In this document: positions 1-64,000 of the stretch, in pieces
How the letters are laid out: every line of letters begins with the position of its first letter
Position numbering within the stretch: the first letter of the stretch is position 1
Translations under genes and position numbers: made by a program
Notes under the pieces: model-generated
The model's database searches: none
What the model saw: the letters and a program-made list of their open reading frames with translations, nothing else
What the model was told of the DNA's origin: nothing
NCBI RefSeq assembly: GCF_030064675.1
Contig: NZ_CP116413.1
Coordinates: forward strand, 2,822,001 to 2,886,000
From: Crossiella sp. CA-258035
GTDB lineage: Bacteria; Actinomycetota; Actinomycetes; Mycobacteriales; Pseudonocardiaceae
Reading direction: 5' to 3'
DNA: 64,000 nucleotides

Positions 1-477
1 CGCGCCACCGCCGAAGCCGGTCAGGTCGGCGTAGGCGGAGGCGTAGGCGGCGATCACCGCCTCGCGGGAGTTCGCGGTCACCCAGACGAGCAGGTCCAGG
101 TCGCCGGAGAGGCGGCGGACGTGGTCGGCGGCGAGCTGGGTCTTGCCGGCCCCGGCGGGACCGGAGAGCACTACCGCGGCCCCAGCCCCGTGGCCATGAT
201 CGGCACCAGGCCGGTTCCCGCCCTCGGCACCCGGGCCGTTCCCGCTCCCGCTTCCGGTCGCGTTCCTGGCCGCGGGCTCGGTCAGCTCGGCCAGCCGCGT
301 CCCCTCCGCGCGCGGCTGGAAGCAGTCCGCCCGGGGCGGCACCACCCCGTACCGCCTCGGCCAGCGCGGCTCCGCGGTCGACGCCCCGGCGGCCCCGTGG
401 AAGTGCACGCCCCCGTGGACCTGCCCCACCATCGCCGCGCCACCCCGCACCCCTCCGGTGAGCGCATTCCTGTTCAC
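1..477 (-). CDS. NB-ARC-type signalling ATPase, N-terminus only
   Basis: The reading frame enters from the left edge and begins at the GTG at 477; 159 codons are visible. A purine-rich stretch lies about 9 bases before that GTG. The opening residues run MNRNALTGG, then VHGGVHFHG, the short glycine/histidine preamble typical of actinomycete NB-ARC proteins with C-terminal tetratricopeptide repeats. A low-complexity Gly/Ala/Arg linker follows, and then a clear Walker A P-loop, GPAGAGKTQLA, near residues 125-135. Proteins of this class are STAND ATPases proposed to act as signalling switches; the repeat domain would lie outside the window. No DNA-binding domain precedes the P-loop, so this is not a SARP/AfsR regulator. 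The family call is firm at the P-loop; the role is inference. Confidence 0.75.
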   Translation of the reverse strand, partial: MNRNALTGGVRGGAAMVGQVHGGVHFHGAAGASTAEPRWPRRYGVVPPRADCFQPRAEGTRLAELTEPAARNATGSGSGNGPGAEGGNRPGADHGHGAGAAVVLSGPAGAGKTQLAADHVRRLSGDLDLLVWVTANSREAVIAAYASAYADLTGFGGGA

Positions 478-1082
478 GTGTCCTGCCCCCTGCTACCAGG
501 CGATTTACCTGTACAACCACCACTCGCGAACGAGTGATGGCAGTCACGCTAATGGGTGTGTCAACACGAGTTGCTGGGCGGTCCGCATACTTGGGGTCGC
601 CGCGCTTGTGCGCGACAAACGGAACAAATCGGGCTCGAATCCGATGGCATCGAGTCGTCTGTCTATTGTGGACACCGTCGGCGCTGGGACTGTCTCGCGG
701 CGGCCGCGCCGGCGGTCAGCCGGTCGCTCCCGATCGGCGGTCCTCGTCGTCGATATCCGTATGGGTGTCCGGAGAACGCACAACTTCGTTGGGCCGAACG
801 GGTGCTTCGATGTACCGCCTTTTCCGTACCGCGACCGTTTCGGAAAGTGCGGTGACGAACGCCTCAGCACGGCTTCGCAACGGCGCTCGCGTCTGCGCGC
901 CAACGGCAACGCCGCTGCTCCGGCGAGGGCGAAAGTTGCTGATCATGATGGGTGCGACCGGCAGAACCGGCTCGCGGCAACCCATCGGAAGTCGAGTGGC
1001 CGAGTCCTATTAGCAGTATTCTTCTCCGATTCGTTACCCTCTCTGTGGGGGTACTTCTCAACTGGCCAGAACGGAGACGTTC
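478..1082. other. Gene-free upstream region
   Basis: No frame here has consistent third-position G/C bias or a recognisable product. Base composition is visibly less GC-rich than the neighbouring genes, with an A/T-richer patch around 1005-1040, which is where promoters for the leftward ATPase gene or the rightward small frame at 1083 could sit. A small hairpin with a tRNA T-arm look occurs near 630-650, but no acceptor stem or anticodon arm accompanies it. Confidence 0.5.
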
Positions 1083-1430
1083 GTGTTCACGCCGCACCCG
1101 GTTCGGCGAAGCCGTATCACCAGTTCGAAGGTCACCTGGCGGGCCGCGATGCCACGCATCGCGCACGGCCCGGCAAGTGCGAACGGGAGTCAGGCCACGG
1201 TCACCGAACCGTCCAACACCACCACTGGGCAGCAGGACCTGTTCGCGCTCGAGCGCGAGCCAGCACAGCCGGTAGATGACCGCGTCGATCTGCCCGTCGA
1301 CGAGTTTCCGCAGGTGGAGCTGACCGGCGAGGACGACGTCCTCCCGCCGGAGATCAGCTTCGAGCTGTTCCTTGAACGCCTGGACGAAGTCCTGCGCGCC
1401 GAGGCCGACGCCAACTCGGTGAGGTCCTGA
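1083..1430 (+). CDS. Possible small acidic protein of unknown function
   Basis: A GTG start at 1083 follows a GGAG about 7 bases upstream and gives 115 residues. The second half is acidic, ends EADANSVRS, and has about 85 percent G/C third positions. The first half has poorer codon bias and is basic. No family is recognised. The complementary strand over 1190-1430 is almost equally coding-like in another frame (a stretch reading IDAVIYRLCWLALE), so the strand is not certain. It stands alone in a gene-poor region. Treat it as a candidate only. Confidence 0.3.
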   Translation: MFTPHPVRRSRITSSKVTWRAAMPRIAHGPASANGSQATVTEPSNTTTGQQDLFALEREPAQPVDDRVDLPVDEFPQVELTGEDDVLPPEISFELFLERLDEVLRAEADANSVRS

Positions 1431-3145
1431 TCCACCAGCCCTGACCCGTTGGCGGGTCGGGAACTTCCCCTCGACGGGCATCGCACCGCCGAGGACGCTA
1501 GCGGTCGCGCCAAGATCACCTGATCTTCCTCAGGCCGCGACCCGGGGGCGCAGGACTACCCCGATCGGGTCACCCAGCACATCAAGCACCTCAGGTTCAC
1601 CCGTTCGGGGCCACTTGCCGGTCACCCGGCCACTGGCCCCGGCGAAGCCGTGCGGCGTTGGCTGGTGCCGGACCACTCCGGCATCGGCCGAGCCGCTCGC
1701 TGGGTCGGGGTGACTGCCCACGTTGGGGTAACTGTCCACATGGGACGGTCGCTTCCGCTTGCCTTCCGCCGGTTGCTGCCTGTCTGCCGCCGCCGCTGTC
1801 TTCCGCCGGTTGGCGATTGGCCCGATGTCAGCGCCAGCGCCGAGCCGGTGTCGGTCGCTGACGAACTCGTGCCGGGTCCGTGATGCGCTGCGCCGCGTGC
1901 CGCCGCGAGCGGGGTGGCGGCGGGCTCCGGAGACGCGAGACGCTTCTGCCGCAAGCGAAATCCGCCGTCAGCGCGTTCGATGGCTGGCGGCGGTCGCGGT
2001 CGTCGCTCAGCGTTGGGGATGTCCTTGTGGCCGCTCGACTTCGCCCGTTCGTGTGGCAGACGGGGAGCGGATGCCATCGCCCCGCCTCGGACGCGTCCTG
2101 CCAGCCCGGTGCCGGTTGCGTTGGGCCAGCCCGCTGCCGGTTCGTGGTCGTCCGTCGCTCGTGCTGGTCGCCCCGAAGGGCGCGAGATCCCCTCATGCGA
2201 CCGGCGCTTGCGGCGGCTCTTTCGTCGACGCCTCGTTGGCTTCCCGCGCTGTCTCGACCGTTGCCCCGCTGTCGCCAGGTTCGCGGCGTTGCTGCTCGCT
2301 CGACGGGGCGGCAACGGGCAAGACGCTCGCGCGCGTCGCTCCTGATCGCCGGTGTGCTCTCGGGTCCGACGCCGACGCCCGACGGCTGCCTGGACACGTG
2401 GCTCCGCGCGCTCGGAGCGTCACGCTGACCCGGTCGCGTGCCCGCGCCTATCCGCGCGCCAGGACCGTCCGGCTGCGCGCCGCGGCCAAGATCGCCCGGG
2501 TCGCCCGGCTGGCCTGTGCGGGTGGCCACGTCGCGCCGGCCGGTGGCCCGGTCGCGCCAGGCGAGGGCTGGGGTGGCTGGGCACTCGGCTGGGCTGGGGG
2601 TGCTCGGCTGAGCTGGGCTCGGTGGCTGGCCTGGGCTGGGCTGGCTTGGTCTGGATGGCTGGCCTGGGCTGGCTGGCTTGGTCTGATCGGTGGCCGGGTG
2701 GGCCGTCGCTGGCCCGCTTGTTTCCCCGCCCGCGCCTCCGCTTCCTCTGCGGAACGCTTTTCGGGCCGAAAAGGTTGCTTTCCGTCTTGATCTTGGGTGG
2801 CTGGTGGTGGTCTGGCGGTCCTTGTTCTTGGGCTGTGAGTACGTGTTTCCGGTGGTCAAGTGGCGTGCTGGGGCGAGTCTGGCAGAGGTTGGGGAAGCGT
2901 TCGCGTGCCGAAAAAGGGTTCGCGGTCTGGGGGAGGTGGCCGTGAGGGGGGCAGCGGCTGCAGGTAGCGCGAGTTCGGAGGTGCTCCGGGGACTGGCGTG
3001 GGGATGGGTCGGCCGTGGCTGTTGGGCAGGCGTGGGTGGCGGGGGTAGGCGCGGGTGGCGAGTTGGGTCTGGGGATTCGCTCGTTCGTGAGTGGCGGTGC
3101 CACCCGGTCACCGGACTCAATGGGGTGTGACGCCTGTGGTTGACG
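1431..3145. other. 1.7-kb region without a convincing gene
   Basis: Long frames exist on both strands, but their translations are Arg/Pro/Ser/Ala-rich low-complexity text without domains, and several overlap in different frames. The + strand becomes strikingly G/T-rich from about 2540 to 3090, including simple GGCTGG-type reiterations. It lies downstream of the IclR gene. It could be decayed sequence or a spacer. I see no RNA gene, insertion sequence ends or transposase here. Confidence 0.5.
2571..2690. repeat. GGCTGGGCT-type low-complexity tandem repeats
   Basis: Reiterated words of the form GGCTGGGCT and GGCTGGCCTGG fill this stretch, with a longer unit, GGCTGGCTTGGTCTG, present twice. The repeats are imperfect and do not keep a codon-length period. 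They lie in the G/T-rich part of the gene-poor region. Confidence 0.7.
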
Positions 3146-3910
3146 CTAGGTCCAGTCCTCCTCCCCGGCTGCCAGTCTTCGTTCGATTCCCTGGGCCGCG
3201 GTTTGGAGGGCGGGGGCTTGTTTGGCGAGGTCGGCTCGGACCGTGTGCAGGACCATGCCCAGGGCGGCGAGGACTGTTCCGTCAGCGTCGCGGACGGGGA
3301 CGGCCACCGAGCAGGTGCCCAGGGTCATTTCCTCGGAGGTCAGGGCGTAGCCGCGGCGGCGGACCTCGGTGAGTTCGCGGAGCAGGCGGCCTGGTTCGAC
3401 GATGGTGTACTTGGTGCATCTGGCTGGGGCTGTGGTGCAGAAGCGGTGGATGAAGTCCGGGTCCTGGTGGGCCAGCAGGATCTTGCCCACTCCGGTGGCG
3501 TGCAGGGGGAGGCGGCTGCCTGCTCGGGAGATGATCGCTACTGAGCGGTGGCCGCTGAGGCGGTCCACGTACAGGGCCTCGTCGCCTGCTCGGACGGCCA
3601 GGTGGATGTTCTCGCGGGTGGTTTCGTAGAGCTCCTGCATGAACGGCAGCGCTGCTTCGCGGAGGCGGTTGACCGCGGGGGTGAGCATGCCCAGCTCCCA
3701 CAGGCGCAGGCCTATCCGGTAGCCGCCGTCGGGGTCCTTGGTGATCGCGCCCCAGTCGGTCAGGTCGCGGAGCAGGCGGTGGGTGGTGGCCAGGGGGAGG
3801 CCGGCTCGGCGGGACATCTCGGAGAGGGTCTGGCGAGGGTGGGCCGGGGTGAAGGTGGCGAGCAGGGTGAGGGCGCGCAGGGTGACCGAGCGTGGCGGTT
3901 GACTGTCCAT
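3146..3910 (-). CDS. IclR-family transcriptional regulator
   Basis: 254 residues, the usual IclR length. An N-terminal winged helix (about residues 8-70, with LSEMSRRAGLPLATTHRLL as the recognition segment) is followed by the IclR effector domain, including the typical LPLHATGVGKILLA segment near residue 135 and the RRRGYALTSEE segment near 200. IclR proteins generally sense small aromatic or organic acids. The gene is divergent from an aromatic-acid-type MFS carrier across a 142-base gap, so it probably controls that carrier and itself. The ATG at 3910 fits the family N-terminus. Confidence 0.93.
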   Translation of the reverse strand: MDSQPPRSVTLRALTLLATFTPAHPRQTLSEMSRRAGLPLATTHRLLRDLTDWGAITKDPDGGYRIGLRLWELGMLTPAVNRLREAALPFMQELYETTRENIHLAVRAGDEALYVDRLSGHRSVAIISRAGSRLPLHATGVGKILLAHQDPDFIHRFCTTAPARCTKYTIVEPGRLLRELTEVRRRGYALTSEEMTLGTCSVAVPVRDADGTVLAALGMVLHTVRADLAKQAPALQTAAQGIERRLAAGEEDWT

Positions 3911-3980
3911 TGTGGACTCCGCGGGGTCTGCTAGAGAAAAACTGGCGGGGGTGGGCTGGGGTTTTCCGGTGAGTGGAAGA

Positions 3981-3992
3981 CTACCGTGGTAG
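3981..3992. promoter_or_regulatory. Palindromic candidate IclR operator
   Basis: A perfect 12-base palindrome, CTACCGTGGTAG, lies in the divergent gap between the IclR gene and the MFS gene. A second imperfect pair of arms (TTCC and GGAA) lies just upstream. Position and symmetry fit an operator; assignment to this IclR protein is inference. Confidence 0.4.
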
Positions 3993-4052
3993 CCGTTCCG
4001 TCCGCGTTCCTAGGCTTGCGCAACCCTCGGACGGCCTGGCGAAGGAGCCCCC

Positions 4053-5345
4053 GTGACGCAGACTGGAAACCCGCACGGCAAATGGGTGCAACCCCTCTGC
4101 TGGACCGCGGTCCTGCTGGACGGGTTCGACCTGGTGGTCCTGGGTGTCGTGCTACCCGTGCTGCTCGGCGAGCAGGTCTGGGGCCTGACCGCGGGCACCG
4201 GCGCGGCGGTCTCCACCGCCGGGCTGGTCGGGATGATGATCGGCGCGCTGGCCATCGGCACCGTCACCGACGTCATCGGGCGGCGCAAGACGCTCATCCT
4301 GTCGGTGACGATCTTCTCGCTGTGCACCCTGCTGTGCGCGTTCGCGCCCTCGGCGCTGATCTTCGGCGCGTTGCGGTTCCTGGCCGGGCTGGGGCTCGGC
4401 GGGTGCCTGCCGACCGCGATCAGCCTGGTCGCGGAGACCAACGCCGAGCGGGGGCGGGCCAGCAGCGCGACCACGCTGGTGATGACCGGCTACCACGCCG
4501 GGGCGGTGCTGACCTCGTTGCTGGGGTTGCTGCTGATCCCGCAGCTGGGGTGGCGGGCGATGTTCGTCGCGGGGGCGCTGCCGGCGCTGGTGCTGGTGCC
4601 GCTGATGGTGCGGTACCTGCCCGAGTCGGCCAGCTTCGAGCGGGCCCGCGCCGCGGCCGGGTCGACCACCGCCGCGGCGGGCAACGCGGTGCGCTCGCTG
4701 TTCCAGGGCAGGCTGCTGCGGGCCACCATCGCGTTCTGGGTCAGCACCTTCCTCGGGCTGGTGCTGGTCTACGGGCTCAACACCTGGCTGCCGCAGATCA
4801 TGCGCCAGGCCGGGTATCCGCTCGGCGACGCGCTCGGGCTGCTGCTCACCCTCAACGTCGGCGCGGTGGTCGGACTGCTCGTCGCGGGCCGGGTCGCCGA
4901 CCGGACCGGGGTGCGCAAGGCGGTGATCGGCTGGTTCGTCGGCGCGGCGGTGTTCCTGGCGTTGTTCAGCCTGCGGATGCCGACGCTGGGGCTCTACGTG
5001 GTGGTGTTCCTGGCCGGGTGCTTCGTCTTCAGCGCGCAGGTGCTGATCTACGCCTACACCCAGCACATCTACCCGCCGCACGCGCGCGCCACCGGACTGG
5101 GCTGGACCGCGGGCATGGGCCGGATCGGCGGCATCACCGGACCGCTGCTGGGCGGCTGGCTGGTCTCGGCCGGGGTCGCCTACCCGTGGGGGTTCTACCT
5201 GTTCGCGGTGTTCGGGTTGCTGGCCGCGGTCGCGGTGGCCGCGGTGACCGGGCGCGGGGCCGCACCGGAGGCCGGGTCGGCGGCGGTGGAGGCGGAGGCG
5301 CCTGGGGCCAGCCGGGAGGCCTCGCCGGGGGCCGCGCGGGCGTGA
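4053..5345 (+). CDS. MFS carrier, aromatic acid:H+ symporter type
   Basis: 430 residues with about 12 hydrophobic segments. The first helix carries the LLDGFDLVVLG motif characteristic of the AAHS subfamily (benzoate, protocatechuate and 4-hydroxybenzoate carriers), and loop 2-3 carries the MFS signature around DVIGRRKTL. The C-terminus past helix 12 is an Ala/Glu-rich tail. The GTG at 4053 follows AAGGAG at ideal spacing. Divergence from an IclR regulator, a family that often senses the same acids, supports uptake of an aromatic or related organic acid. The exact substrate cannot be read from sequence. Confidence 0.88.
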   Translation: MTQTGNPHGKWVQPLCWTAVLLDGFDLVVLGVVLPVLLGEQVWGLTAGTGAAVSTAGLVGMMIGALAIGTVTDVIGRRKTLILSVTIFSLCTLLCAFAPSALIFGALRFLAGLGLGGCLPTAISLVAETNAERGRASSATTLVMTGYHAGAVLTSLLGLLLIPQLGWRAMFVAGALPALVLVPLMVRYLPESASFERARAAAGSTTAAAGNAVRSLFQGRLLRATIAFWVSTFLGLVLVYGLNTWLPQIMRQAGYPLGDALGLLLTLNVGAVVGLLVAGRVADRTGVRKAVIGWFVGAAVFLALFSLRMPTLGLYVVVFLAGCFVFSAQVLIYAYTQHIYPPHARATGLGWTAGMGRIGGITGPLLGGWLVSAGVAYPWGFYLFAVFGLLAAVAVAAVTGRGAAPEAGSAAVEAEAPGASREASPGAARA

Positions 5346-5381
5346 TCAAGGCGCGGGGCCGCCACTGGCATGCTGGTGGCC

Positions 5382-6077
5382 ATGGTGCGCGCGAACCTCG
5401 ACAAGCAGACCAGCCAGGTGTCGGCCATGTTCGACCAGGTCGCCGACGGCTACGACCGCACCCGCGCCCGCCTGTGGTGGGGCCGGATGGACGCCTGGGG
5501 CCGGGAGATGGCCGCGGCGGCCAATGCCGGTCCGGGCAGGCGGGTGCTGGACGTGGCCGCCGGCACCGGCACCTCCACCGCGGCCCTGGCCGCCGCCGGC
5601 GCGCAGGCGGTGGCCTGCGACCTGTCCCTGGGCATGCTCGGGGTGGCCGGGCGGCGGCATCCGGACCTGCCGAGGGTCGCCGCGGACGCGCACGCCCTGC
5701 CCTTCGCCAGGGGCAGCTTCGACGCGGTGACCATCTCCTTCGGGCTGCGCAACATCGGCGACGTGGCCGCCGCGCTGCGCGAGATGCTCGCCGTCACCCG
5801 GCCCGGCGGCCGGCTGGTGGTCTGCGAGTTCAGCATCCCGCCCACACCGCTCAACGGCGCGCTGTTCACCGCCTACCTCCGGCACGTGGTGCCGCTGATC
5901 GCCCGCAGGGTCAGCAGCAACCCCGACGCCTACCGCTACCTCGCCGAGTCCATCCAGGCCTGGCACACCCCGCCCCGGCTCGGCGAGCAGATCACCGCGG
6001 CGGGCTGGGAACGGGTGGCCTGGCGGCCGCTGACCGGGGGAGCCGTGCACCTGCACGTGGGCACCGCGCCGCGCTGA
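5382..6077 (+). CDS. UbiE/MenG-like SAM methyltransferase
   Basis: 231 residues from the ATG at 5382; an in-frame ATG at 5370 is less likely because MVRANLDKQ matches the usual family start. The SAM-binding motif VLDVAAGTGTST lies near residue 50, a downstream acidic residue sits in VACDLSLGML, and the quinone-methyltransferase signature FGLRNIGD is near 120. These proteins methylate demethylmenaquinone or a related polyketide or quinone ring. The N-terminal segment departs from the usual housekeeping motif, so this may be a paralogue. It follows the MFS gene by 36 bases and ends before a strong hairpin terminator. Confidence 0.8.
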   Translation: MVRANLDKQTSQVSAMFDQVADGYDRTRARLWWGRMDAWGREMAAAANAGPGRRVLDVAAGTGTSTAALAAAGAQAVACDLSLGMLGVAGRRHPDLPRVAADAHALPFARGSFDAVTISFGLRNIGDVAAALREMLAVTRPGGRLVVCEFSIPPTPLNGALFTAYLRHVVPLIARRVSSNPDAYRYLAESIQAWHTPPRLGEQITAAGWERVAWRPLTGGAVHLHVGTAPR

Positions 6078-6121
6078 GCAGGCTGACCGCGCACATCCGA
6101 CAGGAGCAGCTGCGACGACGA

Positions 6122-6152
6122 AGCCCCGCCTACCGGTCCGGCAGGCGGGGCT
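6122..6152. terminator. Bidirectional hairpin terminator
   Basis: A 10-base perfect stem (AGCCCCGCCT pairing with AGGCGGGGCT) around an 11-base loop lies between the convergent ends of the methyltransferase and GH3 genes. There is no strong T run on either side, as is common in high-GC actinomycetes. Confidence 0.8.
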
Positions 6153-6170
6153 CCGCGACATCCGTTGCCG

Positions 6171-8828
<2,658 letters not shown>

Positions 8829-8894
8829 GAACGATCCGTTCCTTGAGGCGGAAGTTGCGGAGTGTTACGGCGCGGGCCTGGGAAAGCCGCGCCG

Positions 8895-8924
8895 ATCCTC
8901 ACCGCCAGCTGACATCCGTGTCAA
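8895..8924 (-). promoter_or_regulatory. Promoter of the GH3 gene
   Basis: On the minus strand a perfect TTGACA (8924-8919) is followed after 18 bases by GAGGAT (8900-8895), an acceptable -10 for actinomycete housekeeping sigma. It sits about 65 bases upstream of the ATG, immediately downstream of the candidate operator. Confidence 0.5.
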
Positions 8925-8932
8925 GGGTTTCG

Positions 8933-8946
8933 TGGAAGCGCTCTCG
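8933..8946. promoter_or_regulatory. CebR-like operator
   Basis: TGGAAGCGCTCTCG matches the Streptomyces CebR box TGGGAGCGCTCCCA at 11 of 14 positions, with the AGCGCT core intact. It abuts the -35 hexamer of the beta-glucosidase promoter, a position suited to repression. LacI-family cellobiose repressors bind such sites; the repressor gene is not in this window. Confidence 0.65.
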
Positions 8947-9034
8947 CAGGCGGCTGCCTGCGCATTCGGACTAGCGCTTGATCACCTTTGTGAACCCGCA
9001 GCGTGTCCGGGGTGTCCGAATCGCGCGGTTGCGT

Positions 9035-9601
9035 TCAGAGGCGCACGAGTTGCCGGACGGCTTCGGTCACCGTCTCCCGGCGCGCCTTCTTGGTGGTGAC
9101 GAACCTGGTCGAGGCGGCGTCGGGGTTGCCAGCGGTCCACATGGTCGCCAGCACCAGCACCAGGCTCAGCAGCCCGGCCGCCGGGATGTGGCCGGGCAGT
9201 CTGCCCTCGGCCTGGGCGGCGGCGATGGCGGCGATCTTGTCCCGGTGCGCGCGCAGCACCTGTTCGGGCAGCGGGCCCTCCGCGCCGCGCTCCAGGCGGT
9301 GCCAGGCGGACAGGCGCACCACCTCCGGCGACTGCCAGAACCGGTCGAACAGGCGGCCCGCGTAGCCGGGCAGGTCCTCGGGGTCGATCGGGACCGCGTC
9401 CACGGTGCCGGTGACCAGCAGGTCGTAGGCGGCGTCGAAGAGCTGTTCCTTGTTGCCGAAGTAGGAGTAGATCATCGCCTTGTTGGCCTTGGCCTGCTCG
9501 GCGATCCGGTCCACCCTGGCGCCCGCGATGCCGTAGGCGGCGAACTCGGCGATTGCCGCGTCCAGGAGGCGTTTCTTGGTCTGTTCCGCATCGCGTGCCA
9601 C
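9035..9601 (-). CDS. TetR-family regulator
   Basis: 188 residues from the GTG at 9601, where the text becomes VARDAEQTKKRLLDAAIAEF, a standard TetR opening; the longer upstream frame reads as non-coding. The helix-turn-helix spans about residues 25-50 (ARVDRIAEQAKANKAMIYSYF). The C-terminal ligand domain ends with TRFVTTKKARRETVTEAVRQ, as in a common actinomycete TetR group. It is divergent from an LLM oxidoreductase gene across 119 bases and may control it, although that gene's promoter has MerR-type geometry. Confidence 0.88.
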   Translation of the reverse strand: MARDAEQTKKRLLDAAIAEFAAYGIAGARVDRIAEQAKANKAMIYSYFGNKEQLFDAAYDLLVTGTVDAVPIDPEDLPGYAGRLFDRFWQSPEVVRLSAWHRLERGAEGPLPEQVLRAHRDKIAAIAAAQAEGRLPGHIPAAGLLSLVLVLATMWTAGNPDAASTRFVTTKKARRETVTEAVRQLVRL

Positions 9602-9682
9602 GCGCGCAGGGAAACAGCCTGCCGTCGCCTTTGTCAACAGAACGGTTGGTTGCCAGCCGGGCGGGTGCAGTCCATTGTGGAC

Positions 9683-9713
9683 TTGACCTGGAGTGCGCTC
9701 CAAGGTCTAGCGT
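9683..9713 (+). promoter_or_regulatory. MerR-type promoter with 19-bp spacer and dyad
   Basis: TTGACC (9683-9688) and TAGCGT (9708-9713) are separated by 19 bases, and the spacer carries the dyad TGGAGTGCGCTCCA. An over-long spacer with a dyad between the hexamers is the hallmark of MerR-family promoters. Eight bases separate the -10 from the ATG at 9721, so the transcript would be leaderless. No merR gene is adjacent. Confidence 0.65.
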
Positions 9714-9720
9714 CGGGGGC

Positions 9721-10605
9721 ATGCGACTGGGCATCCACCTCACCACCTTCAACCACCCCGAGGACCCGGCCGGGCTCGCCGCCGAGCTGGCCGCCACCGG
9801 GCGGGCCGCCGAGGCCGCGGGCGCGGAGACCCTCTCGGTGATGGACCACTACTTCCAGATGGAGCAGAACGGCCGCGCCGAGCACCCCATGCTGGAGGGC
9901 TACACCACCCTCGGCTTCCTGGCCACGCACACCACCTCCGCCCGGCTGGGCCTGCTGGTCACCGGCGTCACCTACCGCCACCCCGGACTGCTCGCCAAGA
10001 TCGTCACCACCCTGGACGTGCTCTCCGGCGGCCGCGCCTTCCTCGGCATCGGCGCCGCCTGGTACGACCGCGAGCACCGGGGCCTCGGCGTGCCGTACCC
10101 GAGCACCGCCGAGCGGTTCGAGCGGCTGGAAGAGACGCTGCGGATCTGCCGCCAGATGTGGGACCCGGCGGACAACGGGCCGTTCCAGGGCAGGCACTTC
10201 CAGCTGGCCGAGACGCTGAACTCCCCGCCCGCGCTCAGCTCCCCGCGGCCGAAGGTGCTCATCGGCGGTGGCGGCGAGCGCAAGACGCTGCGCCTGGTCG
10301 CCCAGTACGCCGACGCCTGCAACCTGTTCGCCACCTCGCCGGAGGAGGTCGCGCACAAGCTGTCCGTGCTGGACGCGCACTGCGCCGACCTCGGTCGGGA
10401 CCCGGCGGAGGTGCAGCGCACCATGCTCTACCGCAGCGAGGCCCTCAACGACGGCGACCTGGACCAGGCTGCCAAGGACCTGGCGGTCTACGCCGAGCTG
10501 GGCATCAGCACGGTGATCCTGGTGCCGCCGGGGCAGGGCAGCCCGGCGGAGTGGATCGAGCGGCGGTGCGTGCCGCTGGCCCCGAAGCTGGCCGAGCTGG
10601 GCTGA
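9721..10605 (+). CDS. F420-dependent LLM-class oxidoreductase
   Basis: 294 residues from the ATG at 9721. It has the luciferase-like barrel: MRLGIHLTTF start, HPGLLAKIVTTLDVLSGGR near 85-105, GIGAAWYDREHRGLGVPYP near 107-125, and VLIGGGGERKTLRLVAQYAD near 180-200. This matches the actinobacterial F420-dependent subfamily that transfers hydride from F420H2 to substrates not predictable from sequence. Transcription probably starts from the MerR-type promoter just upstream. It is convergent with the MarR gene, with only 3 bases between the stops. Confidence 0.88.
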   Translation: MRLGIHLTTFNHPEDPAGLAAELAATGRAAEAAGAETLSVMDHYFQMEQNGRAEHPMLEGYTTLGFLATHTTSARLGLLVTGVTYRHPGLLAKIVTTLDVLSGGRAFLGIGAAWYDREHRGLGVPYPSTAERFERLEETLRICRQMWDPADNGPFQGRHFQLAETLNSPPALSSPRPKVLIGGGGERKTLRLVAQYADACNLFATSPEEVAHKLSVLDAHCADLGRDPAEVQRTMLYRSEALNDGDLDQAAKDLAVYAELGISTVILVPPGQGSPAEWIERRCVPLAPKLAELG

Positions 10606-10608
10606 GCC

Positions 10609-11082
10609 TCAGGCCGGCGGGGGTTCGGCCTCGGCCAGGCGGGCGAGCACCGCGGCGGAGATCTCGGTCAGCGCGTTCAGCTGGGCCGGGGTCAGCGCCT
10701 CGGCGAAGTAGCGGCGCACCTCCCGCACGTGCAGTGGCGCGGCGGCCTCGATGGTGGCCCTGCCCTTGGCGGTGAGGGTGGCGAAGGCGCCGCGGCCGTC
10801 GGTGGGGCACTCCTCGCGCAGCACCAGGCCGCGCTCCTGCATGCGGCTGATCTGCTTGGACAGCCTGCTCTTCTGCCAGCGCAGCTCGCAGCCGAGCTCG
10901 TTGAGGCGCAGCCTGCCCTGGGGCGCCTCGGACAGGCCGACCAGCACCGCGTAGTCGGCGTCGGAGAGACCGCTCTGCCGTTGCAGCTCGCGGGCCAGGT
11001 GCGACTGCAGCCGGGTCTGCATGGCCAGGAAGCCGCGCCAGGCCTGCTGTTGCTCCTCGTCCAACCAGGGATCACCTGCCAT
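10609..11082 (-). CDS. MarR-family regulator
   Basis: 157 residues from the ATG at 11082. The winged helix covers roughly residues 45-105, with LNELGCELRWQKSRLSKQISRM as recognition region and a DGRGAFATLTAKGRA wing. The family binds palindromes and is released by small phenolic ligands. It is divergent from a small acetyltransferase gene, and three CTGGTT/AACCAG half-sites lie in the gap. A TATAGT hexamer just upstream of its own ATG overlaps this region, suggesting autoregulation. Confidence 0.92.
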   Translation of the reverse strand: MAGDPWLDEEQQQAWRGFLAMQTRLQSHLARELQRQSGLSDADYAVLVGLSEAPQGRLRLNELGCELRWQKSRLSKQISRMQERGLVLREECPTDGRGAFATLTAKGRATIEAAAPLHVREVRRYFAEALTPAQLNALTEISAAVLARLAEAEPPPA

Positions 11083-11100
11083 GGTGACCACTATACCGAT

Positions 11101-11128
11101 CTGGTTGACATGGAAACCAGGGCTGGTT
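11101..11128. promoter_or_regulatory. Triple half-site operator overlapping a promoter
   Basis: CTGGTT (11101-11106), AACCAG (11115-11120) and CTGGTT (11123-11128) form two overlapping inverted pairs, with 8- and 2-base spacers. They cover the promoter of the acetyltransferase gene: TTGACA at 11105-11110 and TAGCGT at 11128-11133, 17 bases apart. The adjacent MarR protein is the obvious candidate ligand. Confidence 0.6.
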
Positions 11129-11139
11129 AGCGTCGGGGC

Positions 11140-11448
11140 ATGGCCGAGCAGGACGCAGCTGTCGAGGTGCACCGGGCGGAACAGGCGAACCGGTACGAGG
11201 TGACCGTGGACGGCGAGCTCGCCGGGTTCGCCGCCTACGAGGAGCGGGACGGGCGGACCTACTTCACCCACACCGAGGTCTTCGACGCCTTCGGCGGCCG
11301 GGGCCTGGGCAGCGTGCTGGCCGAGCGGGCGCTGGCCGATGCGGCCGGGCGCGATCGGGAGATCGTGCCGCTGTGCCCGTTCATCGACCGCTACCTGCGC
11401 CGCCACCCGGACTTCAGCGGCCGGGTGGCCCGGCCCGGGCAGGCGTGA
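11140..11448 (+). CDS. Small GNAT-fold N-acetyltransferase
   Basis: 102 residues, the size of the compact YidJ/YjdJ-type acetyltransferases that hold little more than the acetyl-CoA site. VFDAFGGRGLGSVLAERALADA is the pyrophosphate-binding loop and helix, and VPLCPFIDRYLRRHPDF is the conserved end of the family. The transcript would be almost leaderless (TAGCGT ends 6 bases before the ATG). Its TGA shares one base with the ATG of the pirin gene, so the two are translationally coupled. Substrate unknown. Confidence 0.88.
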   Translation: MAEQDAAVEVHRAEQANRYEVTVDGELAGFAAYEERDGRTYFTHTEVFDAFGGRGLGSVLAERALADAAGRDREIVPLCPFIDRYLRRHPDFSGRVARPGQA

Positions 11449-12389
11449 TGAGCAACCTGGACGCCACACCCGAGATCACCCCCTGCCACGCCGGACCCGG
11501 GGCGGTGACCGAGCTGCTGGCAGCCAGGGAGGTGCCGCTGGGCGGGCTGCGCGCGATGCGGGTGCGCCGGGTGCTGCCGCAGCGGGCCCGCTCCACCGTG
11601 GGCGCCTGGTGCTTCCTGGACGAGTTCGGCCCGCAGCGGCTGGAGATGACCGTGCTGCCGCACCCGCACACCGGGCTGCAGACCGTCACCTGGCCCCTGG
11701 CCGGGGAGATCCGGCACCGGGACACCGTCGGCTCCGACGTGGTGCTGCGCCCCGGGCAGCTCAACCTGATGACCGCGGGGCACGGCATCGCGCACTCGGA
11801 GTTCTCCGTCGGCGCGGACCCGCTGCTGCACGCGCTGCAACTGTGGGTCGCGCTGCCCGCCGCCAGTGCCGAGGTGGCCCCGCACTTCGAGCAGCACCTC
11901 GACCTGCCGCGGTACACCGGCGATGGCGCCGAGGCGGTGGTGTTCATGGGCGAGCTGGGTGGCGTGCGCTCGCCCGCGACCACCTACACCGAGCTGGTGG
12001 GGGCCGAGGTCACCCTCGCGCCCGGCGGTGGAATGCTGCCGCTGCGCCCGGACTTCGAGCACGCCGTGCTGGTCGTCGACGGCACGGTGCGGATCGACGG
12101 CGTGGAGCTGGCCGCCGGGCCGCTGCTCTACCTCGGCCTGGACCGCGAGCACCTGGAGATCGACAGCGCGGCCGGCGCGCGGCTGGTGCTGCTCGGCGGC
12201 GTGCCGTTCCCGGACGACCTGGTGATGTGGTGGAACTTCGTCGGCCGCACGCACGAGGACATCGCCGCCGCCCGCGAAGCCTGGGAGTCCCCCGACCCGG
12301 TGCGCTTCGGCGTGATCGCGGCGCACCACGGGGAGCGCATCCCGGCCCCGGCCCTGCCGACCGTCCGGCTGACTCCCCGCCGCCGCTGA
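11448..12389 (+). CDS. Pirin-family cupin protein
   Basis: 313 residues. Pirin hallmarks are present: the metal-binding histidines in HPHTGLQTVTW near residue 65 and the HGIAHSE segment near 110, plus the C-terminal LLGGVPFPDDLVMWWNFVGR segment. Pirins are double-barrel cupins; bacterial members include quercetin dioxygenases and redox-linked regulators. Overlap with the acetyltransferase gene and shared MarR-type control suggest a stress or phenolic response unit. Its stop directly abuts the stop of the convergent membrane-protein gene. Confidence 0.9.
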   Translation: MSNLDATPEITPCHAGPGAVTELLAAREVPLGGLRAMRVRRVLPQRARSTVGAWCFLDEFGPQRLEMTVLPHPHTGLQTVTWPLAGEIRHRDTVGSDVVLRPGQLNLMTAGHGIAHSEFSVGADPLLHALQLWVALPAASAEVAPHFEQHLDLPRYTGDGAEAVVFMGELGGVRSPATTYTELVGAEVTLAPGGGMLPLRPDFEHAVLVVDGTVRIDGVELAAGPLLYLGLDREHLEIDSAAGARLVLLGGVPFPDDLVMWWNFVGRTHEDIAAAREAWESPDPVRFGVIAAHHGERIPAPALPTVRLTPRRR

Positions 12390-12665
12390 CTAGCCGGTGT
12401 AGCCGTCCTGCTTCACCAGCTTGGCCGAGCGGCCGAAGATGAACCAGCCCAGGCTGCCCAGGAACGGGTAGGCCAGCGCGACCACGATCCACAGGAACTT
12501 GCCGCCGCCGGTCAGCCGCTGGTGCCGCAGGATCGAGATCAGCGCGAAGATGAACAGCAGCAGGTACAGGATCCCGAGGATCCCGCCGGTGACGCCGAAG
12601 ACGATGCCGAGGATGCGGTCCAGGGTGTCGTCTGGGCGGTCTTGCGCGAGCACGGTGAGCGACAT
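12390..12665 (-). CDS. PLDc_N-type small membrane protein
   Basis: 91 residues with two hydrophobic segments (about 19-45 and 58-77) separated by HQRLTGGGKFLWIVVALAYPFLG. The LWxxxxxxxPxxGxxxWFIFGR pattern is that of the phospholipase D N-terminal membrane domain, here as a stand-alone protein; such small proteins are common in actinomycetes and have no enzymatic part. Function unknown. Confidence 0.8.
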   Translation of the reverse strand: MSLTVLAQDRPDDTLDRILGIVFGVTGGILGILYLLLFIFALISILRHQRLTGGGKFLWIVVALAYPFLGSLGWFIFGRSAKLVKQDGYTG

Positions 12666-12801
12666 GCCCGGAAGGTAGGGCCGCCACCCCGGTCTGGCCC
12701 GCCCTGACCGCCAAGATCAACCGAACGAGTGGCCGGGCAACCCCTCGATCGGCGCTGTCGCCGTCCGCGCCCGGCTGGCTACGCTCTGGCCACCGCGACA
12801 A

Positions 12802-12819
12802 ACGAACCATTTACGAACC
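12802..12819. promoter_or_regulatory. Direct repeat ACGAACC upstream of the ABC operon
   Basis: ACGAACC occurs twice with 11-base spacing (12802-12808 and 12813-12819), one helical turn apart, 31 bases before the regulator gene. A TACGCT hexamer lies just upstream, so the repeats would fall at or after a transcription start. A regulatory role is plausible but unproven. Confidence 0.3.
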
Positions 12820-12849
12820 TGGTGCGCAACACTGGCGGCGAGGTGGGCG

Positions 12850-14166
12850 ATGGAAACGGTGCTGGGGCTGGTCTTCCACGCCCACGGGCTGGCGGCCTTC
12901 CGCGCGGCCGCGCGCACGCTCTCCGGGGTCCGGCTGGAGTTCGTCACCTACCAGCGGGAGGCCGAGATCCGGCCCGCGGTGGCCCAACTCCTGGCCGGCC
13001 AGCACATCGACGGCCTGCTGCTGGGGCTGGTGCCCTACACCGAATGCCGCGACCTGCTGCCACCCGAGCTCCAGATCGCGGTCACCAAGCCGGTCGCGCT
13101 CGACCTGGCGCTGATGTTCTGCCGCGCCCAGGCCCGCGGCTGGCCGCTCACCCCGGCCAGCATCGACACCTTCGACACCGAGACCGTGGACGAGGTCGCC
13201 GCCGCGCTCGGCGCCGACCGCGACCGGATCGCCGTGCTGCCCTACGCCGCCACCAGCTCTGCCACCGAGATCACCGCCTTCCACCGCGAGTTCCAGGACA
13301 AGGAACCGGGAGCCTGCGTGCTGACCCTGCGCACCGCGGTGGCCCGAGAGCTGGGCGGGACCCGGCTGGTCACCACCGACCAGGTGGTCTCCACCATCCG
13401 GGCCCGGCTGCACGAGCTGGTGCTGCGCATCGAGTCCGAGCGGGCCAACGCCCAGCGCTTCACCGCCGGGGTCTTCTTACTGTCCACAAGGGACGGTGCG
13501 GTGGACCTGGACCGGGCCCGGGTGCGGCTGCTCAACCTGCTGGTGCAGACCAGCGACTTCGCCGACGCCTGGATCGAGAACCGGGACCGGCGCGGCGTGG
13601 TGGTCTTCGCCCACCACGCGCTGTTCGAGCGGATCACCGACCACTGGGTGTCGGTGCCCGTCCTCGGCCACGCCGAGACCGCGCTGGGTTTCCGGGTGGT
13701 GGCGGGCTTCGGGGTCGGCGCCTCGGCCCGCAACTGCGTGCTGCTGGCCGAACGCGCCGCCGCCCGCGCCGAGGCCGAGGGCGTCTCCTGCGGCTACCTC
13801 ATCGAGGACAGCGGCGTGATCATCGGGCCGATGGGCCGGTCCCAGCCCGCGCTGGCCTTCGCCTACCGGGCGCACACCGCCGAGCTGGAGGCCCTGGCCC
13901 GCGGCGCGGGGCTCAGCACAGTCACCCTGTCCCGGCTGGCCGCGCTGGAGAAGACCTTGCACGGCAAGGCGATCGCGCCCAGTGACCTGGCCGACTCGTT
14001 GGGCATCACCGATCCCAGCGGGCGCAGGCTGATCCGCAAGCTGCTCGCCTCCGGGCTGGTCCGGTCCGACGGCACCGCGCAGAACCACCGCAAGGGCCGC
14101 CCGACCCGGCTGTACCGGCTGGCCATCGGGGACGCGGTCGAGGCGGTCTCGGGAAGGGAGTTGTGA
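12850..14166 (+). CDS. Unfamiliar operon regulator with winged-helix C-terminus
   Basis: 438 residues, soluble. I do not recognise a named family. The first about 180 residues are alpha/beta with no catalytic motif I can name. Residues 215-345 (VFLLSTRDGAVDLDRARVR, VVVFAHHALFERITDHW, GFGVGASARNCVLLAERAAARA) have the strand-helix rhythm of a GGDEF-like or GTP-cyclohydrolase III-like fold but no GGDEF signature. The last about 80 residues form a winged helix (ALEKTLHGKAIAPSDLADSLGI, GRRLIRKLLASGLVRS) ending in a basic tail. As first gene, overlapping the solute-binding protein by one base, it probably senses the imported sugar or its product. Confidence 0.6.
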   Translation: METVLGLVFHAHGLAAFRAAARTLSGVRLEFVTYQREAEIRPAVAQLLAGQHIDGLLLGLVPYTECRDLLPPELQIAVTKPVALDLALMFCRAQARGWPLTPASIDTFDTETVDEVAAALGADRDRIAVLPYAATSSATEITAFHREFQDKEPGACVLTLRTAVARELGGTRLVTTDQVVSTIRARLHELVLRIESERANAQRFTAGVFLLSTRDGAVDLDRARVRLLNLLVQTSDFADAWIENRDRRGVVVFAHHALFERITDHWVSVPVLGHAETALGFRVVAGFGVGASARNCVLLAERAAARAEAEGVSCGYLIEDSGVIIGPMGRSQPALAFAYRAHTAELEALARGAGLSTVTLSRLAALEKTLHGKAIAPSDLADSLGITDPSGRRLIRKLLASGLVRSDGTAQNHRKGRPTRLYRLAIGDAVEAVSGREL

Positions 14167-15464
14167 TGGGGACCTCCCGCCGCACCCTGCTCACCGCGGC
14201 CGCCGCGCTACCCCTGCTCGGCGCCTGCGGCCCGGCCCGCGCGCGCACCGGCGCGGTGCGCTTCGAGGGCTGGGACTACGAGGCGGGTCTGGTGCAGCAG
14301 AACCTGGACAGCTTCGGCAAGGCCAACCCGGACCTGCGGATCGAGTACACGCCGATCACCAGTTCGCAGTACGTGCGCAAGGTGGTCGCCGAGTTCACCG
14401 GTGACAACGGGCCGGACGCGCTGTACTGCTACGACGACTCCCTGGCCAGCTGGGCGCAGGCGGGGTACCTGCAACCCCTGGACGGGCTGCCCGGCGTGGA
14501 CGAGGTGTACCAGGGGCTGTACGAGTCGAACGCGAAAGCCTTGACCTACCAGGGAAAGCGCTACGGGCTGCCCTACTACACCGACTCGCACGGCCTGCTC
14601 TACAACGCCGAACTGCTCGCCAAGGCCGGGATCAGCACCCCACCGGCCAGCCTGGACGAGTTGGAGGCCCAGGCGCTGCGGATCAGACAGGCCGGGATCC
14701 TGCGCTATCCCATCGGGTTTCCCGCCCAGCTCTCCGACACCTGGGCCAGCTGGACCTGGTCGCTGCTCTACGCCAGCGGCGGCACCCCGTTCACCGAGGA
14801 CCTGCGCCCCAACGCCGCCGGCGACCCGGCGGTGCGCGCGGTGCTGGACTGGGTGCGGCGTGCGGCCACCGTCAGCAAGGTCATCGACCCCGCCTCCCTG
14901 CAACAGACCCCGGTGCCGCTGGACAACGCGTTCATGGCCGGGCAGTACGCCTTCACCATCGGCGCCCGCTACGCCGTGCGCGCCTACAACGACCCGGCCC
15001 GCTCCAAGATCGCCGGACGGGCGAAGCTCGGCTATGTGCCCAGCCTGGACGGGCGGCGGCTGGGCACCGTGGGCAACACCAGGATGTACTGCCTGGCCGC
15101 ACACACCCAGGTCAAGGAGCAGGCCTACCGGCTGCTGCGCTACCTCGGCGGCTACAACGACCAAGGCGTGCCGGTCACCGCCCGGTTCTGGTTCCTCACA
15201 CGCGGCCTCGGCTTCGCCTTCCGCGCCCTGGAACGGGATCCGGAGATCACCACCGAGCTGGCCCGGTTCACCGACCCCACTGTCTACTCCGGACTCGCCG
15301 CGATCGCCAAGTCCCGCAACGTGCTCTCCGTGCCCTGGTACGCCGAGTACGAGCACGGCATGCAGAAGACCATGCAGCGGCTGCTCACCGACCAGAGCGA
15401 CGCCGCCGAGGCGGCTGCCGCACTGGATGACAGCGCGGGCCTGCTCGCCCGGAGGTACTCGTGA
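14166..15464 (+). CDS. Carbohydrate ABC transporter solute-binding lipoprotein
   Basis: 432 residues from the ATG at 14166, which has GGGAG six bases upstream; a GTG at 14163 is also in frame. A twin-arginine-like start (TSRRTLLTAAAAL) and a lipobox LLGAC place the mature lipid-anchored cysteine near residue 20. The rest is the extracellular family 1 fold: the FEGWDYE opening, YGLPYYTDSHGLLYNAEL, then the hinge region. Aromatic residues (many Trp and Tyr) suit sugar binding. It precedes two permeases and an ATPase, forming a complete CUT1-type importer. Confidence 0.93.
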   Translation: MGTSRRTLLTAAAALPLLGACGPARARTGAVRFEGWDYEAGLVQQNLDSFGKANPDLRIEYTPITSSQYVRKVVAEFTGDNGPDALYCYDDSLASWAQAGYLQPLDGLPGVDEVYQGLYESNAKALTYQGKRYGLPYYTDSHGLLYNAELLAKAGISTPPASLDELEAQALRIRQAGILRYPIGFPAQLSDTWASWTWSLLYASGGTPFTEDLRPNAAGDPAVRAVLDWVRRAATVSKVIDPASLQQTPVPLDNAFMAGQYAFTIGARYAVRAYNDPARSKIAGRAKLGYVPSLDGRRLGTVGNTRMYCLAAHTQVKEQAYRLLRYLGGYNDQGVPVTARFWFLTRGLGFAFRALERDPEITTELARFTDPTVYSGLAAIAKSRNVLSVPWYAEYEHGMQKTMQRLLTDQSDAAEAAAALDDSAGLLARRYS

Positions 15465-16354
15465 GCCGCCGGCCCTGGAGCGACACCGCCCGCGGCTACG
15501 CCATGAACGCACCGGCGCTGCTGGCGTTGCTGCTGCTGGTGGCCTACCCGATCGGCTACTCGTTCTGGGTGAGCCTGCACCGGGACAACCTGGCCCAGCC
15601 CTCGGTGCGCAAGTTCATCGGCCTGGACAACTACCTGTCCCTTGTGGACGATCCCGCGTTCCTGCGCTCGCTGGCGGTCTCCGCGCTGTTCGTGCTCACC
15701 GTGGTCGGCGCCACCGTGCTGCTCGGCCTGGCCATGGCCCTGGTGCTCAACGAGACCTTCTTCGGCCGCGGCGTGCTCCGCAGCCTGGTGCTGCTGCCGT
15801 GGGCGATGCCCGGCGTGGTCAACGGACTCATGTGGCGCACCGTCTTCGACGCCAAGACCGGCGCGCTCAACGGACTGCTCACCGACCTCGGCTGGATCGA
15901 GGAGTACCAGGCCTGGCTGTCCTCGGCCACCGGCGCGTTCCTGCTCACCGCCTTCGCCCAGGTGTGGAACACCCTGCCGTTCGCGGTGATCATCCTGCTG
16001 GCCGGGCTGTCCACCATTCCCGGCGAGCTCTACGACGCGGCCACCGTGGACCGGGCCGGGCCGTGGCAGCGCTTCCGCGAGGTCACCCTGCCCTGGCTGC
16101 TGCACCCGCTGCTCATCGTGCTCATCCTGGAGACGATGAACGCCTTCCGCGCCTTCGACACCATCTACGTGCTCACCGGCGGCGGACCCGGCGACGCCAC
16201 CGGCACCGTCGCCCTGCTCACCGTGCAACGCGTGCTCGGCTACACCGACGTCGGCCTCGGCAGCGCCTACGCCTGGGTGATCACGCTGATCACCATGGTG
16301 ATCTCGGTCGGCTACGTCGGGCTGCTCTACCGGCGAGGGAGCTTCGAGGTATGA
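15461..16354 (+). CDS. Sugar ABC permease, MalF/UgpA type
   Basis: 297 residues with six predicted transmembrane segments. The cytoplasmic coupling loop (EAA motif) reads DAATVDRAGPWQRFREVTLP near residues 193-212. MSRRPW start overlaps the binding-protein stop by four bases (GTGA). TGGGPGDATGTVALLTVQRV is typical of this permease subclass. It pairs with the next gene to form the membrane channel. Confidence 0.94.
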   Translation: MSRRPWSDTARGYAMNAPALLALLLLVAYPIGYSFWVSLHRDNLAQPSVRKFIGLDNYLSLVDDPAFLRSLAVSALFVLTVVGATVLLGLAMALVLNETFFGRGVLRSLVLLPWAMPGVVNGLMWRTVFDAKTGALNGLLTDLGWIEEYQAWLSSATGAFLLTAFAQVWNTLPFAVIILLAGLSTIPGELYDAATVDRAGPWQRFREVTLPWLLHPLLIVLILETMNAFRAFDTIYVLTGGGPGDATGTVALLTVQRVLGYTDVGLGSAYAWVITLITMVISVGYVGLLYRRGSFEV

Positions 16355-17235
16355 CCAAAGTCCCGCTCCGCTACCGGATCCCCTGGCGCAAGATCCTGGT
16401 CTCCGCGCTGGCCCTGGTCTTCGCCGCCTACCTGGTGCTGCCGTTCTACTGGATCGTCGCGATGAGCTTCATGACCGAGGCCGACGCGAACTCCCTGCCC
16501 CCGCGGTGGATCCCGGAACATCCGACCCTGGAGAACTACCGCGCCTTCGCCGACCCCACCGCCGCGCAGGCCCTGGTCGGCTCGCGGGCGGTGAAGGAAA
16601 CCCCGTTCGCACTGGGCAACAGCCTGCTGGTGGCCACCCTGACCGCGCTGCTCAACCTGCTGCTCGCGGTCTTCGCCGCCTACTCCTTCTCCCGCATCCG
16701 CTTCCGCGGCAGCCGGGTGCTGCTCATGCTGTACCTGGTCACCAGGATGGTGCCGGGGGTGGCCATCATCGTGCCGTTCTACCTGCTGATGCGGCAGCTG
16801 GACCTGCTGGACACCTACTGGGCGCTGATCCTGTCCTACACCACCTTCGCGCTGCCGGTGACCATCTGGGTGCTCAAGGACTTCTTCCGCGCGGTGCCAC
16901 GGGAACTGGAGGACGCGGCCAGGGTCGACCGCTGCGGGTGGTTGCGCACCATGTGGTCGGTGGTGCTGCCGATCTCCGCGCCCGGACTGGTCGCCGCCGC
17001 GGTGTTCTCCTTCATGACCGCCTGGAACGAGTTCATGTTCGCGCTGTTCCTCACCAGCACCACCGCGGCCAAGACCATGCCGGTGATCGCGGCCAACTTC
17101 GCCACCGACCTCAACACCCAGTTCACCGTGATGGCCGCCTCCGGCGTGCTCGCCGTGCTGCCCCCGCTGGTGCTGGTGCTCATCTTCCAGCGGCTCATCG
17201 TGTCGGGCATGGCCGCCGGTTCGGTCAAGGGATAG
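16351..17235 (+). CDS. Sugar ABC permease, MalG type
   Basis: 294 residues from the ATG at 16351, which overlaps the previous stop as ATGA. Six transmembrane segments; the EAA loop reads LEDAARVDRCGWLRTMWSVVLP, followed by the family ending with SGMAAGSVKG. This is the partner of the MalF-type permease; together they would carry a mono- or oligosaccharide bound by the lipoprotein. The gene is embedded in a much longer open frame, but codon bias and overlap fix the start. Confidence 0.94.
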   Translation: MTKVPLRYRIPWRKILVSALALVFAAYLVLPFYWIVAMSFMTEADANSLPPRWIPEHPTLENYRAFADPTAAQALVGSRAVKETPFALGNSLLVATLTALLNLLLAVFAAYSFSRIRFRGSRVLLMLYLVTRMVPGVAIIVPFYLLMRQLDLLDTYWALILSYTTFALPVTIWVLKDFFRAVPRELEDAARVDRCGWLRTMWSVVLPISAPGLVAAAVFSFMTAWNEFMFALFLTSTTAAKTMPVIAANFATDLNTQFTVMAASGVLAVLPPLVLVLIFQRLIVSGMAAGSVKG

Positions 17236-17243
17236 GAGGGCCG

Positions 17244-18332
17244 ATGGCCGAGGTACGCCTGGACGCGGTGCGCAAGGAGTTCGGCCGCGCCACCGCCGTC
17301 GACGACCTCACCCTCACCGTGCGGGACCGGGAGTTCCTGACCCTGGTCGGCCCGTCCGGCTGCGGCAAGTCCACCACGCTGCGGATGATCTGCGGCCTGG
17401 AACGGCCCAGCGGTGGCGAGATCTACTTCGACGACCAGCCCGTCGGCTACCTGCCCGCGAACAAGCGCGATGTGGCCATGGTGTTCCAGAGCTACGCCCT
17501 CTATCCACATCGGACGGTGGAGCAGAACATCGGGTTCGCGCTGAAGATGATGCGGGTGCCCAAACCGGTGGTGGCGGAGAAGGTGCGGGCCGCGGCCGAG
17601 GCGCTGGGCATCACCGACCTGCTCGGCCGCAAGCCCCGCGAGCTCTCCGGCGGGCAGCGGCAGCGGGTCGCGCTGGGCCGGGCCATCGTCCGCGAGGCCG
17701 GGGCCTACCTCCTCGATGAGCCACTGTCCAACCTGGACGCCCAGCTGCGGGTGCACATGCGCGCGGAGATCAAACGCCTGCACGCCGACCTGGCCCGCAC
17801 CTTCATCTACGTCACCCACGACCAGGTCGAGGCGATGACCATGTCCGACCGGATCGCGGTGCTGGCCGGCGGGAAGCTCCAGCAGTGCGCGCCGCCGGAG
17901 GAGATCTACCAGCGCCCGGCCAACCGGTTCGTGGCCGCGTTCATGGGCAGCCCGCCGATGAACCTGCTCTCCGGCGAGGTCCGCGACGAGGACGGGGTGC
18001 GCCGGTTCCGCGGCGGGGGAGTGGTGCTCGACCTGCCCCCGGCCGCCGCCGGCCTGCCGACCGGCGCGGTGGACCTGGGCATCCGGCCGGAGCACGTGCG
18101 GATCGCCGATGTGCCCAGGCCGGGTCATCTGCCGGGGCGGGTGTTCGTGGCCGAGCTGCTCGGCTCCGACGTGCTGGTCACCGTCGAGGTCGGCGACACC
18201 CTGGTCAAGGCCAGGGTGCCCGCGCCGTTCCTGCTGCGCCAGGACAGCTCCGTGCACCTCGGACTCGACCCGGCCGAGATCCACCTGTTCGCGACCGAGG
18301 ACGGCCGCGCGCTGATGAGAGGACGACCGTGA
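17244..18332 (+). CDS. Sugar ABC ATPase, UgpC/MsmK/MalK type
   Basis: 362 residues from the ATG at 17244 with AGGAGGG upstream. Walker A GPSGCGKST is at 36-44, the Q-loop in VFQSYALYPH near 80-89, signature LSGGQ at 134-138, Walker B YLLDEP at 155-160, and the switch histidine at 192. A C-terminal TOBE regulatory domain covers about 240-355. Many actinomycete sugar importers rely on one shared MsiK ATPase; here a dedicated ATPase is encoded in the operon, which suggests an autonomous, possibly transferred unit. Confidence 0.95.
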   Translation: MAEVRLDAVRKEFGRATAVDDLTLTVRDREFLTLVGPSGCGKSTTLRMICGLERPSGGEIYFDDQPVGYLPANKRDVAMVFQSYALYPHRTVEQNIGFALKMMRVPKPVVAEKVRAAAEALGITDLLGRKPRELSGGQRQRVALGRAIVREAGAYLLDEPLSNLDAQLRVHMRAEIKRLHADLARTFIYVTHDQVEAMTMSDRIAVLAGGKLQQCAPPEEIYQRPANRFVAAFMGSPPMNLLSGEVRDEDGVRRFRGGGVVLDLPPAAAGLPTGAVDLGIRPEHVRIADVPRPGHLPGRVFVAELLGSDVLVTVEVGDTLVKARVPAPFLLRQDSSVHLGLDPAEIHLFATEDGRALMRGRP

Positions 18333-19273
18333 CCGCCACCAACACGGCCCGCGACCCGGCCAACGCGATGATCACCGTGCCCACACCGCCGGACTTCACC
18401 GAGTTCTGGGCCCGGACCTTGGACAGCCTGCCCGACCCCATCCCCACCTTGGCCCACCTGCCCTCGCTGTCCACCGACACGGTGGCGGTGTTCGACCTGC
18501 GCTACACCAGCTACCAGGACGTCGAGGTCGCCGCCTGGTACGCGGTGCCGCGCGCGGAAGGCCGTGTTTTCCCCGGTCTGGTCACGATCCCCGGCTACAT
18601 CAGCGAACCGGACGTGCCCCGGCGCTGGGCCGAGCTGGGCTACGCCACCATCTCCGTTGCCCCGCGCGGGAAACTGCGCTCCAACGCCGTGGTCAACCCC
18701 GGCTACCCCGGCCTGCTCACCCACCACATCGTCGACCACCACACCTACGGCTACCGCGGCTTCTACGCCGATGTGATCCGCGCCCTGGACGTGCTCGCCG
18801 CCCGCCCCGAGGTCGACGCGCAGCGGATCGGCGTGCAGGGCTCCAGCCAGGGTGGTGGACTCGGCATCATCAGCGCCGCACTGCGCCCGGACCTGGTGCG
18901 CTGCTTCGCCGCGGGCGCGCCCTACCTGTGTGGCATCTGGGAGGCCACCAAGCTCACCCATTCCTATCCGTACGAGGAGATCACCGAGTACCTGCGGGCG
19001 CACCCCGGCCACGCCGAGGCCATCCAGCGCTCGGTGGCCTACTACGACGGGATGAACTTCGCCCCGCTGGTGCGCTGCCCCTCCTACGTCTACCTCGGCC
19101 TGGCGGACGACGTCTGCCCGCCGGAGACCGGGTTCGCGGTGTTCCGCGCACTGGGCGGGGACAAGGTCCTGGACACCTACGAGGGCTGCGCGCACCACGC
19201 CGGACTGCACTGGGTGCGCGCGAAGTTCGAGGCGTTCCTCGCCCGGCACCTGAACCCGGAGGCGGTGGCATGA
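18329..19273 (+). CDS. CE7-type acetylxylan esterase / deacetylase
   Basis: 314 residues from the GTG at 18329, overlapping the ATPase stop. An alpha/beta hydrolase of the AXE1 family: nucleophile serine in GSSQGGG near residue 172, acid in LADDVCPP, and histidine in the C-terminal GCAHHAG. The oxyanion region GYISEP near 90 fits. No signal peptide, so it acts on an imported acetylated sugar in the cytoplasm. The CE7 family removes acetyl groups from xylo-oligosaccharides and other small esters. It is followed by a degenerate paralogue. Confidence 0.9.
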   Translation: MTATNTARDPANAMITVPTPPDFTEFWARTLDSLPDPIPTLAHLPSLSTDTVAVFDLRYTSYQDVEVAAWYAVPRAEGRVFPGLVTIPGYISEPDVPRRWAELGYATISVAPRGKLRSNAVVNPGYPGLLTHHIVDHHTYGYRGFYADVIRALDVLAARPEVDAQRIGVQGSSQGGGLGIISAALRPDLVRCFAAGAPYLCGIWEATKLTHSYPYEEITEYLRAHPGHAEAIQRSVAYYDGMNFAPLVRCPSYVYLGLADDVCPPETGFAVFRALGGDKVLDTYEGCAHHAGLHWVRAKFEAFLARHLNPEAVA

Positions 19274-20043
19274 CCGAGTTCGACGCCTACTGGCAGGCCG
19301 TGGACGCCGAACTGGCCGAGGTCCCGGCGAGCCCGGTGCTCACCCCGGTCCCCGCTCGGTCCACAGTGGACTTCACCGCTTACGACGTGCGCCTGACCAG
19401 CATCGGCCCGTACCGGATCTTCGGCTACCTCAGTGTGCCCACCGGCGGCGGCCCGTTCCCCGCGGTGCTGGAGACCCCGCGCTACGGCAGCGTCAACCAG
19501 CCGCCGCACTACCGGGACCGGCTGCGCTACCTCACCTTCACCGTGATGCACCGCGGCCAGCGCCTGGCCGACGAGCCCTTCCAGGCCGCCTACCCCGGCC
19601 TGGCCACCCTCGGCATCGAGGACCCACTGTCCTTTGTGTACCGGGGAATAGTCGCCGACTGCCTGCGTGGCGCGGAGTTCCTGCTGAACCGGCCCGAGGC
19701 CGACCCGGCCAGGGTGGCGGTCACCGGCGACGACCTGGCCCTGCTCACCGCGGCCCGCCGGCCCCGGTTCACCGCCGTGCGCAGCTCAGGGCCACCCGAG
19801 GTCGAACCCGAGATCGCCGACCACCTGCGCCTGCACCCGGACCAGGCCGAACGGATCCGGCACACCCGCTCCTTCTTCGATCCCGACCGGCACGCCGGGT
19901 CGATCACCGCCAACGTCCTCCGCGTCGGCAGGGACCACCAGCTCACGCACCGGGACGCGGTGGACGACGCGGCACTGGACTCCTGGCTGGCCGGGCAGCT
20001 CGGCGTGGCCCCGATGTCGAAGTTCGACCTGGTCCCGCGATGA
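19270..20043 (+). CDS. CE7-like alpha/beta-hydrolase lacking the nucleophile
   Basis: 257 residues, ATG overlapping the upstream stop as ATGA. The N-terminal half aligns by eye with the preceding esterase: FDAYWQAVDAELAEVP, VRLTSIGPYRIFGYLSVPTG, AAYPGLATLGIEDPLSFVYRG. At the nucleophile elbow it reads VTGDDLALL instead of GxSxGG, so the catalytic serine is replaced by aspartate, and the terminal histidine segment is missing; it is also about 55 residues shorter. It is probably a pseudoenzyme or a partner subunit of the active copy. Codon bias is intact, so it is a maintained gene rather than decay. Confidence 0.75.
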   Translation: MTEFDAYWQAVDAELAEVPASPVLTPVPARSTVDFTAYDVRLTSIGPYRIFGYLSVPTGGGPFPAVLETPRYGSVNQPPHYRDRLRYLTFTVMHRGQRLADEPFQAAYPGLATLGIEDPLSFVYRGIVADCLRGAEFLLNRPEADPARVAVTGDDLALLTAARRPRFTAVRSSGPPEVEPEIADHLRLHPDQAERIRHTRSFFDPDRHAGSITANVLRVGRDHQLTHRDAVDDAALDSWLAGQLGVAPMSKFDLVPR

Positions 20044-21080
20044 CCTACCAGGACCTCGGCATCCGGCCGGTGATCAACGCCGCCGCCACCCTGACCGCAC
20101 TCGGCGGCTCGGTGCTCGCACCCCCGGTGGCGGCCGCGATGACCGAGGCCGGACGACACTTCGTCGATCTGGCCGAACTGCAACGCAAAGTCGGCGACCG
20201 GCTCGCCGAGCTGACCGGCAACGAAGCCGGGTACGTCACCTGCGGGGCCTGGGCCGGGACCGTGCACGCCGTCGCCGCCTGCCTGGTCGGCACGGACCTC
20301 GACCTGGCCATGCGGCTGCCGGACACCAGTGGGCTCGCGCGGGACGAGGTCGTGGTGTTCCCCGCGCAGCGCAAGGGATACGAGGAGGCGGTGCGGCTCA
20401 CCGGGGCCAAGCTGAGCAGCGAGATCGGGCCGCGCACCGCGGCGGTGCTCTGGTACGCCGGGCCGCGGTTCGCCGACGGGGCACCGGGACTGGCCGAGGC
20501 GGTGGCCACCGGGGTGCCGGTGATCGTGGACGCGGCGGCGCAGATCCCGCCGATCGCCAGCCTGTGGCGGCACACCGTGGAGTTGGGGGCGGCGGCGGTG
20601 GTGGTCAGCGGCGGCAAGGGGTTGCGCGGACCGCAGTCCTCCGGGCTGGTGCTGGGCAGGCGGTCGGTGATCGAGGGCTGCCGGGTCAACGGCTCGCCGC
20701 ACCACGGGGTCGGGCGCGGGATGAAGGTGGGCAAGGAAGAGCTGCTCGGACTGCTGGCGGCGGTGGAGTGGACCCTCGCCCAGGACGAGACGTCGGTGCT
20801 GGCCGGGTACGAGGCGGTGGTGGACCGGTGGCTGGCCGGGCTGGCCGGGATCCCGGGGGTGGAGCGCGGCTATCCCAGTGAGGCCGGACAGCCGCACTCC
20901 AGGGTGATCGTCCACATTGGACCGAATCGGGACCGGGTGGTGGCCGGGTTGCTGGCCGGGGACCCGAGGGTGGCGGTGGGCATGCTGGGGGAGCAGGCGA
21001 TCGCGCTGAACCCGCAGACCGTCGCCGAGGACGAGGTGGAGCCGGTGCTCACGGCGGTGCGGCGGGTGCTGCGGCGCTGA
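20040..21080 (+). CDS. SelA/DgaE-like PLP-dependent lyase
   Basis: 346 residues, ATG overlapping the upstream stop. A fold-type I PLP enzyme of the SelA-like group: GIRPVINAAATLTALGGS opening, ELTGNEAGYVTCGAWAG near 57-73, Asp164 in VIVDAAAQIPP to hold the pyridine nitrogen, and Lys193 in VSGGKGLRGPQSSG as the Schiff-base lysine. It lacks any tRNA-binding N-terminal domain, so it is not selenocysteine synthase. The known relative DgaE dehydrates D-glucosaminate 6-phosphate, so the operon may handle an acetylated amino sugar acid or a similar compound. Substrate inference is weak. Confidence 0.8.
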   Translation: MTYQDLGIRPVINAAATLTALGGSVLAPPVAAAMTEAGRHFVDLAELQRKVGDRLAELTGNEAGYVTCGAWAGTVHAVAACLVGTDLDLAMRLPDTSGLARDEVVVFPAQRKGYEEAVRLTGAKLSSEIGPRTAAVLWYAGPRFADGAPGLAEAVATGVPVIVDAAAQIPPIASLWRHTVELGAAAVVVSGGKGLRGPQSSGLVLGRRSVIEGCRVNGSPHHGVGRGMKVGKEELLGLLAAVEWTLAQDETSVLAGYEAVVDRWLAGLAGIPGVERGYPSEAGQPHSRVIVHIGPNRDRVVAGLLAGDPRVAVGMLGEQAIALNPQTVAEDEVEPVLTAVRRVLRR

Positions 21081-21086
21081 CCGCGG

Positions 21087-21920
21087 TCAGCCCAGCTTGC
21101 TGAACTCCTCCATCTCCCTGGCGACCTCCGCCGGAGTCGACCCGTGGGTCGGGAACAGCACCAGCTCGTCCACACCCAGTTCGCGGTAGGCCTCGGCCTC
21201 GGCCCGGGTCGGCGTGGTGGGGGACTGGACCAGGTGGATGCGCAGGCGGCCCAGGCGTTCCGGCCGCTCCACCTGGTCCGCGGCCTTGCGCAGGCCGTCC
21301 AGGCTGCGGCGCAGGTCGTCAGCGCCCCCGGCCACCCCGTACCAGCCGTGGCCACGGGAGACCGCGCGGCGGTAGGCGGCCGGGCTGTGACCGCCGACCA
21401 CGATCCGCTGGCCGGCCGGCTTGGGGTGGGCGTCCACGTTGGCGAACTTGGCGAACTTGCCGTCGAAGGCGGGCGAGGGCTGCGTCCACAGCGCGTGCAT
21501 CGCGTCCAGGTACTCGTCGGTGCGGGCCCCGCGCTCGGCCATCGGCACGCCCACCGCGGTCATCTCCGGCTCCAGGTAGCCCGCGCCGACACCCAGGGTG
21601 AACCGGCCGCCACTGAGGTGGTCCAGGCTGGCGACCTGCTTGGCCAGCACCACCGGGTTGCGCTGCGGCAGGATCACGATCGCCGTGCCCAGCTGCAACC
21701 GCTCGGTCACCGCGGCGACGAAGCTCAGGTGCACCAGGGGATCCAGGATCGGCTCCAGGGGGTTCATCGGCACGTCCTCGGGCGGCGGGCTGGGCAGCAC
21801 CACGTGCTCACTGGCCCACCAGCCGCGGAAACCCAGGTCCTCGGCCAGCCGTGCCAGCCGGGTCGTCTCCGCCGGGCCCACCGTGTTTCGCAGGTTCAGG
21901 CCCTGCACGCTCAGATCCAT
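21087..21920 (-). CDS. F420-dependent LLM-class oxidoreductase
   Basis: 277 residues from the ATG at 21920 (MDLSVQGLNLRNTVGP); upstream in-frame residues look untranslated. Luciferase-like barrel segments: GWWASEHVVLP, AIVILPQRNPVVLAKQVASLDHLSGGR, LGVGAGYLEPEMTAVGVP, VGGHSPAAYRRAVSRGHGWYG. Family members reduce or oxidise substrates with coenzyme F420. It is divergent from a LysR regulator across 60 bases, so that regulator probably controls it. Confidence 0.88.
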   Translation of the reverse strand: MDLSVQGLNLRNTVGPAETTRLARLAEDLGFRGWWASEHVVLPSPPPEDVPMNPLEPILDPLVHLSFVAAVTERLQLGTAIVILPQRNPVVLAKQVASLDHLSGGRFTLGVGAGYLEPEMTAVGVPMAERGARTDEYLDAMHALWTQPSPAFDGKFAKFANVDAHPKPAGQRIVVGGHSPAAYRRAVSRGHGWYGVAGGADDLRRSLDGLRKAADQVERPERLGRLRIHLVQSPTTPTRAEAEAYRELGVDELVLFPTHGSTPAEVAREMEEFSKLG

Positions 21921-21980
21921 GCCGCAATCGTCCGTGCGATTTCCCGCCGCGTCCAAGACCTGTTGTTATAGCCTGTTGCT

Positions 21981-22880
21981 ATGGAGCCACACCTGCGTGA
22001 CCTGCGCTACTTCGTGGCCGTCGCGGAGGAGCTGAGCTTCACCAGGGCGGCCACCGACCGGCTGTTCATCGCCCAGCCCACGCTCAGCCGCCAGATCCGG
22101 CAGCTGGAGACCCAGCTGCGGGTGGAGCTGTTCGACCGGGACCGCCGCACCGTCGCGCTCACCCCGGCCGGTTCGGCGCTGTTGCCACTGGCCAGGGAGA
22201 TGCTGGCGCAGTGGGAACAGGCCAGGCGGCAGGTCGGCGAGGCGGCCTCCTGCTGTGACACCGTGCTCACCGTCGGTTTCCAGACCCGCATCGGCCGCGG
22301 TCTGATCCCCACCGTCACCGCGCGGCTGGGCGCGGTGCTGCCGCAGTGGCGGCTCAGCTTCCGGCAGGTCAGCTGGACCGACCCGGCGGCCGGCCTGCTG
22401 GACGGGCAGACCGACGTGGCCATCGGCTGGCTGCCGGTGCCGCCGAACGCCGGCCTGTCCTGGAAGGTGGTCAGCACCGAACCGCTGTGGGCCGCGCTGC
22501 CACCCGGCCATCGTCTGTCCACTTCGGACAGTGTGTCGTTCGCCGAGCTGGCCGGCGAGCCGTTCGTGGCGCTGCCCCCGGCCGCCGGGCCGCAGCGGGA
22601 GTTCTGGCTGGGCACCGCGCACCGGGACCGGCCCGCGCTGATCGGGGTGGAGGCGGCCACCGCGGAGGAGAGCTTCGAGGCGGTCGCCGCCGGACTCGGC
22701 GTCAGCCTGCTCGCCGCGGGCAATGTCGAGCTGTACCAACGGCCGGACGTGCGCTGCCGCCCGGTCACCGGCCTGCCGCCGGCCCAGCTGGCGGTGATCT
22801 GGCGGGCCGAGGACGACCGGGAGGCGGTCCGGGTCTTCGCCGACTCCTGTGTGCACTGCCTGTGCCAGCAGGCAGCCTGA
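21981..22880 (+). CDS. LysR-family regulator
   Basis: 299 residues, full length. Winged helix at residues 1-65 (LRYFVAVAEELSFTRAATDR, IAQPTLSRQIRQLE), linker helix, then the periplasmic-binding-like effector domain. The ATG follows a TATAGC hexamer by only a few bases, indicating a leaderless transcript; TGTTGTTATAG and TGTTGCTATGG form an imperfect direct repeat there. It is divergent from the LLM gene and 22 bases upstream of a flavin monooxygenase gene, either of which could be its target. Confidence 0.92.
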   Translation: MEPHLRDLRYFVAVAEELSFTRAATDRLFIAQPTLSRQIRQLETQLRVELFDRDRRTVALTPAGSALLPLAREMLAQWEQARRQVGEAASCCDTVLTVGFQTRIGRGLIPTVTARLGAVLPQWRLSFRQVSWTDPAAGLLDGQTDVAIGWLPVPPNAGLSWKVVSTEPLWAALPPGHRLSTSDSVSFAELAGEPFVALPPAAGPQREFWLGTAHRDRPALIGVEAATAEESFEAVAAGLGVSLLAAGNVELYQRPDVRCRPVTGLPPAQLAVIWRAEDDREAVRVFADSCVHCLCQQAA

Positions 22881-22902
22881 CCGAGGCGACTGGGGGGGCA
22901 CG

Positions 22903-24066
22903 ATGACGAGCGCGGCCGAACTACTGGCCAGGGCTGCCGAACTGCGGCCGCTGATCAGCGACAACGCCGAGCGGGGCGAACGGGACCGGCGGATCCCGGC
23001 GGAGACGCTGGACGCGCTGGTCTCGGCCGGGCTGTTCCGGCTGGTCCAGCCGAGGGCCTACGGCGGGCACGAGCTGTCCATGACCGAGCTGCTGGAGGTC
23101 TGCGCCACCGTCGCCGAGGCCGACGGCGGCACCGGGTGGGTGCTGACCCTGTGCAACACCGGGGCCTGGGTCGCCGGACTCTTCCCCGAGCGGGCGCAGG
23201 AAGAGCTGTGGGGTGCGGACCCGGAAGCGCTGATCTGCGGCGCCCTGCCGCCGACCTCCACCAGCCGCAAGGTCGACGGCGGGCACCGGCTCACCGGCCG
23301 CTGGTACTGGAGCTCCGGGTCCTGGCACGCGAGCTGGGCGATGCTGGGCCTGCCGCTGACGGATGACTCCGGCGCGGTGGTGGACCAGGGAATAGCCCTG
23401 GTGCCCAAGGCGGAACTGGGGTTCGAGGACACCTGGGACATGGCCGGCATGCAGTCCACCGGCAGCAACTGCCTGATCGCCGAGGACGTGTTCGTGCCCG
23501 CGCACCGCATCGTCTCCCTGCCCAAGGCGGTCCGCGGTGAGCTCGGCGTGGACCACCCCCGCTACCGCGCCGGTTTCGGCCCCACGCTGACCCTGGTGCT
23601 CACCGCCCCGCAGCTGGGCATGGGCCGGGCCGCGCTGCGGATCGTGCGCGCGGCCGCGGACACCAAGGCCATCGCCTCCACCACCTACGCCCGGCAGACC
23701 GACTCGGTGGCCTTCCAGCTCCAGCTCGCCGAGGCCGCCACCCGCATCGACACCGCACACCTGCACGCCTTCCGGGCTGCCGCGGACATCGACGACGCCG
23801 CCGCGCGGGGTGTCCACCCGGACCTGGTGACCAGGGCCAGGGTCCGGGCGGACACGGTGTGGGCGATCGAGCAGGTGCGCCAGGCGATCGAGCTGTTGCT
23901 GACCGCGCACGGGGCCAGCGGGTTCGCGCACAGCAGTGCGCTGCAACGGATCTGGCGGGACTCCGCGGTGGCCGCCCGGCACGCGGTCGCGGTGCTGCCG
24001 GTGGGACTTGAGGTCTACGGCAAGGCGCTGCTGGGCCGGGACGACCAGATCACGCCGGTGCTGTGA
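22903..24066 (+). CDS. Acyl-CoA dehydrogenase-fold flavin monooxygenase
   Basis: 387 residues from the ATG at 22903 behind a G-rich ribosome site. The fold is that of class D (two-component) flavin monooxygenases such as HsaA and HpaB: VQPRAYGGHELSMTELLEV near 48-66, GGTGWVLTLCNTGAW near 73-87, GRWYWSSGSWHASWAMLG near 130-147, and TWDMAGMQSTGSNCLIAEDVFVP near 178-200. The C-terminal helical domain ends with the DDQITPVL tail. It would need a separate flavin reductase, not seen nearby. Substrates are usually phenols or polyketides; here unknown. Confidence 0.85.
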   Translation: MTSAAELLARAAELRPLISDNAERGERDRRIPAETLDALVSAGLFRLVQPRAYGGHELSMTELLEVCATVAEADGGTGWVLTLCNTGAWVAGLFPERAQEELWGADPEALICGALPPTSTSRKVDGGHRLTGRWYWSSGSWHASWAMLGLPLTDDSGAVVDQGIALVPKAELGFEDTWDMAGMQSTGSNCLIAEDVFVPAHRIVSLPKAVRGELGVDHPRYRAGFGPTLTLVLTAPQLGMGRAALRIVRAAADTKAIASTTYARQTDSVAFQLQLAEAATRIDTAHLHAFRAAADIDDAAARGVHPDLVTRARVRADTVWAIEQVRQAIELLLTAHGASGFAHSSALQRIWRDSAVAARHAVAVLPVGLEVYGKALLGRDDQITPVL

Positions 24067-24067
24067 C

Positions 24068-24811
24068 TCAGGCCCCGTAGCCGCCGTCGACGTCCAGGCT
24101 GGTGCCGGTGATGAAGCTGGACCCGGGACCGGCCAGGTAGGCCACGAAGCTGGCCACCTCCTCGACGTTTCCGAAGCGCGGCAACGCCATCAGGCCGCGC
24201 ATGGAGTCGGCGTGCGGGCCGGCGGCCGGGTTGCCCTCGGTGTCCACCGGGCCGGGCTGCACGTTGGTCACGGTGATACCGCGCGGGCCGAAGTCGCGGG
24301 CCAGGCCCTTGGTGAGACCGTCGATGGCGGCCTTGGCCGCGGCGTAGACCGAGCCGCCGGGCACCGGAATGCGGTCGCCGTTGATGCTGCCGATGGTGAT
24401 GATCCGCCCACCCTCGCGCAGGTGCCGGTTCGCGGCCAGCACGGCCACGAACACCGCGCGCACGTTGACCGCGAAGGTGCGGTCGAAGTCGGCCACGGTC
24501 AGCTCGTCCACGGTGGCCCAGCGGCCGCCACCGGCGTTGTTGACCAGGATGTCCAGCCCGCCGAACTCGGCCACGGTCTGCTCGACCGAGGCCACCACCT
24601 CCGCCTCGGAGGCCGAGTCCGCCTTGATCGCCACTGCCCGACCGCCGGCCTCGGTGATGGTGGCCACCACCTGCCGCGCCCGCTCCGGCGAGCTGGCGTA
24701 GGTCAGCGCGACCGCCGCGCCCTCCTTGGCCAGGCGGATCGCCACCGCCGCGCCGATGCCCCGCGAACCACCCGTCACCAACGCGACCCGTCCCGCCAGC
24801 TGCTGTGCCAT
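24068..24811 (-). CDS. Short-chain dehydrogenase/reductase (FabG-like)
   Basis: 247 residues from the ATG at 24811 (MAQQLAGRVALVTGGSRGIG) with GGGGAGC before it. Cofactor motif TGGSRGIG at about 12-19, NNAGG near 90, Ser in IGSINGD near 138 and YAAAKA near 152 (catalytic Tyr and Lys). The ending LDVDGGYGA is standard. This SDR subclass often appears next to a TetR gene that represses it, as here; two matching operators lie between the divergent genes. Physiological substrate unknown. Confidence 0.92.
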   Translation of the reverse strand: MAQQLAGRVALVTGGSRGIGAAVAIRLAKEGAAVALTYASSPERARQVVATITEAGGRAVAIKADSASEAEVVASVEQTVAEFGGLDILVNNAGGGRWATVDELTVADFDRTFAVNVRAVFVAVLAANRHLREGGRIITIGSINGDRIPVPGGSVYAAAKAAIDGLTKGLARDFGPRGITVTNVQPGPVDTEGNPAAGPHADSMRGLMALPRFGNVEEVASFVAYLAGPGSSFITGTSLDVDGGYGA

Positions 24812-24832
24812 GCCGTGCTCCCCATCATTGTT

Positions 24833-24844
24833 TATCGGTCGGTA
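24833..24844. promoter_or_regulatory. TetR operator, SDR-proximal copy
   Basis: TATCGGTCGGTA is an imperfect dyad; read on the minus strand it is TACCGACCGATA. It lies 22 bases upstream of the SDR ATG. Its half-site TACCGA recurs in the regulator-proximal copy. Confidence 0.6.
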
Positions 24845-24886
24845 CATATTTAAGGCTGGCGGCCCGACGCGGTCAAGCTTATTCTG

Positions 24887-24898
24887 TACCGAGTGGTA
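24887..24898. promoter_or_regulatory. TetR operator, regulator-proximal copy
   Basis: TACCGAGTGGTA has perfect TACC/GGTA arms and shares TGTACCGA with the SDR-proximal site read on the opposite strand. It lies 26 bases upstream of the TetR ATG, placed for autorepression. Confidence 0.6.
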
Positions 24899-24923
24899 TT
24901 CGTTACGGTGACGGAGGTGTGCG

Positions 24924-25520
24924 ATGCCCGCCGGACGGCCTCGGGAGTTCGACGTGGACGCGGGACTGGACGCCGCGCTGCGCGTGTTCTGGCAGCAGGG
25001 CTACGAGGGCGCCGCGCTGACCGACCTGACCGAGGCGGTCGGGGTCAACCGGCCCAGCCTGTACGCCGCCTACGGCAACAAGGCTGAGCTGTTCCGCCGC
25101 GCGCTGGCGCACTACACCGAGCACTACGCCACGCACATGGGCGAGTCGCTGACCCAGCCGACCGCGCGGCAGACCGCCGAGGTGTTCCTGCGCGGCGCGG
25201 TCCGGGTCACCACGGCCAAGGGCTGCCCTCGGGGCTGCCTCGGCGTGCAGGGCGCGCTGGCGGTCGGCCCGGACCACGACGGCATCCGGCAGGAGCTGCT
25301 GGACTGGCGGCGCGAGGGCGAACGCGCGCTGGCGGCCCGCTTCCGCCGGGCCCGCGCCGACGGCGAGATCGCGTCCACGGTGGACTGTGCCGACCTCGCC
25401 CGCTACCTCAGCGCGGTGGCCTTCGGCATCTCGGTGCAGGCCGCGGGCGGCGCGAGCCGGGCGAAGCTGGACCGGGTGGTGGACCTGACCATGCGGGCCT
25501 GGGACGGCATGGTGGCCTGA
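24924..25520 (+). CDS. TetR/AcrR-family regulator
   Basis: 198 residues. MPAGRPREFDVDAGLDAALRVFW opening and the helix-turn-helix at about 27-50 (ALTDLTEAVGVNRPSLYAAYGNK). The ligand domain contains KGCPRGCLGVQGAL, a Cys-containing segment typical of the TetR group that pairs with divergent SDR genes. Operators for it are visible in the intergenic region, so it likely represses both itself and the SDR. Confidence 0.92.
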   Translation: MPAGRPREFDVDAGLDAALRVFWQQGYEGAALTDLTEAVGVNRPSLYAAYGNKAELFRRALAHYTEHYATHMGESLTQPTARQTAEVFLRGAVRVTTAKGCPRGCLGVQGALAVGPDHDGIRQELLDWRREGERALAARFRRARADGEIASTVDCADLARYLSAVAFGISVQAAGGASRAKLDRVVDLTMRAWDGMVA

Positions 25521-25524
25521 AACC

Positions 25525-26001
25525 TCAGCGCAGCAGGGGAAGTCCGCCGACCAGCTTGTCCACCCGGTTGCGCGGTCCCACGATGGCCAGCGCGCGGTAG
25601 CGGATGTCCTCGGCGGCCAGGGTGGCCAGCGCGTCCTGGTACTCGTCGTAGACCCGGCCGTTCTGCGCCACCTCGGACATGTCGGCGATGAGCACGTCCG
25701 GCCGGTCCTGCGCCTTGGCCCGGATGCGGCTCAGCCGTTCGGCGTCGGCGGCCAGGATCGGGCAGCCCAGCCAGGGCAGTCCGGCGTGCACGCTGCCCGC
25801 GCCGTCCTTGGTGTCCGGGCCGAGCACGTTGGGCAGGGCCCGGCCGATCACCGCGCCCAGGCAGGCGGTGGCGTTGGCGATCAGGCCGATGGGCAGCTCG
25901 GGGTCGACGGCCATGACCCACTTGATCCGGGTCTGCCGGGTGGACTGGTCGGTGCGCAGTTCTTCGGTGACCAGCTCAGCTGGCGTGACAAGTGCGGACA
26001 T
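25525..26001 (-). CDS. DUF2000-family protein
   Basis: 158 residues. The core (KWVMAVDPELPIGLIANATACLGAVIGRALPNVLG, then GLPWLGCPILAADAERLSRIR) matches the DUF2000 group, small soluble alpha/beta proteins related to peptidyl-tRNA hydrolase II folds, function unknown. It is divergent from an Lrp/AsnC regulator across 71 bases and is probably its target; such pairs are common in actinomycetes. Confidence 0.75.
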   Translation of the reverse strand: MSALVTPAELVTEELRTDQSTRQTRIKWVMAVDPELPIGLIANATACLGAVIGRALPNVLGPDTKDGAGSVHAGLPWLGCPILAADAERLSRIRAKAQDRPDVLIADMSEVAQNGRVYDEYQDALATLAAEDIRYRALAIVGPRNRVDKLVGGLPLLR

Positions 26002-26045
26002 ACAACCGGATGCTAGGCACTCACGCGGTAGGGTCGCTGCTCAAT

Positions 26046-26058
26046 CGAACTTAATTCG
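26046..26058. promoter_or_regulatory. Inverted repeat before the Lrp gene
   Basis: CGAA-CTTAA-TTCG is a short A/T-centred dyad 14 bases upstream of the Lrp-type ATG. Lrp/AsnC proteins favour such sites, so it may serve autoregulation and control of the divergent DUF2000 gene. Confidence 0.35.
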
Positions 26059-26072
26059 GAGAGAAGCCGGTA

Positions 26073-26540
26073 ATGGACAGGCTCGACGAACTAGATCAGG
26101 CGCTGCTGCGGGAACTCCAGCGAGATGGTCGGCGCACCAACCGCGAACTGGCCGCGGCCACCGGCGTCTCCCCGTCCACCTCGCTGGAGCGGGTCCGCGG
26201 CCTGCGCGAGCGCGGCGTGATCCGCGGTTTCCGCGCCGAGCTCGACCTGGACAAGATCGGCCGCCCGGTGCAGGCCCTGATCGCGGTCCGGCTGCGCCCG
26301 CCGTCCCGCCCGCGCATCGAGGCATTCCGCGAGTGGGTCACCGGGCTGCCGGAGACGGTCGGCGTGTTCGTGGTGACCGGCGGCGAGGACTTCCTGATCC
26401 ACGTCGCGGTCCCGGACAACCACAGCCTGTACGCCTTCGTGATCGACCGCCTGACCGAGCGACCGGAGGTCGCCGACGTGCGCACCAGCGTGGTCTACGA
26501 ACACATCCGCAGCGCGGTCGTCGACCCCGCGGAGAGCTAG
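26073..26540 (+). CDS. Lrp/AsnC-family regulator
   Basis: 155 residues: a helix-turn-helix (LDQALLRELQRDGRRTNRELAAATGVSPST, about 6-36) followed by the RAM ligand-binding ferredoxin-like domain (VQALIAVRLRPPSRPR to VRTSVVYEHI). GGEDFLIHVAVPD is the typical effector-domain core. It ends at a convergent junction carrying a large palindromic repeat. Ligand, perhaps an amino acid, is not deducible. Confidence 0.93.
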   Translation: MDRLDELDQALLRELQRDGRRTNRELAAATGVSPSTSLERVRGLRERGVIRGFRAELDLDKIGRPVQALIAVRLRPPSRPRIEAFREWVTGLPETVGVFVVTGGEDFLIHVAVPDNHSLYAFVIDRLTERPEVADVRTSVVYEHIRSAVVDPAES

Positions 26541-26560
26541 CCGACACGCCAGCCCCGCCC

Positions 26561-26689
26561 CGAGTGTTGGCCGATCTCGTACACGGTGTTGGCCGTTGTC
26601 GTACCCCAGGTTGGCCGAAGTGGGCACCGGAGCGGCCAACACTCCGTACGACAACGGCCAACACTCCGTACGAGATCGGCCAACACTCG
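26561..26689. repeat. GTGTTGGCC palindromic element, copy 1
   Basis: Three forward units (starting about 26562, 26586 and 26609) of the pattern GTTGGCCG-N3-TCGTAC are followed by three inverted units (26633-26644, 26647-26666, 26668-26689). The outermost arms, 26561-26582 and 26668-26689, are perfect reverse complements over 22 bases; the middle pair is nearly perfect. The whole could fold into one long hairpin. It fills the gap between the convergent Lrp gene and the glycosidase gene. A second copy of the family lies at 56896-57045. Confidence 0.9.
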
Positions 26690-26691
26690 GG

Positions 26692-28773
26692 CTAGGGGGC
26701 GCGCCAGGACTGGAAGGCGGTCAGGCCGAAGCTGGTGCCGGGTTTTGGGGTGCCGACCACTCGTAGGGCGGTTGTTTCCAGGGGTGGGAAGGTGATCCGG
26801 GTGAGGTCGTTGCCGATCGGGGTGGCCGGGGTGCGGTGCTGGGCGGGGATGTCGTGCCAGGTGCCGTCGGGGTGGCGGTGTTGCAGGCCGAACGTGGCCG
26901 GGGGCTGGACGCCGCCGCGGTCGTCGTAGAAGTACAGGCGGACGTCGGAGACCGTGGTGGGGCGGCCGAAGTCGACGGCCAGCCAGTCCTGGGGGTTGGG
27001 GGAGCGGTAGCTGGTCCAGCGGGTGGTGGGCACGTCCAGGAAGTGGTTCTGGCCGTCGTTGGCGCGGCGGGGGTCGTCGCCGGGGTTGGCGTAGGAGGCG
27101 GTGGCGGCGGGGTGGCCCTGGCCGGTGGGGTTGGCCGCGTCGTCGACCAGGTGCGGCAGGGGTTGTCGGGAGCCGTCGGGGACGGGGATGTGGAGCGGGC
27201 CGGGGGTCGGGCGGGTGGCGACCAGCTTGCCGTCGAGGTAGACGCGGAAGCCCTTGCCCTGCTTGTACTTCGCGCCGTCCTTGTCCCACAGCACGGTGAG
27301 GTTGCGGCCGTGGTAGGGCAGGTTCTCCAGGGCGAAGTGGGTCCAGTCGGCCGGGGTCAGCGGGTGCAGCAGGACCGAGCTGTCCGGCTGCGGGCGGAGG
27401 CCGAGCAGGCCGGAGAGGACCAGGTCGGTGTAGGTGGAGTGGTTGTAGTCCTGGCTGTGGCCCGGCGTGTCGTACATCCACTGTGGACGGTCGGGGTGGT
27501 GCGCCTCGGCCACGTGCGGGCGGCCGTTCTTGTACTGGGTGAGCGCGTAACGGCGTAGGGCGGTGTAGTAGTCACCTTTGTCTACAAAGGACTGGCTGGG
27601 GTAGTCGATGAGCAGGTTGGCCAGGCCGGTCAGGGTTTGGCTGGTGGCGTAGGGCCAGCTGGGGCCGTCCCAGCGGCAGCAGCCCCGGTCCGCCTCGTGC
27701 ATGAACCAGCGGCTGCGGCGTTCCACCGTGGGCGGGCCGTAGGGGGCGTCGAAGCCCTGTGGGTCGGTGAGCTGAGCCCAGGCCGCGGCGTTCGCGGCCG
27801 GGGCGGTGTGGAAGGCCCAGGGGACGAAGCCGATCTGTTCGCGGTCGGCGATCTTGCGGCGGTCCGGGTTGTCGTCGCGCATCGCGTGCTTGTAGAAGGC
27901 CGAGTTCGGGTCCCACAGCCATTTTTCCTGTGCCACGGACAGCTCGCGGGCGCGTTGGGTGAAGTAGGCGGCGGTGGTGTGGTCGCCGGTGCGGCGGGAC
28001 AGGGCGGCGATCGCGCGGGCGTCGGCGATCTGGTAGGTGTTGAGCGTGGGGCGGAAACCGTCGCCGCCGTGGTACGGATCGGGGCTCTGGTAGGAGCTCG
28101 CGGTGTACTCCATGGCGTCCCACACCGGGGTCTGCCAGTACAGGCCGGTCCCGGTGTCCAACTGCGGCGACCAGCGGTCCCAGTGGCGGCGCAGCTCGGG
28201 CAGCAGGCCGGTGGCGAACCGCCAGTCCCCGGTCACCGAGGCCCGCGCCACAGTCGCGTCGGCCAGCCAGCTGGAGTACTGGTGCGCCCAGTCGGTGGTG
28301 TTCTTGTTCAGGAACTCGGTGGCCGGCTTGGGCCCCGCGCCGCTGCCGCGCAGCCAGTAGCGCAGGTAGTCGTCCAGGTACCGGGTGTCGCGCAGCCAGC
28401 GGCCCTCGTAGACGTGGTGCCCGGCCGCGGCCACGATCCCGCCCTTGGGTGCGGAGTAGCCGACCGGGCCGAGGAACTCGCTGACCAGCCAGCCCTCCTG
28501 CGGGCCGGTGTTCTTCAGCGCCTCCTGGAAGACCTTCCACCGGTAGTAGTAGATCTCCTGCACCTGGGCGTCCGGCAGGTCCACGAACGGGATGTTCGCC
28601 TTGAACCAGCCGGGTTCCGGCAGGCCGCCGAGCAGCCGGTCCTGGTCCAGGAACCGGGTGCCCGCGCCCACCGCCGGGTAGGGGTCGACGGCCGGGGCAG
28701 CGTGGCCGGGGCTCGTGCCGAGGCCGAGCGCGAGGCAGGCCGTCAGCACGAGCGCGGCGGAACATCGTGGCAT
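26692..28773 (-). CDS. Secreted (alpha/alpha)6 glycosidase with CBM32 domain
   Basis: 693 residues from the ATG at 28773, which opens a signal peptide (CSAALVLTACLALGLGTSPGHA, cut near residue 25). The central 450 residues are a trehalase/GH63-like (alpha/alpha)6 barrel: GWFKANIPFVDLPD, EFLGPVGYSAPKGG, WQTPVWDAMEY, GFVPWAFHT, DGPSWPYATSQTL. The last 150 residues form an F5/8 type C (discoidin, CBM32-like) sugar-binding domain (TRWTSYRSPNPQDWLAVDFG). It would cleave an extracellular glycan; linkage unknown. It follows an MFS gene by 16 bases on the same strand. Confidence 0.85.
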   Translation of the reverse strand: MPRCSAALVLTACLALGLGTSPGHAAPAVDPYPAVGAGTRFLDQDRLLGGLPEPGWFKANIPFVDLPDAQVQEIYYYRWKVFQEALKNTGPQEGWLVSEFLGPVGYSAPKGGIVAAAGHHVYEGRWLRDTRYLDDYLRYWLRGSGAGPKPATEFLNKNTTDWAHQYSSWLADATVARASVTGDWRFATGLLPELRRHWDRWSPQLDTGTGLYWQTPVWDAMEYTASSYQSPDPYHGGDGFRPTLNTYQIADARAIAALSRRTGDHTTAAYFTQRARELSVAQEKWLWDPNSAFYKHAMRDDNPDRRKIADREQIGFVPWAFHTAPAANAAAWAQLTDPQGFDAPYGPPTVERRSRWFMHEADRGCCRWDGPSWPYATSQTLTGLANLLIDYPSQSFVDKGDYYTALRRYALTQYKNGRPHVAEAHHPDRPQWMYDTPGHSQDYNHSTYTDLVLSGLLGLRPQPDSSVLLHPLTPADWTHFALENLPYHGRNLTVLWDKDGAKYKQGKGFRVYLDGKLVATRPTPGPLHIPVPDGSRQPLPHLVDDAANPTGQGHPAATASYANPGDDPRRANDGQNHFLDVPTTRWTSYRSPNPQDWLAVDFGRPTTVSDVRLYFYDDRGGVQPPATFGLQHRHPDGTWHDIPAQHRTPATPIGNDLTRITFPPLETTALRVVGTPKPGTSFGLTAFQSWRAP

Positions 28774-28789
28774 GACTGGGATTCTGGCG

Positions 28790-29959
28790 TTACCGGGTGC
28801 CGACCGGGTCCTGGTGGCCGACAACGGTCAGCCCCGGTTCGGGCAGGCGGCGGCCCAGCAGCCAGGCCGCGGCGGGCAGCAGTGCCAGCAGGGCCAGGGT
28901 GAGCTGCAACGAGGTGGCCTCGGCGAGCAGGCCGAGCAGCGGGGCGAACGCGCCGCCCGCGCTGACCGCCAGACCGAGGGTGACGCCGCTGGCGGTGCCG
29001 ATCCGGTTCGGCAGGTAGTCCTGGCCCAGCGTGACGTGCAGTGAGAACGGCACCGACAGGGCCAGCGCGGTGGCCGCGATGGAGGCGTACAGCGCCGGAC
29101 CCGGCACCAGCGCGATCCCGGCCACCGCCGGAACCGCTGCGGCGTAGGCGATCCGCAGCACCCGCACCCGGCCCCAGTGGCGGGCCAGCCTGCCGCCGAG
29201 CACCGTGCCTGCCGCGCCACCGGCGTAGAGCACGGTCAGCGCGGCCGCGCTCGCCGTCGGGTCTGCGGACACCCGCTGGAGCACGAACAGGCCGAGGAAG
29301 GTGCTCAGGCCGAGGTAGCCGATGGAGCGGAGCACGACGATGGCGGACAGGGTGCGGAAGGCGGGCCAGTTGTCCTTGCCCGGCTTGGTGGTGCGGTGGC
29401 CGGGCGCGGGGGAGTGCTTGCCCAGCAACGGAAGTGTGGCCAGCAATCCGATCGCGGTGAGCACCAGCAGCAGCGGGGTGGCCCGCAGGCCGCCGATGGC
29501 CAGCACCGGGGCGGCCAGGATCGGGGCGAGGGCGAAGCCGATGTTGCCGCCGACGGAGAAGGTGCTCATGCCGACCGGGTCGCCGCCGGTGATCGCGCGG
29601 GCCAGCCGGGCCGCCTCCGGGTGGTAGGCGGCCACGCCCAGCCCGCTCAGCGCGACCGCGGCGAAGGTCAGCGGGTAGCTCTGCACCAGCCCGGCCAGCG
29701 CGATGCCGAGCCCGGCCAGCACCAGGCCGGCCGGGGCCAGCCAGGGCAGCGGGCGCCGGTCGGTCCACAGCCCGAACAGCGGCTGCACCACCGAGGACAG
29801 CAGGCTCGCGGCCAGCGCCAGCCCGGCGACCGCGACGTAGCCGTAACCGCGTTCGGCGACCAGGAACGGCACCAGCACCGGTACCGCGCCCTGGAACAGG
29901 TCAACGCTGCCGTGCCCGGCCGCGAGCAACAGCGTGGGCACGCGTGGTGAGTTCTGCAT
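28790..29959 (-). CDS. MFS exporter, fosmidomycin-resistance type
   Basis: 389 residues from the ATG at 29959, with 12 hydrophobic helices. MQNSPRVPTLLLAAGHGSVDLFQGAVPVLVPFL is the Fsr/FsmR-like first helix with its HGSVD motif; loop 2-3 carries WTDRRPLPW and helix 5 GVAAYHPEAARL. The subfamily exports drugs or small polar compounds. It is divergent from an AraC-type regulator across 54 bases and precedes the glycosidase gene, possibly in one transcript. Confidence 0.87.
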   Translation of the reverse strand: MQNSPRVPTLLLAAGHGSVDLFQGAVPVLVPFLVAERGYGYVAVAGLALAASLLSSVVQPLFGLWTDRRPLPWLAPAGLVLAGLGIALAGLVQSYPLTFAAVALSGLGVAAYHPEAARLARAITGGDPVGMSTFSVGGNIGFALAPILAAPVLAIGGLRATPLLLVLTAIGLLATLPLLGKHSPAPGHRTTKPGKDNWPAFRTLSAIVVLRSIGYLGLSTFLGLFVLQRVSADPTASAAALTVLYAGGAAGTVLGGRLARHWGRVRVLRIAYAAAVPAVAGIALVPGPALYASIAATALALSVPFSLHVTLGQDYLPNRIGTASGVTLGLAVSAGGAFAPLLGLLAEATSLQLTLALLALLPAAAWLLGRRLPEPGLTVVGHQDPVGTR

Positions 29960-30013
29960 GGCATCAAGCCTGATCCGCGCGGGATCGGCGTGCTTCCGAT
30001 AAGCTGCCAGACA

Positions 30014-30745
30014 ATGTCGAAATCCCGCCACATGCCGGTGGCGCCGACCACACACCGGGAACTGGCCGCGGGGTCGGGCATCGACCCGCACCGGCACGAC
30101 GACAACCAGATCCACTACGCCGCCACCGGGGTGCTCGCGGTGACCACGGACGCCGGTCGCTGGCTGGCCCCGGCCACCAAGGCGCTGTGGGTGCCAGCCG
30201 GGGTGACCCACGAGCACCGGGCGTACGGGCGGATCGAGCTGCACCTGATCGGCCTGCCGGTCACCCAGAACCCGCTGGGGCTGACCCAGCCCGCGGTGCT
30301 CGCGGTCGGGCCGCTGCTGCGCGAGGTGATCATCGCCTACACCGCGATGACCGGGGACACCCCGGAGCGGCGGCGGCTGCTGGCGGTGCTGCTGGACCAG
30401 CTCCGGCGCTCGCCGCAGGAGCCGATCCGGCTGCCTGCCGCGCGGGATGCCCGGCTGGCCGCGGTGTGCGCGCGGCTGCACGCCGACCCGGCGGACGGGC
30501 GCACGCTGGGTGAGTTCGGCGCGGAGATCGGGGCCAGTGAGCGCACGCTGTCCCGGTTGTGCCGGGCGGAGCTGGGCATGTCCTTCCCGCAGTGGCGGAC
30601 CCAGCTGCGGTTGCAGCACGCGCTGATGCTGCTGGCCGAGGACCTGCCGGTGACCACGGTGGCGCACCGCTGCGGCTGGGCCACCCCGAGCGCGTTCATC
30701 GACGTCTTCCGCCGCGCCTTCGGGCACACGCCCGGTCGCGGCTGA
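30014..30745 (+). CDS. AraC-family regulator with cupin sensor
   Basis: 243 residues from the ATG at 30014. An N-terminal cupin (HRHDDNQIHYAATGVLAVTT, WVPAGVTHEH) is followed by the double helix-turn-helix domain (LGEFGAEIGASERTLSRLCR and TVAHRCGWATPSAFIDVFRRAFGHTPGR). This NimR-like architecture is typically linked to a divergent MFS exporter, exactly the arrangement here. Inducer unknown. Confidence 0.93.
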   Translation: MSKSRHMPVAPTTHRELAAGSGIDPHRHDDNQIHYAATGVLAVTTDAGRWLAPATKALWVPAGVTHEHRAYGRIELHLIGLPVTQNPLGLTQPAVLAVGPLLREVIIAYTAMTGDTPERRRLLAVLLDQLRRSPQEPIRLPAARDARLAAVCARLHADPADGRTLGEFGAEIGASERTLSRLCRAELGMSFPQWRTQLRLQHALMLLAEDLPVTTVAHRCGWATPSAFIDVFRRAFGHTPGRG

Positions 30746-30746
30746 C

Positions 30747-31802
30747 CTACCGGCCGTCCAGGCGGGCCACCCGCGCCAGGGTGGACCGGGCCTCGGTGAC
30801 CAGGTTCTCGATCAGCTCGGCGCAGGTGGGCAGGTCCTCGAGCAGGCCGACCACCTGTCCCGAGGCGAGCACCCCGGCGGCGGTGTCGCCCTGGACCAGC
30901 CCGGCCCGCAACAACATCGGCGTGTTCGCGGCCATGACGGTCTGCGCCCAGCTGAGCTTCTTGTTGTGGCGCAAGGCGATGCCGTCGCGGAACAGGGTGC
31001 GCCAGCTCTGGCCGGTCAGCCTGCGGAACCGGCGCGCGTTGCCCAGCGCCCGGACCAGTCCGCGCAGGTTTCCGTGGTGCTCCAAGCGGTTGACCAGGTC
31101 GGTGCGCAGCACCCGGTGCGGCAGGCCGTCGACCTTGTGCGTCACCACGGTGCCGTTGAGGTCGTGCGCCAGGTACTGGCGTTTCACCGCCGCCGGCACC
31201 GGGCTCTCCTGGGTGAGCAGGAACCGGGTGCCCATCGCGATGCCCGCCGCGCCGTAGCACAGCGCCGCGGCCAGGCCCCGGCCGTCGAAGAAGCCGCCGG
31301 CGGCGATCACCGGGATGTCCACCGCGTCCACCACCGCGGGCAGCAGCAGGGTGGTGGCGACGCCGCCGGTGTGGCCGCCGCCCTCGTTGCCCTGCACCAG
31401 CACCGCATCCGCGCCCCAGCCCGCGACCTTGCGCGCGTGCCGGGCCGCGCCGACCGAGGGGATCACCACGACCCCGGCCTGCTTGAGCTTGGCGATCAGC
31501 TCGGGTTTCGGTGCCAGCGCGAAGGAAGCGACCCGAACCTGCTCCTGGATCAGCAGCTCCACCCGTTGCTCGGCGTCGTGCGCGTCGGCGCGCAGGTTGA
31601 CCCCGAACGGCTGCTCCGTGCGGGCGCGGGTCTCCCGGATCGCGTGCGCCAGCTCGGAGTAGGTCATGGTGGCCGAGGCCAGGATGCCCAGGCCGCCCGC
31701 GTTCGCGGTGGCCGACACCAGCCGCGGTCCGGCCACCCAGCCCATGCCGGTCTGCATCACCGGATACCGCACACCGGTCAGCCGGGTCAGCGCGGTGTCC
31801 AT
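30747..31802 (-). CDS. ipdC: IpdC-like flavin oxidoreductase of sterol ring C/D breakdown
   Basis: 351 residues from the ATG at 31802; a GTG at 31805 overlaps the ipdB stop and is also possible. Nitronate-monooxygenase fold with FMN-binding segments: MQTGMGWVAGPRLVSATANAGGLGILA near 16-42, VLVQGNEGGGHTGG near 135-150, VIAAGGFFDGRGLAAALCYGAAGIAMGTRF near 165-195. In M. tuberculosis the IpdC homologue (Rv3553) follows ipdA-ipdB and acts on CoA thioesters of the indane C/D-ring remnant. The same order here (echA20-ipdA-ipdB-ipdC) makes the assignment strong. Confidence 0.87.
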   Translation of the reverse strand: MDTALTRLTGVRYPVMQTGMGWVAGPRLVSATANAGGLGILASATMTYSELAHAIRETRARTEQPFGVNLRADAHDAEQRVELLIQEQVRVASFALAPKPELIAKLKQAGVVVIPSVGAARHARKVAGWGADAVLVQGNEGGGHTGGVATTLLLPAVVDAVDIPVIAAGGFFDGRGLAAALCYGAAGIAMGTRFLLTQESPVPAAVKRQYLAHDLNGTVVTHKVDGLPHRVLRTDLVNRLEHHGNLRGLVRALGNARRFRRLTGQSWRTLFRDGIALRHNKKLSWAQTVMAANTPMLLRAGLVQGDTAAGVLASGQVVGLLEDLPTCAELIENLVTEARSTLARVARLDGR

Positions 31803-32524
31803 CACGGCACCTCGCGGTCGCGCCGGGCCTGCGGGTCGAGCTGCCGGATCAGCGTGAGCTCCTGTTCCTCCGGTTGGCGGGTCTCGGTGACCTCACTGGT
31901 GTCCAGGGGAAACCCGGTCTGTGCCAGCACTTCCTCGACGGTGACGCCGGGGTGGACCGAGCGCAGCCGCAGGGTGCCGCCGGGGCCGGTGAGGTCGAGC
32001 ACGGCGAGGTTGGTGACCACCCGGTGCAGGTCGTGGAAGCGGCCGGGATCGCGGTTGGTGCCGACACCGGAGACCACGTCCACCTCGGGCACGAACACCC
32101 TGGCGCTGTGCCGGGGCACCCAGTAGCTGGTGCGGTGGTTGACCGTGTTGCCGGGCGCGCCGCGCACGCCGAGCAGTTGCCGGACGGGTCGTTCGTGCGG
32201 GCCGATGCAGGAGATGTTCTGGTTGCCGTGCCGGTCCAGCTGGTTGGCGCCCATCACCACGTGCCTGCGGCCGTGCGCGACCACGTCGAAGACCTGGCGG
32301 TAGGGCAGCCAGCCCTCGGCGGGCGCTGACTCGCCGAGGGCCGGCGCCTCGGCGAGCAGGGTCGCCTCGCCGTCGCTGAGCAGCAGGTCGGGGACGGTGG
32401 TGCGGCGGGCCAGGCGGGCGCCCAGGGTGGGGATCAGGCCCATCGGGCTGGCCAGGATCTCGCCGTCGTGGCAGAACAGGTCGGCGCAGGCGGCCACGCA
32501 CACCTCGGCCCTGGTCGCGGTCAT
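31802..32524 (-). CDS. ipdB: IpdB subunit, COCHEA-CoA hydrolase
   Basis: 240 residues from the ATG at 32524 behind GGGAGG. A CoA-transferase-family beta-type subunit: CADLFCHDGEILASPMGLIPTLGARLAR near 10-37, NQLDRHGNQNISCIGPHERPVRQLLGVRGAPGN near 96-128. IpdAB opens steroid ring C by hydrolysing COCHEA-CoA and has lost CoA-transferase function. The start is one base after the ipdA stop codon region, and its stop overlaps the ipdC start, so the subunits are translationally coupled. Confidence 0.9.
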   Translation of the reverse strand: MTATRAEVCVAACADLFCHDGEILASPMGLIPTLGARLARRTTVPDLLLSDGEATLLAEAPALGESAPAEGWLPYRQVFDVVAHGRRHVVMGANQLDRHGNQNISCIGPHERPVRQLLGVRGAPGNTVNHRTSYWVPRHSARVFVPEVDVVSGVGTNRDPGRFHDLHRVVTNLAVLDLTGPGGTLRLRSVHPGVTVEEVLAQTGFPLDTSEVTETRQPEEQELTLIRQLDPQARRDREVP

Positions 32525-32525
32525 C

Positions 32526-33335
32526 TCAGACCTCCCGCAGGTAGCTGTCCACAAAGGACTCCCAGGTCTGTTCCCGTGCCGCGGTCGCGTAGGCGCGCTG
32601 GGCCTGCTCGTCGCGGTCGTAGTCCGGCACGCAGCTGGTGAAGCCCGCGCCGCCAGGGGCCTCGATGACGCCGTCGACCATCATCCGGTTGAGCAGCAAC
32701 CCTTGTGGCGGTCCGGCGGCCACCAGGGCCGCGGTGTCCACGACCTGCTCGCAGGAGACGTAGCGGCGGGCGGCGGCCAGGCAGAACAGGTCGTCGAAGT
32801 AGGGGTCGGGGCCGAGGTAGCGGGCGTTGCCGTGCGGGTCGGCCAGGTTGAGGTGCACCAGCGCGGCGTCCAGGGGCAGTGCGGGCATGGCGAGCAGTTC
32901 CTCGCCGGTGTAAGGACATTCGACCAGGCGCAGGTCCGGGTTGAGGCGGAGCACGTCGGAGGCCAGGCCCGCGCGGATCGGCAGGAACGGCAGCCGGTGC
33001 CCCGCCGCGCGCAGCCCGGTCTGCAGCATGCCTTCGTCCACTTCGGACACTTCGAGGCCGCCGCGCTGGCGGACCTGCTGGAACCACGGGTCGTAGGGGA
33101 TGGAGTCCAGCGAGACGAACCCGTAGACCGCCCTGCGCACCTTGCCCGCCGCGCACAGCATGCCCAGGTCGGGGCCGCCGTAGGCGACCACGGTCAGGTC
33201 GCGCAGTGGGGACCGCAGGATCGCCTTGACCAGCGCCATCGGTTTGCGGCGCGACCCCCAGCCGCCGATCCCGACGGTCATCCCGTCGGCCAGCTCACCG
33301 ACCACCTGATCGGCGGTCATCCGCTTGTCCCGCAC
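32526..33335 (-). CDS. ipdA: IpdA subunit, COCHEA-CoA hydrolase
   Basis: 269 residues from the GTG at 33335, which has GGGAGGA at ideal spacing and gives VRDKRMTADQ, matching the Rv3551 start. CoA-transferase alpha-type fold: DGMTVGIGGWGSRRKPMALVKAIL near 18-41, VAYGGPDLGMLCAAGKVRRAVYGFVSLDS near 50-78, and GFTSCVPDYDRDEQAQRAYA near the end. It pairs with IpdB for ring C hydrolysis. The gene follows echA20 by 14 bases. Confidence 0.92.
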   Translation of the reverse strand: MRDKRMTADQVVGELADGMTVGIGGWGSRRKPMALVKAILRSPLRDLTVVAYGGPDLGMLCAAGKVRRAVYGFVSLDSIPYDPWFQQVRQRGGLEVSEVDEGMLQTGLRAAGHRLPFLPIRAGLASDVLRLNPDLRLVECPYTGEELLAMPALPLDAALVHLNLADPHGNARYLGPDPYFDDLFCLAAARRYVSCEQVVDTAALVAAGPPQGLLLNRMMVDGVIEAPGGAGFTSCVPDYDRDEQAQRAYATAAREQTWESFVDSYLREV

Positions 33336-33349
33336 AGTGATCCTCCCGT

Positions 33350-34093
33350 TCAGCCGCGGTCCAGGAAGGCGGCGCGGGCCTCGTCCGCGGCCCCGGTCAG
33401 GTTCAGCTCGAAGGTGAAGCCCTGCTCGTAGCGGTAGCTGCGGTGCACCGGCTGCGGGTCGATCCCGTTGATCGCCTCCTTGGCCCGCCGGATCACCCGC
33501 GGATCCTTGGCCGCGATCTCCCGCGCCACCACCAGCGCCGCCTCGTCCAGCTCCGCCCGCGGCACCACCCGGTACACCGAACCGTGCTGCCGCAACGCGT
33601 GCGCGTCGATCCGCGCCGCGGTGAAGTACAGCGCCCGCATCAGGTGCTGCGGCACCAGCCGCGCCAGGTGCGTCGCCGCCCCCAGCGCGCCACGGTCCAC
33701 CTCCGGCAGCCCGAAGCTGGCATCCTCGGCCGCCACCACGATGTCCGCGTTGCCCACCAACCCGATCCCACCGCCAAGGCAGAACCCCTGCACCGCCACC
33801 ACCACCGGCACCGGGCAGTCGTACACCGCGCTGAACGCGGCCGCGCACCCCCGGTTCACCCCGATGATCGCCGCCCGGTCCGGATCGGCCTGGAGCTCCT
33901 TGAGATCCACCCCCGCGCAGAACCCGCGCCCCTCCGCGCGCAACACCACCACATGCGTCGCCGGGTCCCGCCCCGCCTCGGCAATGGTGTCGGCCAGGTC
34001 CTGCCACGCCCGCGCGGGCAACGCGTTGACCGGCGGAAAGTCCAGTGTCACAACGGATATCGAGGTCTCGGCCGCGTTCCGGGTGATGCCCAT
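33350..34093 (-). CDS. echA20: EchA20-like ring D hydrolase
   Basis: 247 residues from the ATG at 34093, which follows AGAAGG; a TTG at 34108 is the only longer alternative. Crotonase fold with the oxyanion segments GRGFCAGVDLKELQ near 60-73 and GFCLGGGIGLVGNADIV near 103-119. EchA20 of M. tuberculosis hydrolyses steroid ring D in the CoA-linked indane intermediate. As first gene of echA20-ipdA-ipdB-ipdC it is divergent from two SDR genes, with a KstR2-like operator in the gap. Confidence 0.9.
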   Translation of the reverse strand: MGITRNAAETSISVVTLDFPPVNALPARAWQDLADTIAEAGRDPATHVVVLRAEGRGFCAGVDLKELQADPDRAAIIGVNRGCAAAFSAVYDCPVPVVVAVQGFCLGGGIGLVGNADIVVAAEDASFGLPEVDRGALGAATHLARLVPQHLMRALYFTAARIDAHALRQHGSVYRVVPRAELDEAALVVAREIAAKDPRVIRRAKEAINGIDPQPVHRSYRYEQGFTFELNLTGAADEARAAFLDRG

Positions 34094-34112
34094 GGCGCCT
34101 TCTTCCAAACCT

Positions 34113-34126
34113 AGCGATTGCTTGGT
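34113..34126. promoter_or_regulatory. KstR2-like operator
   Basis: On the minus strand the sequence is ACCAAGCAATCGCT; the KstR2 consensus ANCAAGNACTTGNT is matched in the left half and in 10 of the 12 fixed or near-fixed positions overall, with the right half degenerate. It lies 20 bases upstream of echA20, in the divergent gap. All flanking genes are homologues of KstR2 regulon members. Confidence 0.55.
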
Positions 34127-34173
34127 ACGTTAACAGCAAGCCCGGCGCCCGGCCTACCCCCGGAGGTGGCGCG

Positions 34174-34950
34174 GTGGACCTGTCCCTAGCTGGCCGAGTA
34201 GTCCTGATCACCGGCGGAGTGCGCGGTGTCGGCGCCGGAATAACCCGAGCGTTCCTGTCCGCGGGAGCCCAGGTGGTCACCTGCGCCCGCCGCCCACCCG
34301 ATCGGCCGATCCAGGAAGCGGGCCGGACACCCGAACACCTGCCCTGTGACGTCCGCGACCCAGCCCAGGTGGAGACCCTCATCGACTCCATCACCCGCCA
34401 GCACGGCCGCCTGGACGTCCTGGTCAACAACGCCGGCGGCGCTCCGTTCGCGATGGCCGCGGACGCCTCGCCCCGGTTCCACGCCAAGGTGGTCGAGTTG
34501 AACCTGTTGGCCCCTCTGCTCGTATCCCAGGCCGCCAACCGGGTGATGCAGGATCAGGACGGTGGGGGCACGATCGTGATGGTGAGCAGCGTCAGCGGCA
34601 GGCGAGCCAGCCCCGGAACAGCGGCCTACGGCGCGGCGAAGGCAGGCATCGACAACCTCACCGCCACCCTGGCCGTCGAGTGGGCCCCCAAGGTCAGGGT
34701 GAACGCCCTGGCCGTCGGCATGGTCCGCACCGAGCTGTCCCACCTGCACTACGGCGACGAGGCCGGTATCGCCGCCGTCGGCCGCACAGTGCCGCTGGGC
34801 CGTCTGGCCGACCCAGCGGAAATCGGTTCCTGCGCGGTATTCCTGGCCTCCCCCCTGGCGTCCTACGTCAGCGGCGCTACGCTCCCGGTGCACGGCGGAG
34901 GTGAGTCCCCGGCCTTCCTGTCGGCAAGCACCTCCCGGGAGGTTCCATGA
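34174..34950 (+). CDS. SDR of sterol ring C/D catabolism (Rv3549c-like)
   Basis: 258 residues from the GTG at 34174 after CCCGGAGG. Cofactor loop TGGVRGVGAG at about 13-22, NNAGGAP near 85, VSSVSGRR near 137-144 with the catalytic Ser, and YGAAKAG near 153-159. In M. tuberculosis a homologue sits beside echA20 in the KstR2 regulon; the specific hydroxyl it oxidises is not established from sequence. The stop overlaps the next start by four bases (ATGA). Confidence 0.85.
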   Translation: MDLSLAGRVVLITGGVRGVGAGITRAFLSAGAQVVTCARRPPDRPIQEAGRTPEHLPCDVRDPAQVETLIDSITRQHGRLDVLVNNAGGAPFAMAADASPRFHAKVVELNLLAPLLVSQAANRVMQDQDGGGTIVMVSSVSGRRASPGTAAYGAAKAGIDNLTATLAVEWAPKVRVNALAVGMVRTELSHLHYGDEAGIAAVGRTVPLGRLADPAEIGSCAVFLASPLASYVSGATLPVHGGGESPAFLSASTSREVP

Positions 34951-35855
34951 CCCCGCTGTGCCACAACCGCGTCGTCATCGTCACCGGCGCGGGCAGAGGG
35001 CTCGGCCGAGCGCATGCCCTGGCCTTCGCCCAGGCAGGAGCCAGGGTCGTGGTCAACGACGCCGGCGTGACCCTCAACGGCCTGGGCGCCAACACCGGCC
35101 CAGCCCACCAGGTGGTCAAGGAGATCACCGCCATGGGCGGCCAAGCGGTGGCCAACACCGAGGACATCGCCGACTGGCAAGGCGCCCTGCGCCTCATCCG
35201 CGCCGCCGTGGAATCCTTCGGCCAACTGGACGTCCTGGTGAACAACGCGGGCTTCCTACGAGACCGAATGCTGGTCAACATGGAAGAACACGAGTGGGAC
35301 GCGGTGATCCGAGTCCACCTCAAAGGCCACATGGCCCCCCTGCGCCACGCCGCCGCCTACTGGCGCTCCGAACACCGAGCAGGCCGACCCATCGCCGCCA
35401 GGGTCATCAACACCAGTTCCGGCGCAGGTTTACTGGGCAGCGTCGGCCAGGGCAACTACTCGGCCGCCAAGGCGGGCATCGCGGGCCTCACCACGGTCGC
35501 GGCAGCGGAACTGGCCCGGTACGGGGTGACGGTGAACGCGATCGCCCCCGCCGCGAGGACCCGGATGACGGAACTGGCCTTCGCGGAAACCATGGCCGCG
35601 CCAACGGAAGCGGAGTTCGACGCGATGGCACCGGAGAACGTGTCACCGCTGGTGGTGTGGCTGGGGAGCGAGGCGTCGGGGGAGGTGACGGGCCGGATGT
35701 TCGAGGTGGAGGGCGGCCGGATCGGGGTCGCGGACGGGTGGCGGCACGGACCGTTCATCGACCGGGGCTCGCGGTGGCCGGTGGAGGAAGTGGGGGAGGC
35801 GGTGCAGCGACTGTTGGCGGCGAGTCCCGCGCCCGCGCCGGTTTATGGGACTTGA
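34947..35855 (+). CDS. SDR / hydroxyacyl-CoA dehydrogenase-like (Rv3548c-like)
   Basis: 302 residues, ATG overlapping the upstream stop. It is longer than a classical SDR and has the peroxisomal multifunctional-enzyme style: TGAGRGLGRAHALAFA at 13-28, VVVNDAG with following insertion, NNAGFLRDRMLVNMEEHEWD near 97-116, INTSSGAGLLGSVGQGNYSAAKAG near 150-173. The C-terminal extension (WRHGPFIDRGSRWPVEEV) matches this subclass. It resembles Rv3548c and the 17-beta-HSD-type Rv3502c. It is the last gene before the mirror-image structured elements. Confidence 0.87.
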   Translation: MTPLCHNRVVIVTGAGRGLGRAHALAFAQAGARVVVNDAGVTLNGLGANTGPAHQVVKEITAMGGQAVANTEDIADWQGALRLIRAAVESFGQLDVLVNNAGFLRDRMLVNMEEHEWDAVIRVHLKGHMAPLRHAAAYWRSEHRAGRPIAARVINTSSGAGLLGSVGQGNYSAAKAGIAGLTTVAAAELARYGVTVNAIAPAARTRMTELAFAETMAAPTEAEFDAMAPENVSPLVVWLGSEASGEVTGRMFEVEGGRIGVADGWRHGPFIDRGSRWPVEEVGEAVQRLLAASPAPAPVYGT

Positions 35856-35957
35856 ACCGGCACGGCGACGGCTAAGGCGACAGCCGCAACAACGACCACG
35901 ACCGCAGGGCGAAGCCCGCGAACCAGCAGCCGGGGTGGCTTTTCAAACGTCCACCGA

Positions 35958-36119
35958 GTCTTGAGGTTCCCCATGCCCGTCAACCTGGAGAGATCACACC
36001 GCATCCCAGCCCACGGACGTTCACAGCAACCGCCGCCAAGGCCACGCAACGCGAGGGCGGCCGTGGGCTGGGATGTGGTTTGATTTCGGAGGGTTGACGG
36101 GCATGGGGAACCTCAAGAC
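35958..36119 (+). ncRNA. Structured element A in the 3' region of the SDR operon
   Basis: A nested, almost continuous palindrome. Outer arms 35958-35985 and 36092-36119 are perfect complements over 28 bases. Inner arms 35993-36016 and 36061-36084 pair at 22 of 24. The apical part, 36017-36060, holds ACGTTCACAG, CCGCCGCCAAGGCC and a closing GGCGG that can pair with CCGCC. Element B (36333-36482, opposite strand) has the same conserved single-stranded words and the same stems built from different bases. No protein frame is plausible. It lies about 100 bases after the SDR stop, in sense orientation. Confidence 0.6.
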
Positions 36120-36163
36120 CTGCCTGCGTCTCTGCTTTTGATTTCCCCCCCATGCTTTGATTC

Positions 36164-36240
36164 CTGCCCGTCCGGCGAGGACGCTCTTGATCTTTCTTTT
36201 CAACCCGAAGATCAAAAGAATGTCCTCGCCGGACGGGCAG
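36164..36240. terminator. Long central hairpin between the mirror elements
   Basis: Arms 36164-36182 and 36222-36240 are perfect complements over 19 bases, and an inner TTGATCTT/AAGATCAA pair extends the stem; T-rich stretches lie in and near it. It sits between elements A and B, at the meeting point of convergent transcription, and is a good candidate for a bidirectional terminator. Confidence 0.6.
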
Positions 36241-36332
36241 ACCACCGGAGGGTGGGACAAGTCAAAAGCCGGAGATGAGCAGGTTGCGGGGCGGGGCAGG
36301 CTGCCGACTCAAGACCCAGCGTGCTCGCGACC

Positions 36333-36482
36333 CTCTCGTCTTCTCCGCACGACCTTCCGACAGCGAACCACATCCCACCGAGCAGCCGCCGTCACGTTCC
36401 GAGGCTTTGGCGGCGGCGCCTGTGAGCGTCTGCTCGGCGGGATGCGGTGCGCGGTCTCCAGGCCGTACGGAGAAGACGAGAG
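36333..36482 (-). ncRNA. Structured element B in the 3' region of fadA5
   Basis: Outer arms 36333-36347 and 36468-36482 are perfect complements over 15 bases. Inner arms 36366-36385 and 36430-36448 pair nearly throughout. Read on the minus strand it shares with element A the words CCTGGAGA, ACCGCATCCC, ACG-Y-TCACAG, CCGCCGCCAA-R-GCC and GGGATGTGGTT, while the distal stem (GCCGAGCAG with CTGCTCGGT) and outer stem are unrelated in sequence to those of A. It begins about 35 bases after the fadA5 stop, in sense orientation. Confidence 0.6.
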
Positions 36483-36518
36483 GCCCGCTTTGTGGGTTTT
36501 CACCCCGAGCTTGTTCGG

Positions 36519-37704
<1,186 letters not shown>

Positions 37705-37766
37705 TGAGGTTGGTAAGACTCAGTGAACACCCTTCACTCATGGGCTGGCGCGTGTTTGAATCCAGT

Positions 37767-37780
37767 AGAACCTGTTCCAC
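37767..37780. promoter_or_regulatory. KstR operator, cyp125-proximal
   Basis: TAGAACCTGTTCCA fits TNNAACNNGTTNNA at every fixed position, 28 bases upstream of the cyp125 ATG. With the fadA5-proximal box it gives each divergent gene its own operator. Confidence 0.85.
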
Positions 37781-37807
37781 ATTGCTGTGCGAGCATGGAG
37801 GGTAGCG

Positions 37808-39031
37808 ATGGCTTTGCCCCAACTTCCCCAGGGGTTTGACTTCACCGACCCCGATGTGTACGCGCAGCGGCTGCCCATCGAGGAGTTCGCCGAGCTGCGG
37901 CGCACCGCCCCGGTGTTCTGGAACGCGAAACCGCCGCGGCGGGACGGGTTCGACGACGAGGGTTACTGGGTGGTGAGCAGGCACGCCGATGTGAAGCGGG
38001 TGTCGCTGGACAGCCGGCTGTTCTCCAGTTACGCCAACACCGCGATCATCCGGTTCGGCTCGGACATCACCAAGGAGCAGCTGGACGTGCAGCGGCTCAT
38101 CATGCTCAACCAGGACCCGCCCGAGCACACGAAACTGCGCGGCATCGTCTCCCGTGGCTTCTCGGTGCGGGCCATCGCCGGGCTGCGGGATGCCCTGGAC
38201 GCCCGCGCGCGGCGGATCGTGGAGTCCGCGCGCACCGGCGGGGTGGGCGACTTCGTCACCGACATCGCCTGCGAGCTTCCGTTGCAGGCCATCGCCGAAC
38301 TGCTCGGCGTGCCGCAGGAGGACCGGCGGAAGATCTTCGACTGGTCCAACGAGATGATCGGCTACGACGACCCGGAGTTCCAGACCGACTCGGCCATGGC
38401 CGCCGCGCAGCTGCTCGCCTACTCGATGAACATGGCCGAGGAACGCAAGAAGTGCCCGATGCCCGACATCGTGACCAAGCTGGTCCAGGCCGATGTGGAC
38501 GGTGACTCGCTCTCCGCGGACGAGTTCGGCTTCTTCGTGATCCTGTTGGCGGTGGCCGGGAACGAGACCACTCGCAACGCGATCACGCACGGCATGATGG
38601 CCTTCCTGGACAACCCCGATCAGTGGGAGCTGTACAAGGCCGAGCGCCCCAAGACCACCGCGGATGAGATCGTGCGCTGGGCGACCCCGGTGGTCTCCTT
38701 CCAGCGCACCGCCACCGCCGACACCGAGATCGGCGGCGTGGCGGTCAAGGCGGGGGACCGGGTCGGCATGTTCTACAGCTCGGCCAACTTCGACGAGGAG
38801 GTCTTCACCGAGCCGGAGCGCTTCGACATCACCCGCGATCCCAACCCGCACCTGGGTTTCGGCGGCAGCGGCGCGCACTTCTGCCTCGGCGCCAGCCTGG
38901 CCCGGCTGGAGATCGACCTCATCTTCAACGCCATCGCCGACCACCTGCCGGACATCCGCAAGGCCGGTGAACCCCGGCGGCTGCGCTCCGGCTGGCTCAA
39001 CGGCATCAAGGAGTTCCCGGTCGCCTACTGA
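37808..39031 (+). CDS. cyp125: Cyp125 steroid C26(27)-monooxygenase
   Basis: 407 residues from the ATG at 37808 after GGAGGG. Text is close to M. tuberculosis Cyp125: LPQGFDFTDPDVYAQRLPIEE near the start, I-helix AVAGNETTRNAITHGMMAF with the oxygen-activating Glu-Thr, ExxR in DEIVRWATPV context, and heme Cys359 in GFGGSGAHFCLG. The ending RLRSGWLNGIKEFPV is diagnostic. Cyp125 hydroxylates and oxidises the terminal side-chain carbon of cholesterol to the acid. It needs a ferredoxin/reductase, not seen here. Confidence 0.95.
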   Translation: MALPQLPQGFDFTDPDVYAQRLPIEEFAELRRTAPVFWNAKPPRRDGFDDEGYWVVSRHADVKRVSLDSRLFSSYANTAIIRFGSDITKEQLDVQRLIMLNQDPPEHTKLRGIVSRGFSVRAIAGLRDALDARARRIVESARTGGVGDFVTDIACELPLQAIAELLGVPQEDRRKIFDWSNEMIGYDDPEFQTDSAMAAAQLLAYSMNMAEERKKCPMPDIVTKLVQADVDGDSLSADEFGFFVILLAVAGNETTRNAITHGMMAFLDNPDQWELYKAERPKTTADEIVRWATPVVSFQRTATADTEIGGVAVKAGDRVGMFYSSANFDEEVFTEPERFDITRDPNPHLGFGGSGAHFCLGASLARLEIDLIFNAIADHLPDIRKAGEPRRLRSGWLNGIKEFPVAY

Positions 39032-39114
39032 ACCGGTGCCGAAGAATGCCCCCGATCCGGGGACAACACGGAAACGCCCACTCCCGCTACGCTGGGTGAG
39101 GAGGAGGTGGTCCC

Positions 39115-39711
39115 GTGCGCCGGGTCCTGCTGGCCGCGCTGCTGCTGCTCACCAGCGCCTGCATGCCGGCCGAGGACAACTCCGAGATCGGCAAGTACAA
39201 CCTGCGCGAGGACTACCGCACCGGACCGCGCGAGGGCGTCGCGGCGCTGGGCCGCACCTTCGGCTCATTGGACGAACTGCTCGACTTCTTCCACGCCGCG
39301 GCCAAGCACTGCGACAAGGCGAAGGCCAAGCGCGGCGGCGCGGAGCTGATCAAGTTCCACCTGGCCAAGGACATGCCGCCGCTGCTCGGCGAGGTCGCGG
39401 TCTGCGACCAGGGCTTCGGCGACATCCTCGGCATGGTCAAACCGGGCCGGGAACGGGACCTCCAGCTGTCTTACCAGCGGGACCTGCGCCGCGACTCCGC
39501 GCTGTGGTACCGGTCAACGCACCGGTTGATGCTGGGCAACGGGTTCTTCCTGTTCAACGTCACCGGCTCGGACTCCATCGGCCCCGAGGTCTACGGCTTC
39601 CGCTACCTGCGCTGCGACACCGAGGCCAGTGTCTCCAGCGTCCGCACCGAGTTCCCCGCCGACGTGCCGGGCTGCTTCCTGCTCTCCAGGATGTACGGCG
39701 ATGGCACGTAA
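39115..39711 (+). CDS. Lipoprotein of unknown function
   Basis: 198 residues from the GTG at 39115 behind GAGGAGGAGG. A short signal peptide (RRVLLAALLLLTSAC) with lipobox TSAC gives a lipid-anchored Cys16. The mature part has four or more cysteines (including HCDKAK, VCDQGF, RCDTEA, PGCFLL) that could form disulfides outside the cell. No family recognised. It overlaps the next lipoprotein gene by 11 bases and lies 83 bases after cyp125, so a link to sterol use is possible but unproven. Confidence 0.75.
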   Translation: MRRVLLAALLLLTSACMPAEDNSEIGKYNLREDYRTGPREGVAALGRTFGSLDELLDFFHAAAKHCDKAKAKRGGAELIKFHLAKDMPPLLGEVAVCDQGFGDILGMVKPGRERDLQLSYQRDLRRDSALWYRSTHRLMLGNGFFLFNVTGSDSIGPEVYGFRYLRCDTEASVSSVRTEFPADVPGCFLLSRMYGDGT

Positions 39712-40417
39712 CGGAATCCTGCTCGCCGCCCTGCTCGCGGTGACCCTCACCGGCGGGTGCACCCGGTTGATCAGCCTGGGGCAGAAGATGGACGCGGCCG
39801 AGGACAAACCGGTGATCACCCAGGTGCCCAACATCTGCAAGGTGCTGACCACCAACCCGGAGACCACGGGGATCGTCGGCACCGTGCACCCGCCGCGCCA
39901 GAACGACGCCGACCCGATCGGGCGGCACGAGTGCACCTGGCCGGCGGGTGTGAACCCGCTGGGCGCGGAGATCCGGGTGACCGTCGCGCTCGGCGAGGAG
40001 CGGGCCGAGGCCAGTGCCAGGGAGTCCTTCTCCGACTTCGTGCGCAGGCGCACCGACAAGGACCGCGCCTTCGGGCTGGTCCGCTACGGCGACTTCGCCT
40101 GCGTGCAGTCCTGGAACCCGCCGGATGTGGTGCACCTGGGCATCATGAAGGAGGGCAACGTGCTCACCGTGGTGTCCATCCAGACCAGGGACACCGTTGC
40201 CCCGCAACGACTTCGCGCGCTGGCCGCGGACGTGCGCGGCCCGGTGCGCACCCTGCTACGGGTGATCGACACCGCGATCAACCGGCCGCACACGGTGTTC
40301 CGGGATCCCTCCGGCGACATCCCGAAACCGCCGACCGCGCAACAGCGGGACGCGCAGCCGGACTGGAACGACCGGCGGTGCAAGGAAAAGCTCGCACCGC
40401 CGGTCTTCAACCTCTAA
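39701..40417 (+). CDS. DUF3558-like lipoprotein
   Basis: 238 residues from the ATG at 39701. The signal peptide ends with lipobox LTGGC (Cys20). NICKVLTTNPETTGIVG, HECTWPAGVNPLGAEIRVTVAL and FACVQSWNPPDVVHLGIMKEGNVLTVVSIQ are the layout of actinomycete DUF3558-type surface lipoproteins, which carry paired cysteines. It overlaps the preceding lipoprotein gene by 11 bases, so the two are coupled. Its TAA overlaps the convergent esterase stop codon. Function unknown. Confidence 0.75.
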   Translation: MARNGILLAALLAVTLTGGCTRLISLGQKMDAAEDKPVITQVPNICKVLTTNPETTGIVGTVHPPRQNDADPIGRHECTWPAGVNPLGAEIRVTVALGEERAEASARESFSDFVRRRTDKDRAFGLVRYGDFACVQSWNPPDVVHLGIMKEGNVLTVVSIQTRDTVAPQRLRALAADVRGPVRTLLRVIDTAINRPHTVFRDPSGDIPKPPTAQQRDAQPDWNDRRCKEKLAPPVFNL

Positions 40418-41655
40418 GCGGCCAGCGAGCTGCGCAGCGCGTCGACCAGCCGGGCCGAGTTGGCGCCCTCGCCGGTCGGGCCGCTGTGGATCTTGTTCAT
40501 CACGTAGGCGAAGCCGATCTCGTGGTGCACGTCGCCGAAGGCCACCGAGCCGCCGTAGCCGCTGTGGCCGAAGGAGTCCGGGCCGAGCAGGGCCGTCGTC
40601 GGCGCCACGCCGGGCGCGGGCTGCCCGGAGATGTAGCCCAGCGCCCACGCGCTGGGCACCTGCAGGAGCTGGTCGGGGCCGCTGGTCTGCACGGTCCGCG
40701 CCCGGTCCACGGTTTCCGGGGTCAGCAGGCGGAGCCCGTCCACCTCGCCGACGGTGCTGGCGTACAGCTTGGCGAAGGAGTCCGCGGTGCCGACCGCGCC
40801 GACCGCGGGCACCTCGGCGGCGCGCAGGTCGCGGCTGTTGGCCGGGATCGGTTCGGTGGTCACGATCAGCGCGCGCATGGTCATCGAGTTCAGGTCGCTG
40901 AAGATGGCCTGCATCTTGGCGATCTCCGGCGGCAGCTCCTGGCCGGGCGCCGGTTCCGGCATCGGGTCGGGTTCGATGATCTTGGCCACCCGTGGTTCCT
41001 GCTCCTCGGGCAGGCCGATCCACAGGTCCAGGCCCAGTGGCCTGGCCACCTCCTCGGCCAGGACGGCGCCGATGGTGCGGCCGGTGGCGCGGCGGATGAC
41101 CTCGCCGACCAGCCAGCCATAGGTGAGGCCGTGGTAGCCGTGCGCGGTGCCGGGCTCCCAGTTCGGCGCCTGCGCGGCCAGCATCTCCACGATCGGATCC
41201 CATTCCCGCAGCCAGGACAGCGGGAACCGCTCGGGCGGCACGGCCAGCCCGGCCTGGTGGGAGAGCAGCCAGCGCACCGGGATGTCCTGCTTGCCCTCGG
41301 CGGCGAACTCCGGCCAGTACTTGGCCACCGGCGCGTCCAGGTCCAGCACCCCGCGCTGCGCCAACAGGTGCGCGACGGTGGCGGTGACGCCCTTGGTGGT
41401 GGAGAACACCAGCTGAAGGGTGTCCTGCGACCACTCCCGCCCGGTCTCCACGTCGGCCACGCCGCCCCACAGGTCGACGATCTTCTCCCCGCGCCGATAG
41501 ACGGTGACCGCGGCGCCGATGTCGCCGCCGGTGCTGAAGTTGGTTGCGAAGGCATCGCGCACCGGCTCGAAGCCCGGTGCCACCGTGCCGTGGATCTGGG
41601 TCACGCCCACCCCCAAGGTGATCTGCGAACGCATGTTGTCATGCGACTGCATCAT
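40414..41655 (-). CDS. Class C beta-lactamase-fold esterase (LipE/LipL-like)
   Basis: 413 residues from 41655, with later ATGs (41634) possible because a TATGAT-like hexamer overlaps the first codons. The serine hydrolase motif STTK is in VFSTTKGVTATVAHLL near residue 87, the second motif tyrosine in GYHGLTYGWLVGEV near 170, and the third region is HSGYGGSVAFGD. This family VIII esterase type includes mycobacterial LipE and LipL and prefers short acyl esters. It ends the sterol operon 47838-40414, so it may hydrolyse steroid esters or lactones; inference. Confidence 0.85.
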   Translation of the reverse strand: MMQSHDNMRSQITLGVGVTQIHGTVAPGFEPVRDAFATNFSTGGDIGAAVTVYRRGEKIVDLWGGVADVETGREWSQDTLQLVFSTTKGVTATVAHLLAQRGVLDLDAPVAKYWPEFAAEGKQDIPVRWLLSHQAGLAVPPERFPLSWLREWDPIVEMLAAQAPNWEPGTAHGYHGLTYGWLVGEVIRRATGRTIGAVLAEEVARPLGLDLWIGLPEEQEPRVAKIIEPDPMPEPAPGQELPPEIAKMQAIFSDLNSMTMRALIVTTEPIPANSRDLRAAEVPAVGAVGTADSFAKLYASTVGEVDGLRLLTPETVDRARTVQTSGPDQLLQVPSAWALGYISGQPAPGVAPTTALLGPDSFGHSGYGGSVAFGDVHHEIGFAYVMNKIHSGPTGEGANSARLVDALRSSLAA

Positions 41656-41673
41656 ATCGAAGGTGGGCGTGCC

Positions 41674-42114
41674 TCATCCTGACGGTCTGCTGACGGTGGC
41701 CAGCGCCCGGTCGAACTCCCAGTAGGCCCGCAGCGAGGTCAGCAAGCCGTCCTCGCCGACCCGGTAGACGAACACGCCCTCGGTGTCGATCCTGGCGCCA
41801 TCAGCGGCGATGGCCGAGATGGTGCCGATGTTGGCCACCTCGTCCCCGGCGGCGAAGGAGTCGGTGATGGCGAACTCCATCCGGGCCATCTGCCTGATGG
41901 TGAGGTCCCAGAACGCCCCGATGGCCGCCCTGCCGTGATGGCCCTTGCCGGTCGGGTCGAAGATCGACGGGCCGACCGGGTCCCGCACCACGGCGTCCTG
42001 CGCCCACAGCGCGAGCCAGCCCTCCTTGTCCCCGGCGGCGACCGCGGTCATCGAGCGGATCGAGGCGGCCCGCGCCGGGTGCTCGCCGTCGGGGGCGGTC
42101 CAGGTGACCGTCAT
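41674..42114 (-). CDS. Ketosteroid isomerase-like protein
   Basis: 146 residues, SnoaL/NTF2 fold. AVVRDPVGPSIFDPTGKGHHGRAAIGAFWD parallels the catalytic region of delta5-3-ketosteroid isomerases, where the Asp of the DPVG motif (here D45) is the proton-transfer base. A cholesterol oxidase is encoded two genes upstream; the isomerase would convert cholest-5-en-3-one to the 4-ene. The SnoaL fold is functionally broad, so activity is inference from residue and context. It lies 10 bases after the F420 enzyme gene. Confidence 0.78.
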   Translation of the reverse strand: MTVTWTAPDGEHPARAASIRSMTAVAAGDKEGWLALWAQDAVVRDPVGPSIFDPTGKGHHGRAAIGAFWDLTIRQMARMEFAITDSFAAGDEVANIGTISAIAADGARIDTEGVFVYRVGEDGLLTSLRAYWEFDRALATVSRPSG

Positions 42115-42124
42115 CCAGCGCTCC

Positions 42125-42994
42125 TCACACTTTGGCGATGATCGTCTCGGCGAACTTGCGCATCGAGTCCTGTTTCGCGTCCAGGGGTCCGTCGAAGGGC
42201 ACCCCGTCGAAGACCCAGGGCATCACGATCGCGTCGGTGACCCCGATCGCGGCCTGCTCCCGGTAACCCTCCAGGCCGAACCGGTCCACGCAGACCGCTT
42301 GGATCTCAAAGGGTTCCTCGGCCCGCCCGTAGGCCGCGCGCAGCTCGGTGAGCCGTTCGATGGTGGTCTTCAGGTCGGCGAAGCCCATCATCGCCGAGGT
42401 CCAGCCGTCGCCGGCCCTGGCGGCCCTGCGCAGGCCGGGTCCGCTGTGTCCGCCGACGTAGATCGGCACCGGTTTGCTCGGCGCGGGACTCATCCGCAGC
42501 TTGCCGAACTGGTAGTGCTCGCCGTGGAACTCCACCATGCCGCCGCCCAGGATCAGCCGCAGCACCTCGATCGCCTCGTCCGCGCGCGGTCCTCTGTCCG
42601 AATAGGACGTTCCGCACCAGGCGAACTCCTCCGGCGACCAGCCCAGCCCGACGCCGAGGCCGAACCGGTTGCCGGTGAGCACGGCCACCGAGCCGACCTG
42701 TCTGGCCAGCAGCACCGGGTTGCGCGAACCGAGCTTGAGCACCTGGGTGTAGAAGCCGATCCGGGAGGTGACCGCGCCCATCGCGGCGGCGGCCACCATC
42801 GGGTCGGCCCACGGGGTGTCCTCGTGCCAGAACCGGCTGCCGTCTGGGGTGTAGGGGTAGTCGGCGGAGACCTGTTCGGAGAAGAACAGCGAGTCCGGCA
42901 GCGCGATGTTGGCGAACCCGCACTCCTCCGCGGTGCGCGCCAGCTCCGGCAGCTGCTCCAGTGGGCTCATCGCCACCGCGCAGGTGAACTTCAC
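42125..42994 (-). CDS. F420-dependent LLM oxidoreductase in the sterol operon
   Basis: 289 residues from the GTG at 42994, which overlaps the cholesterol oxidase stop (GTGA). LLM barrel with ALPDSLFFSEQVSADYPYTPDG, FYTQVLKLGSRNPVLLARQVGSVAVLTGNRFGLGVGLGW and PVPIYVGGHSGPGLRRAARAGDGW, the TIGR03619-type subfamily. Many sterol loci of actinomycetes carry such proteins; the reaction is unproven. Coupled translation with the oxidase suggests a role on a steroid intermediate. Confidence 0.87.
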   Translation of the reverse strand: MKFTCAVAMSPLEQLPELARTAEECGFANIALPDSLFFSEQVSADYPYTPDGSRFWHEDTPWADPMVAAAAMGAVTSRIGFYTQVLKLGSRNPVLLARQVGSVAVLTGNRFGLGVGLGWSPEEFAWCGTSYSDRGPRADEAIEVLRLILGGGMVEFHGEHYQFGKLRMSPAPSKPVPIYVGGHSGPGLRRAARAGDGWTSAMMGFADLKTTIERLTELRAAYGRAEEPFEIQAVCVDRFGLEGYREQAAIGVTDAIVMPWVFDGVPFDGPLDAKQDSMRKFAETIIAKV

Positions 42995-44631
42995 CGCTGC
43001 TCTCCCTTGATCGCGTTGGCCAGGAACAGATCCAGGCACCGCTCGGCGTTGGCGGTGATGGTCAGCGACGGGTTGGCCAGGCAGGTGGAGCCGGGCAGCA
43101 GCGCCCCGTCCACGCAGTACAGGCCGGGATATCCCTTGACCTGCCCGGAGAACTCGGTGGCCTGCCCCATCACCAGGCCGCCCAGCGGGTGGTAGGTGTT
43201 GCGCGCGCCCAGGCCGTGCGCGGTGCCGCGGTCGTAGTTGGGCAACCCGTTGAACAGGAAGCCCTTCTTGCCCTCGGTCTCCCACCACAACCGGGTGGCC
43301 AGGTCGCGACCCGCTTTCTCACCGAGGGTTTCCATCACGCCGTAGGGCCAGTAGACCTTGCCGCCGCCGGTGGCCGGGTCGTAGCGCACCTCGCCCCGCT
43401 CCGGGGTGACCGAGGTGATCAGGTGTGTGGTGCTGGCCTGGTTGAGGATGTTGGGCACCGGCGCGGCCTCCCAGGCCATCGAGGTCGGCGCGAACGGGTT
43501 GGCCTCGTCGAAGAACTTGACGTTGCCCGGCCCGCCCTGGTCGAAGCCGACGTCCTTGCGCAGGCTCATCCGCAGCACCAGGAAGTCGCCGTTGTTGCCC
43601 CAGCCCTTGCCGGTGGCCTCGTTCAGCTTGGGCAGCCAGCCCTTGGCCCTGGCGGTGACCAGCAGCCCGGAGGAGTACACCGAACCGGCGGCCAGGAACA
43701 GGTAGTCGGCGTCCATCTTCTTGGTGGACAGCACATCCCCGTTGTCGTTGGTCAGCTTGACCACGACCTCGTACCGCCCGGCCACCGCGCGGATCTCGGT
43801 GACCTCGTGCTGGGCCAGGATGGTCACGTTGCCGGTGGCGGTGGCCCGCGCCAGGTAGGTGCGGTCCACGCTGTTCTTCGCGCCGGAGTTGCTGCCGAAG
43901 GGTCCCTCGCCGATGCTGTGGCAGGCGACCCGTTTGCCCGCCAGCTCCTCGCGGATGGCGTTCCAGTCCACCGCGAACGGGATCGGCACCGGCTCCTTGC
44001 CGAACTCGGCCAGGTACGCAAGCCACGCCCGCGCGCCCCGGTACTGCGGGTGCGCCTGCACGTCGGCGGGGAGGTAGCCGATCTTGAGGTTCTCCCTGGC
44101 GCGCGGCCAGTAGGTGCGGTCCATCTCGTCGAAGGGCAGCTGGCTGGGGTAGACCTTGTCCCACTCGGCGCGGCGCGGCTGCGGCATGTACAGCCCGATC
44201 ACCAGCGATCCGCCGCCCACGCCGGAACCGCTGAGCACCCGGATGCCCTCGCCCTCGTGGGTGGCGATCAGCCCGGCCTTGCGCTCGATCTTCTTGTTGA
44301 TGTCCAGGCCCAGCGGCGGCCGGTCGTTGAACCAGGCGCACCGCCAGTCCGGGCTCTTGATGGTGCAGAAGGTGTCCCCGCTGGGTTTGACCTCCCAGCG
44401 CCGTCCGCGCTCCAGCACCGTGGTGCGCACACCCGCCTGACCGAGCCGCAGCGCGGCGACCGCCCCGCTGAACCCGCTGCCCACCACGATCGCGGTCTTC
44501 CCGGCCAGCGCGGGCACCTCGCCGTAGGCGGCGAGCGCGCCGAAGCGGCCGAGCGCGCCCGAGGCCACCGCGGCCCCGGCGCCGACCGCCGCCACCTTGA
44601 ACAGGGTCCGTCGTCGTACGGGTGTGCCCAT
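42991..44631 (-). CDS. Exported GMC-type cholesterol oxidase
   Basis: 546 residues. A twin-arginine signal (VRRRTLFKVAAVGAGAAVASG) suggests Tat export of the folded flavoprotein. The FAD motif IVVGSGFSGAVAALRLGQAG is near 48-67, GEGIRVLSGSGVGGGSLV near 130-147. Near the C-terminus H481 in TYHPLGG and N520 in CLANPSLTITANAE correspond to the catalytic His and Asn of Streptomyces/Brevibacterium cholesterol oxidase. It oxidises the sterol 3-hydroxyl with oxygen and isomerises the product. Placement inside an ltp3/ltp4 operon is uncommon; the gene lies 3 bases after ltp3. Confidence 0.93.
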   Translation of the reverse strand: MGTPVRRRTLFKVAAVGAGAAVASGALGRFGALAAYGEVPALAGKTAIVVGSGFSGAVAALRLGQAGVRTTVLERGRRWEVKPSGDTFCTIKSPDWRCAWFNDRPPLGLDINKKIERKAGLIATHEGEGIRVLSGSGVGGGSLVIGLYMPQPRRAEWDKVYPSQLPFDEMDRTYWPRARENLKIGYLPADVQAHPQYRGARAWLAYLAEFGKEPVPIPFAVDWNAIREELAGKRVACHSIGEGPFGSNSGAKNSVDRTYLARATATGNVTILAQHEVTEIRAVAGRYEVVVKLTNDNGDVLSTKKMDADYLFLAAGSVYSSGLLVTARAKGWLPKLNEATGKGWGNNGDFLVLRMSLRKDVGFDQGGPGNVKFFDEANPFAPTSMAWEAAPVPNILNQASTTHLITSVTPERGEVRYDPATGGGKVYWPYGVMETLGEKAGRDLATRLWWETEGKKGFLFNGLPNYDRGTAHGLGARNTYHPLGGLVMGQATEFSGQVKGYPGLYCVDGALLPGSTCLANPSLTITANAERCLDLFLANAIKGEQR

Positions 44632-44634
44632 TGC

Positions 44635-45798
44635 TCAGCCTCCCGGTCTGTCCGCGCCCACCACCCACAGTGCGAAGAACTGCGATCCACCGCCGTAGGC
44701 GTGCCCCAGCGCCAGGCGCGCCCCGTCGACCTGGTGCGCGCCCGCACGGCCCTGCACCTGTCGGGCGGCCTCGGCGAAGCGCAACAACCCTGACGCGCCA
44801 ATGGGATTGGTGGAGAGCACCCCGCCGGAGGGGTTCACCGGGAGGCGACCGAACAGCTCGGTCTCGCCCGCCTCGGTGAGCTTCCAGCCCTGTCCGGCCT
44901 CGGCGAAACCGAGGTTCTCCAACCACATCGGCTCGAACCAGGAGAACGGCACGTAGATCTCGGCCACGTCGACCTGCCGCAGCGGGTCGGTGATCCCGGC
45001 GTCCCTCCACAGCGCGGCCGCGGCTTCCCGCCCGGCACGCGGGTTGACCTGGTCGCGTCCGGCGAAGCTGGTCGGCTCGGTGCGCATCGCGGTGGCGTGC
45101 ACCCAGGCCACCTTGCCCGGCGCGGCTTTCGCGGCGGTCTCGTCGCCGAGCACCAGCGCGGCGGCGCCGTCGGAGGAGGGGCAGGTCTCGTCGTAGCGGA
45201 TCGGGTCCCACAGCATCGGCGAGGCCTGCACCGACTCCAGGGTGATGCCGGGCTGGCGCAGGTGCGCGTGCGGGTTGAGCGCGCCGTTGCGCCGGTCCTT
45301 CACCGCGACCAGCGCGCCGATGTGGCCAGGCGCACCGGCGCGGCGGATGTAGGCGCGCACGTGCGGCGCGAAGTAGCCGCCTGCCCCGGCGTGCACCGGC
45401 ATGACGAACGGGGTGGGCACCGACAGCGCCCACATCGCGTTGGACTCCGACTGCTTCTCGAAGGCCACCGCCAGCACCCGCCGGTGGATCCCGGCCTGCA
45501 CCAGGCTGGCCGCGACCACCCCGGTGGACCCGCCGACCGATCCGGCGGTGTGCACCCGCAGCAACGGTTTCCCGTTGGCGCCCAAGGCGTCGGCCAGGTG
45601 CAGCTCGGGCATCATGACGCCCTCGAACAGGTCGGGGGCCTTGCCGAGCACCACCGCGTCGATGTCGGCCAGCTCGACCCCGGCGTCTGCCAGGGCGCGG
45701 TCAACGGCCTCGCGGCACAGCCCGGCCATGGACACGTCGAGGCGTTTGGCCGCGTGGTGGGTCTGGCCGGTGCCGAGCACGGCCGCGAGCTGGGCCAT
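44635..45798 (-). CDS. ltp3: Ltp3-like thiolase-fold steroid aldolase
   Basis: 387 residues from the ATG at 45798, sharing one base with the ltp4 stop. Thiolase/SCP-x fold, but the nucleophilic Cys position is occupied in LRVHTAGSVGGSTGVVAAS, so it is not a thiolase. CPSSDGAAALVLGDE, VDVAEIYVPFSWFEPMWLENLG and NPSGGVLSTNPIGASG are typical Ltp segments. Ltp3 and Ltp4 in Rhodococcus are required for C24-branched sterol side-chain removal as aldolases. Here both precede a cholesterol oxidase in one operon with a DUF35 partner. Confidence 0.88.
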   Translation of the reverse strand: MAQLAAVLGTGQTHHAAKRLDVSMAGLCREAVDRALADAGVELADIDAVVLGKAPDLFEGVMMPELHLADALGANGKPLLRVHTAGSVGGSTGVVAASLVQAGIHRRVLAVAFEKQSESNAMWALSVPTPFVMPVHAGAGGYFAPHVRAYIRRAGAPGHIGALVAVKDRRNGALNPHAHLRQPGITLESVQASPMLWDPIRYDETCPSSDGAAALVLGDETAAKAAPGKVAWVHATAMRTEPTSFAGRDQVNPRAGREAAAALWRDAGITDPLRQVDVAEIYVPFSWFEPMWLENLGFAEAGQGWKLTEAGETELFGRLPVNPSGGVLSTNPIGASGLLRFAEAARQVQGRAGAHQVDGARLALGHAYGGGSQFFALWVVGADRPGG

Positions 45799-46850
45799 CA
45801 GTCGCCGCCTTCCAGTACGCACACCAGGTTCTGTTGCAGGCACGGGCCGCTGGTGGCGTGGGCCAGGGTCCGGTCGGCCGCGCCGGCGTGGATGTGCCGG
45901 GCGGCCAAGCCGATCCGGGACAGTCCGGCGGCGAACATCGGGTTGCCCGCGAGCACGCCGCCGGAGGGGTTGATCCGGGCGTCGTCGAGCCCGAGCTCTT
46001 GGCGCAGCAGGATCTCCTGGTGGGTGAACGGCGCGTGCAGCTCGGCCAGCTGGACCCCGTCGCCGCCCGCGGCCCGTGCCGCGGCGACGGCGGAGGGGGC
46101 GGCGGTGAGGTCGCGGGAGCCGAGCTGGCCGCTGTCGGTGCGGTGCGCCAGCCCGGTGATCCAGGCCGGTCGGGCGCACAGCTCGCGGGCGCGGTCACCG
46201 GCGGCCAGCACCACCACCGAGGCGCCGTCGCTGATCGGCGCGCAGTCGTGTGCCCGCAACGGATCCGCCAGATAGGGCTCTTCCAGAAGCTCGGCGACCG
46301 TTGGCGTGCCGGAGAGTTGCGCCTCGGGATTGCCCACGGCGTCGGCGCGGGAGCGGGCGGCCACCTCGGCCATCGCGCGCTCGCTCCACCGCCCCTGCGC
46401 CAGGCCGAGCCGGGCCTGGAGTCCGGCGATGCTGACCGAGTCCGGCCACAGCGGGGTCATCAGGTAGGGGTCCAGCTGCAACGCGAGGACCCGGCGCAGC
46501 TCACCGGCCGAGGACTTGCCGAAGCCGTAGACCAGCGCGGTGTCCACCTCGCCGAGCTTGAGCCGCACCCACGCCTCGTACAGCGCCCAGGCCGCGTCCA
46601 TCTCCACGTGCGACTCGCTGATCGGCGGGAACGCGCCGATCGCGTCCACCGCGGAGACGAAGGAGAACGCCCGCCCGGCCAGGTAGTCCGACGATCCCGA
46701 GCACCAGAAGCCGATGTCCTGTTTGGACAGTCCGGTGTCGGTGTAGACCTGTTGGAACAGCGGCACGAGTAGCTCGACCCCGTTGCCGGATGCCTCGGTC
46801 CGGCGCACCGCGGGGGACTGGGCGAAGGCGACCACGGCGACCTCCGGCAC
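45798..46850 (-). CDS. ltp4: Ltp4-like thiolase-fold steroid aldolase
   Basis: 350 residues. Thiolase-like fold with SGSSDYLAGRAFSFVSAVDAIGAFPPISESHVE near 50-82, DCAPISDGASVVVLA near 190, and NPSGGVLAGNPMFAAGLSRI near the end; the catalytic thiolase Cys is absent. It matches the Rv3522 type. It probably forms a heteromer with Ltp3 and the DUF35 protein, as Ltp2 does with the DUF35 domain of ChsH2. It starts 25 bases after the DUF35 gene. Confidence 0.88.
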   Translation of the reverse strand: MPEVAVVAFAQSPAVRRTEASGNGVELLVPLFQQVYTDTGLSKQDIGFWCSGSSDYLAGRAFSFVSAVDAIGAFPPISESHVEMDAAWALYEAWVRLKLGEVDTALVYGFGKSSAGELRRVLALQLDPYLMTPLWPDSVSIAGLQARLGLAQGRWSERAMAEVAARSRADAVGNPEAQLSGTPTVAELLEEPYLADPLRAHDCAPISDGASVVVLAAGDRARELCARPAWITGLAHRTDSGQLGSRDLTAAPSAVAAARAAGGDGVQLAELHAPFTHQEILLRQELGLDDARINPSGGVLAGNPMFAAGLSRIGLAARHIHAGAADRTLAHATSGPCLQQNLVCVLEGGD

Positions 46851-46875
46851 GGCCTGCTCCTCTGCTGGTGGTGGA

Positions 46876-47838
46876 CTACAGGTGGCGGGCGAAGCTGTCG
46901 AACGGGGCGTCCGGCGCGCCGGACGGGGTGAAGTGGTCGATGTTCTCCAGGGTGTGGCCCCACTGCTCGCGGGGCCGCCACACCGCGCGCACCCGCAGGC
47001 CCATCCGGACCTGCTCGGGCGCGATGCCCAGCACCAGGTGCTGGAACGGGATGTCCGCGCCGTCGAGCAGCACGGCCGCGGCCACGTACGGCGGCGGGAT
47101 GCGCTGGCCCAGGAACGGCACGTTGACCACGCAGAAGCTGGTCACCGTGCCCTCTTCGGCCAGTCGCACCCAGTCGGTCAGCGGCACCCCGTCGGTGGGG
47201 CAGGCGCCGCGCGGCGGGATGTAGACCTGCGCGCACACCGGGCAGCGCTGCCCGGTCAGCTCGCCCCTGGCGACCCCGCGCAGGAACTCGCTCTCCGCGG
47301 CGGAGGCGCTGTGCCGGTAGCGCAGGTCGATCGGGCTGACCGTGCCGCGCACGTCCTCGGCGAACTCGCGCACCGGCGGTTCCGGGGTGGCCGTGTCCAG
47401 GGGCTCGAAGCAGGCCAGGTCGGTGATCGCGCCGACCGGCTCGGCCGCCCAGCGGGCGCGCACCCGCAGGCCGATGGACATCGACTCCGGGCCGGGCACG
47501 TCCACCGCGTGCAGCAGCGCGGTGTCCGCGCCGTCCAGCCGGATCAGCGCCCAGCCGAACGGTCGCTGGAGAGGTTGTCCGGCCAGCGGTTCCGGCTGCC
47601 AGGTCCAGCTCAGCACGGTGCCGGTGCTGCCCACCTCGACCAGCTCGGTGAGCGGTCCGGCGGTCACCGGGTCGTACTCGGCTGGCGGCACGTGCACCCG
47701 TCCGTCCGCGCCCCGGACACCCAGCACGCGGTGTGCGCGCAGGGCGGTCAGGAAGGCGCCGAGCGTCGGCCCGAGGGAACGGGTGTAGGCGAACTCCACC
47801 CGGAGCTCAGCGCTGAGCGGCTCGTGGCTCACGGTCAC
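46876..47838 (-). CDS. DUF35 OB-fold protein, Ltp partner (Rv3521-like)
   Basis: 320 residues from the GTG at 47838 (a GTG at 47832 is also possible). Two OB-fold halves; the second begins with a zinc ribbon, GQRCPVCAQVYIPPRGACP, near residue 200. DUF35 proteins bind acyl-CoA and activate thiolase-fold aldolases. A KstR box lies 10 bases upstream of the start, so the transcript must be nearly leaderless. As first gene of the operon it sets control for ltp4, ltp3, the oxidase and downstream genes. Confidence 0.88.
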   Translation of the reverse strand: MTVSHEPLSAELRVEFAYTRSLGPTLGAFLTALRAHRVLGVRGADGRVHVPPAEYDPVTAGPLTELVEVGSTGTVLSWTWQPEPLAGQPLQRPFGWALIRLDGADTALLHAVDVPGPESMSIGLRVRARWAAEPVGAITDLACFEPLDTATPEPPVREFAEDVRGTVSPIDLRYRHSASAAESEFLRGVARGELTGQRCPVCAQVYIPPRGACPTDGVPLTDWVRLAEEGTVTSFCVVNVPFLGQRIPPPYVAAAVLLDGADIPFQHLVLGIAPEQVRMGLRVRAVWRPREQWGHTLENIDHFTPSGAPDAPFDSFARHL

Positions 47839-47847
47839 GGAATTGAG

Positions 47848-47861
47848 TGAAACACGTTCTC
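47848..47861. promoter_or_regulatory. KstR operator before the DUF35/LLM pair
   Basis: TGAAACACGTTCTC matches TNNAACNNGTTNNA except for C at the last position. It is in the 77-base gap between the divergent DUF35 and LLM genes and could govern both. Confidence 0.75.
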
Positions 47862-47915
47862 GTTTTTGCGGCAAGATGGTAGGAGACAGCTGACCCGGAA
47901 GGACGGTTGTGCACT

Positions 47916-49001
47916 ATGCGACTTGGGTTGCAGCTCGGCTACTGGGGCGCAGGCCCACCGGAGGGAACCCTGGAACTCGTTACCGAGGCGGAGCGGGCTG
48001 GGTTCGACGCGGTGTTCGCCGCCGAGTCCTGGGGCTCGGACGCCTTCACCCCGCTGGCCTGGTGGGGCTCGCACACCGAGCGGATCCGGCTGGGCACCTC
48101 GGTGGCCCAGCTCTCCGCGCGCAGCCCGGCCGCCTGCGCGATGCACGCGCTGACCCTGGACCACCTCTCCGGCGGCCGGGCCATCCTCGGCCTCGGCGTG
48201 TCCGGGCCGCAGGTGGTGGAGGGCTGGTACGGCCAGCCCTTCGGCAAACCCCTGGCCCGAACCAGGGAGTACGTCTCGATCATCCGCCAGGTGCTGGCCA
48301 GGCAGGCCCCGGTGCGCAACGACGGCCCGCACTACCCGTTGCCCTACACCGGTCCCGGCGCCCTCGGCCTGGGCCGCCCGCTCAAGCCGATCACCCATCC
48401 GCTGCGCGCCGACCTGCCGGTCTGGCTCGGCGCGGAGGGCCCGGCCAACATCGCGCAGACCGCGGAGATCGCCGACGGCTGGCTGGCCATCTACTACACC
48501 CCGCGGCTGGCCGGGATGTACCGCGAGTACCTGGCGGAGGGTTTCGCCCGGCCGGGCGCCCGGCGCGGCCCGGCCGAGTTCGAGATCGCGGTCAGCGTGC
48601 CGGTGGTGGTCACCGAGGACCCGGCGGCCGAGCTGGCCCGGCTGAAACCGACCTACGCGCTCTACCTGGGCGGCATGGGCGCGCCCACGATGAACTTCCA
48701 CGCGGATGTGTTCACCCGGATGGGATACGGCGAGGTGGTCGCGGAGGTGACCCGGCTGTTCGGGGCCGGGCGCAAGGAGGAGGCCGCGCGGGCGGTGCCG
48801 GATGAGCTGGTGGCCGAGGTGACCATCGTCGGCGACCGGGAGCGGGTGCGCGCGGAGATCGGCAGGTGGGCGGCGGCCGGGGTGACCATGCTGGTGGTCG
48901 GCTGCCGGGACACCGCGGCGGTGCGCGCGGTCGGGGAAGCAGTGGCGGTGCGCGCGGTTGGCGCGGCCGTGGCGTCGAGCGGGAACGAGGTGGCGGGATG
49001 A
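47916..49001 (+). CDS. LLM oxidoreductase, Rv3520c-like
   Basis: 361 residues from the ATG at 47916 (MRLGLQLGYWGAGPPEG) behind GGAAGGA. Very close by eye to Rv3520c: FAAESWGSDAFTPLAWWGSHTERIRLGTSV, LTLDHLSGGRAILGLGVSG, QVVEGWYGQPFGKPLARTREY, ITHPLRADLPVWLGAEGPANI. In M. tuberculosis Rv3520c is likewise divergent from the DUF35 gene Rv3521, so the synteny is conserved. Predicted F420-dependent; reaction unknown. A repetitive Ala/Val tail (about 25 residues) is an addition. Its stop overlaps the ligase start. Confidence 0.92.
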   Translation: MRLGLQLGYWGAGPPEGTLELVTEAERAGFDAVFAAESWGSDAFTPLAWWGSHTERIRLGTSVAQLSARSPAACAMHALTLDHLSGGRAILGLGVSGPQVVEGWYGQPFGKPLARTREYVSIIRQVLARQAPVRNDGPHYPLPYTGPGALGLGRPLKPITHPLRADLPVWLGAEGPANIAQTAEIADGWLAIYYTPRLAGMYREYLAEGFARPGARRGPAEFEIAVSVPVVVTEDPAAELARLKPTYALYLGGMGAPTMNFHADVFTRMGYGEVVAEVTRLFGAGRKEEAARAVPDELVAEVTIVGDRERVRAEIGRWAAAGVTMLVVGCRDTAAVRAVGEAVAVRAVGAAVASSGNEVAG

Positions 49002-50554
49002 GCGAGCCGACCGGACTGTGGACCATCGCCGAGGCCGAGCCGGACCGGGTCGCGGTGGTCGAACCCGACGGCACCGAGATCAGCTACGGCGAGCTGACCA
49101 GCCGCGCCAACCGGTACGGACGCGGGTTCCAGGCGCTGGGCCTGGCGCCGGGGGACACCGTGGTCGTGCTGCTGCCCAACTCCGCCGAGCTGCTCGCGGT
49201 GTTCTTCGCCGCGTTGCAGACCGGCCTGTACTTCGTTCCGGTGAACTGGCACCTGGTCGGCCCGGAGATCAACTACGTCATCGCCGACAGCGGGGCCAAG
49301 GTCTTCGTCGCGCACGAGCGCTTCGCCGAGGCGGCGCGGGCCGCGGTCGAGGGCGACCCGGTGCCGGAAGAAGCCCGGTTCGCGGTGGGGGAGATCGACG
49401 GGTTCCGGCCGCTGGCCGAACTGGGCGCGGGCGAACCGGCCGGTCGGCCGGACGACCGGGTGCTGGGCTCGCCGATGCTCTACACCTCCGGCACCACCGG
49501 ACGGCCCAAGGGCGTGCGCCGCCCGCTCACCGGGGAGCCGGTGGACGAGGTGCCCGCGCGCAACCGGCTGTTCTTCGCCCTGTTCGACCTGCGCCCGCAC
49601 GAGGGGCACGTGCACCTGTGCGGCTCGCCGCTCTACCACGCCGCGGTGCTCAGCTGCGCGGTCGTCTCGGTGCTCTACGGGCATCCGGTGGTGCTGATGG
49701 ACGGCTGGGACGCCGAGCAGATGCTGCGGCTGATCGAGCGGCACCGGGTCACGCACAGCCACGTGGTGCCCACCCAGTTCCACCGGCTGCTCGCGCTGCC
49801 GGCGGAGACCCGCGCCAAGTACGACCTGTCCTCGCTGCGCAAGCTGGTGCACGGGGCCGCGCCCTGCCCGCAGGAGACCAAGCGCCGGATGATCGACTGG
49901 CTCGGGCCGGTGATCGTGGAGTACTACGCGGCCACCGAGGGCGGCGGCGCGGTGATCGACTCCGCGCAGTGGCTGGCCAAGCCCGGTTCGGTCGGCCTGC
50001 CCTGGCCGGGTTCGCAGGTCAGGGTGCTGGACGAGCAGGGAGCCGAGGTGCCGGCCGGTCAGCCGGGGCTGGTGTACCTACAGGCCGGGGCGGTGACCAC
50101 CTTCGAGTACCACGGCGACCCGGAGAAGACCGCGGCCAACCGGGTGGGTGAGCTGTTCACCATGGGCGACATCGGCTACCTGGACGCCGACGGCTACCTG
50201 TTCCTGTGCGACCGGCGCAACGACATGATCATCTCCGGTGGGGTGAACATCTACCCCGCCGAGATCGAGGGCGAGCTGGCGGTGCACCCGAAGGTGGCCG
50301 ACGTGGCGGTCTTCGGCATCCCGCACCCGGACTGGGGCGAGGAGGTCAAGGCGGTGGTGCAACCGGCTGAGGGCGTGGTCGGCGACGCTGCGCTGACCGA
50401 GGAGCTGCTCGCCTGGGCCGGGACCAGGCTGGCCAAGTTCAAGCTGCCGCGCAGCATCGACTACCTCGACTCGCTGCCGAGGGATCCCAACGGCAAGCTG
50501 TACAAGCGAAGGCTGCGCGAACCGTACTGGGCGGGCCGTGCCCGCAACATCTGA
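48998..50554 (+). CDS. Acyl-CoA ligase (FadD type)
   Basis: 518 residues, ATG overlapping the LLM stop as ATGA. Adenylate-forming enzyme: P-loop YTSGTTGRPKGVRR near 163-176, YYAATEGGG near 308, TGD-equivalent TMGDIGYLD near 388, hinge DRRNDMIISGGVNIYPAEIE near 404-423, and catalytic lysine in DPNGKLYKRRLR near 505. It resembles the FadD13/FadD4-like group rather than FadD19 or FadD17, so its substrate may be a steroid acid or another fatty acid. Coupling to the Rv3520c-like gene ties it to sterol use. Confidence 0.9.
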   Translation: MSEPTGLWTIAEAEPDRVAVVEPDGTEISYGELTSRANRYGRGFQALGLAPGDTVVVLLPNSAELLAVFFAALQTGLYFVPVNWHLVGPEINYVIADSGAKVFVAHERFAEAARAAVEGDPVPEEARFAVGEIDGFRPLAELGAGEPAGRPDDRVLGSPMLYTSGTTGRPKGVRRPLTGEPVDEVPARNRLFFALFDLRPHEGHVHLCGSPLYHAAVLSCAVVSVLYGHPVVLMDGWDAEQMLRLIERHRVTHSHVVPTQFHRLLALPAETRAKYDLSSLRKLVHGAAPCPQETKRRMIDWLGPVIVEYYAATEGGGAVIDSAQWLAKPGSVGLPWPGSQVRVLDEQGAEVPAGQPGLVYLQAGAVTTFEYHGDPEKTAANRVGELFTMGDIGYLDADGYLFLCDRRNDMIISGGVNIYPAEIEGELAVHPKVADVAVFGIPHPDWGEEVKAVVQPAEGVVGDAALTEELLAWAGTRLAKFKLPRSIDYLDSLPRDPNGKLYKRRLREPYWAGRARNI

Positions 50555-50567
50555 CCAGGGAGCCCGG

Positions 50568-51032
50568 ATGAGTCGCCGTGACCAGATCACCATGTCCCCG
50601 GCCGAGGTGGAGGACTTCCTCGGCGAGCAGCGCACGCTGGTGGTGGCCAGCCTCGGCCCGACCGGGCACCCGCACGTGGTGCCGATGTGGTTCGCCCTGC
50701 TGGACGGGGAGATCGTGTTCTGGACCTACGCGGCCTCGCAGAAGGTGCTCAACCTGCGGCGGGACCCGCGGCTGAGCTGCCTGGTCGAGGCGGGGGACAG
50801 CTACGAGAAGCTGCGCGGGGTGTCCATGGAGGGCACCGCGGAGGTGCAGACCGATCCGGCCGCCGTGCTGCGGGTGGGGACCGCGATCCTCACCCGCTAC
50901 GGCGGCGGCCCGGTGGACGAGGCGGCCAGCGAGCACATCGCCCGGCAGGCGGTGAAACGGGTCGCGATCACCTTCCACCGCAGCCGGATCGCCAGCTGGG
51001 ACCACCGCAAGCTCGGCCCTGGCGTGTACTGA
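50568..51032 (+). CDS. PPOX-class F420-dependent protein
   Basis: 154 residues from the ATG at 50568. A split beta-barrel: RTLVVASLGPTGHPHVVPMWFALLDGEIVFWTY near 21-53 and KVLNLRRDPRLSCLVEAGDSYEKLRGVSMEGTAEV near 58-92, the TIGR03618-type pattern of FDOR-A/B enzymes. Binds F420 or FMN. It lies 13 bases after the ligase gene in the same direction, so it likely belongs to that unit. Substrate unknown. Confidence 0.85.
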   Translation: MSRRDQITMSPAEVEDFLGEQRTLVVASLGPTGHPHVVPMWFALLDGEIVFWTYAASQKVLNLRRDPRLSCLVEAGDSYEKLRGVSMEGTAEVQTDPAAVLRVGTAILTRYGGGPVDEAASEHIARQAVKRVAITFHRSRIASWDHRKLGPGVY

Positions 51033-51101
51033 ACGAAAGTCGGCGCGCTGCTGGTCGTTCGTCGGTCTGCCGCGGACCCCTCCGGCCGGTAGGAAGTCGG
51101 C

Positions 51102-52352
51102 ATGGAACTGCCGCGCCGCAAGGCCAAGGGACTGTTCGCCGCCGGGGCCGCCACCGTCGCACTCGGCGGATCAGCCGGTGCGGCAACGGGATCCGGCCCG
51201 TTCGTGATCCGCGACGCCAGGGTCTTCGACGGCGAACGGGTGCTGCCGCGCGCCTCGGTGCTGGTCGCCGACGGCCGGATCCGCGCGGTCGGCGACCTGC
51301 CCGCCTCCGGCGTCCCGGTGCACGACGGCCGCGGCCGGACCCTGCTGCCCGGCCTCATCGACTGCCACGTGCACCTCAACGAGACCGCCCGCGCCGACGC
51401 GCTGCGCTTCGGCGTGACCACCGAGCTGGACATGTTCGGCGACCCGTCCGGACTCGCCGAGGCCCGCCGCCAGCGCCGGGGCCACGCCCGCACCAGCCAG
51501 GCGGACCTGTGGTCGGCCGGGTTCGGCGTCACCGTGCCCGACGGCCACCCGCGCGGCCCCGGCTTTCCGCGGCTGACCCCGGGCGCGGACCCGGACGCCT
51601 TCGTCGGTGAGCGGGTGGCCGAGGGCTCGGACTTCATCAAGCTGGTGATCGAGGACGGCAGCCCGGAACACCCCTTCCCGACGCTCACCCCGGCCCAGGC
51701 TCGGGCCGTGGTGCAGGCCGCGCACCGCAGGGGCAGGCTCGCGGTCGCGCACGCCGAACAGTTGCACAACACCCGGATCGCCCTGGACGCGGGCGCGGAC
51801 GCGCTGGCGCACGTGTGGACCGATGCCGAGGCCCCGCCGGAGTTCGTCGCCGCCCTGCGCGCCGCGGGCACCGTCGTGGTGCCGACCCTGTCCGTCTACG
51901 ACTGCGGCGCGAGCGCCGACTCCCTCCTGGCCGACCCACGGATCACGCCGTACCTCTCGGCGCCGCAACGGGAGTCCCTGACCAAGCGCAGCACCCGCTG
52001 CCGCCCGTCGTTCCTGCGCAACGCCCTGGCCAACATCCGCCGCCTGCGCGCCGAGGGCGTCCCGGTGCTCGCGGGCACCGACGCCACCATGCCCGGCGCC
52101 GCGCACGGCCCCAGCATGCTGACCGAGCTCGCGCACCTGGTGACCGCGGGCCTGACCCCGGCCCAGGCCCTGGCCGCGGCGACCTCCTTGCCCGCCAAGC
52201 ACTTCACGCTGCCCGACCGGGGCCGCATCGCCCGCGGTCTGCGGGCCGACCTGCTGCTGGTCGAGGGCGACCCGACCACCGACATCACCGCCCTGCGCGA
52301 GATCCACACCATCTGGAAGAACGGCTACCCGGTCGAACGCATGCCTGCCTAG
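51102..52352 (+). CDS. Exported amidohydrolase
   Basis: 416 residues with an N-terminal twin-Arg-like and hydrophobic stretch (LPRRKAKGLFAAGAATVALGGSAGA). Metal site: HVH in GLIDCHVHLNETA near 85, metal-bridging Lys in FIKLVIEDGSPEH near 190, HRRGRLAVAHAEQ near 213 and Asp in VLAGTDATMPGAAHGP near 325. It matches the imidazolonepropionase-like amidohydrolases, often prolidase- or lactonase-like. No clear link to the sterol genes around it; it and the following dehydrogenase look like an insertion in the island. Confidence 0.87.
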   Translation: MELPRRKAKGLFAAGAATVALGGSAGAATGSGPFVIRDARVFDGERVLPRASVLVADGRIRAVGDLPASGVPVHDGRGRTLLPGLIDCHVHLNETARADALRFGVTTELDMFGDPSGLAEARRQRRGHARTSQADLWSAGFGVTVPDGHPRGPGFPRLTPGADPDAFVGERVAEGSDFIKLVIEDGSPEHPFPTLTPAQARAVVQAAHRRGRLAVAHAEQLHNTRIALDAGADALAHVWTDAEAPPEFVAALRAAGTVVVPTLSVYDCGASADSLLADPRITPYLSAPQRESLTKRSTRCRPSFLRNALANIRRLRAEGVPVLAGTDATMPGAAHGPSMLTELAHLVTAGLTPAQALAAATSLPAKHFTLPDRGRIARGLRADLLLVEGDPTTDITALREIHTIWKNGYPVERMPA

Positions 52353-52413
52353 CATGGCTGGCATGCGAACCATTCGCTGGTGGCAGACCTCGTGACGGCC
52401 TAGCGTCAGCGCC

Positions 52414-53199
52414 GTGAACACACGGATCGCTTTCCTGGGACTGGGCACCATGGGCCTGCCGATGGCTCGCCGCCTGCTCGCCGCGGGCTACCCGCTGACC
52501 GTGTGGAACCGTTCCCCGGAACGCGCCACGGCCCTGGCCGCCCGGGTCGCGAGCACCCCGGCCGAGGCGGCCCGGGAGGCCGAGGTCGTGGTGACCATGC
52601 TCGCCGACCCGGCCGCGGTGCTCAGCGTTGTCGCCGAGCTGGACCTGCGTCCGGGCAGCACGCTGATCGAGATGTCCACCATCGGCCCGGACGCCCTGCG
52701 TGAGGTCGCCGCGCTGCTGCCGGCGGGCGTCACGCTGATCGACGCGCCGGTGATGGGCAGCGCGGACAAGGCCGCCGCAGGGGAGTTGACGCTGCTGGTG
52801 GGTGGCCCGGCCGAACCGGTGCTGCCGGTGCTGGAGGTGTTCGGGAAGGTGGTGCGCACCGGGCTGACCGGCACCGGCGCCGCGCTGAAACTGGTGCTGA
52901 TCAACGCCACGGTCACCGGCGTGGTCGCGATCGCCGAGGCGCTGACCCTGGCCGAGGCGTTCGGGTTGCCGGCGGAACTGGTGCGGGAGGCACTCGCCGG
53001 GTCGGCGCTGGGTGGGCTGGCGGCGCGGGCCTTCGCGACCGGGGCGCACTACCCGATCCGGTTGGCGGCCAAGGACTCCCGGCTGGCGGCGGAGGCGGCG
53101 GAGCTGCCGCTCGCCGCGCTGGTGGCCCAGCGGCTGGCGGAGTGCCCGGCGGCGGAGGAGGACCTCGGACAGATCGTGCGGCAGTTGCGCGCCCGTTGA
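52414..53199 (+). CDS. 3-hydroxyisobutyrate dehydrogenase-family protein
   Basis: 261 residues from the GTG at 52414. A Rossmann opening, IAFLGLGTMGLPMARRLLAAG, then VVVTMLADPAAVLSV, DAPVMGSADKAAAGELTLLVGG near 110-131 and the catalytic-lysine region TGAALKLVLINATVTG near 150. About 30 residues shorter than typical family members, missing part of the C-terminal helices. TAGCGT ends 7 bases before the start, so the transcript is probably leaderless. Substrate unknown. Confidence 0.85.
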   Translation: MNTRIAFLGLGTMGLPMARRLLAAGYPLTVWNRSPERATALAARVASTPAEAAREAEVVVTMLADPAAVLSVVAELDLRPGSTLIEMSTIGPDALREVAALLPAGVTLIDAPVMGSADKAAAGELTLLVGGPAEPVLPVLEVFGKVVRTGLTGTGAALKLVLINATVTGVVAIAEALTLAEAFGLPAELVREALAGSALGGLAARAFATGAHYPIRLAAKDSRLAAEAAELPLAALVAQRLAECPAAEEDLGQIVRQLRAR

Positions 53200-53357
53200 C
53201 CGCCCGCACTGACAGCGGATTCGCCGCCACTCGAACGCTCGCTGCCGCCGACGGCTCACCGCCACAGTCCGCGCCTCGCGTAGCGCCAACACCGCCGCCG
53301 CCCGCCCTCGCGCAGGCTGGCCGCCCGGTCCCGCTCGCCGCGACCTCCGCCTCCCGC

Positions 53358-54149
53358 CTACTCCCCCCGGAACTCCGGCTTCCGCTTCTCCTTGAACGCC
53401 TTCGGCCCCTCCCGCGCGTCCTTGCTCGCGAACACCGCCGCCCCCAGCTTCGCCTCCACCGGGAACGCCTCCTCCTCCGCCATGCCCTCCGTCTCCCGCA
53501 TCGTGCGCAGGATCGCCTGCACCGCAAGCGGTCCGTTCGCCGCGATCGCCGTCGCCAGCTCCAGGGCCTTCGGCAGCGCCTGACCGTCCGGCACCACGTG
53601 CCCGATCAGGCCGATCTCCTTGGCCTCGGCCGCGCCGATGTGCCGGCCGGTCAGCAGCAGGTCCGCCGCCACCGTGTACGGGATCTGCCTCGGCAGCCGG
53701 ACCGCGCTGCCCCCCAACGGGAACAGGCCCCACCGCGCCTCCGACACCCCGAACCGCGCGCTCACTCCCGCCACCCGGATGTCGGTTGCCTGCAAGATCT
53801 CCGTGCCCCCGGCGATCGCCGGTCCCTCCACCGCGGCCAGCAGCGGTTTGCTCAACCGGCGGCCTTTCAGCAGGGCCGGGATCACCGACAGGTCGAACCC
53901 CTCGCGGAACTGCTCGCTCGGATGGGACTGGGTCATCGCCTTGAGGTCCGCGCCCGCGCAGAACGCGCCGCCCGCGCCGGTGAGCACGCAGGCCCGGATG
54001 GCTGGATTGCGGTCCACCTCGTCCCAGGCCTCGCGCATGATCGCCAGCATCGGGCCGGAGAGGGCGTTGCGCGCCTGCGGGCGGTTCATCGTCACCACGA
54101 GCACAGCGTCTCGTTGTTCCACCAGGCAGTGCGGAGCGTCAGCGGACAT
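53358..54149 (-). CDS. echA19: EchA19-like enoyl-CoA hydratase
   Basis: 263 residues, crotonase fold: [13 protein letters not shown] near 20-32, [17 protein letters not shown] near 59-75, [19 protein letters not shown] near 100-118, and [20 protein letters not shown] near 183. The text is nearly that of EchA19 (Rv3516), including KGRRLSKPL and EKRKPEF. EchA19 hydrates the unsaturated sterol side-chain CoA. It is divergent from fadD19 as in M. tuberculosis (Rv3516/Rv3515c), with a KstR-like box between them. Confidence 0.94.
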
Positions 54150-54187
54150 GGAGCTTTTCTCCTCTCCATGGGCTATTGCCGGACAAC

Positions 54188-54201
54188 GATAACACGTTCT
54201 A
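54188..54201. promoter_or_regulatory. KstR operator, echA19/fadD19
   Basis: GATAACACGTTCTA matches TNNAACNNGTTNNA except G at position 1. It is 38 bases from the echA19 ATG and 10 bases from the fadD19 GTG. Confidence 0.75.
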
Positions 54202-54211
54202 CTTTCGAAGC

Positions 54212-55810
54212 GTGGCCGTCAACATAGCGGATCTCGTCGAACATGCCGTCGATCTCGTCCCCGAGCGCGTCGCCGTGATCTGCGGCGGCCGCCAGGTCAG
54301 CTACGCGGAGCTGGAGGAGCGGTCCAACAGACTCGCCCACCACCTGCGGAGGAACGGGGTCGTACCCGGTTCGCACATCGGGGTGCACGCGCGCAACTCC
54401 ATCGAGGCGGTGGAGGCGATGATCGCCGCCTACAAGCTGCGCGCGGTCGCCATCAACGTCAACTACCGCTATCTCAAGAACGAGTTGCAGTACCTCTACG
54501 ACAACGCCGACCTGGTCGCGCTGGTGCACGAGCAGCGGCACGGCCCGCTGGTGGCCGAGATCCTGCCGCAGGTGCCCCGGTTGCGGCACACCGTGGTCAT
54601 CCCGGACGCCTCCGGAGCCGAGTTCGCCGGGGTGTCCTACCGGGACGCACTCGCCGACGGCGAACCGGACCGCGACTTCGCCGAGCGCAGCCCCGACGAC
54701 CGCTACATCCTCTACACCGGCGGCACCACCGGGCACCCCAAGGGCGTGGTGTGGCGGCACGAGGACGTGTGGCGGGTGCTCGGCGGCGGCATCGACTTCC
54801 TCAGCGGCGCCCGGCTGCCCGACGAATGGCAGCAATGCCGTGCGGGCAAGGACTTCGCGCTGGTGCGGCTGCCGGTCGCGCCGCTGATCCACGGCGCGGC
54901 GCAGTGGGCCACCTTCCAGAGCCTGTTCGGCGGCGGCACCGTGGTGCTGGTGCCGCACTTCGACGCCGACGAGGTGTGGCAGGTGATCCAGCGGCACAAG
55001 GTCAACGTGCTCACCATCGTCGGCGACGCGATGGCCCGCCCGCTGATCGAGGCCTACCACCGCGGCGGCTACGACGCCTCCTCGCTGTTCGCCATCTCCA
55101 GCAGCGCCGCGCTGTTCTCGCCCAGCGTCAAGCAGCAGTACCTCGAAGCGCTGCCCAACCTCATGCTCACCGACGCGATCGGCTCCTCCGAGACCGGGTT
55201 CAGCGGCATCGGCGTGATCGGCCGCGACGGCCAGCCCAAGGACGGCCCACGGGTCAAGGTGGACGCGGACACCGTGGTGATCGACGAGGCCGGAAAGCCA
55301 GTCGCGCCAGGGGTTGTCGGCCGCCTGGCCCGCTCGGGGCACGTGCCGCTGGGCTACTACAAGGACCCGGCCAAGACCGCGACCATGCTCACCGAGATCG
55401 ACGGCCGCCGCTACGCCATCCCCGGCGACTACGCCAGGGTCGAGGCCGACGGCACGGTGACCCTGTTGGGGCGCGGGAACACCTGCGTCAACACCGGCGG
55501 CGAGAAGGTCTACCCGGAGGAGGTGGAGGGCGCGCTCAAGTCCCACCCGGACGTGCTGGACGCGCTCGTGGTCGGCATCCCCGACCAGCGCCTCGGCCAG
55601 CGGGTGGCCGCCCTGGTGCAGCCACGACCAGGGGCCGCACCGAGTTTCGCCGCGCTGGACCGGCACGTGCGCGAGCTGATCGCCGGGTACAAGGTGCCGC
55701 GCAGCCTGTGGCTGGTCGAGGAGATCGGCCGATCCGTCAGCGGGAAACCGGACTACCGCTGGGCCCAACGCTACGTCGAGGAGCACCGGGATGCGAACGT
55801 CGCTGTGTGA
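54212..55810 (+). CDS. fadD19: FadD19-like steroid-CoA ligase
   Basis: 532 residues from the GTG at 54212 ([26 protein letters not shown]), which matches the Rv3515c start; a longer frame to 54176 would run through the operator. P-loop [20 protein letters not shown] near 181-200, [12 protein letters not shown] near 330, [21 protein letters not shown] near 410, [13 protein letters not shown] near 434 and KPDYRWAQ near the end. FadD19 activates C26/C24 sterol acids and is needed for branched side chains in Rhodococcus. It overlaps the next gene by 20 bases. Confidence 0.94.
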
Positions 55811-56888
55811 GGTGCTGGGCATCGAGTACCCGGTGCTCGGCTTCACCCCGTCCGAGCACGTGGCCGCCGCGATCAGCCGCGCCGGTGGCCTCGGCGTGCT
55901 GGGCTGCGTGCGCTACAACCGCGCCGAGGACCTGGACGCCGCGCTGGCCTGGATGGACGCCAACACCGGCGGCCGCCCCTACGGCGTGGACATCGTCATG
56001 CCCGCCGCCGCGCCGAAGGAGGGCACCGCGGTCGACCTGGACGCGCTGATCCCGTTGGCACACCGCGAGTTCGTCCAGCGCACCCTGGCCGAGCTGGGCG
56101 TGCCGGAGGCCGCGGCGGGCGAGCCCGGCGGGGTGCTCGGCTGGCTGCACTCGGTCGCCCGGTCCCATGTGGACGTCGCCCTCGGCCACCCGATCCGCCT
56201 GATCGCCAACGCTCTCGGGCCGCCGCCGATCGACGTCATCGACCGCGCGCACCAGCACGACGTCCTGGTCGCCGCGCTCGCCGGTCGTGCTGAGCACGCG
56301 GTCCGGCACGTGCTCGGCGGCGTGGACATCGTGGTCTCCCAAGGCTATGAGGCCGGTGGGCACACCGGGGAGATCGCCACCATGGTGCTGCTGCCGGAGA
56401 TCGTGGACGCGGTCGGTGGCCGGGTCCCGGTGCTGGCCGCCGGCGGCATCGGCTCCGGTCGCCAGGCCGCGGCCGCGCTCGCCCTTGGCGCGCAAGGGGT
56501 CTGGATGGGCTCCTGCTGGCTGACCAGCGCCGAGTACACCCTCGGCGGCCCGAACTCGGCCACCCAGCGGGCACTGCTGGCCGCCCGCTCCAGTGACACC
56601 GTGCGCTCGCGCATCTACACCGGCAAACCCGCGCGTCTGCTGCGCACCCGCTGGACCGAGGCCTGGTCCACCCCCGACGCCCCCGAACCCCTGCCCATGC
56701 CGTTGCAGAACCTCCTGGTGAACGAGGCCCACCAGCGCCTCGCCGCGGCCGACGACCCCGAGGTGGTGGCCATGCCGGTCGGCCAGATCGTCGGCCGGAT
56801 GAACCAGATCCGCCCGGTCGCCGACCTGATGGCCGACCTGGTCCAGGAGTTCGACGAAACCGTGCAACGCCTGTCCACGCTCCGCTAA
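55791..56888 (+). CDS. Nitronate monooxygenase-family flavoprotein
   Basis: 365 residues, starting inside the end of fadD19. NPD fold with FMN segments IEYPVLGFTPSEHVAAAISRAGGLGVLG near 11-38, DIVVSQGYEAGGHTGEIATMVLLPEI near 180-205 and VPVLAAGGIGSGRQAAAALALGAQGVWMGS near 212-241. It differs from the IpdC-like protein in lacking the N-terminal GMGW motif and having an extended mid-region. Coupling to fadD19 suggests redox work on a side-chain intermediate. It ends at a large palindromic repeat. Confidence 0.85.
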   Translation: MRTSLCEVLGIEYPVLGFTPSEHVAAAISRAGGLGVLGCVRYNRAEDLDAALAWMDANTGGRPYGVDIVMPAAAPKEGTAVDLDALIPLAHREFVQRTLAELGVPEAAAGEPGGVLGWLHSVARSHVDVALGHPIRLIANALGPPPIDVIDRAHQHDVLVAALAGRAEHAVRHVLGGVDIVVSQGYEAGGHTGEIATMVLLPEIVDAVGGRVPVLAAGGIGSGRQAAAALALGAQGVWMGSCWLTSAEYTLGGPNSATQRALLAARSSDTVRSRIYTGKPARLLRTRWTEAWSTPDAPEPLPMPLQNLLVNEAHQRLAAADDPEVVAMPVGQIVGRMNQIRPVADLMADLVQEFDETVQRLSTLR

Positions 56889-56895
56889 CCCGCCC

Positions 56896-57045
56896 ATCGT
56901 GTTGGCCGAAGTCGTACGGTGTGTTGGCCGGTGTCGTACGGGGTCTTGGCCGTTCTTGGACGCGCGGCTGCCAGCGCGCGTCCGCAACGGCCAACACACC
57001 GTCCCAGTTCGGCCAACACAGCGTGCGAGAACGGCCAACACTCGG
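56896..57045. repeat. GTGTTGGCC palindromic element, copy 2
   Basis: Three forward units of GTTGGCCG-N3-TCGTAC type (about 56898, 56920, 56941) and three inverted units (about 56985, 57009, 57030) surround a central 9-base perfect stem, GGACGCGCG with CGCGCGTCC. Unit wording and order match copy 1 at 26561-26689, but the arms are less perfect. It fills the gap between convergent genes (flavoprotein and fadE27). Confidence 0.88.
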
Positions 57046-57047
57046 GG

Positions 57048-58130
57048 CTAGGGGTGGCGGAGGAGTTCGGTTCCCAGGGTGCGGAGGTGGGGGGTTGCGC
57101 TGCCGAGGGCGAACTCGGCGTGTTTGGCGGCGGTGAAGTAGCGGTGCAGCTGGTGGTCCAGGTCGATGCCGACGCCGCCGTGGATGTGCACCGCGGTGTG
57201 TGCCACCCGGTGGCCCGCGTCGGCCGCCCAGAACTTGGCCGTGGCCAGGGACTCCGAGCTGGGCAGGCCCTCGCTGACCCGCCAGGCCGCCTGCCACAGG
57301 GTGAGCCGGATGCCCTCGACGTCGATGTAGGCATCGGCCAGGCGCTGGGCCACTGCCTGGAACTGACCGATCGGCCGGCCGAACTGGACCCGCTCGCGGG
57401 CGTAGGCCGCGGTCAGCTCCAGCGCCCGCTCGGTGACGCCCAGCTGCAGCGCGCACCAGCCGAGCACGCCCCTGGTGTGCAGGAACTCCACCGCCGCGCC
57501 GTCCAGCACCCGGTCGGCAGGAAGCGGCGTGCCGTTGAGCTCCAGCCAGGCCGTGCCCGCGCCGTCCACGACCTCCTGCCGCCGCACCGACACCCGCGGA
57601 TCCTCCGGCGTCACCAGGAAGGCCCGGGGTCCGTCGGGAGTGTCCGCGGAAACCAGGAACAGCGCGGCGATCCCGCCCGCGGGCACCGCGGTCTTGGTGC
57701 CGTTGAGCAGCCAGCCCTCGGCGGTGCGTTCGGCGGTGGTGGCCGACTCGTCGGTCAGCGCCGCGGTCAGCACCGACTCCCCGCTCAGCGCGCCCGGCAG
57801 CCAGCGCTCCCGCACCGCCGGGTCGCCGAACTCGGCGATCGCGGAGGCGGCCAGCACGGTGGAAGCCAGATAGGGCACCGGGGCCACCGCCCGGCCCAGC
57901 GCGACCAGCACCGAGCACTGCTCCAGCACGCCGTAACCGGAACCGCCCAGCTGCTCAGGAATACCGGCCCCGAGCAGCCCGGACGCGCCAAGATTGTTCC
58001 ACAGTGGACGGTCGAACCGGTCCGGCCCGGACTCCGCCGCGCGCAGCCGCTCCTGGGTCACCTCGCGCGCCAGGACCTCACCGGCCACAGTGGACAGTGC
58101 CTGCTGGGCCTCGGTCATGCTGAAGTCCAC
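57048..58130 (-). CDS. fadE27: FadE27-like acyl-CoA dehydrogenase subunit
   Basis: 360 residues from the GTG at 58130 after GGGAGA. ACAD fold with LWNNLGASGLLGAGIPEQLGGSG near 43-65, GVLGWCALQLGVTERALELTAAYARERVQFGRPIG near 208-242 and HIHGGVGIDLDHQLHRYFTAAK near 318-339. The substitution pattern at the flavin loops fits the second, partner subunit of the heterotetrameric steroid ACADs (ChsE5/FadE27). With FadE26 it introduces the first side-chain double bond. Confidence 0.9.
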   Translation of the reverse strand: MDFSMTEAQQALSTVAGEVLAREVTQERLRAAESGPDRFDRPLWNNLGASGLLGAGIPEQLGGSGYGVLEQCSVLVALGRAVAPVPYLASTVLAASAIAEFGDPAVRERWLPGALSGESVLTAALTDESATTAERTAEGWLLNGTKTAVPAGGIAALFLVSADTPDGPRAFLVTPEDPRVSVRRQEVVDGAGTAWLELNGTPLPADRVLDGAAVEFLHTRGVLGWCALQLGVTERALELTAAYARERVQFGRPIGQFQAVAQRLADAYIDVEGIRLTLWQAAWRVSEGLPSSESLATAKFWAADAGHRVAHTAVHIHGGVGIDLDHQLHRYFTAAKHAEFALGSATPHLRTLGTELLRHP

Positions 58131-58151
58131 GGAGTCTCCCTGGGACAGGAT

Positions 58152-59330
58152 CTAGCGCCGGATGGGCAGGCCGAGGGCGGTGGCGGCCACGATGTCCCGC
58201 TGCACCTCGTTGGTGCCGCCGCCGAAGGTCAGGATCAGGCAGGACCGGTGCAGCCGCTCGATCCTGCCGTGCAGCGCGGCCCCCGGCGCGCCCGCGCGCA
58301 GTGTCGCGGACGGGCCGAGCACCTCCATCAGCAGCCGGTAGGCCTCGGTGGCCAGCTCGGTGCCGTACACCTTGGTCGCCGAGGCGTCCGCCGGGGTCGG
58401 GGCGTGCGCCGCGCCCCAGGCGATCCGCCAGTTCAACAGCTTCAGGTACTCCACCTTCGCGTGCACCCTGGCCAGGTGGATCCGCACCCACTCCTGGTCG
58501 GCCACCAGCCCGCCGTCGGGCAGCTTGGTCGCCTTCGCCCAGTCCAGCACCTCCTGCAACGCGGTGCGCAGCGGTGCGGCCGAGGTGAGCGCGACGCGTT
58601 CGTGGTTGAGCTGGTTGGTGATCAGCGGCCAGCCCTTGTCCTGCTCGCCCACCAGCGCGCCGGCCGGGACCCGGACATCGCTGTAGTAGGTGGCGCTGGT
58701 GCCAGGACCGGCCATGGTGCGCACCGGCGTCCAGGAGAATCCCGGCGCGTCGGTCGGCACGATCAGCACGCTGAGCCCTTTGTGCCTGGGCGCGTCCGGG
58801 TCGGTGCGGCAGGCCAGCCACACGTAGTCGGCGTACTGGATCAGGCTGGTCCACATCTTCTGCCCGTTGATGACCCACTCGTCCCCGTCCCGCGCCGCCC
58901 TGGTGCGCAACGAGGCCAGGTCGGTGCCGGCCTCCGGCTCGGAGTAGCCGATGGCGAAGTGCAGCTCGCCCGCGGCGATCCTGGGCAGGAAGAAGGACTT
59001 CTGCTCCTCGGTGCCGAAACGCATGATCGTCGGCGCCACGCTGTTGAGGGTCAGGAACGGCACCGGCGCGCCCGCGGTGGCCGCCTCGTCGGTGAAGATC
59101 AGCTGGTCCAGCAGCGGCCTGGCCTGCCCGCCGTACTCGCGCGGCCAGCCCAGCGCGAGCCAGCCGTCCCGGCCCATCTGCCGCACCACCTCCAGATAGG
59201 TGGCGCGGTCGCCGTAGTCCCCGCCGCCGGAGGTCAGCGCCGCCCGGCGCTCCGGTGTCATCAGCTCGGCGAAGTAGGCCCGCAGTTCCGCGCGCAGCTG
59301 CTGCTGTTCCCGCGAGTACGCGATCCGCAT
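58152..59330 (-). CDS. fadE26: FadE26-like acyl-CoA dehydrogenase subunit
   Basis: 392 residues. ACAD fold: GWPREYGGQARPLLDQLIFTDE near 61-82, FAIGYSEPEAGTDLASLRTRA near 125-145, WVINGQKMWTSLIQYADYVWLACRT near 152-176. The helix G glutamate in NQLNHERVAL (E244) is positioned as the catalytic base. FAD loop LTFGGGTNEVQRDIVAATALGL is at the end. It is the catalytic partner of FadE27 (ChsE4). KstR box 10 bases upstream. Confidence 0.93.
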   Translation of the reverse strand: MRIAYSREQQQLRAELRAYFAELMTPERRAALTSGGGDYGDRATYLEVVRQMGRDGWLALGWPREYGGQARPLLDQLIFTDEAATAGAPVPFLTLNSVAPTIMRFGTEEQKSFFLPRIAAGELHFAIGYSEPEAGTDLASLRTRAARDGDEWVINGQKMWTSLIQYADYVWLACRTDPDAPRHKGLSVLIVPTDAPGFSWTPVRTMAGPGTSATYYSDVRVPAGALVGEQDKGWPLITNQLNHERVALTSAAPLRTALQEVLDWAKATKLPDGGLVADQEWVRIHLARVHAKVEYLKLLNWRIAWGAAHAPTPADASATKVYGTELATEAYRLLMEVLGPSATLRAGAPGAALHGRIERLHRSCLILTFGGGTNEVQRDIVAATALGLPIRR

Positions 59331-59340
59331 ACCTCGATAC

Positions 59341-59354
59341 TAGAACACGTTCTC
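59341..59354. promoter_or_regulatory. KstR operator, fadE26-proximal
   Basis: TAGAACACGTTCTC fits TNNAACNNGTTNNA except the last base, 10 bases upstream of the fadE26 ATG. Confidence 0.78.
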
Positions 59355-59397
59355 GCGAAGAAACACCCGTGCCACTCAGTTGGCCCTTGCTCGGAGT

Positions 59398-59411
59398 GAG
59401 AACACATTCTA
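59398..59411. promoter_or_regulatory. Weak KstR operator, dehydrogenase-proximal
   Basis: GAGAACACATTCTA departs from TNNAACNNGTTNNA at the first base and in GTT (ATT). It is 47 bases upstream of the alcohol dehydrogenase GTG and gives the rightward operon its own site. Confidence 0.55.
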
Positions 59412-59458
59412 CTGTCGGTCCCCATCCGAGGCCGCACTACTCGTCGAGGGGTGGACCG

Positions 59459-60541
59459 GTGAAGGCTGCCGTGCTAAACCAGGTGGGGGACGACCGGCTG
59501 GAGCTGCGCTCCGATGTGGCCACGGTCCCGCCGGGCCCCCAGGAGGTGCGGGTCGCGGTGCGCGCCGCCGGCATCTGCCACAGCGACCTGCACGCCATGG
59601 ACGGCACCCTGCCCGCGCTCGCCCCGGGCGTGCTCGGCCACGAGGGCGCGGGCGAGGTGGTGGAGATCGGCTCCGCGGTGACCGACCTCGCCCTGGGCGA
59701 CCACGTGCTGATCACCTTCGTGCCGGCCTGCCTGCGCTGCAAGAACTGCCTGCGCGGCCAGCCACACCTGTGCGCGGTGTACGCGATCGAGTCCTTCACC
59801 CACCCCCGCTTCACCTCCCGCGACCAGCCGCTGTTCGGCTTCGCCGGCTGCGGCACCTTCGCCGAGGAGCTGGTGGTGCCCGCGCCCGCGGCGATCAAGG
59901 TGCCGGATGACGTGCCGTTCGAGATCGCCGCGCTGATCGGCTGCGGCGTGCTCACCGGCGCGGGCGCGGCGCTCAACACCGCCAGGGTGGAACCCGGTTC
60001 GACCGTGGTGGTGATCGGCTGCGGCGGGGTCGGCGTGTCCACCCTGCAGGGCGCGCGGATCGCCGGGGCCAGCACGATCATCGCGGTGGACCCGGTGCGG
60101 GACAAGCACGAGGCCGCGCTCAAGTTCGGCGCCACGCACACCGGCACGCCGGAGGAGCTGCCCGGCCTGCTCGGCGAGCTGACCGGCGGGGAGGGCGTGG
60201 ACTACGCCTTCGAGGTGGTCGGCCTGCCCGCCACCATCCGCTCCGCCTGGGACTCCGCCCGCCGCGGCGGCACCGTGGTCGTGGTCGGCGCGGGCCGGGC
60301 CGACGCCCAGGTCTCCTTCTCCGCCCAGGAGCTGTTCCTGCACGAGAAGCGGTTGCTGGGCTCCTTCTACGGATCGGCCGACGTCCGCCGCGACTCGGCC
60401 AAGATGATCGACTTCTGGCGGGCGGGGCTGCTCGACCTGGACGGCATGATCAGCCGCCGGCTGCCTCTGGATGACATCAACGACGGCCTGTCCACCCTGC
60501 CCGGCGGCACGGTGATCCGGCAGATCGTGACCTTCGACTAG
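59459..60541 (+). CDS. Zinc-dependent alcohol dehydrogenase (AdhX-like)
   Basis: 360 residues from the GTG at 59459 behind GAGGGG. MDR fold: catalytic zinc ligands in GICHSDLHAM near 36 and GHEGAGEVV near 61, structural zinc cysteines in CLRCKNCLRGQPHLC near 91-105, NAD motif VVIGCGGVGVSTLQGARIAGA near 182-202. Related to the actinomycete NDMA-type and sterol-cluster AdhX proteins. It could oxidise the C26 alcohol made by Cyp125 to the aldehyde, with the ALDH two genes on completing the acid. Confidence 0.9.
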   Translation: MKAAVLNQVGDDRLELRSDVATVPPGPQEVRVAVRAAGICHSDLHAMDGTLPALAPGVLGHEGAGEVVEIGSAVTDLALGDHVLITFVPACLRCKNCLRGQPHLCAVYAIESFTHPRFTSRDQPLFGFAGCGTFAEELVVPAPAAIKVPDDVPFEIAALIGCGVLTGAGAALNTARVEPGSTVVVIGCGGVGVSTLQGARIAGASTIIAVDPVRDKHEAALKFGATHTGTPEELPGLLGELTGGEGVDYAFEVVGLPATIRSAWDSARRGGTVVVVGAGRADAQVSFSAQELFLHEKRLLGSFYGSADVRRDSAKMIDFWRAGLLDLDGMISRRLPLDDINDGLSTLPGGTVIRQIVTFD

Positions 60542-60554
60542 GTGGGTGTCGCTT

Positions 60555-61460
60555 GTGGACAACGGGGTGAGCCTGTCCGGCAAGGTCGCCGTGGTGACCG
60601 GCGCCGGCGCCGGGCTGGGGCAGGCCGAGGCGCTGGCCCTGGCGAAGGCCGGGGCGAGTGTGGTGCTCAACGACCTGCCCGGCGCGGCCGAGGAGACCCT
60701 GGCGCTGATCCGGGAGGCCGGGGGAGCGGCCACCGTGGTCGCCGGGGACATCGCCGAGCGGGCCACCGCGGACGCGCTGCTGGCCGCCGCGCTGGCCGAG
60801 TACGGCGGGCTGCACGTGGTGGTCAACAACGCCGGGGTGCTGCGCGACCGGATGCTGTTCAACCTCTCCGACGAGGACTGGGACCTGGTGGTGCGGGTGC
60901 ACCTGCGCGGGCACTTCCTGGTGTCCCGCAACGCCAGCGCCCACTGGCGGCAGCAGGCCAAGCACACCGGCGCGCCGGTGTACGGCCGGATCGTGAACAC
61001 CGCCTCGGAGTCCTTCCTGCTCGGCTCGCCCGGCCAGGCCAACTACGCCGCGGCCAAGGCCGGGATCGCCGCGCTGACCATCTCCACCGCCAGGGCGCTG
61101 GCGCACTACGGCGTGCGCGCCAACGCGATCTGCCCGCGCGCCCGCACCGGCATGACCCGGCACGTCTTCGGCGAGGCCCCGGCCGAGGGTCTGGATCCCC
61201 TTGACCCGCAACATGTCGCGCCGTTCGTGGCCTACCTCGCCGCGCCCGCGGCCGAGCCGATCAACGGGCAGGTCTTCGTGGTGCACGGCGGCATGGTCGC
61301 GCTGCTCGCCCCGCCCAGCGTGGAACAGCGGTTCGTCAGCGCGGGCGAGACCTGGAGCCTGGCCGAGCTGGCCGCCACCGTCGGCGAGTACTTCACCGGC
61401 CGCCCGGCCGACCGCGGCTTCGCCTGCACCGAACTGAACGCGCTCCAGGCCCGCCCCTGA
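60555..61460 (+). CDS. SDR, Rv3502c/17-beta-HSD-like
   Basis: 301 residues from the GTG at 60555, chosen because GGTGGG lies 8 bases upstream; a GTG at 60546 is less well placed. Long-type SDR: TGAGAGLGQAEALALA, NNAGVLRDRMLFNLSDEDWD, VNTASESFLLGSPGQANYAAAKAG, then a C-terminal MFE2-like extension (FVVHGGMVALLAPPSVEQRF). The M. tuberculosis homologue Rv3502c lies directly before yrbE4A; here two genes intervene. Proposed 3-hydroxyacyl-CoA dehydrogenase of the steroid side chain. Confidence 0.88.
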   Translation: MDNGVSLSGKVAVVTGAGAGLGQAEALALAKAGASVVLNDLPGAAEETLALIREAGGAATVVAGDIAERATADALLAAALAEYGGLHVVVNNAGVLRDRMLFNLSDEDWDLVVRVHLRGHFLVSRNASAHWRQQAKHTGAPVYGRIVNTASESFLLGSPGQANYAAAKAGIAALTISTARALAHYGVRANAICPRARTGMTRHVFGEAPAEGLDPLDPQHVAPFVAYLAAPAAEPINGQVFVVHGGMVALLAPPSVEQRFVSAGETWSLAELAATVGEYFTGRPADRGFACTELNALQARP

Positions 61461-61480
61461 CCGTCCACAAAGGAGTAGCC

Positions 61481-62992
61481 ATGCCGCTCACCGTGTTGCC
61501 GCACCGGGACACCGCGGGCCTGTCCGAGGGCCACCTGCTGATCGACGGCAAGTGGCGGGCCGCGGCCGACGGCGCGGTGTGGCGGCACCGGCACCCGGCC
61601 ACCGGCGAGGAGATCGGCACCTTCGCGGTGGCGACCGGGTCCGATGTGGACGAAGCCGTGCGGACCGCGCGCCGCGCCTTCGACGACGGGCCGTGGCCCA
61701 ACGCCCGCGCCGGGGTGCGGATCAGCACCCTGCACCGCTACGCCAACCTGCTGCGCGAGCACACCGACGAGCTGCAACGGTTGCAGGCGCTGGACAACAG
61801 CGTGCCGCTGTCCTTCGGCGGGATCTACACCACCTCGGTCGGCGCGGCCGCCGACGTCTTCGACCACCACGCCGGCTGGATCGACAAGCTCGGCGGCGAC
61901 ACCCTGCCGCCGTACCAGGGCGGCGACCACCTGGCGATGACCTTCCGCGAGCCGATCGGCGTGGTGGCCGCGATCCTGCCCTGGAACGCGCCGTTCCTGC
62001 TGTTCGCGCAGAAGCTCGCGCCCGCGCTGGCCGCCGGGTGCACGGTGGTGCTCAAACCGTCGGAGTACGCGACCTTCTCCGTGCTGCGCATGGTCGAACT
62101 GTTCGCCGAGGCCGGACTGCCGGACGGGGTGGTCTCGGTGGTCACCGGCCCCGGCGAGTCGGTCGGCGAGGCGCTGATCACCCACCCGGCGGTGGACAAG
62201 ATCAGTTTCACCGGCAGCCGCGCGGTCGGCAAACGCATCGTGGCAGCCTCTGCCGGGACCCTCAAACGGGTTTCCCTCGAGCTGGGCGGGAAGAGCCCCA
62301 GCCTGGTCTTCCCGGACGCGCCCAACGTCGGCCTGGCCGGGATGACCTCGATGGGCACGGTCACCATGGGCCTGTCCGGCCAGGCCTGCGTGGCGCACAG
62401 CCGGGCCCTGGTGCACCGGGAGGTCTACGAGGAGTTCCTGGCCGGCGCGCAGATGATGGCCGCCGCGATCACCTACGGCGACCCGTTCGACGCGGGCACC
62501 CTGGCCAGCCCGCTGATCAACGAACGTCAGCTGGCCCGGGTGCTCGGTTACATCGACCGCGGCCAGGAAGAGGGCGCGCGGCTGGTCACCGGCGGGTCCA
62601 GAGTGGACGGTGAGCTGAGCACGGGCAACTTCGTGCAGCCCACCATCTTCGCCGACGTGGGCAACGAGATGGTCATCGCGCGGGAGGAGATCTTCGGCCC
62701 GGTGCTCGCGGTGGTCCCGTTCACCGACGAGGACGAGGCGATCCGGCTGGCCAACGACACCGAGTACGGCCTGGGCGCCGGGATCTACACCGCCAACGCC
62801 CAGCGCGCCTTCCGCCTCGCCCGCAAGCTGCGCGCCGGCACCATCGGCATCAACGGCTTCACCGTCGAACCGCACCTGCCCTTCGGCGGCTTCAAGCAGT
62901 CCGGGCTGGGCCGCGAGGGCGGGCGCAGCGCCTTCGAGGCATACACCGAGCTGAAGACCGTGCTGCTGCCGCTGACCGAGGAGCTGATGTGA
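61481..62992 (+). CDS. NAD-dependent aldehyde dehydrogenase
   Basis: 503 residues, ATG after AAAGGAG. ALDH residues: Asn in ILPWNAPFLL near 163, Glu in LELGGKSPSLVF near 262, catalytic Cys in GLSGQACVAHSR near 301, EEIFGPVLAV near 395 and PFGGFKQSGLGREGG near 468. It would oxidise a steroid side-chain or propionaldehyde-type product. Its stop overlaps the following SDR as GTGA, so it belongs to the dehydrogenase/mce transcript. Confidence 0.93.
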   Translation: MPLTVLPHRDTAGLSEGHLLIDGKWRAAADGAVWRHRHPATGEEIGTFAVATGSDVDEAVRTARRAFDDGPWPNARAGVRISTLHRYANLLREHTDELQRLQALDNSVPLSFGGIYTTSVGAAADVFDHHAGWIDKLGGDTLPPYQGGDHLAMTFREPIGVVAAILPWNAPFLLFAQKLAPALAAGCTVVLKPSEYATFSVLRMVELFAEAGLPDGVVSVVTGPGESVGEALITHPAVDKISFTGSRAVGKRIVAASAGTLKRVSLELGGKSPSLVFPDAPNVGLAGMTSMGTVTMGLSGQACVAHSRALVHREVYEEFLAGAQMMAAAITYGDPFDAGTLASPLINERQLARVLGYIDRGQEEGARLVTGGSRVDGELSTGNFVQPTIFADVGNEMVIAREEIFGPVLAVVPFTDEDEAIRLANDTEYGLGAGIYTANAQRAFRLARKLRAGTIGINGFTVEPHLPFGGFKQSGLGREGGRSAFEAYTELKTVLLPLTEELM

Positions 62993-63752
62993 GGCTGGAC
63001 GGCAAGGTCGCGCTGGTCACCGGGGCCGCCAGGGGCCTCGGCGAGGCGGTCGCCCGCCGGTTCGTCGCCGAGGGCGCGCGGGTGGTGCTGGCCGACATCG
63101 CCGACGACACCGGCACCGGCCTGGCCGCCGGCTCGGGCCCAACGCCCGATATCGGCACCTGGACGTGGGTTCCGAGGACGACTGGGCCGGAGTGGTGGCC
63201 GAGACCGTCGCTGACTTCGGCGCGATCGACGTGCTGGTCAACAACGCCGCCGTGCTGCACTTCGCGCCGCTGGCCCAGACCACGCTGGCCGACTACGAGC
63301 GGGTGGTGCGGGTCAACCAGGTGGGCTGCTTCCTGGGCATGCGCTCGGTGATCCCGGTGATGACCGAGGCCAGGCGCGGCTCGATCGTCAACCTGTCCTC
63401 TGTGGAGGGTTTGGCCGGGATGCCGACCCTGTCCGCCTACACCGCCAGCAAGTTCGCCATCCGCGGCATGACCAAGGTGGCCGCGCTGGAACTGGCCGCG
63501 CAGGGGGTCCGGGTCAACTCGGTGCACCCCGGCGCGATGGACACCGGCATGGCCAGTGAGGCGCTGGGCGGCATCGAGCTGGACCGCGACGCGATGGGCA
63601 AGCTGGTGCCGATGAAGCGGATCGGCCAGCCCGCGGAGGTGGCGAACGTGGTGCTGTTCCTGGCCAGCGACGAGAGCTCCTACTGCACCGGCGGGGAGTT
63701 CGCCGCCGACGGCGGGGCCACCGCGACGCACGCGTTCGGGGTGGTCGGGTGA
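62989..63752 (+). pseudogene. SDR (FabG3/20-beta-HSD-like) with a frameshift
   Basis: The gene starts at the GTG at 62989 (RLDGKVALVTGAARGLGEA), but after about residue 46 the frame must move back one base to continue. The downstream frame from about 63123-63135 reads GPNARYRHLDVGSEDDW, then VNNAAVLHF, VNLSSVEGLAGMPTLSAYTASKFAIRG with Ser/Tyr/Lys intact, and ends FGVVG. A single missing base near 63132 (a C after GGC) would restore an ordinary 254-residue SDR like Rv2002. It is either a recent mutation or a sequencing error, since everything else in the frame is intact and it overlaps both neighbours. Confidence 0.8.
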
Positions 63753-64000
63753 CGGCTTCCCCGGTGGGGCAGGGCTTTCCCGGCCTGGCGGCGTTGCGCC
63801 AGGTCGGGCGGATGGCCGTGCTCTCCTGGGAGGTGCTCCTCTGCCTGCCGCGCAGGCCCTTCCCGCTGGCCGAGTCGATCCGGCAGGCCTGGTTCTTCGC
63901 CAGCGTCACCATCCTGCCCACCGCGCTGGTCGCGATCCAGTTCGGCGCGGTCATCTCGCTGCAACTGGGCTCGCTGACCCAGCAGATCGGCGCGCAGTCC
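63749..64000 (+). CDS. yrbE4A: YrbE4A-like permease of an mce4 locus, N-terminus
   Basis: 84 codons from the GTG at 63749 to the window end; the start overlaps the SDR stop (GTGA). The text GRMAVLSWEVLLCLPRRPFPLAESIRQAWFFASVTILPTALVAIQFGAVISLQ is the N-terminal amphipathic segment and first helix of MlaE/YrbE permeases. In mycobacteria yrbE4A opens the mce4 operon, the cholesterol importer, and directly follows Rv3502c. The mce genes would be just outside. Because of the sterol context, mce4 type rather than mce1-3 is inferred. Confidence 0.85.
   Translation, partial: MTASPVGQGFPGLAALRQVGRMAVLSWEVLLCLPRRPFPLAESIRQAWFFASVTILPTALVAIQFGAVISLQLGSLTQQIGAQS

Follow-up and report, generated by a model that had tools for sequence, protein, structure and literature searches.

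The region analysed here lies in a Crossiella genome of 9.17 Mb (G000), of which a stretch of 64,000 nucleotides is called the window below. Between a gene encoding an SDR oxidoreductase (34947-35855; 490 bits against a cut-off of 373) and a gene encoding a steroid 3-ketoacyl-CoA thiolase (36519-37697; 592.7 against a cut-off of 515 bits), a composite repeat of about 590 bp occupies positions 35919-36505 of the plus strand (the boundaries are approximate and are based on 13 G000 copies that align over this span). The composite consists of two inverted outer hairpins, A and B, and a central palindrome, M. Hairpin module A (35958-36119, plus strand) has a predicted folding energy of −126.7 kcal/mol (z −12.9) and module B (36332-36483, minus strand) one of −125.8 kcal/mol (z −12.1), and none of the 200 shuffles folded as well in either case. 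The preliminary description of this locus had presented A and B as long structured hairpins that share inner words in identical order, which was borne out; they are 75% complementary to each other across 111 nt. It had, however, treated them as two elements, while they are both ends of one composite with M (36134-36270, not assigned to a strand) as a third palindrome between them. The outer stem of A is formed by 28 perfect pairs, as had been reported, between the 5′ arm at 35958-35985, whose inner part is termed a, and the 3′ arm a′ at 36092-36119 (both on the plus strand), but the outer stem of B comprises 16 bp and not 15. The distal variable stems were found where they had been placed, with 36008-36016 (5′ side) paired with 36061-36069 (3′ side) on the plus strand in A, where two block alleles occur among the G000 copies, and 36430-36438 (5′ side) paired with 36377-36385 (3′ side) on the minus strand in B. 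Both Crossiella modules have a 3x3 GGA/GGA loop within their paired arms. The central palindrome contains the inverted repeats I4 and I5 and two M1 words arranged tail to tail. The M1 of unit A (36164-36182, plus strand) is composed of CTGCCC and the small hairpin GTCC-GGCGA-GGAC followed by a T-rich tract, and the M1 of unit B lies at 36222-36240 on the minus strand; the word matches themselves span 36164-36180 (plus strand) and 36224-36240 (minus strand). The 5′ arm a of each hairpin recurs in weakened form immediately before M1, as a segment termed a″. In unit A this partial second copy is at 36148-36165 (plus strand) and pairs better with its own a′ than with the a′ of other types, and in unit B it is at 36239-36258 (minus strand), a weak case where the own a′ ranks 6 of 13.

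Both A and B turned out to be dispersed repeats, which contradicts the earlier view that they are not a recently copied repeat. Element A by itself matches many places in G000, where B-type hairpins follow about 400 bp downstream on the other strand. Many homologues with the loop words were found, which the preliminary description had named as support. A covariance model built from 47 hairpins gave 82 matches in G000, of which 44 are hairpins and the remaining 38 are hairpins of the same set read on the opposite strand. At least 13 A-M-B composites, including one (L035) truncated in B, and further partial forms are present in this genome, and several of the copy numbers obtained by sequence searches, that of the A-M-B composites included, are lower bounds. 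The outer stem of A is nearly invariant across the 13 copies, whereas its distal stem varies in the form of block alleles. A further module, C, has an unrelated outer stem and similar inner words, and forms C-M-B composites; the giant hairpins of the whole family are approximately 105-190 nt long. With 44 hairpins across the genome, the proposed link of the elements to sterol genes could not be maintained. The adjoining gene on the B side is a sterol gene as had been stated, encoding the steroid thiolase, but the SDR gene on the A side received no sterol label in the same assignment, and nothing suggests a special link between the repeat and the genes flanking it in the window. The interpretation as two independent sterol-linked RNAs was rejected because of the dispersed copies.

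With dnaA placed at position 1, two stretches of G000, 0.50-3.25 Mb and 6.0-7.25 Mb, contain all 44 hairpins. Provided that the terminus is situated about midway, the orientation in which A or C comes first seems to depend on the replichore (21 versus 4 by hand count), and the trend is weaker in G001 (about 24 versus 16); the GC skew at 20 sampled places was too noisy to locate the terminus. In the draft genome G004, several contigs stop where the element match ends (L074, L075, L082, and L085), as expected if the repeats break short-read assemblies.

A unit of the family can be described as a giant hairpin, a spacer, and the word M1, CTGCCCNKCCGGCGAGG, which in other genera appears as CTGCCC and a small hairpin of the form NKCC-GGCGA-GGMN. 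Most of the copies inspected have a T-rich tract after the M1 hairpin, but the aligned G115 copies do not. The composites are mostly two units joined tail to tail. Crossiella and Actinosynnema are members of Pseudonocardiaceae, and M1 was present in 238 of the 390 genomes of this family, while a control with the reversed word gave at most two occurrences in any genome. M1 occurred at least 10 times in 28 of the 390 genomes, with the highest numbers in G001 (103) and G115 (100), and the number can vary sharply within a genus group, as in five Crossiella-group genomes with 103, 49, 37, 15, and 2 words. Many single occurrences are coding: inspection of 30 M1 loci by eye placed 12 in a putative dnaE (the peptide TGCPSGEV at these 12 loci is presumably part of dnaE), while a giant hairpin accompanied M1 at 10 loci, M1 stood alone at five, and three were ambiguous. 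Since 10 of the 30 inspected loci had a giant hairpin, M1 in low copy number was rejected as proof of the element. Giant hairpin and M1 occurred together in five genus groups, g1 (Crossiella), g21 (with Actinosynnema), g31, g45, and g42, a tally that excludes g16 and g26, whose M1 carriers lay outside the hairpin inspection. A pattern scan of genome contigs yielded 52 stretches, 47 of which belonged to Crossiella or Actinosynnema; the other five were lone hits in unrelated MAGs and were treated as chance, about four being expected by estimate. In the predicted folds of L133, L139, L228, L256, L264, L271, and L280, each arm bears a small side hairpin, giving a cross-shaped junction that is missing from those of L132, L259, L275, L279, and L318.

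At three loci (L272, L267, and L268) an a-like word directly precedes M1 and there is no giant hairpin; in these other genera, such words may be solo remnants or units of a simpler kind. At L161 and other Actinosynnema loci, the left flank contains short tandem repeats (CTCGCRGGCCGACCGC), and simple repeats rich in pyrimidines, varying among the copies, follow M1. Searches of plasmid and phage collections, where close relatives may be left out, found no match to the element, and the exact sequence ACCTGCCCNTCCGGCGAGGA was not found in viral contigs, among which closely related records may likewise be left out; a phage or plasmid origin was rejected for want of any match in plasmids, phages, and viral contigs. 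No prior description of the family was found in the literature searched, the coverage of which largely leaves out subscription journals, and the repeat family is apparently new to the literature.

The surroundings of the units were determined with a purpose-made, GC3-based gene caller instead of the annotation. Among 138 clusters located between called genes, 72 were in convergent, 59 in tandem, and seven in divergent gaps, compared with 65, 210, and 71, respectively, among 346 background gene pairs (enrichment in convergent gaps, Fisher p = 1e-12), and six further clusters had no assignable neighbours. The same 138 clusters comprised 47 tail-to-tail, four head-to-head, and 87 single arrangements. 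Single units between tandem genes were in sense orientation in 16 cases and antisense in 15, and a sense 3′-UTR role was rejected on this ratio. Hence the units avoid promoters and have no orientation with respect to the genes.

Conservation of the fold was followed in an alignment (A2) of 47 hairpins from G000, G004, G001, and G003, which were chosen by hand among the matches listed of 235 pattern hits (215 of them distinct, with reverse readings and chance hits among them). In A2, 99.6% of the cells were paired compared with 80.3% in shuffles (reached by 0 of 500) and 37-47% in slid controls, while the measure "further pair types" was reached by 101 of the 500 shuffles. Changes on both sides were observed in 27 of the 36 pairs, a number that counts types and not events, because 12 of the 36 belong to outer stems without homology between A, B, and C. 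Changes on both sides of the stems, as claimed previously, were thus observed, but, given the exchange of hairpins described below, the differences between copies do not all represent independent compensatory mutations. A more telling test was the comparison of G.U and A.C combinations, for which the pairs were picked by geometry and the middle helix of B was partly missed. The G.U:A.C ratio was 68:1 cells (12:1 columns) in A, 156:11 (15:1) in B, 4:2 (2:2) in C, 99:0 (5:0) in Actinosynnema, and 3:5 (3:3) in G115, and the cells with other mismatches numbered 125, 42, 33, 38, and 67 in the same order. Wobble thus lies on one strand in three of the five sets (A, B, and Actinosynnema, with 32 G.U versus two A.C columns), and the asymmetry is absent from C and G115; all five sets together gave 37:7 columns (p = 5e-6, with columns treated as independent and shared ancestry ignored). 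Selection on one strand predicts an excess of G.U, and strand-blind repair of palindromes does not, thus the wobble excess speaks for selection on the fold of a single strand, either RNA or single-stranded DNA, although a strand-biased C-to-T mutation process may be an alternative source of the asymmetry. The one-strand wobble in three sets is predicted neither by a simple terminator nor by a double-stranded DNA palindrome, and in this respect the statement that the structures are no simple terminators gained support. The proposal of a selected folded RNA or single-stranded DNA likewise agrees with the conservation of the fold and with the one-strand signal in three of the five sets, but an RNA class specifically is one of two equal fits, as single-stranded DNA fits as well as RNA as the working molecule.

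Further information on the architecture of the unit was obtained from a″. In 13 unit types, a″ paired with its own a′ at a mean of −22.7 kcal/mol compared with −14.3 kcal/mol with the a′ of other types, a difference reached in 0 of 20000 permutations, which are not fully independent because the unit types are related; reduction to 10 distinct classes likewise gave 0 of 20000. For G080, G226, and G095 the automatic step gave no outer stem, hence they were left out of the 13-type test, and their addition by hand resulted in −22.6 versus −15.1 kcal/mol for 16 types (0/20000). The own a′ ranked first in 10 of these 16 types, while it ranked 6, 3, and 9 in G080, G226, and G095, respectively, and 6 for B of the window. 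The differences between a and a″ leave 39 G.U, 20 A.C, and 48 other mismatches. Hence a′ could swap between two partners, a and a″. Just as well, these two can be regarded as direct repeats, and module A appears to have been lost from G003 by a deletion between repeats of this kind.

Comparison of related genomes was used to follow the elements at individual sites, where G004 was called the same species as G000, and G003 is a close relative of G001. Fourteen G001 sites, taken from loci without a known partner in G003, were sought in the latter genome; three were not located, and all of the 11 that were found (flanks 87-98% identical) lacked both the element and M1. Four other G001 loci (L098, L101, L108, and L113) carry the element at the matching G003 site. 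The differences represent gain in G001 or loss in G003, their direction being unpolarised. The site of L104 is occupied in G000 and G001 and empty in G003, thus at least some of the differences may be losses or repeat insertions. No target-site duplication was readable at the empty sites, which lie in or beside other short repeats, and the ends are not sharply defined. Within the species, 19 of 25 G000 loci had flank matches (92-99% identity) beside elements among the 20 G004 loci examined, giving no sign of recent movement there. In contrast to the sites, the hairpins themselves do not follow orthology: between G000 and G004, the orthologous hairpin was the strict best match in 0 of 10 cases for A, 0 of 9 for B (with one tie), and 0 of 3 for C, and some orthologous pairs have different distal-stem blocks. 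Since the ortholog was never the strict best match (0/22), we concluded that hairpins are exchanged between sites. The left module at an orthologous site can also differ between species (C in L036, A in L104), and the B copies bear inner words typical of the species. In the Crossiella genomes G001 and G003, intergenic regions are filled with arrays of another repeat of about 21 nt (GTTGGCCGTTGT.GTACGG, with variants including GTTGGCCCAAGT.GTACGCC), which flank the elements and persist at most of the empty sites examined; they were located in L112 (2868-3540), L098 (2430-2560 and 3350-3480), and L308.

The search for a mobiliser covered two protein families, Y1_Tnp (PF01797) and RVT_1. Y1_Tnp was absent from G000, G004, and G002. 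Of 18 further genomes, one, G208, has it and itself lacks M1, and 11 of the 17 without it are high-copy. A single match, interrupted by a stop, occurs in G001, the genome richest in M1 words, and three stretches match in G003, but M1 or a long hairpin was absent within the 3-kb Y1 loci of G001, G003, and G208. As Y1 is missing from most high-copy genomes and its loci lack the element, a RAYT/REP system was rejected as the general means of mobilisation. RVT_1 occurred in 14 of 23 genomes and was absent from the high-copy genomes G024, G066, G174, G129, G260, and G257; four reverse transcriptase loci were examined, and M1 or a long hairpin was absent from them. A reverse transcriptase was rejected as the mobiliser because RVT_1 does not track copy number. 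Two reverse transcriptase matches in G001 (G001:C1:6225418 and 7606826) with identical scores and open frames of 589 aa are probably copies of one gene.

As to known families, Rfam gave no match at the gathering threshold in the entire window, which agrees with the earlier opinion that no named RNA family fits. In nine loci compared with Rfam, MIR8788 alone appeared, on both strands of A, and a known Rfam family was rejected because these scores (54.8 and 48.3) are far below the gathering value of 124 and concern both strands. The elements resemble the structured RNAs of Rfam in their covarying stems and conserved unpaired words, yet a gathering-level match is lacking. An intrinsic terminator is a short G+C-rich hairpin with a T run directly after it; the M1 hairpin has a T-rich tract behind it in most of the inspected copies and in none of those from G115. 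In description alone, the family is like the MITE-like BOX and RUP repeats, being composed of small dispersed non-coding repeats, and BOX repeats are modular; in the present family no target-site duplication with a terminal repeat was readable. The resemblance to REP, REPIN, and BIME elements extends to high-copy, mainly intergenic palindromes, inverted doublets, mosaic combinations, and a single-strand hairpin with conserved mismatches (PMC8266576, PMC3116915, PMC2817692), and the repeats of the present family are indeed extragenic and often inverted doublets. REPs are palindromes of 20-50 nt with a tetranucleotide, mostly GTAG, in front of them, and a conserved bulge is required for TnpA_REP activity on E. 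coli REPs (PMC8266576), REPINs consist of two REPs in inverted arrangement and have been proposed to move with RAYTs (PMC3116915), and CGTC repeats seem to have no dedicated transposase (PMC3733652). Unlike REPs, the hairpins of the present family are several times longer (about 105-190 versus 20-50 nt) and are followed by M1 and a second copy of the 5′ arm, no GTAG was noticed by eye at the hairpin foot in the copies inspected, and the Y1 transposase is missing from most high-copy genomes.

Considering these results, we lean towards a new REP/BIME-like family of non-autonomous structured repeats in Pseudonocardiaceae with a putative mobiliser. The folded sense strand, as single-stranded DNA or an RNA copy, would be the substrate of a putative host or element enzyme that copies or moves the unit, much as REP transposases read a hairpin plus bulge. 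Insertion or survival would favour the 3′ ends of genes because promoters are avoided, gene conversion would then homogenise the copies within a genome, and the a/a′/a″ layout might let the 3′ arm swap its strong partner for the weak one during copying or movement. It is conceivable, though doubtful, that the units form a class of mobile elements of their own, moving via a folded single strand with a giant and in some genera cross-shaped hairpin, an a/a′/a″ strand-exchange switch, and an enzyme that is neither Y1 nor RVT_1. That a RAYT (TnpA_REP) moves these units as ordinary REP/REPIN or BIME elements appears very improbable: their intergenic location, structure, inverted doublets, mosaic modules, and conserved stem mismatches match what PMC8266576 describes, and Y1_Tnp does occur in G001 and G003, but the length of the hairpins, the unnoticed GTAG, the absence of Y1_Tnp from G000, G004, and 11 other high-copy genomes, and Y1 loci devoid of M1 and long hairpins, with an internal stop in the G001 match, all argue to the contrary.

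The units might instead be cis-acting RNAs at gene 3′ ends (terminators, attenuators, or mRNA stabilisers), whose hairpin, a/a′/a″ switch, and M1 hairpin with T-rich tract act in the transcript and which were spread by recombination because they are useful. Enrichment at convergent gene ends, one-strand wobble in three of five sets, the T-rich tract after M1 in most copies inspected, and the fit of a″ to its own a′ (0/20000 permutations) are in keeping with such a role, which we nevertheless regard as unlikely, as single units in tandem gaps are antisense as often as sense (15:16), the aligned G115 copies lack the T-rich tract, and a close relative has no element at 11 of the sites. Passive palindromes, in which template switching and gene conversion maintain the likeness of the arms and the fold is not under selection, would account for the exchange of hairpin sequences between sites, for long and near-perfect arms, and for C and G115, which have no wobble asymmetry. 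However, repair acting on mutations alone gives no reason for more G.U than A.C (32:2 columns in A, B, and Actinosynnema), and it would be expected to remove the 3x3 GGA/GGA loop, still present in Crossiella A and B; this makes a purely passive origin distinctly improbable.

The hairpins also hold a warning, namely that covariation among dispersed copies can stem from the exchange of whole hairpins and not just from compensatory mutation; the strand test of G.U versus A.C helps to separate the two. The results point to an apparently new repeat family in several genera of antibiotic-producing actinomycetes, some genomes of which contain tens of these large units. If the fold is a substrate of transposition, a new mobilising enzyme awaits discovery, and if the units act as RNA, these bacteria contain a large structured RNA repeat that has so far been overlooked.
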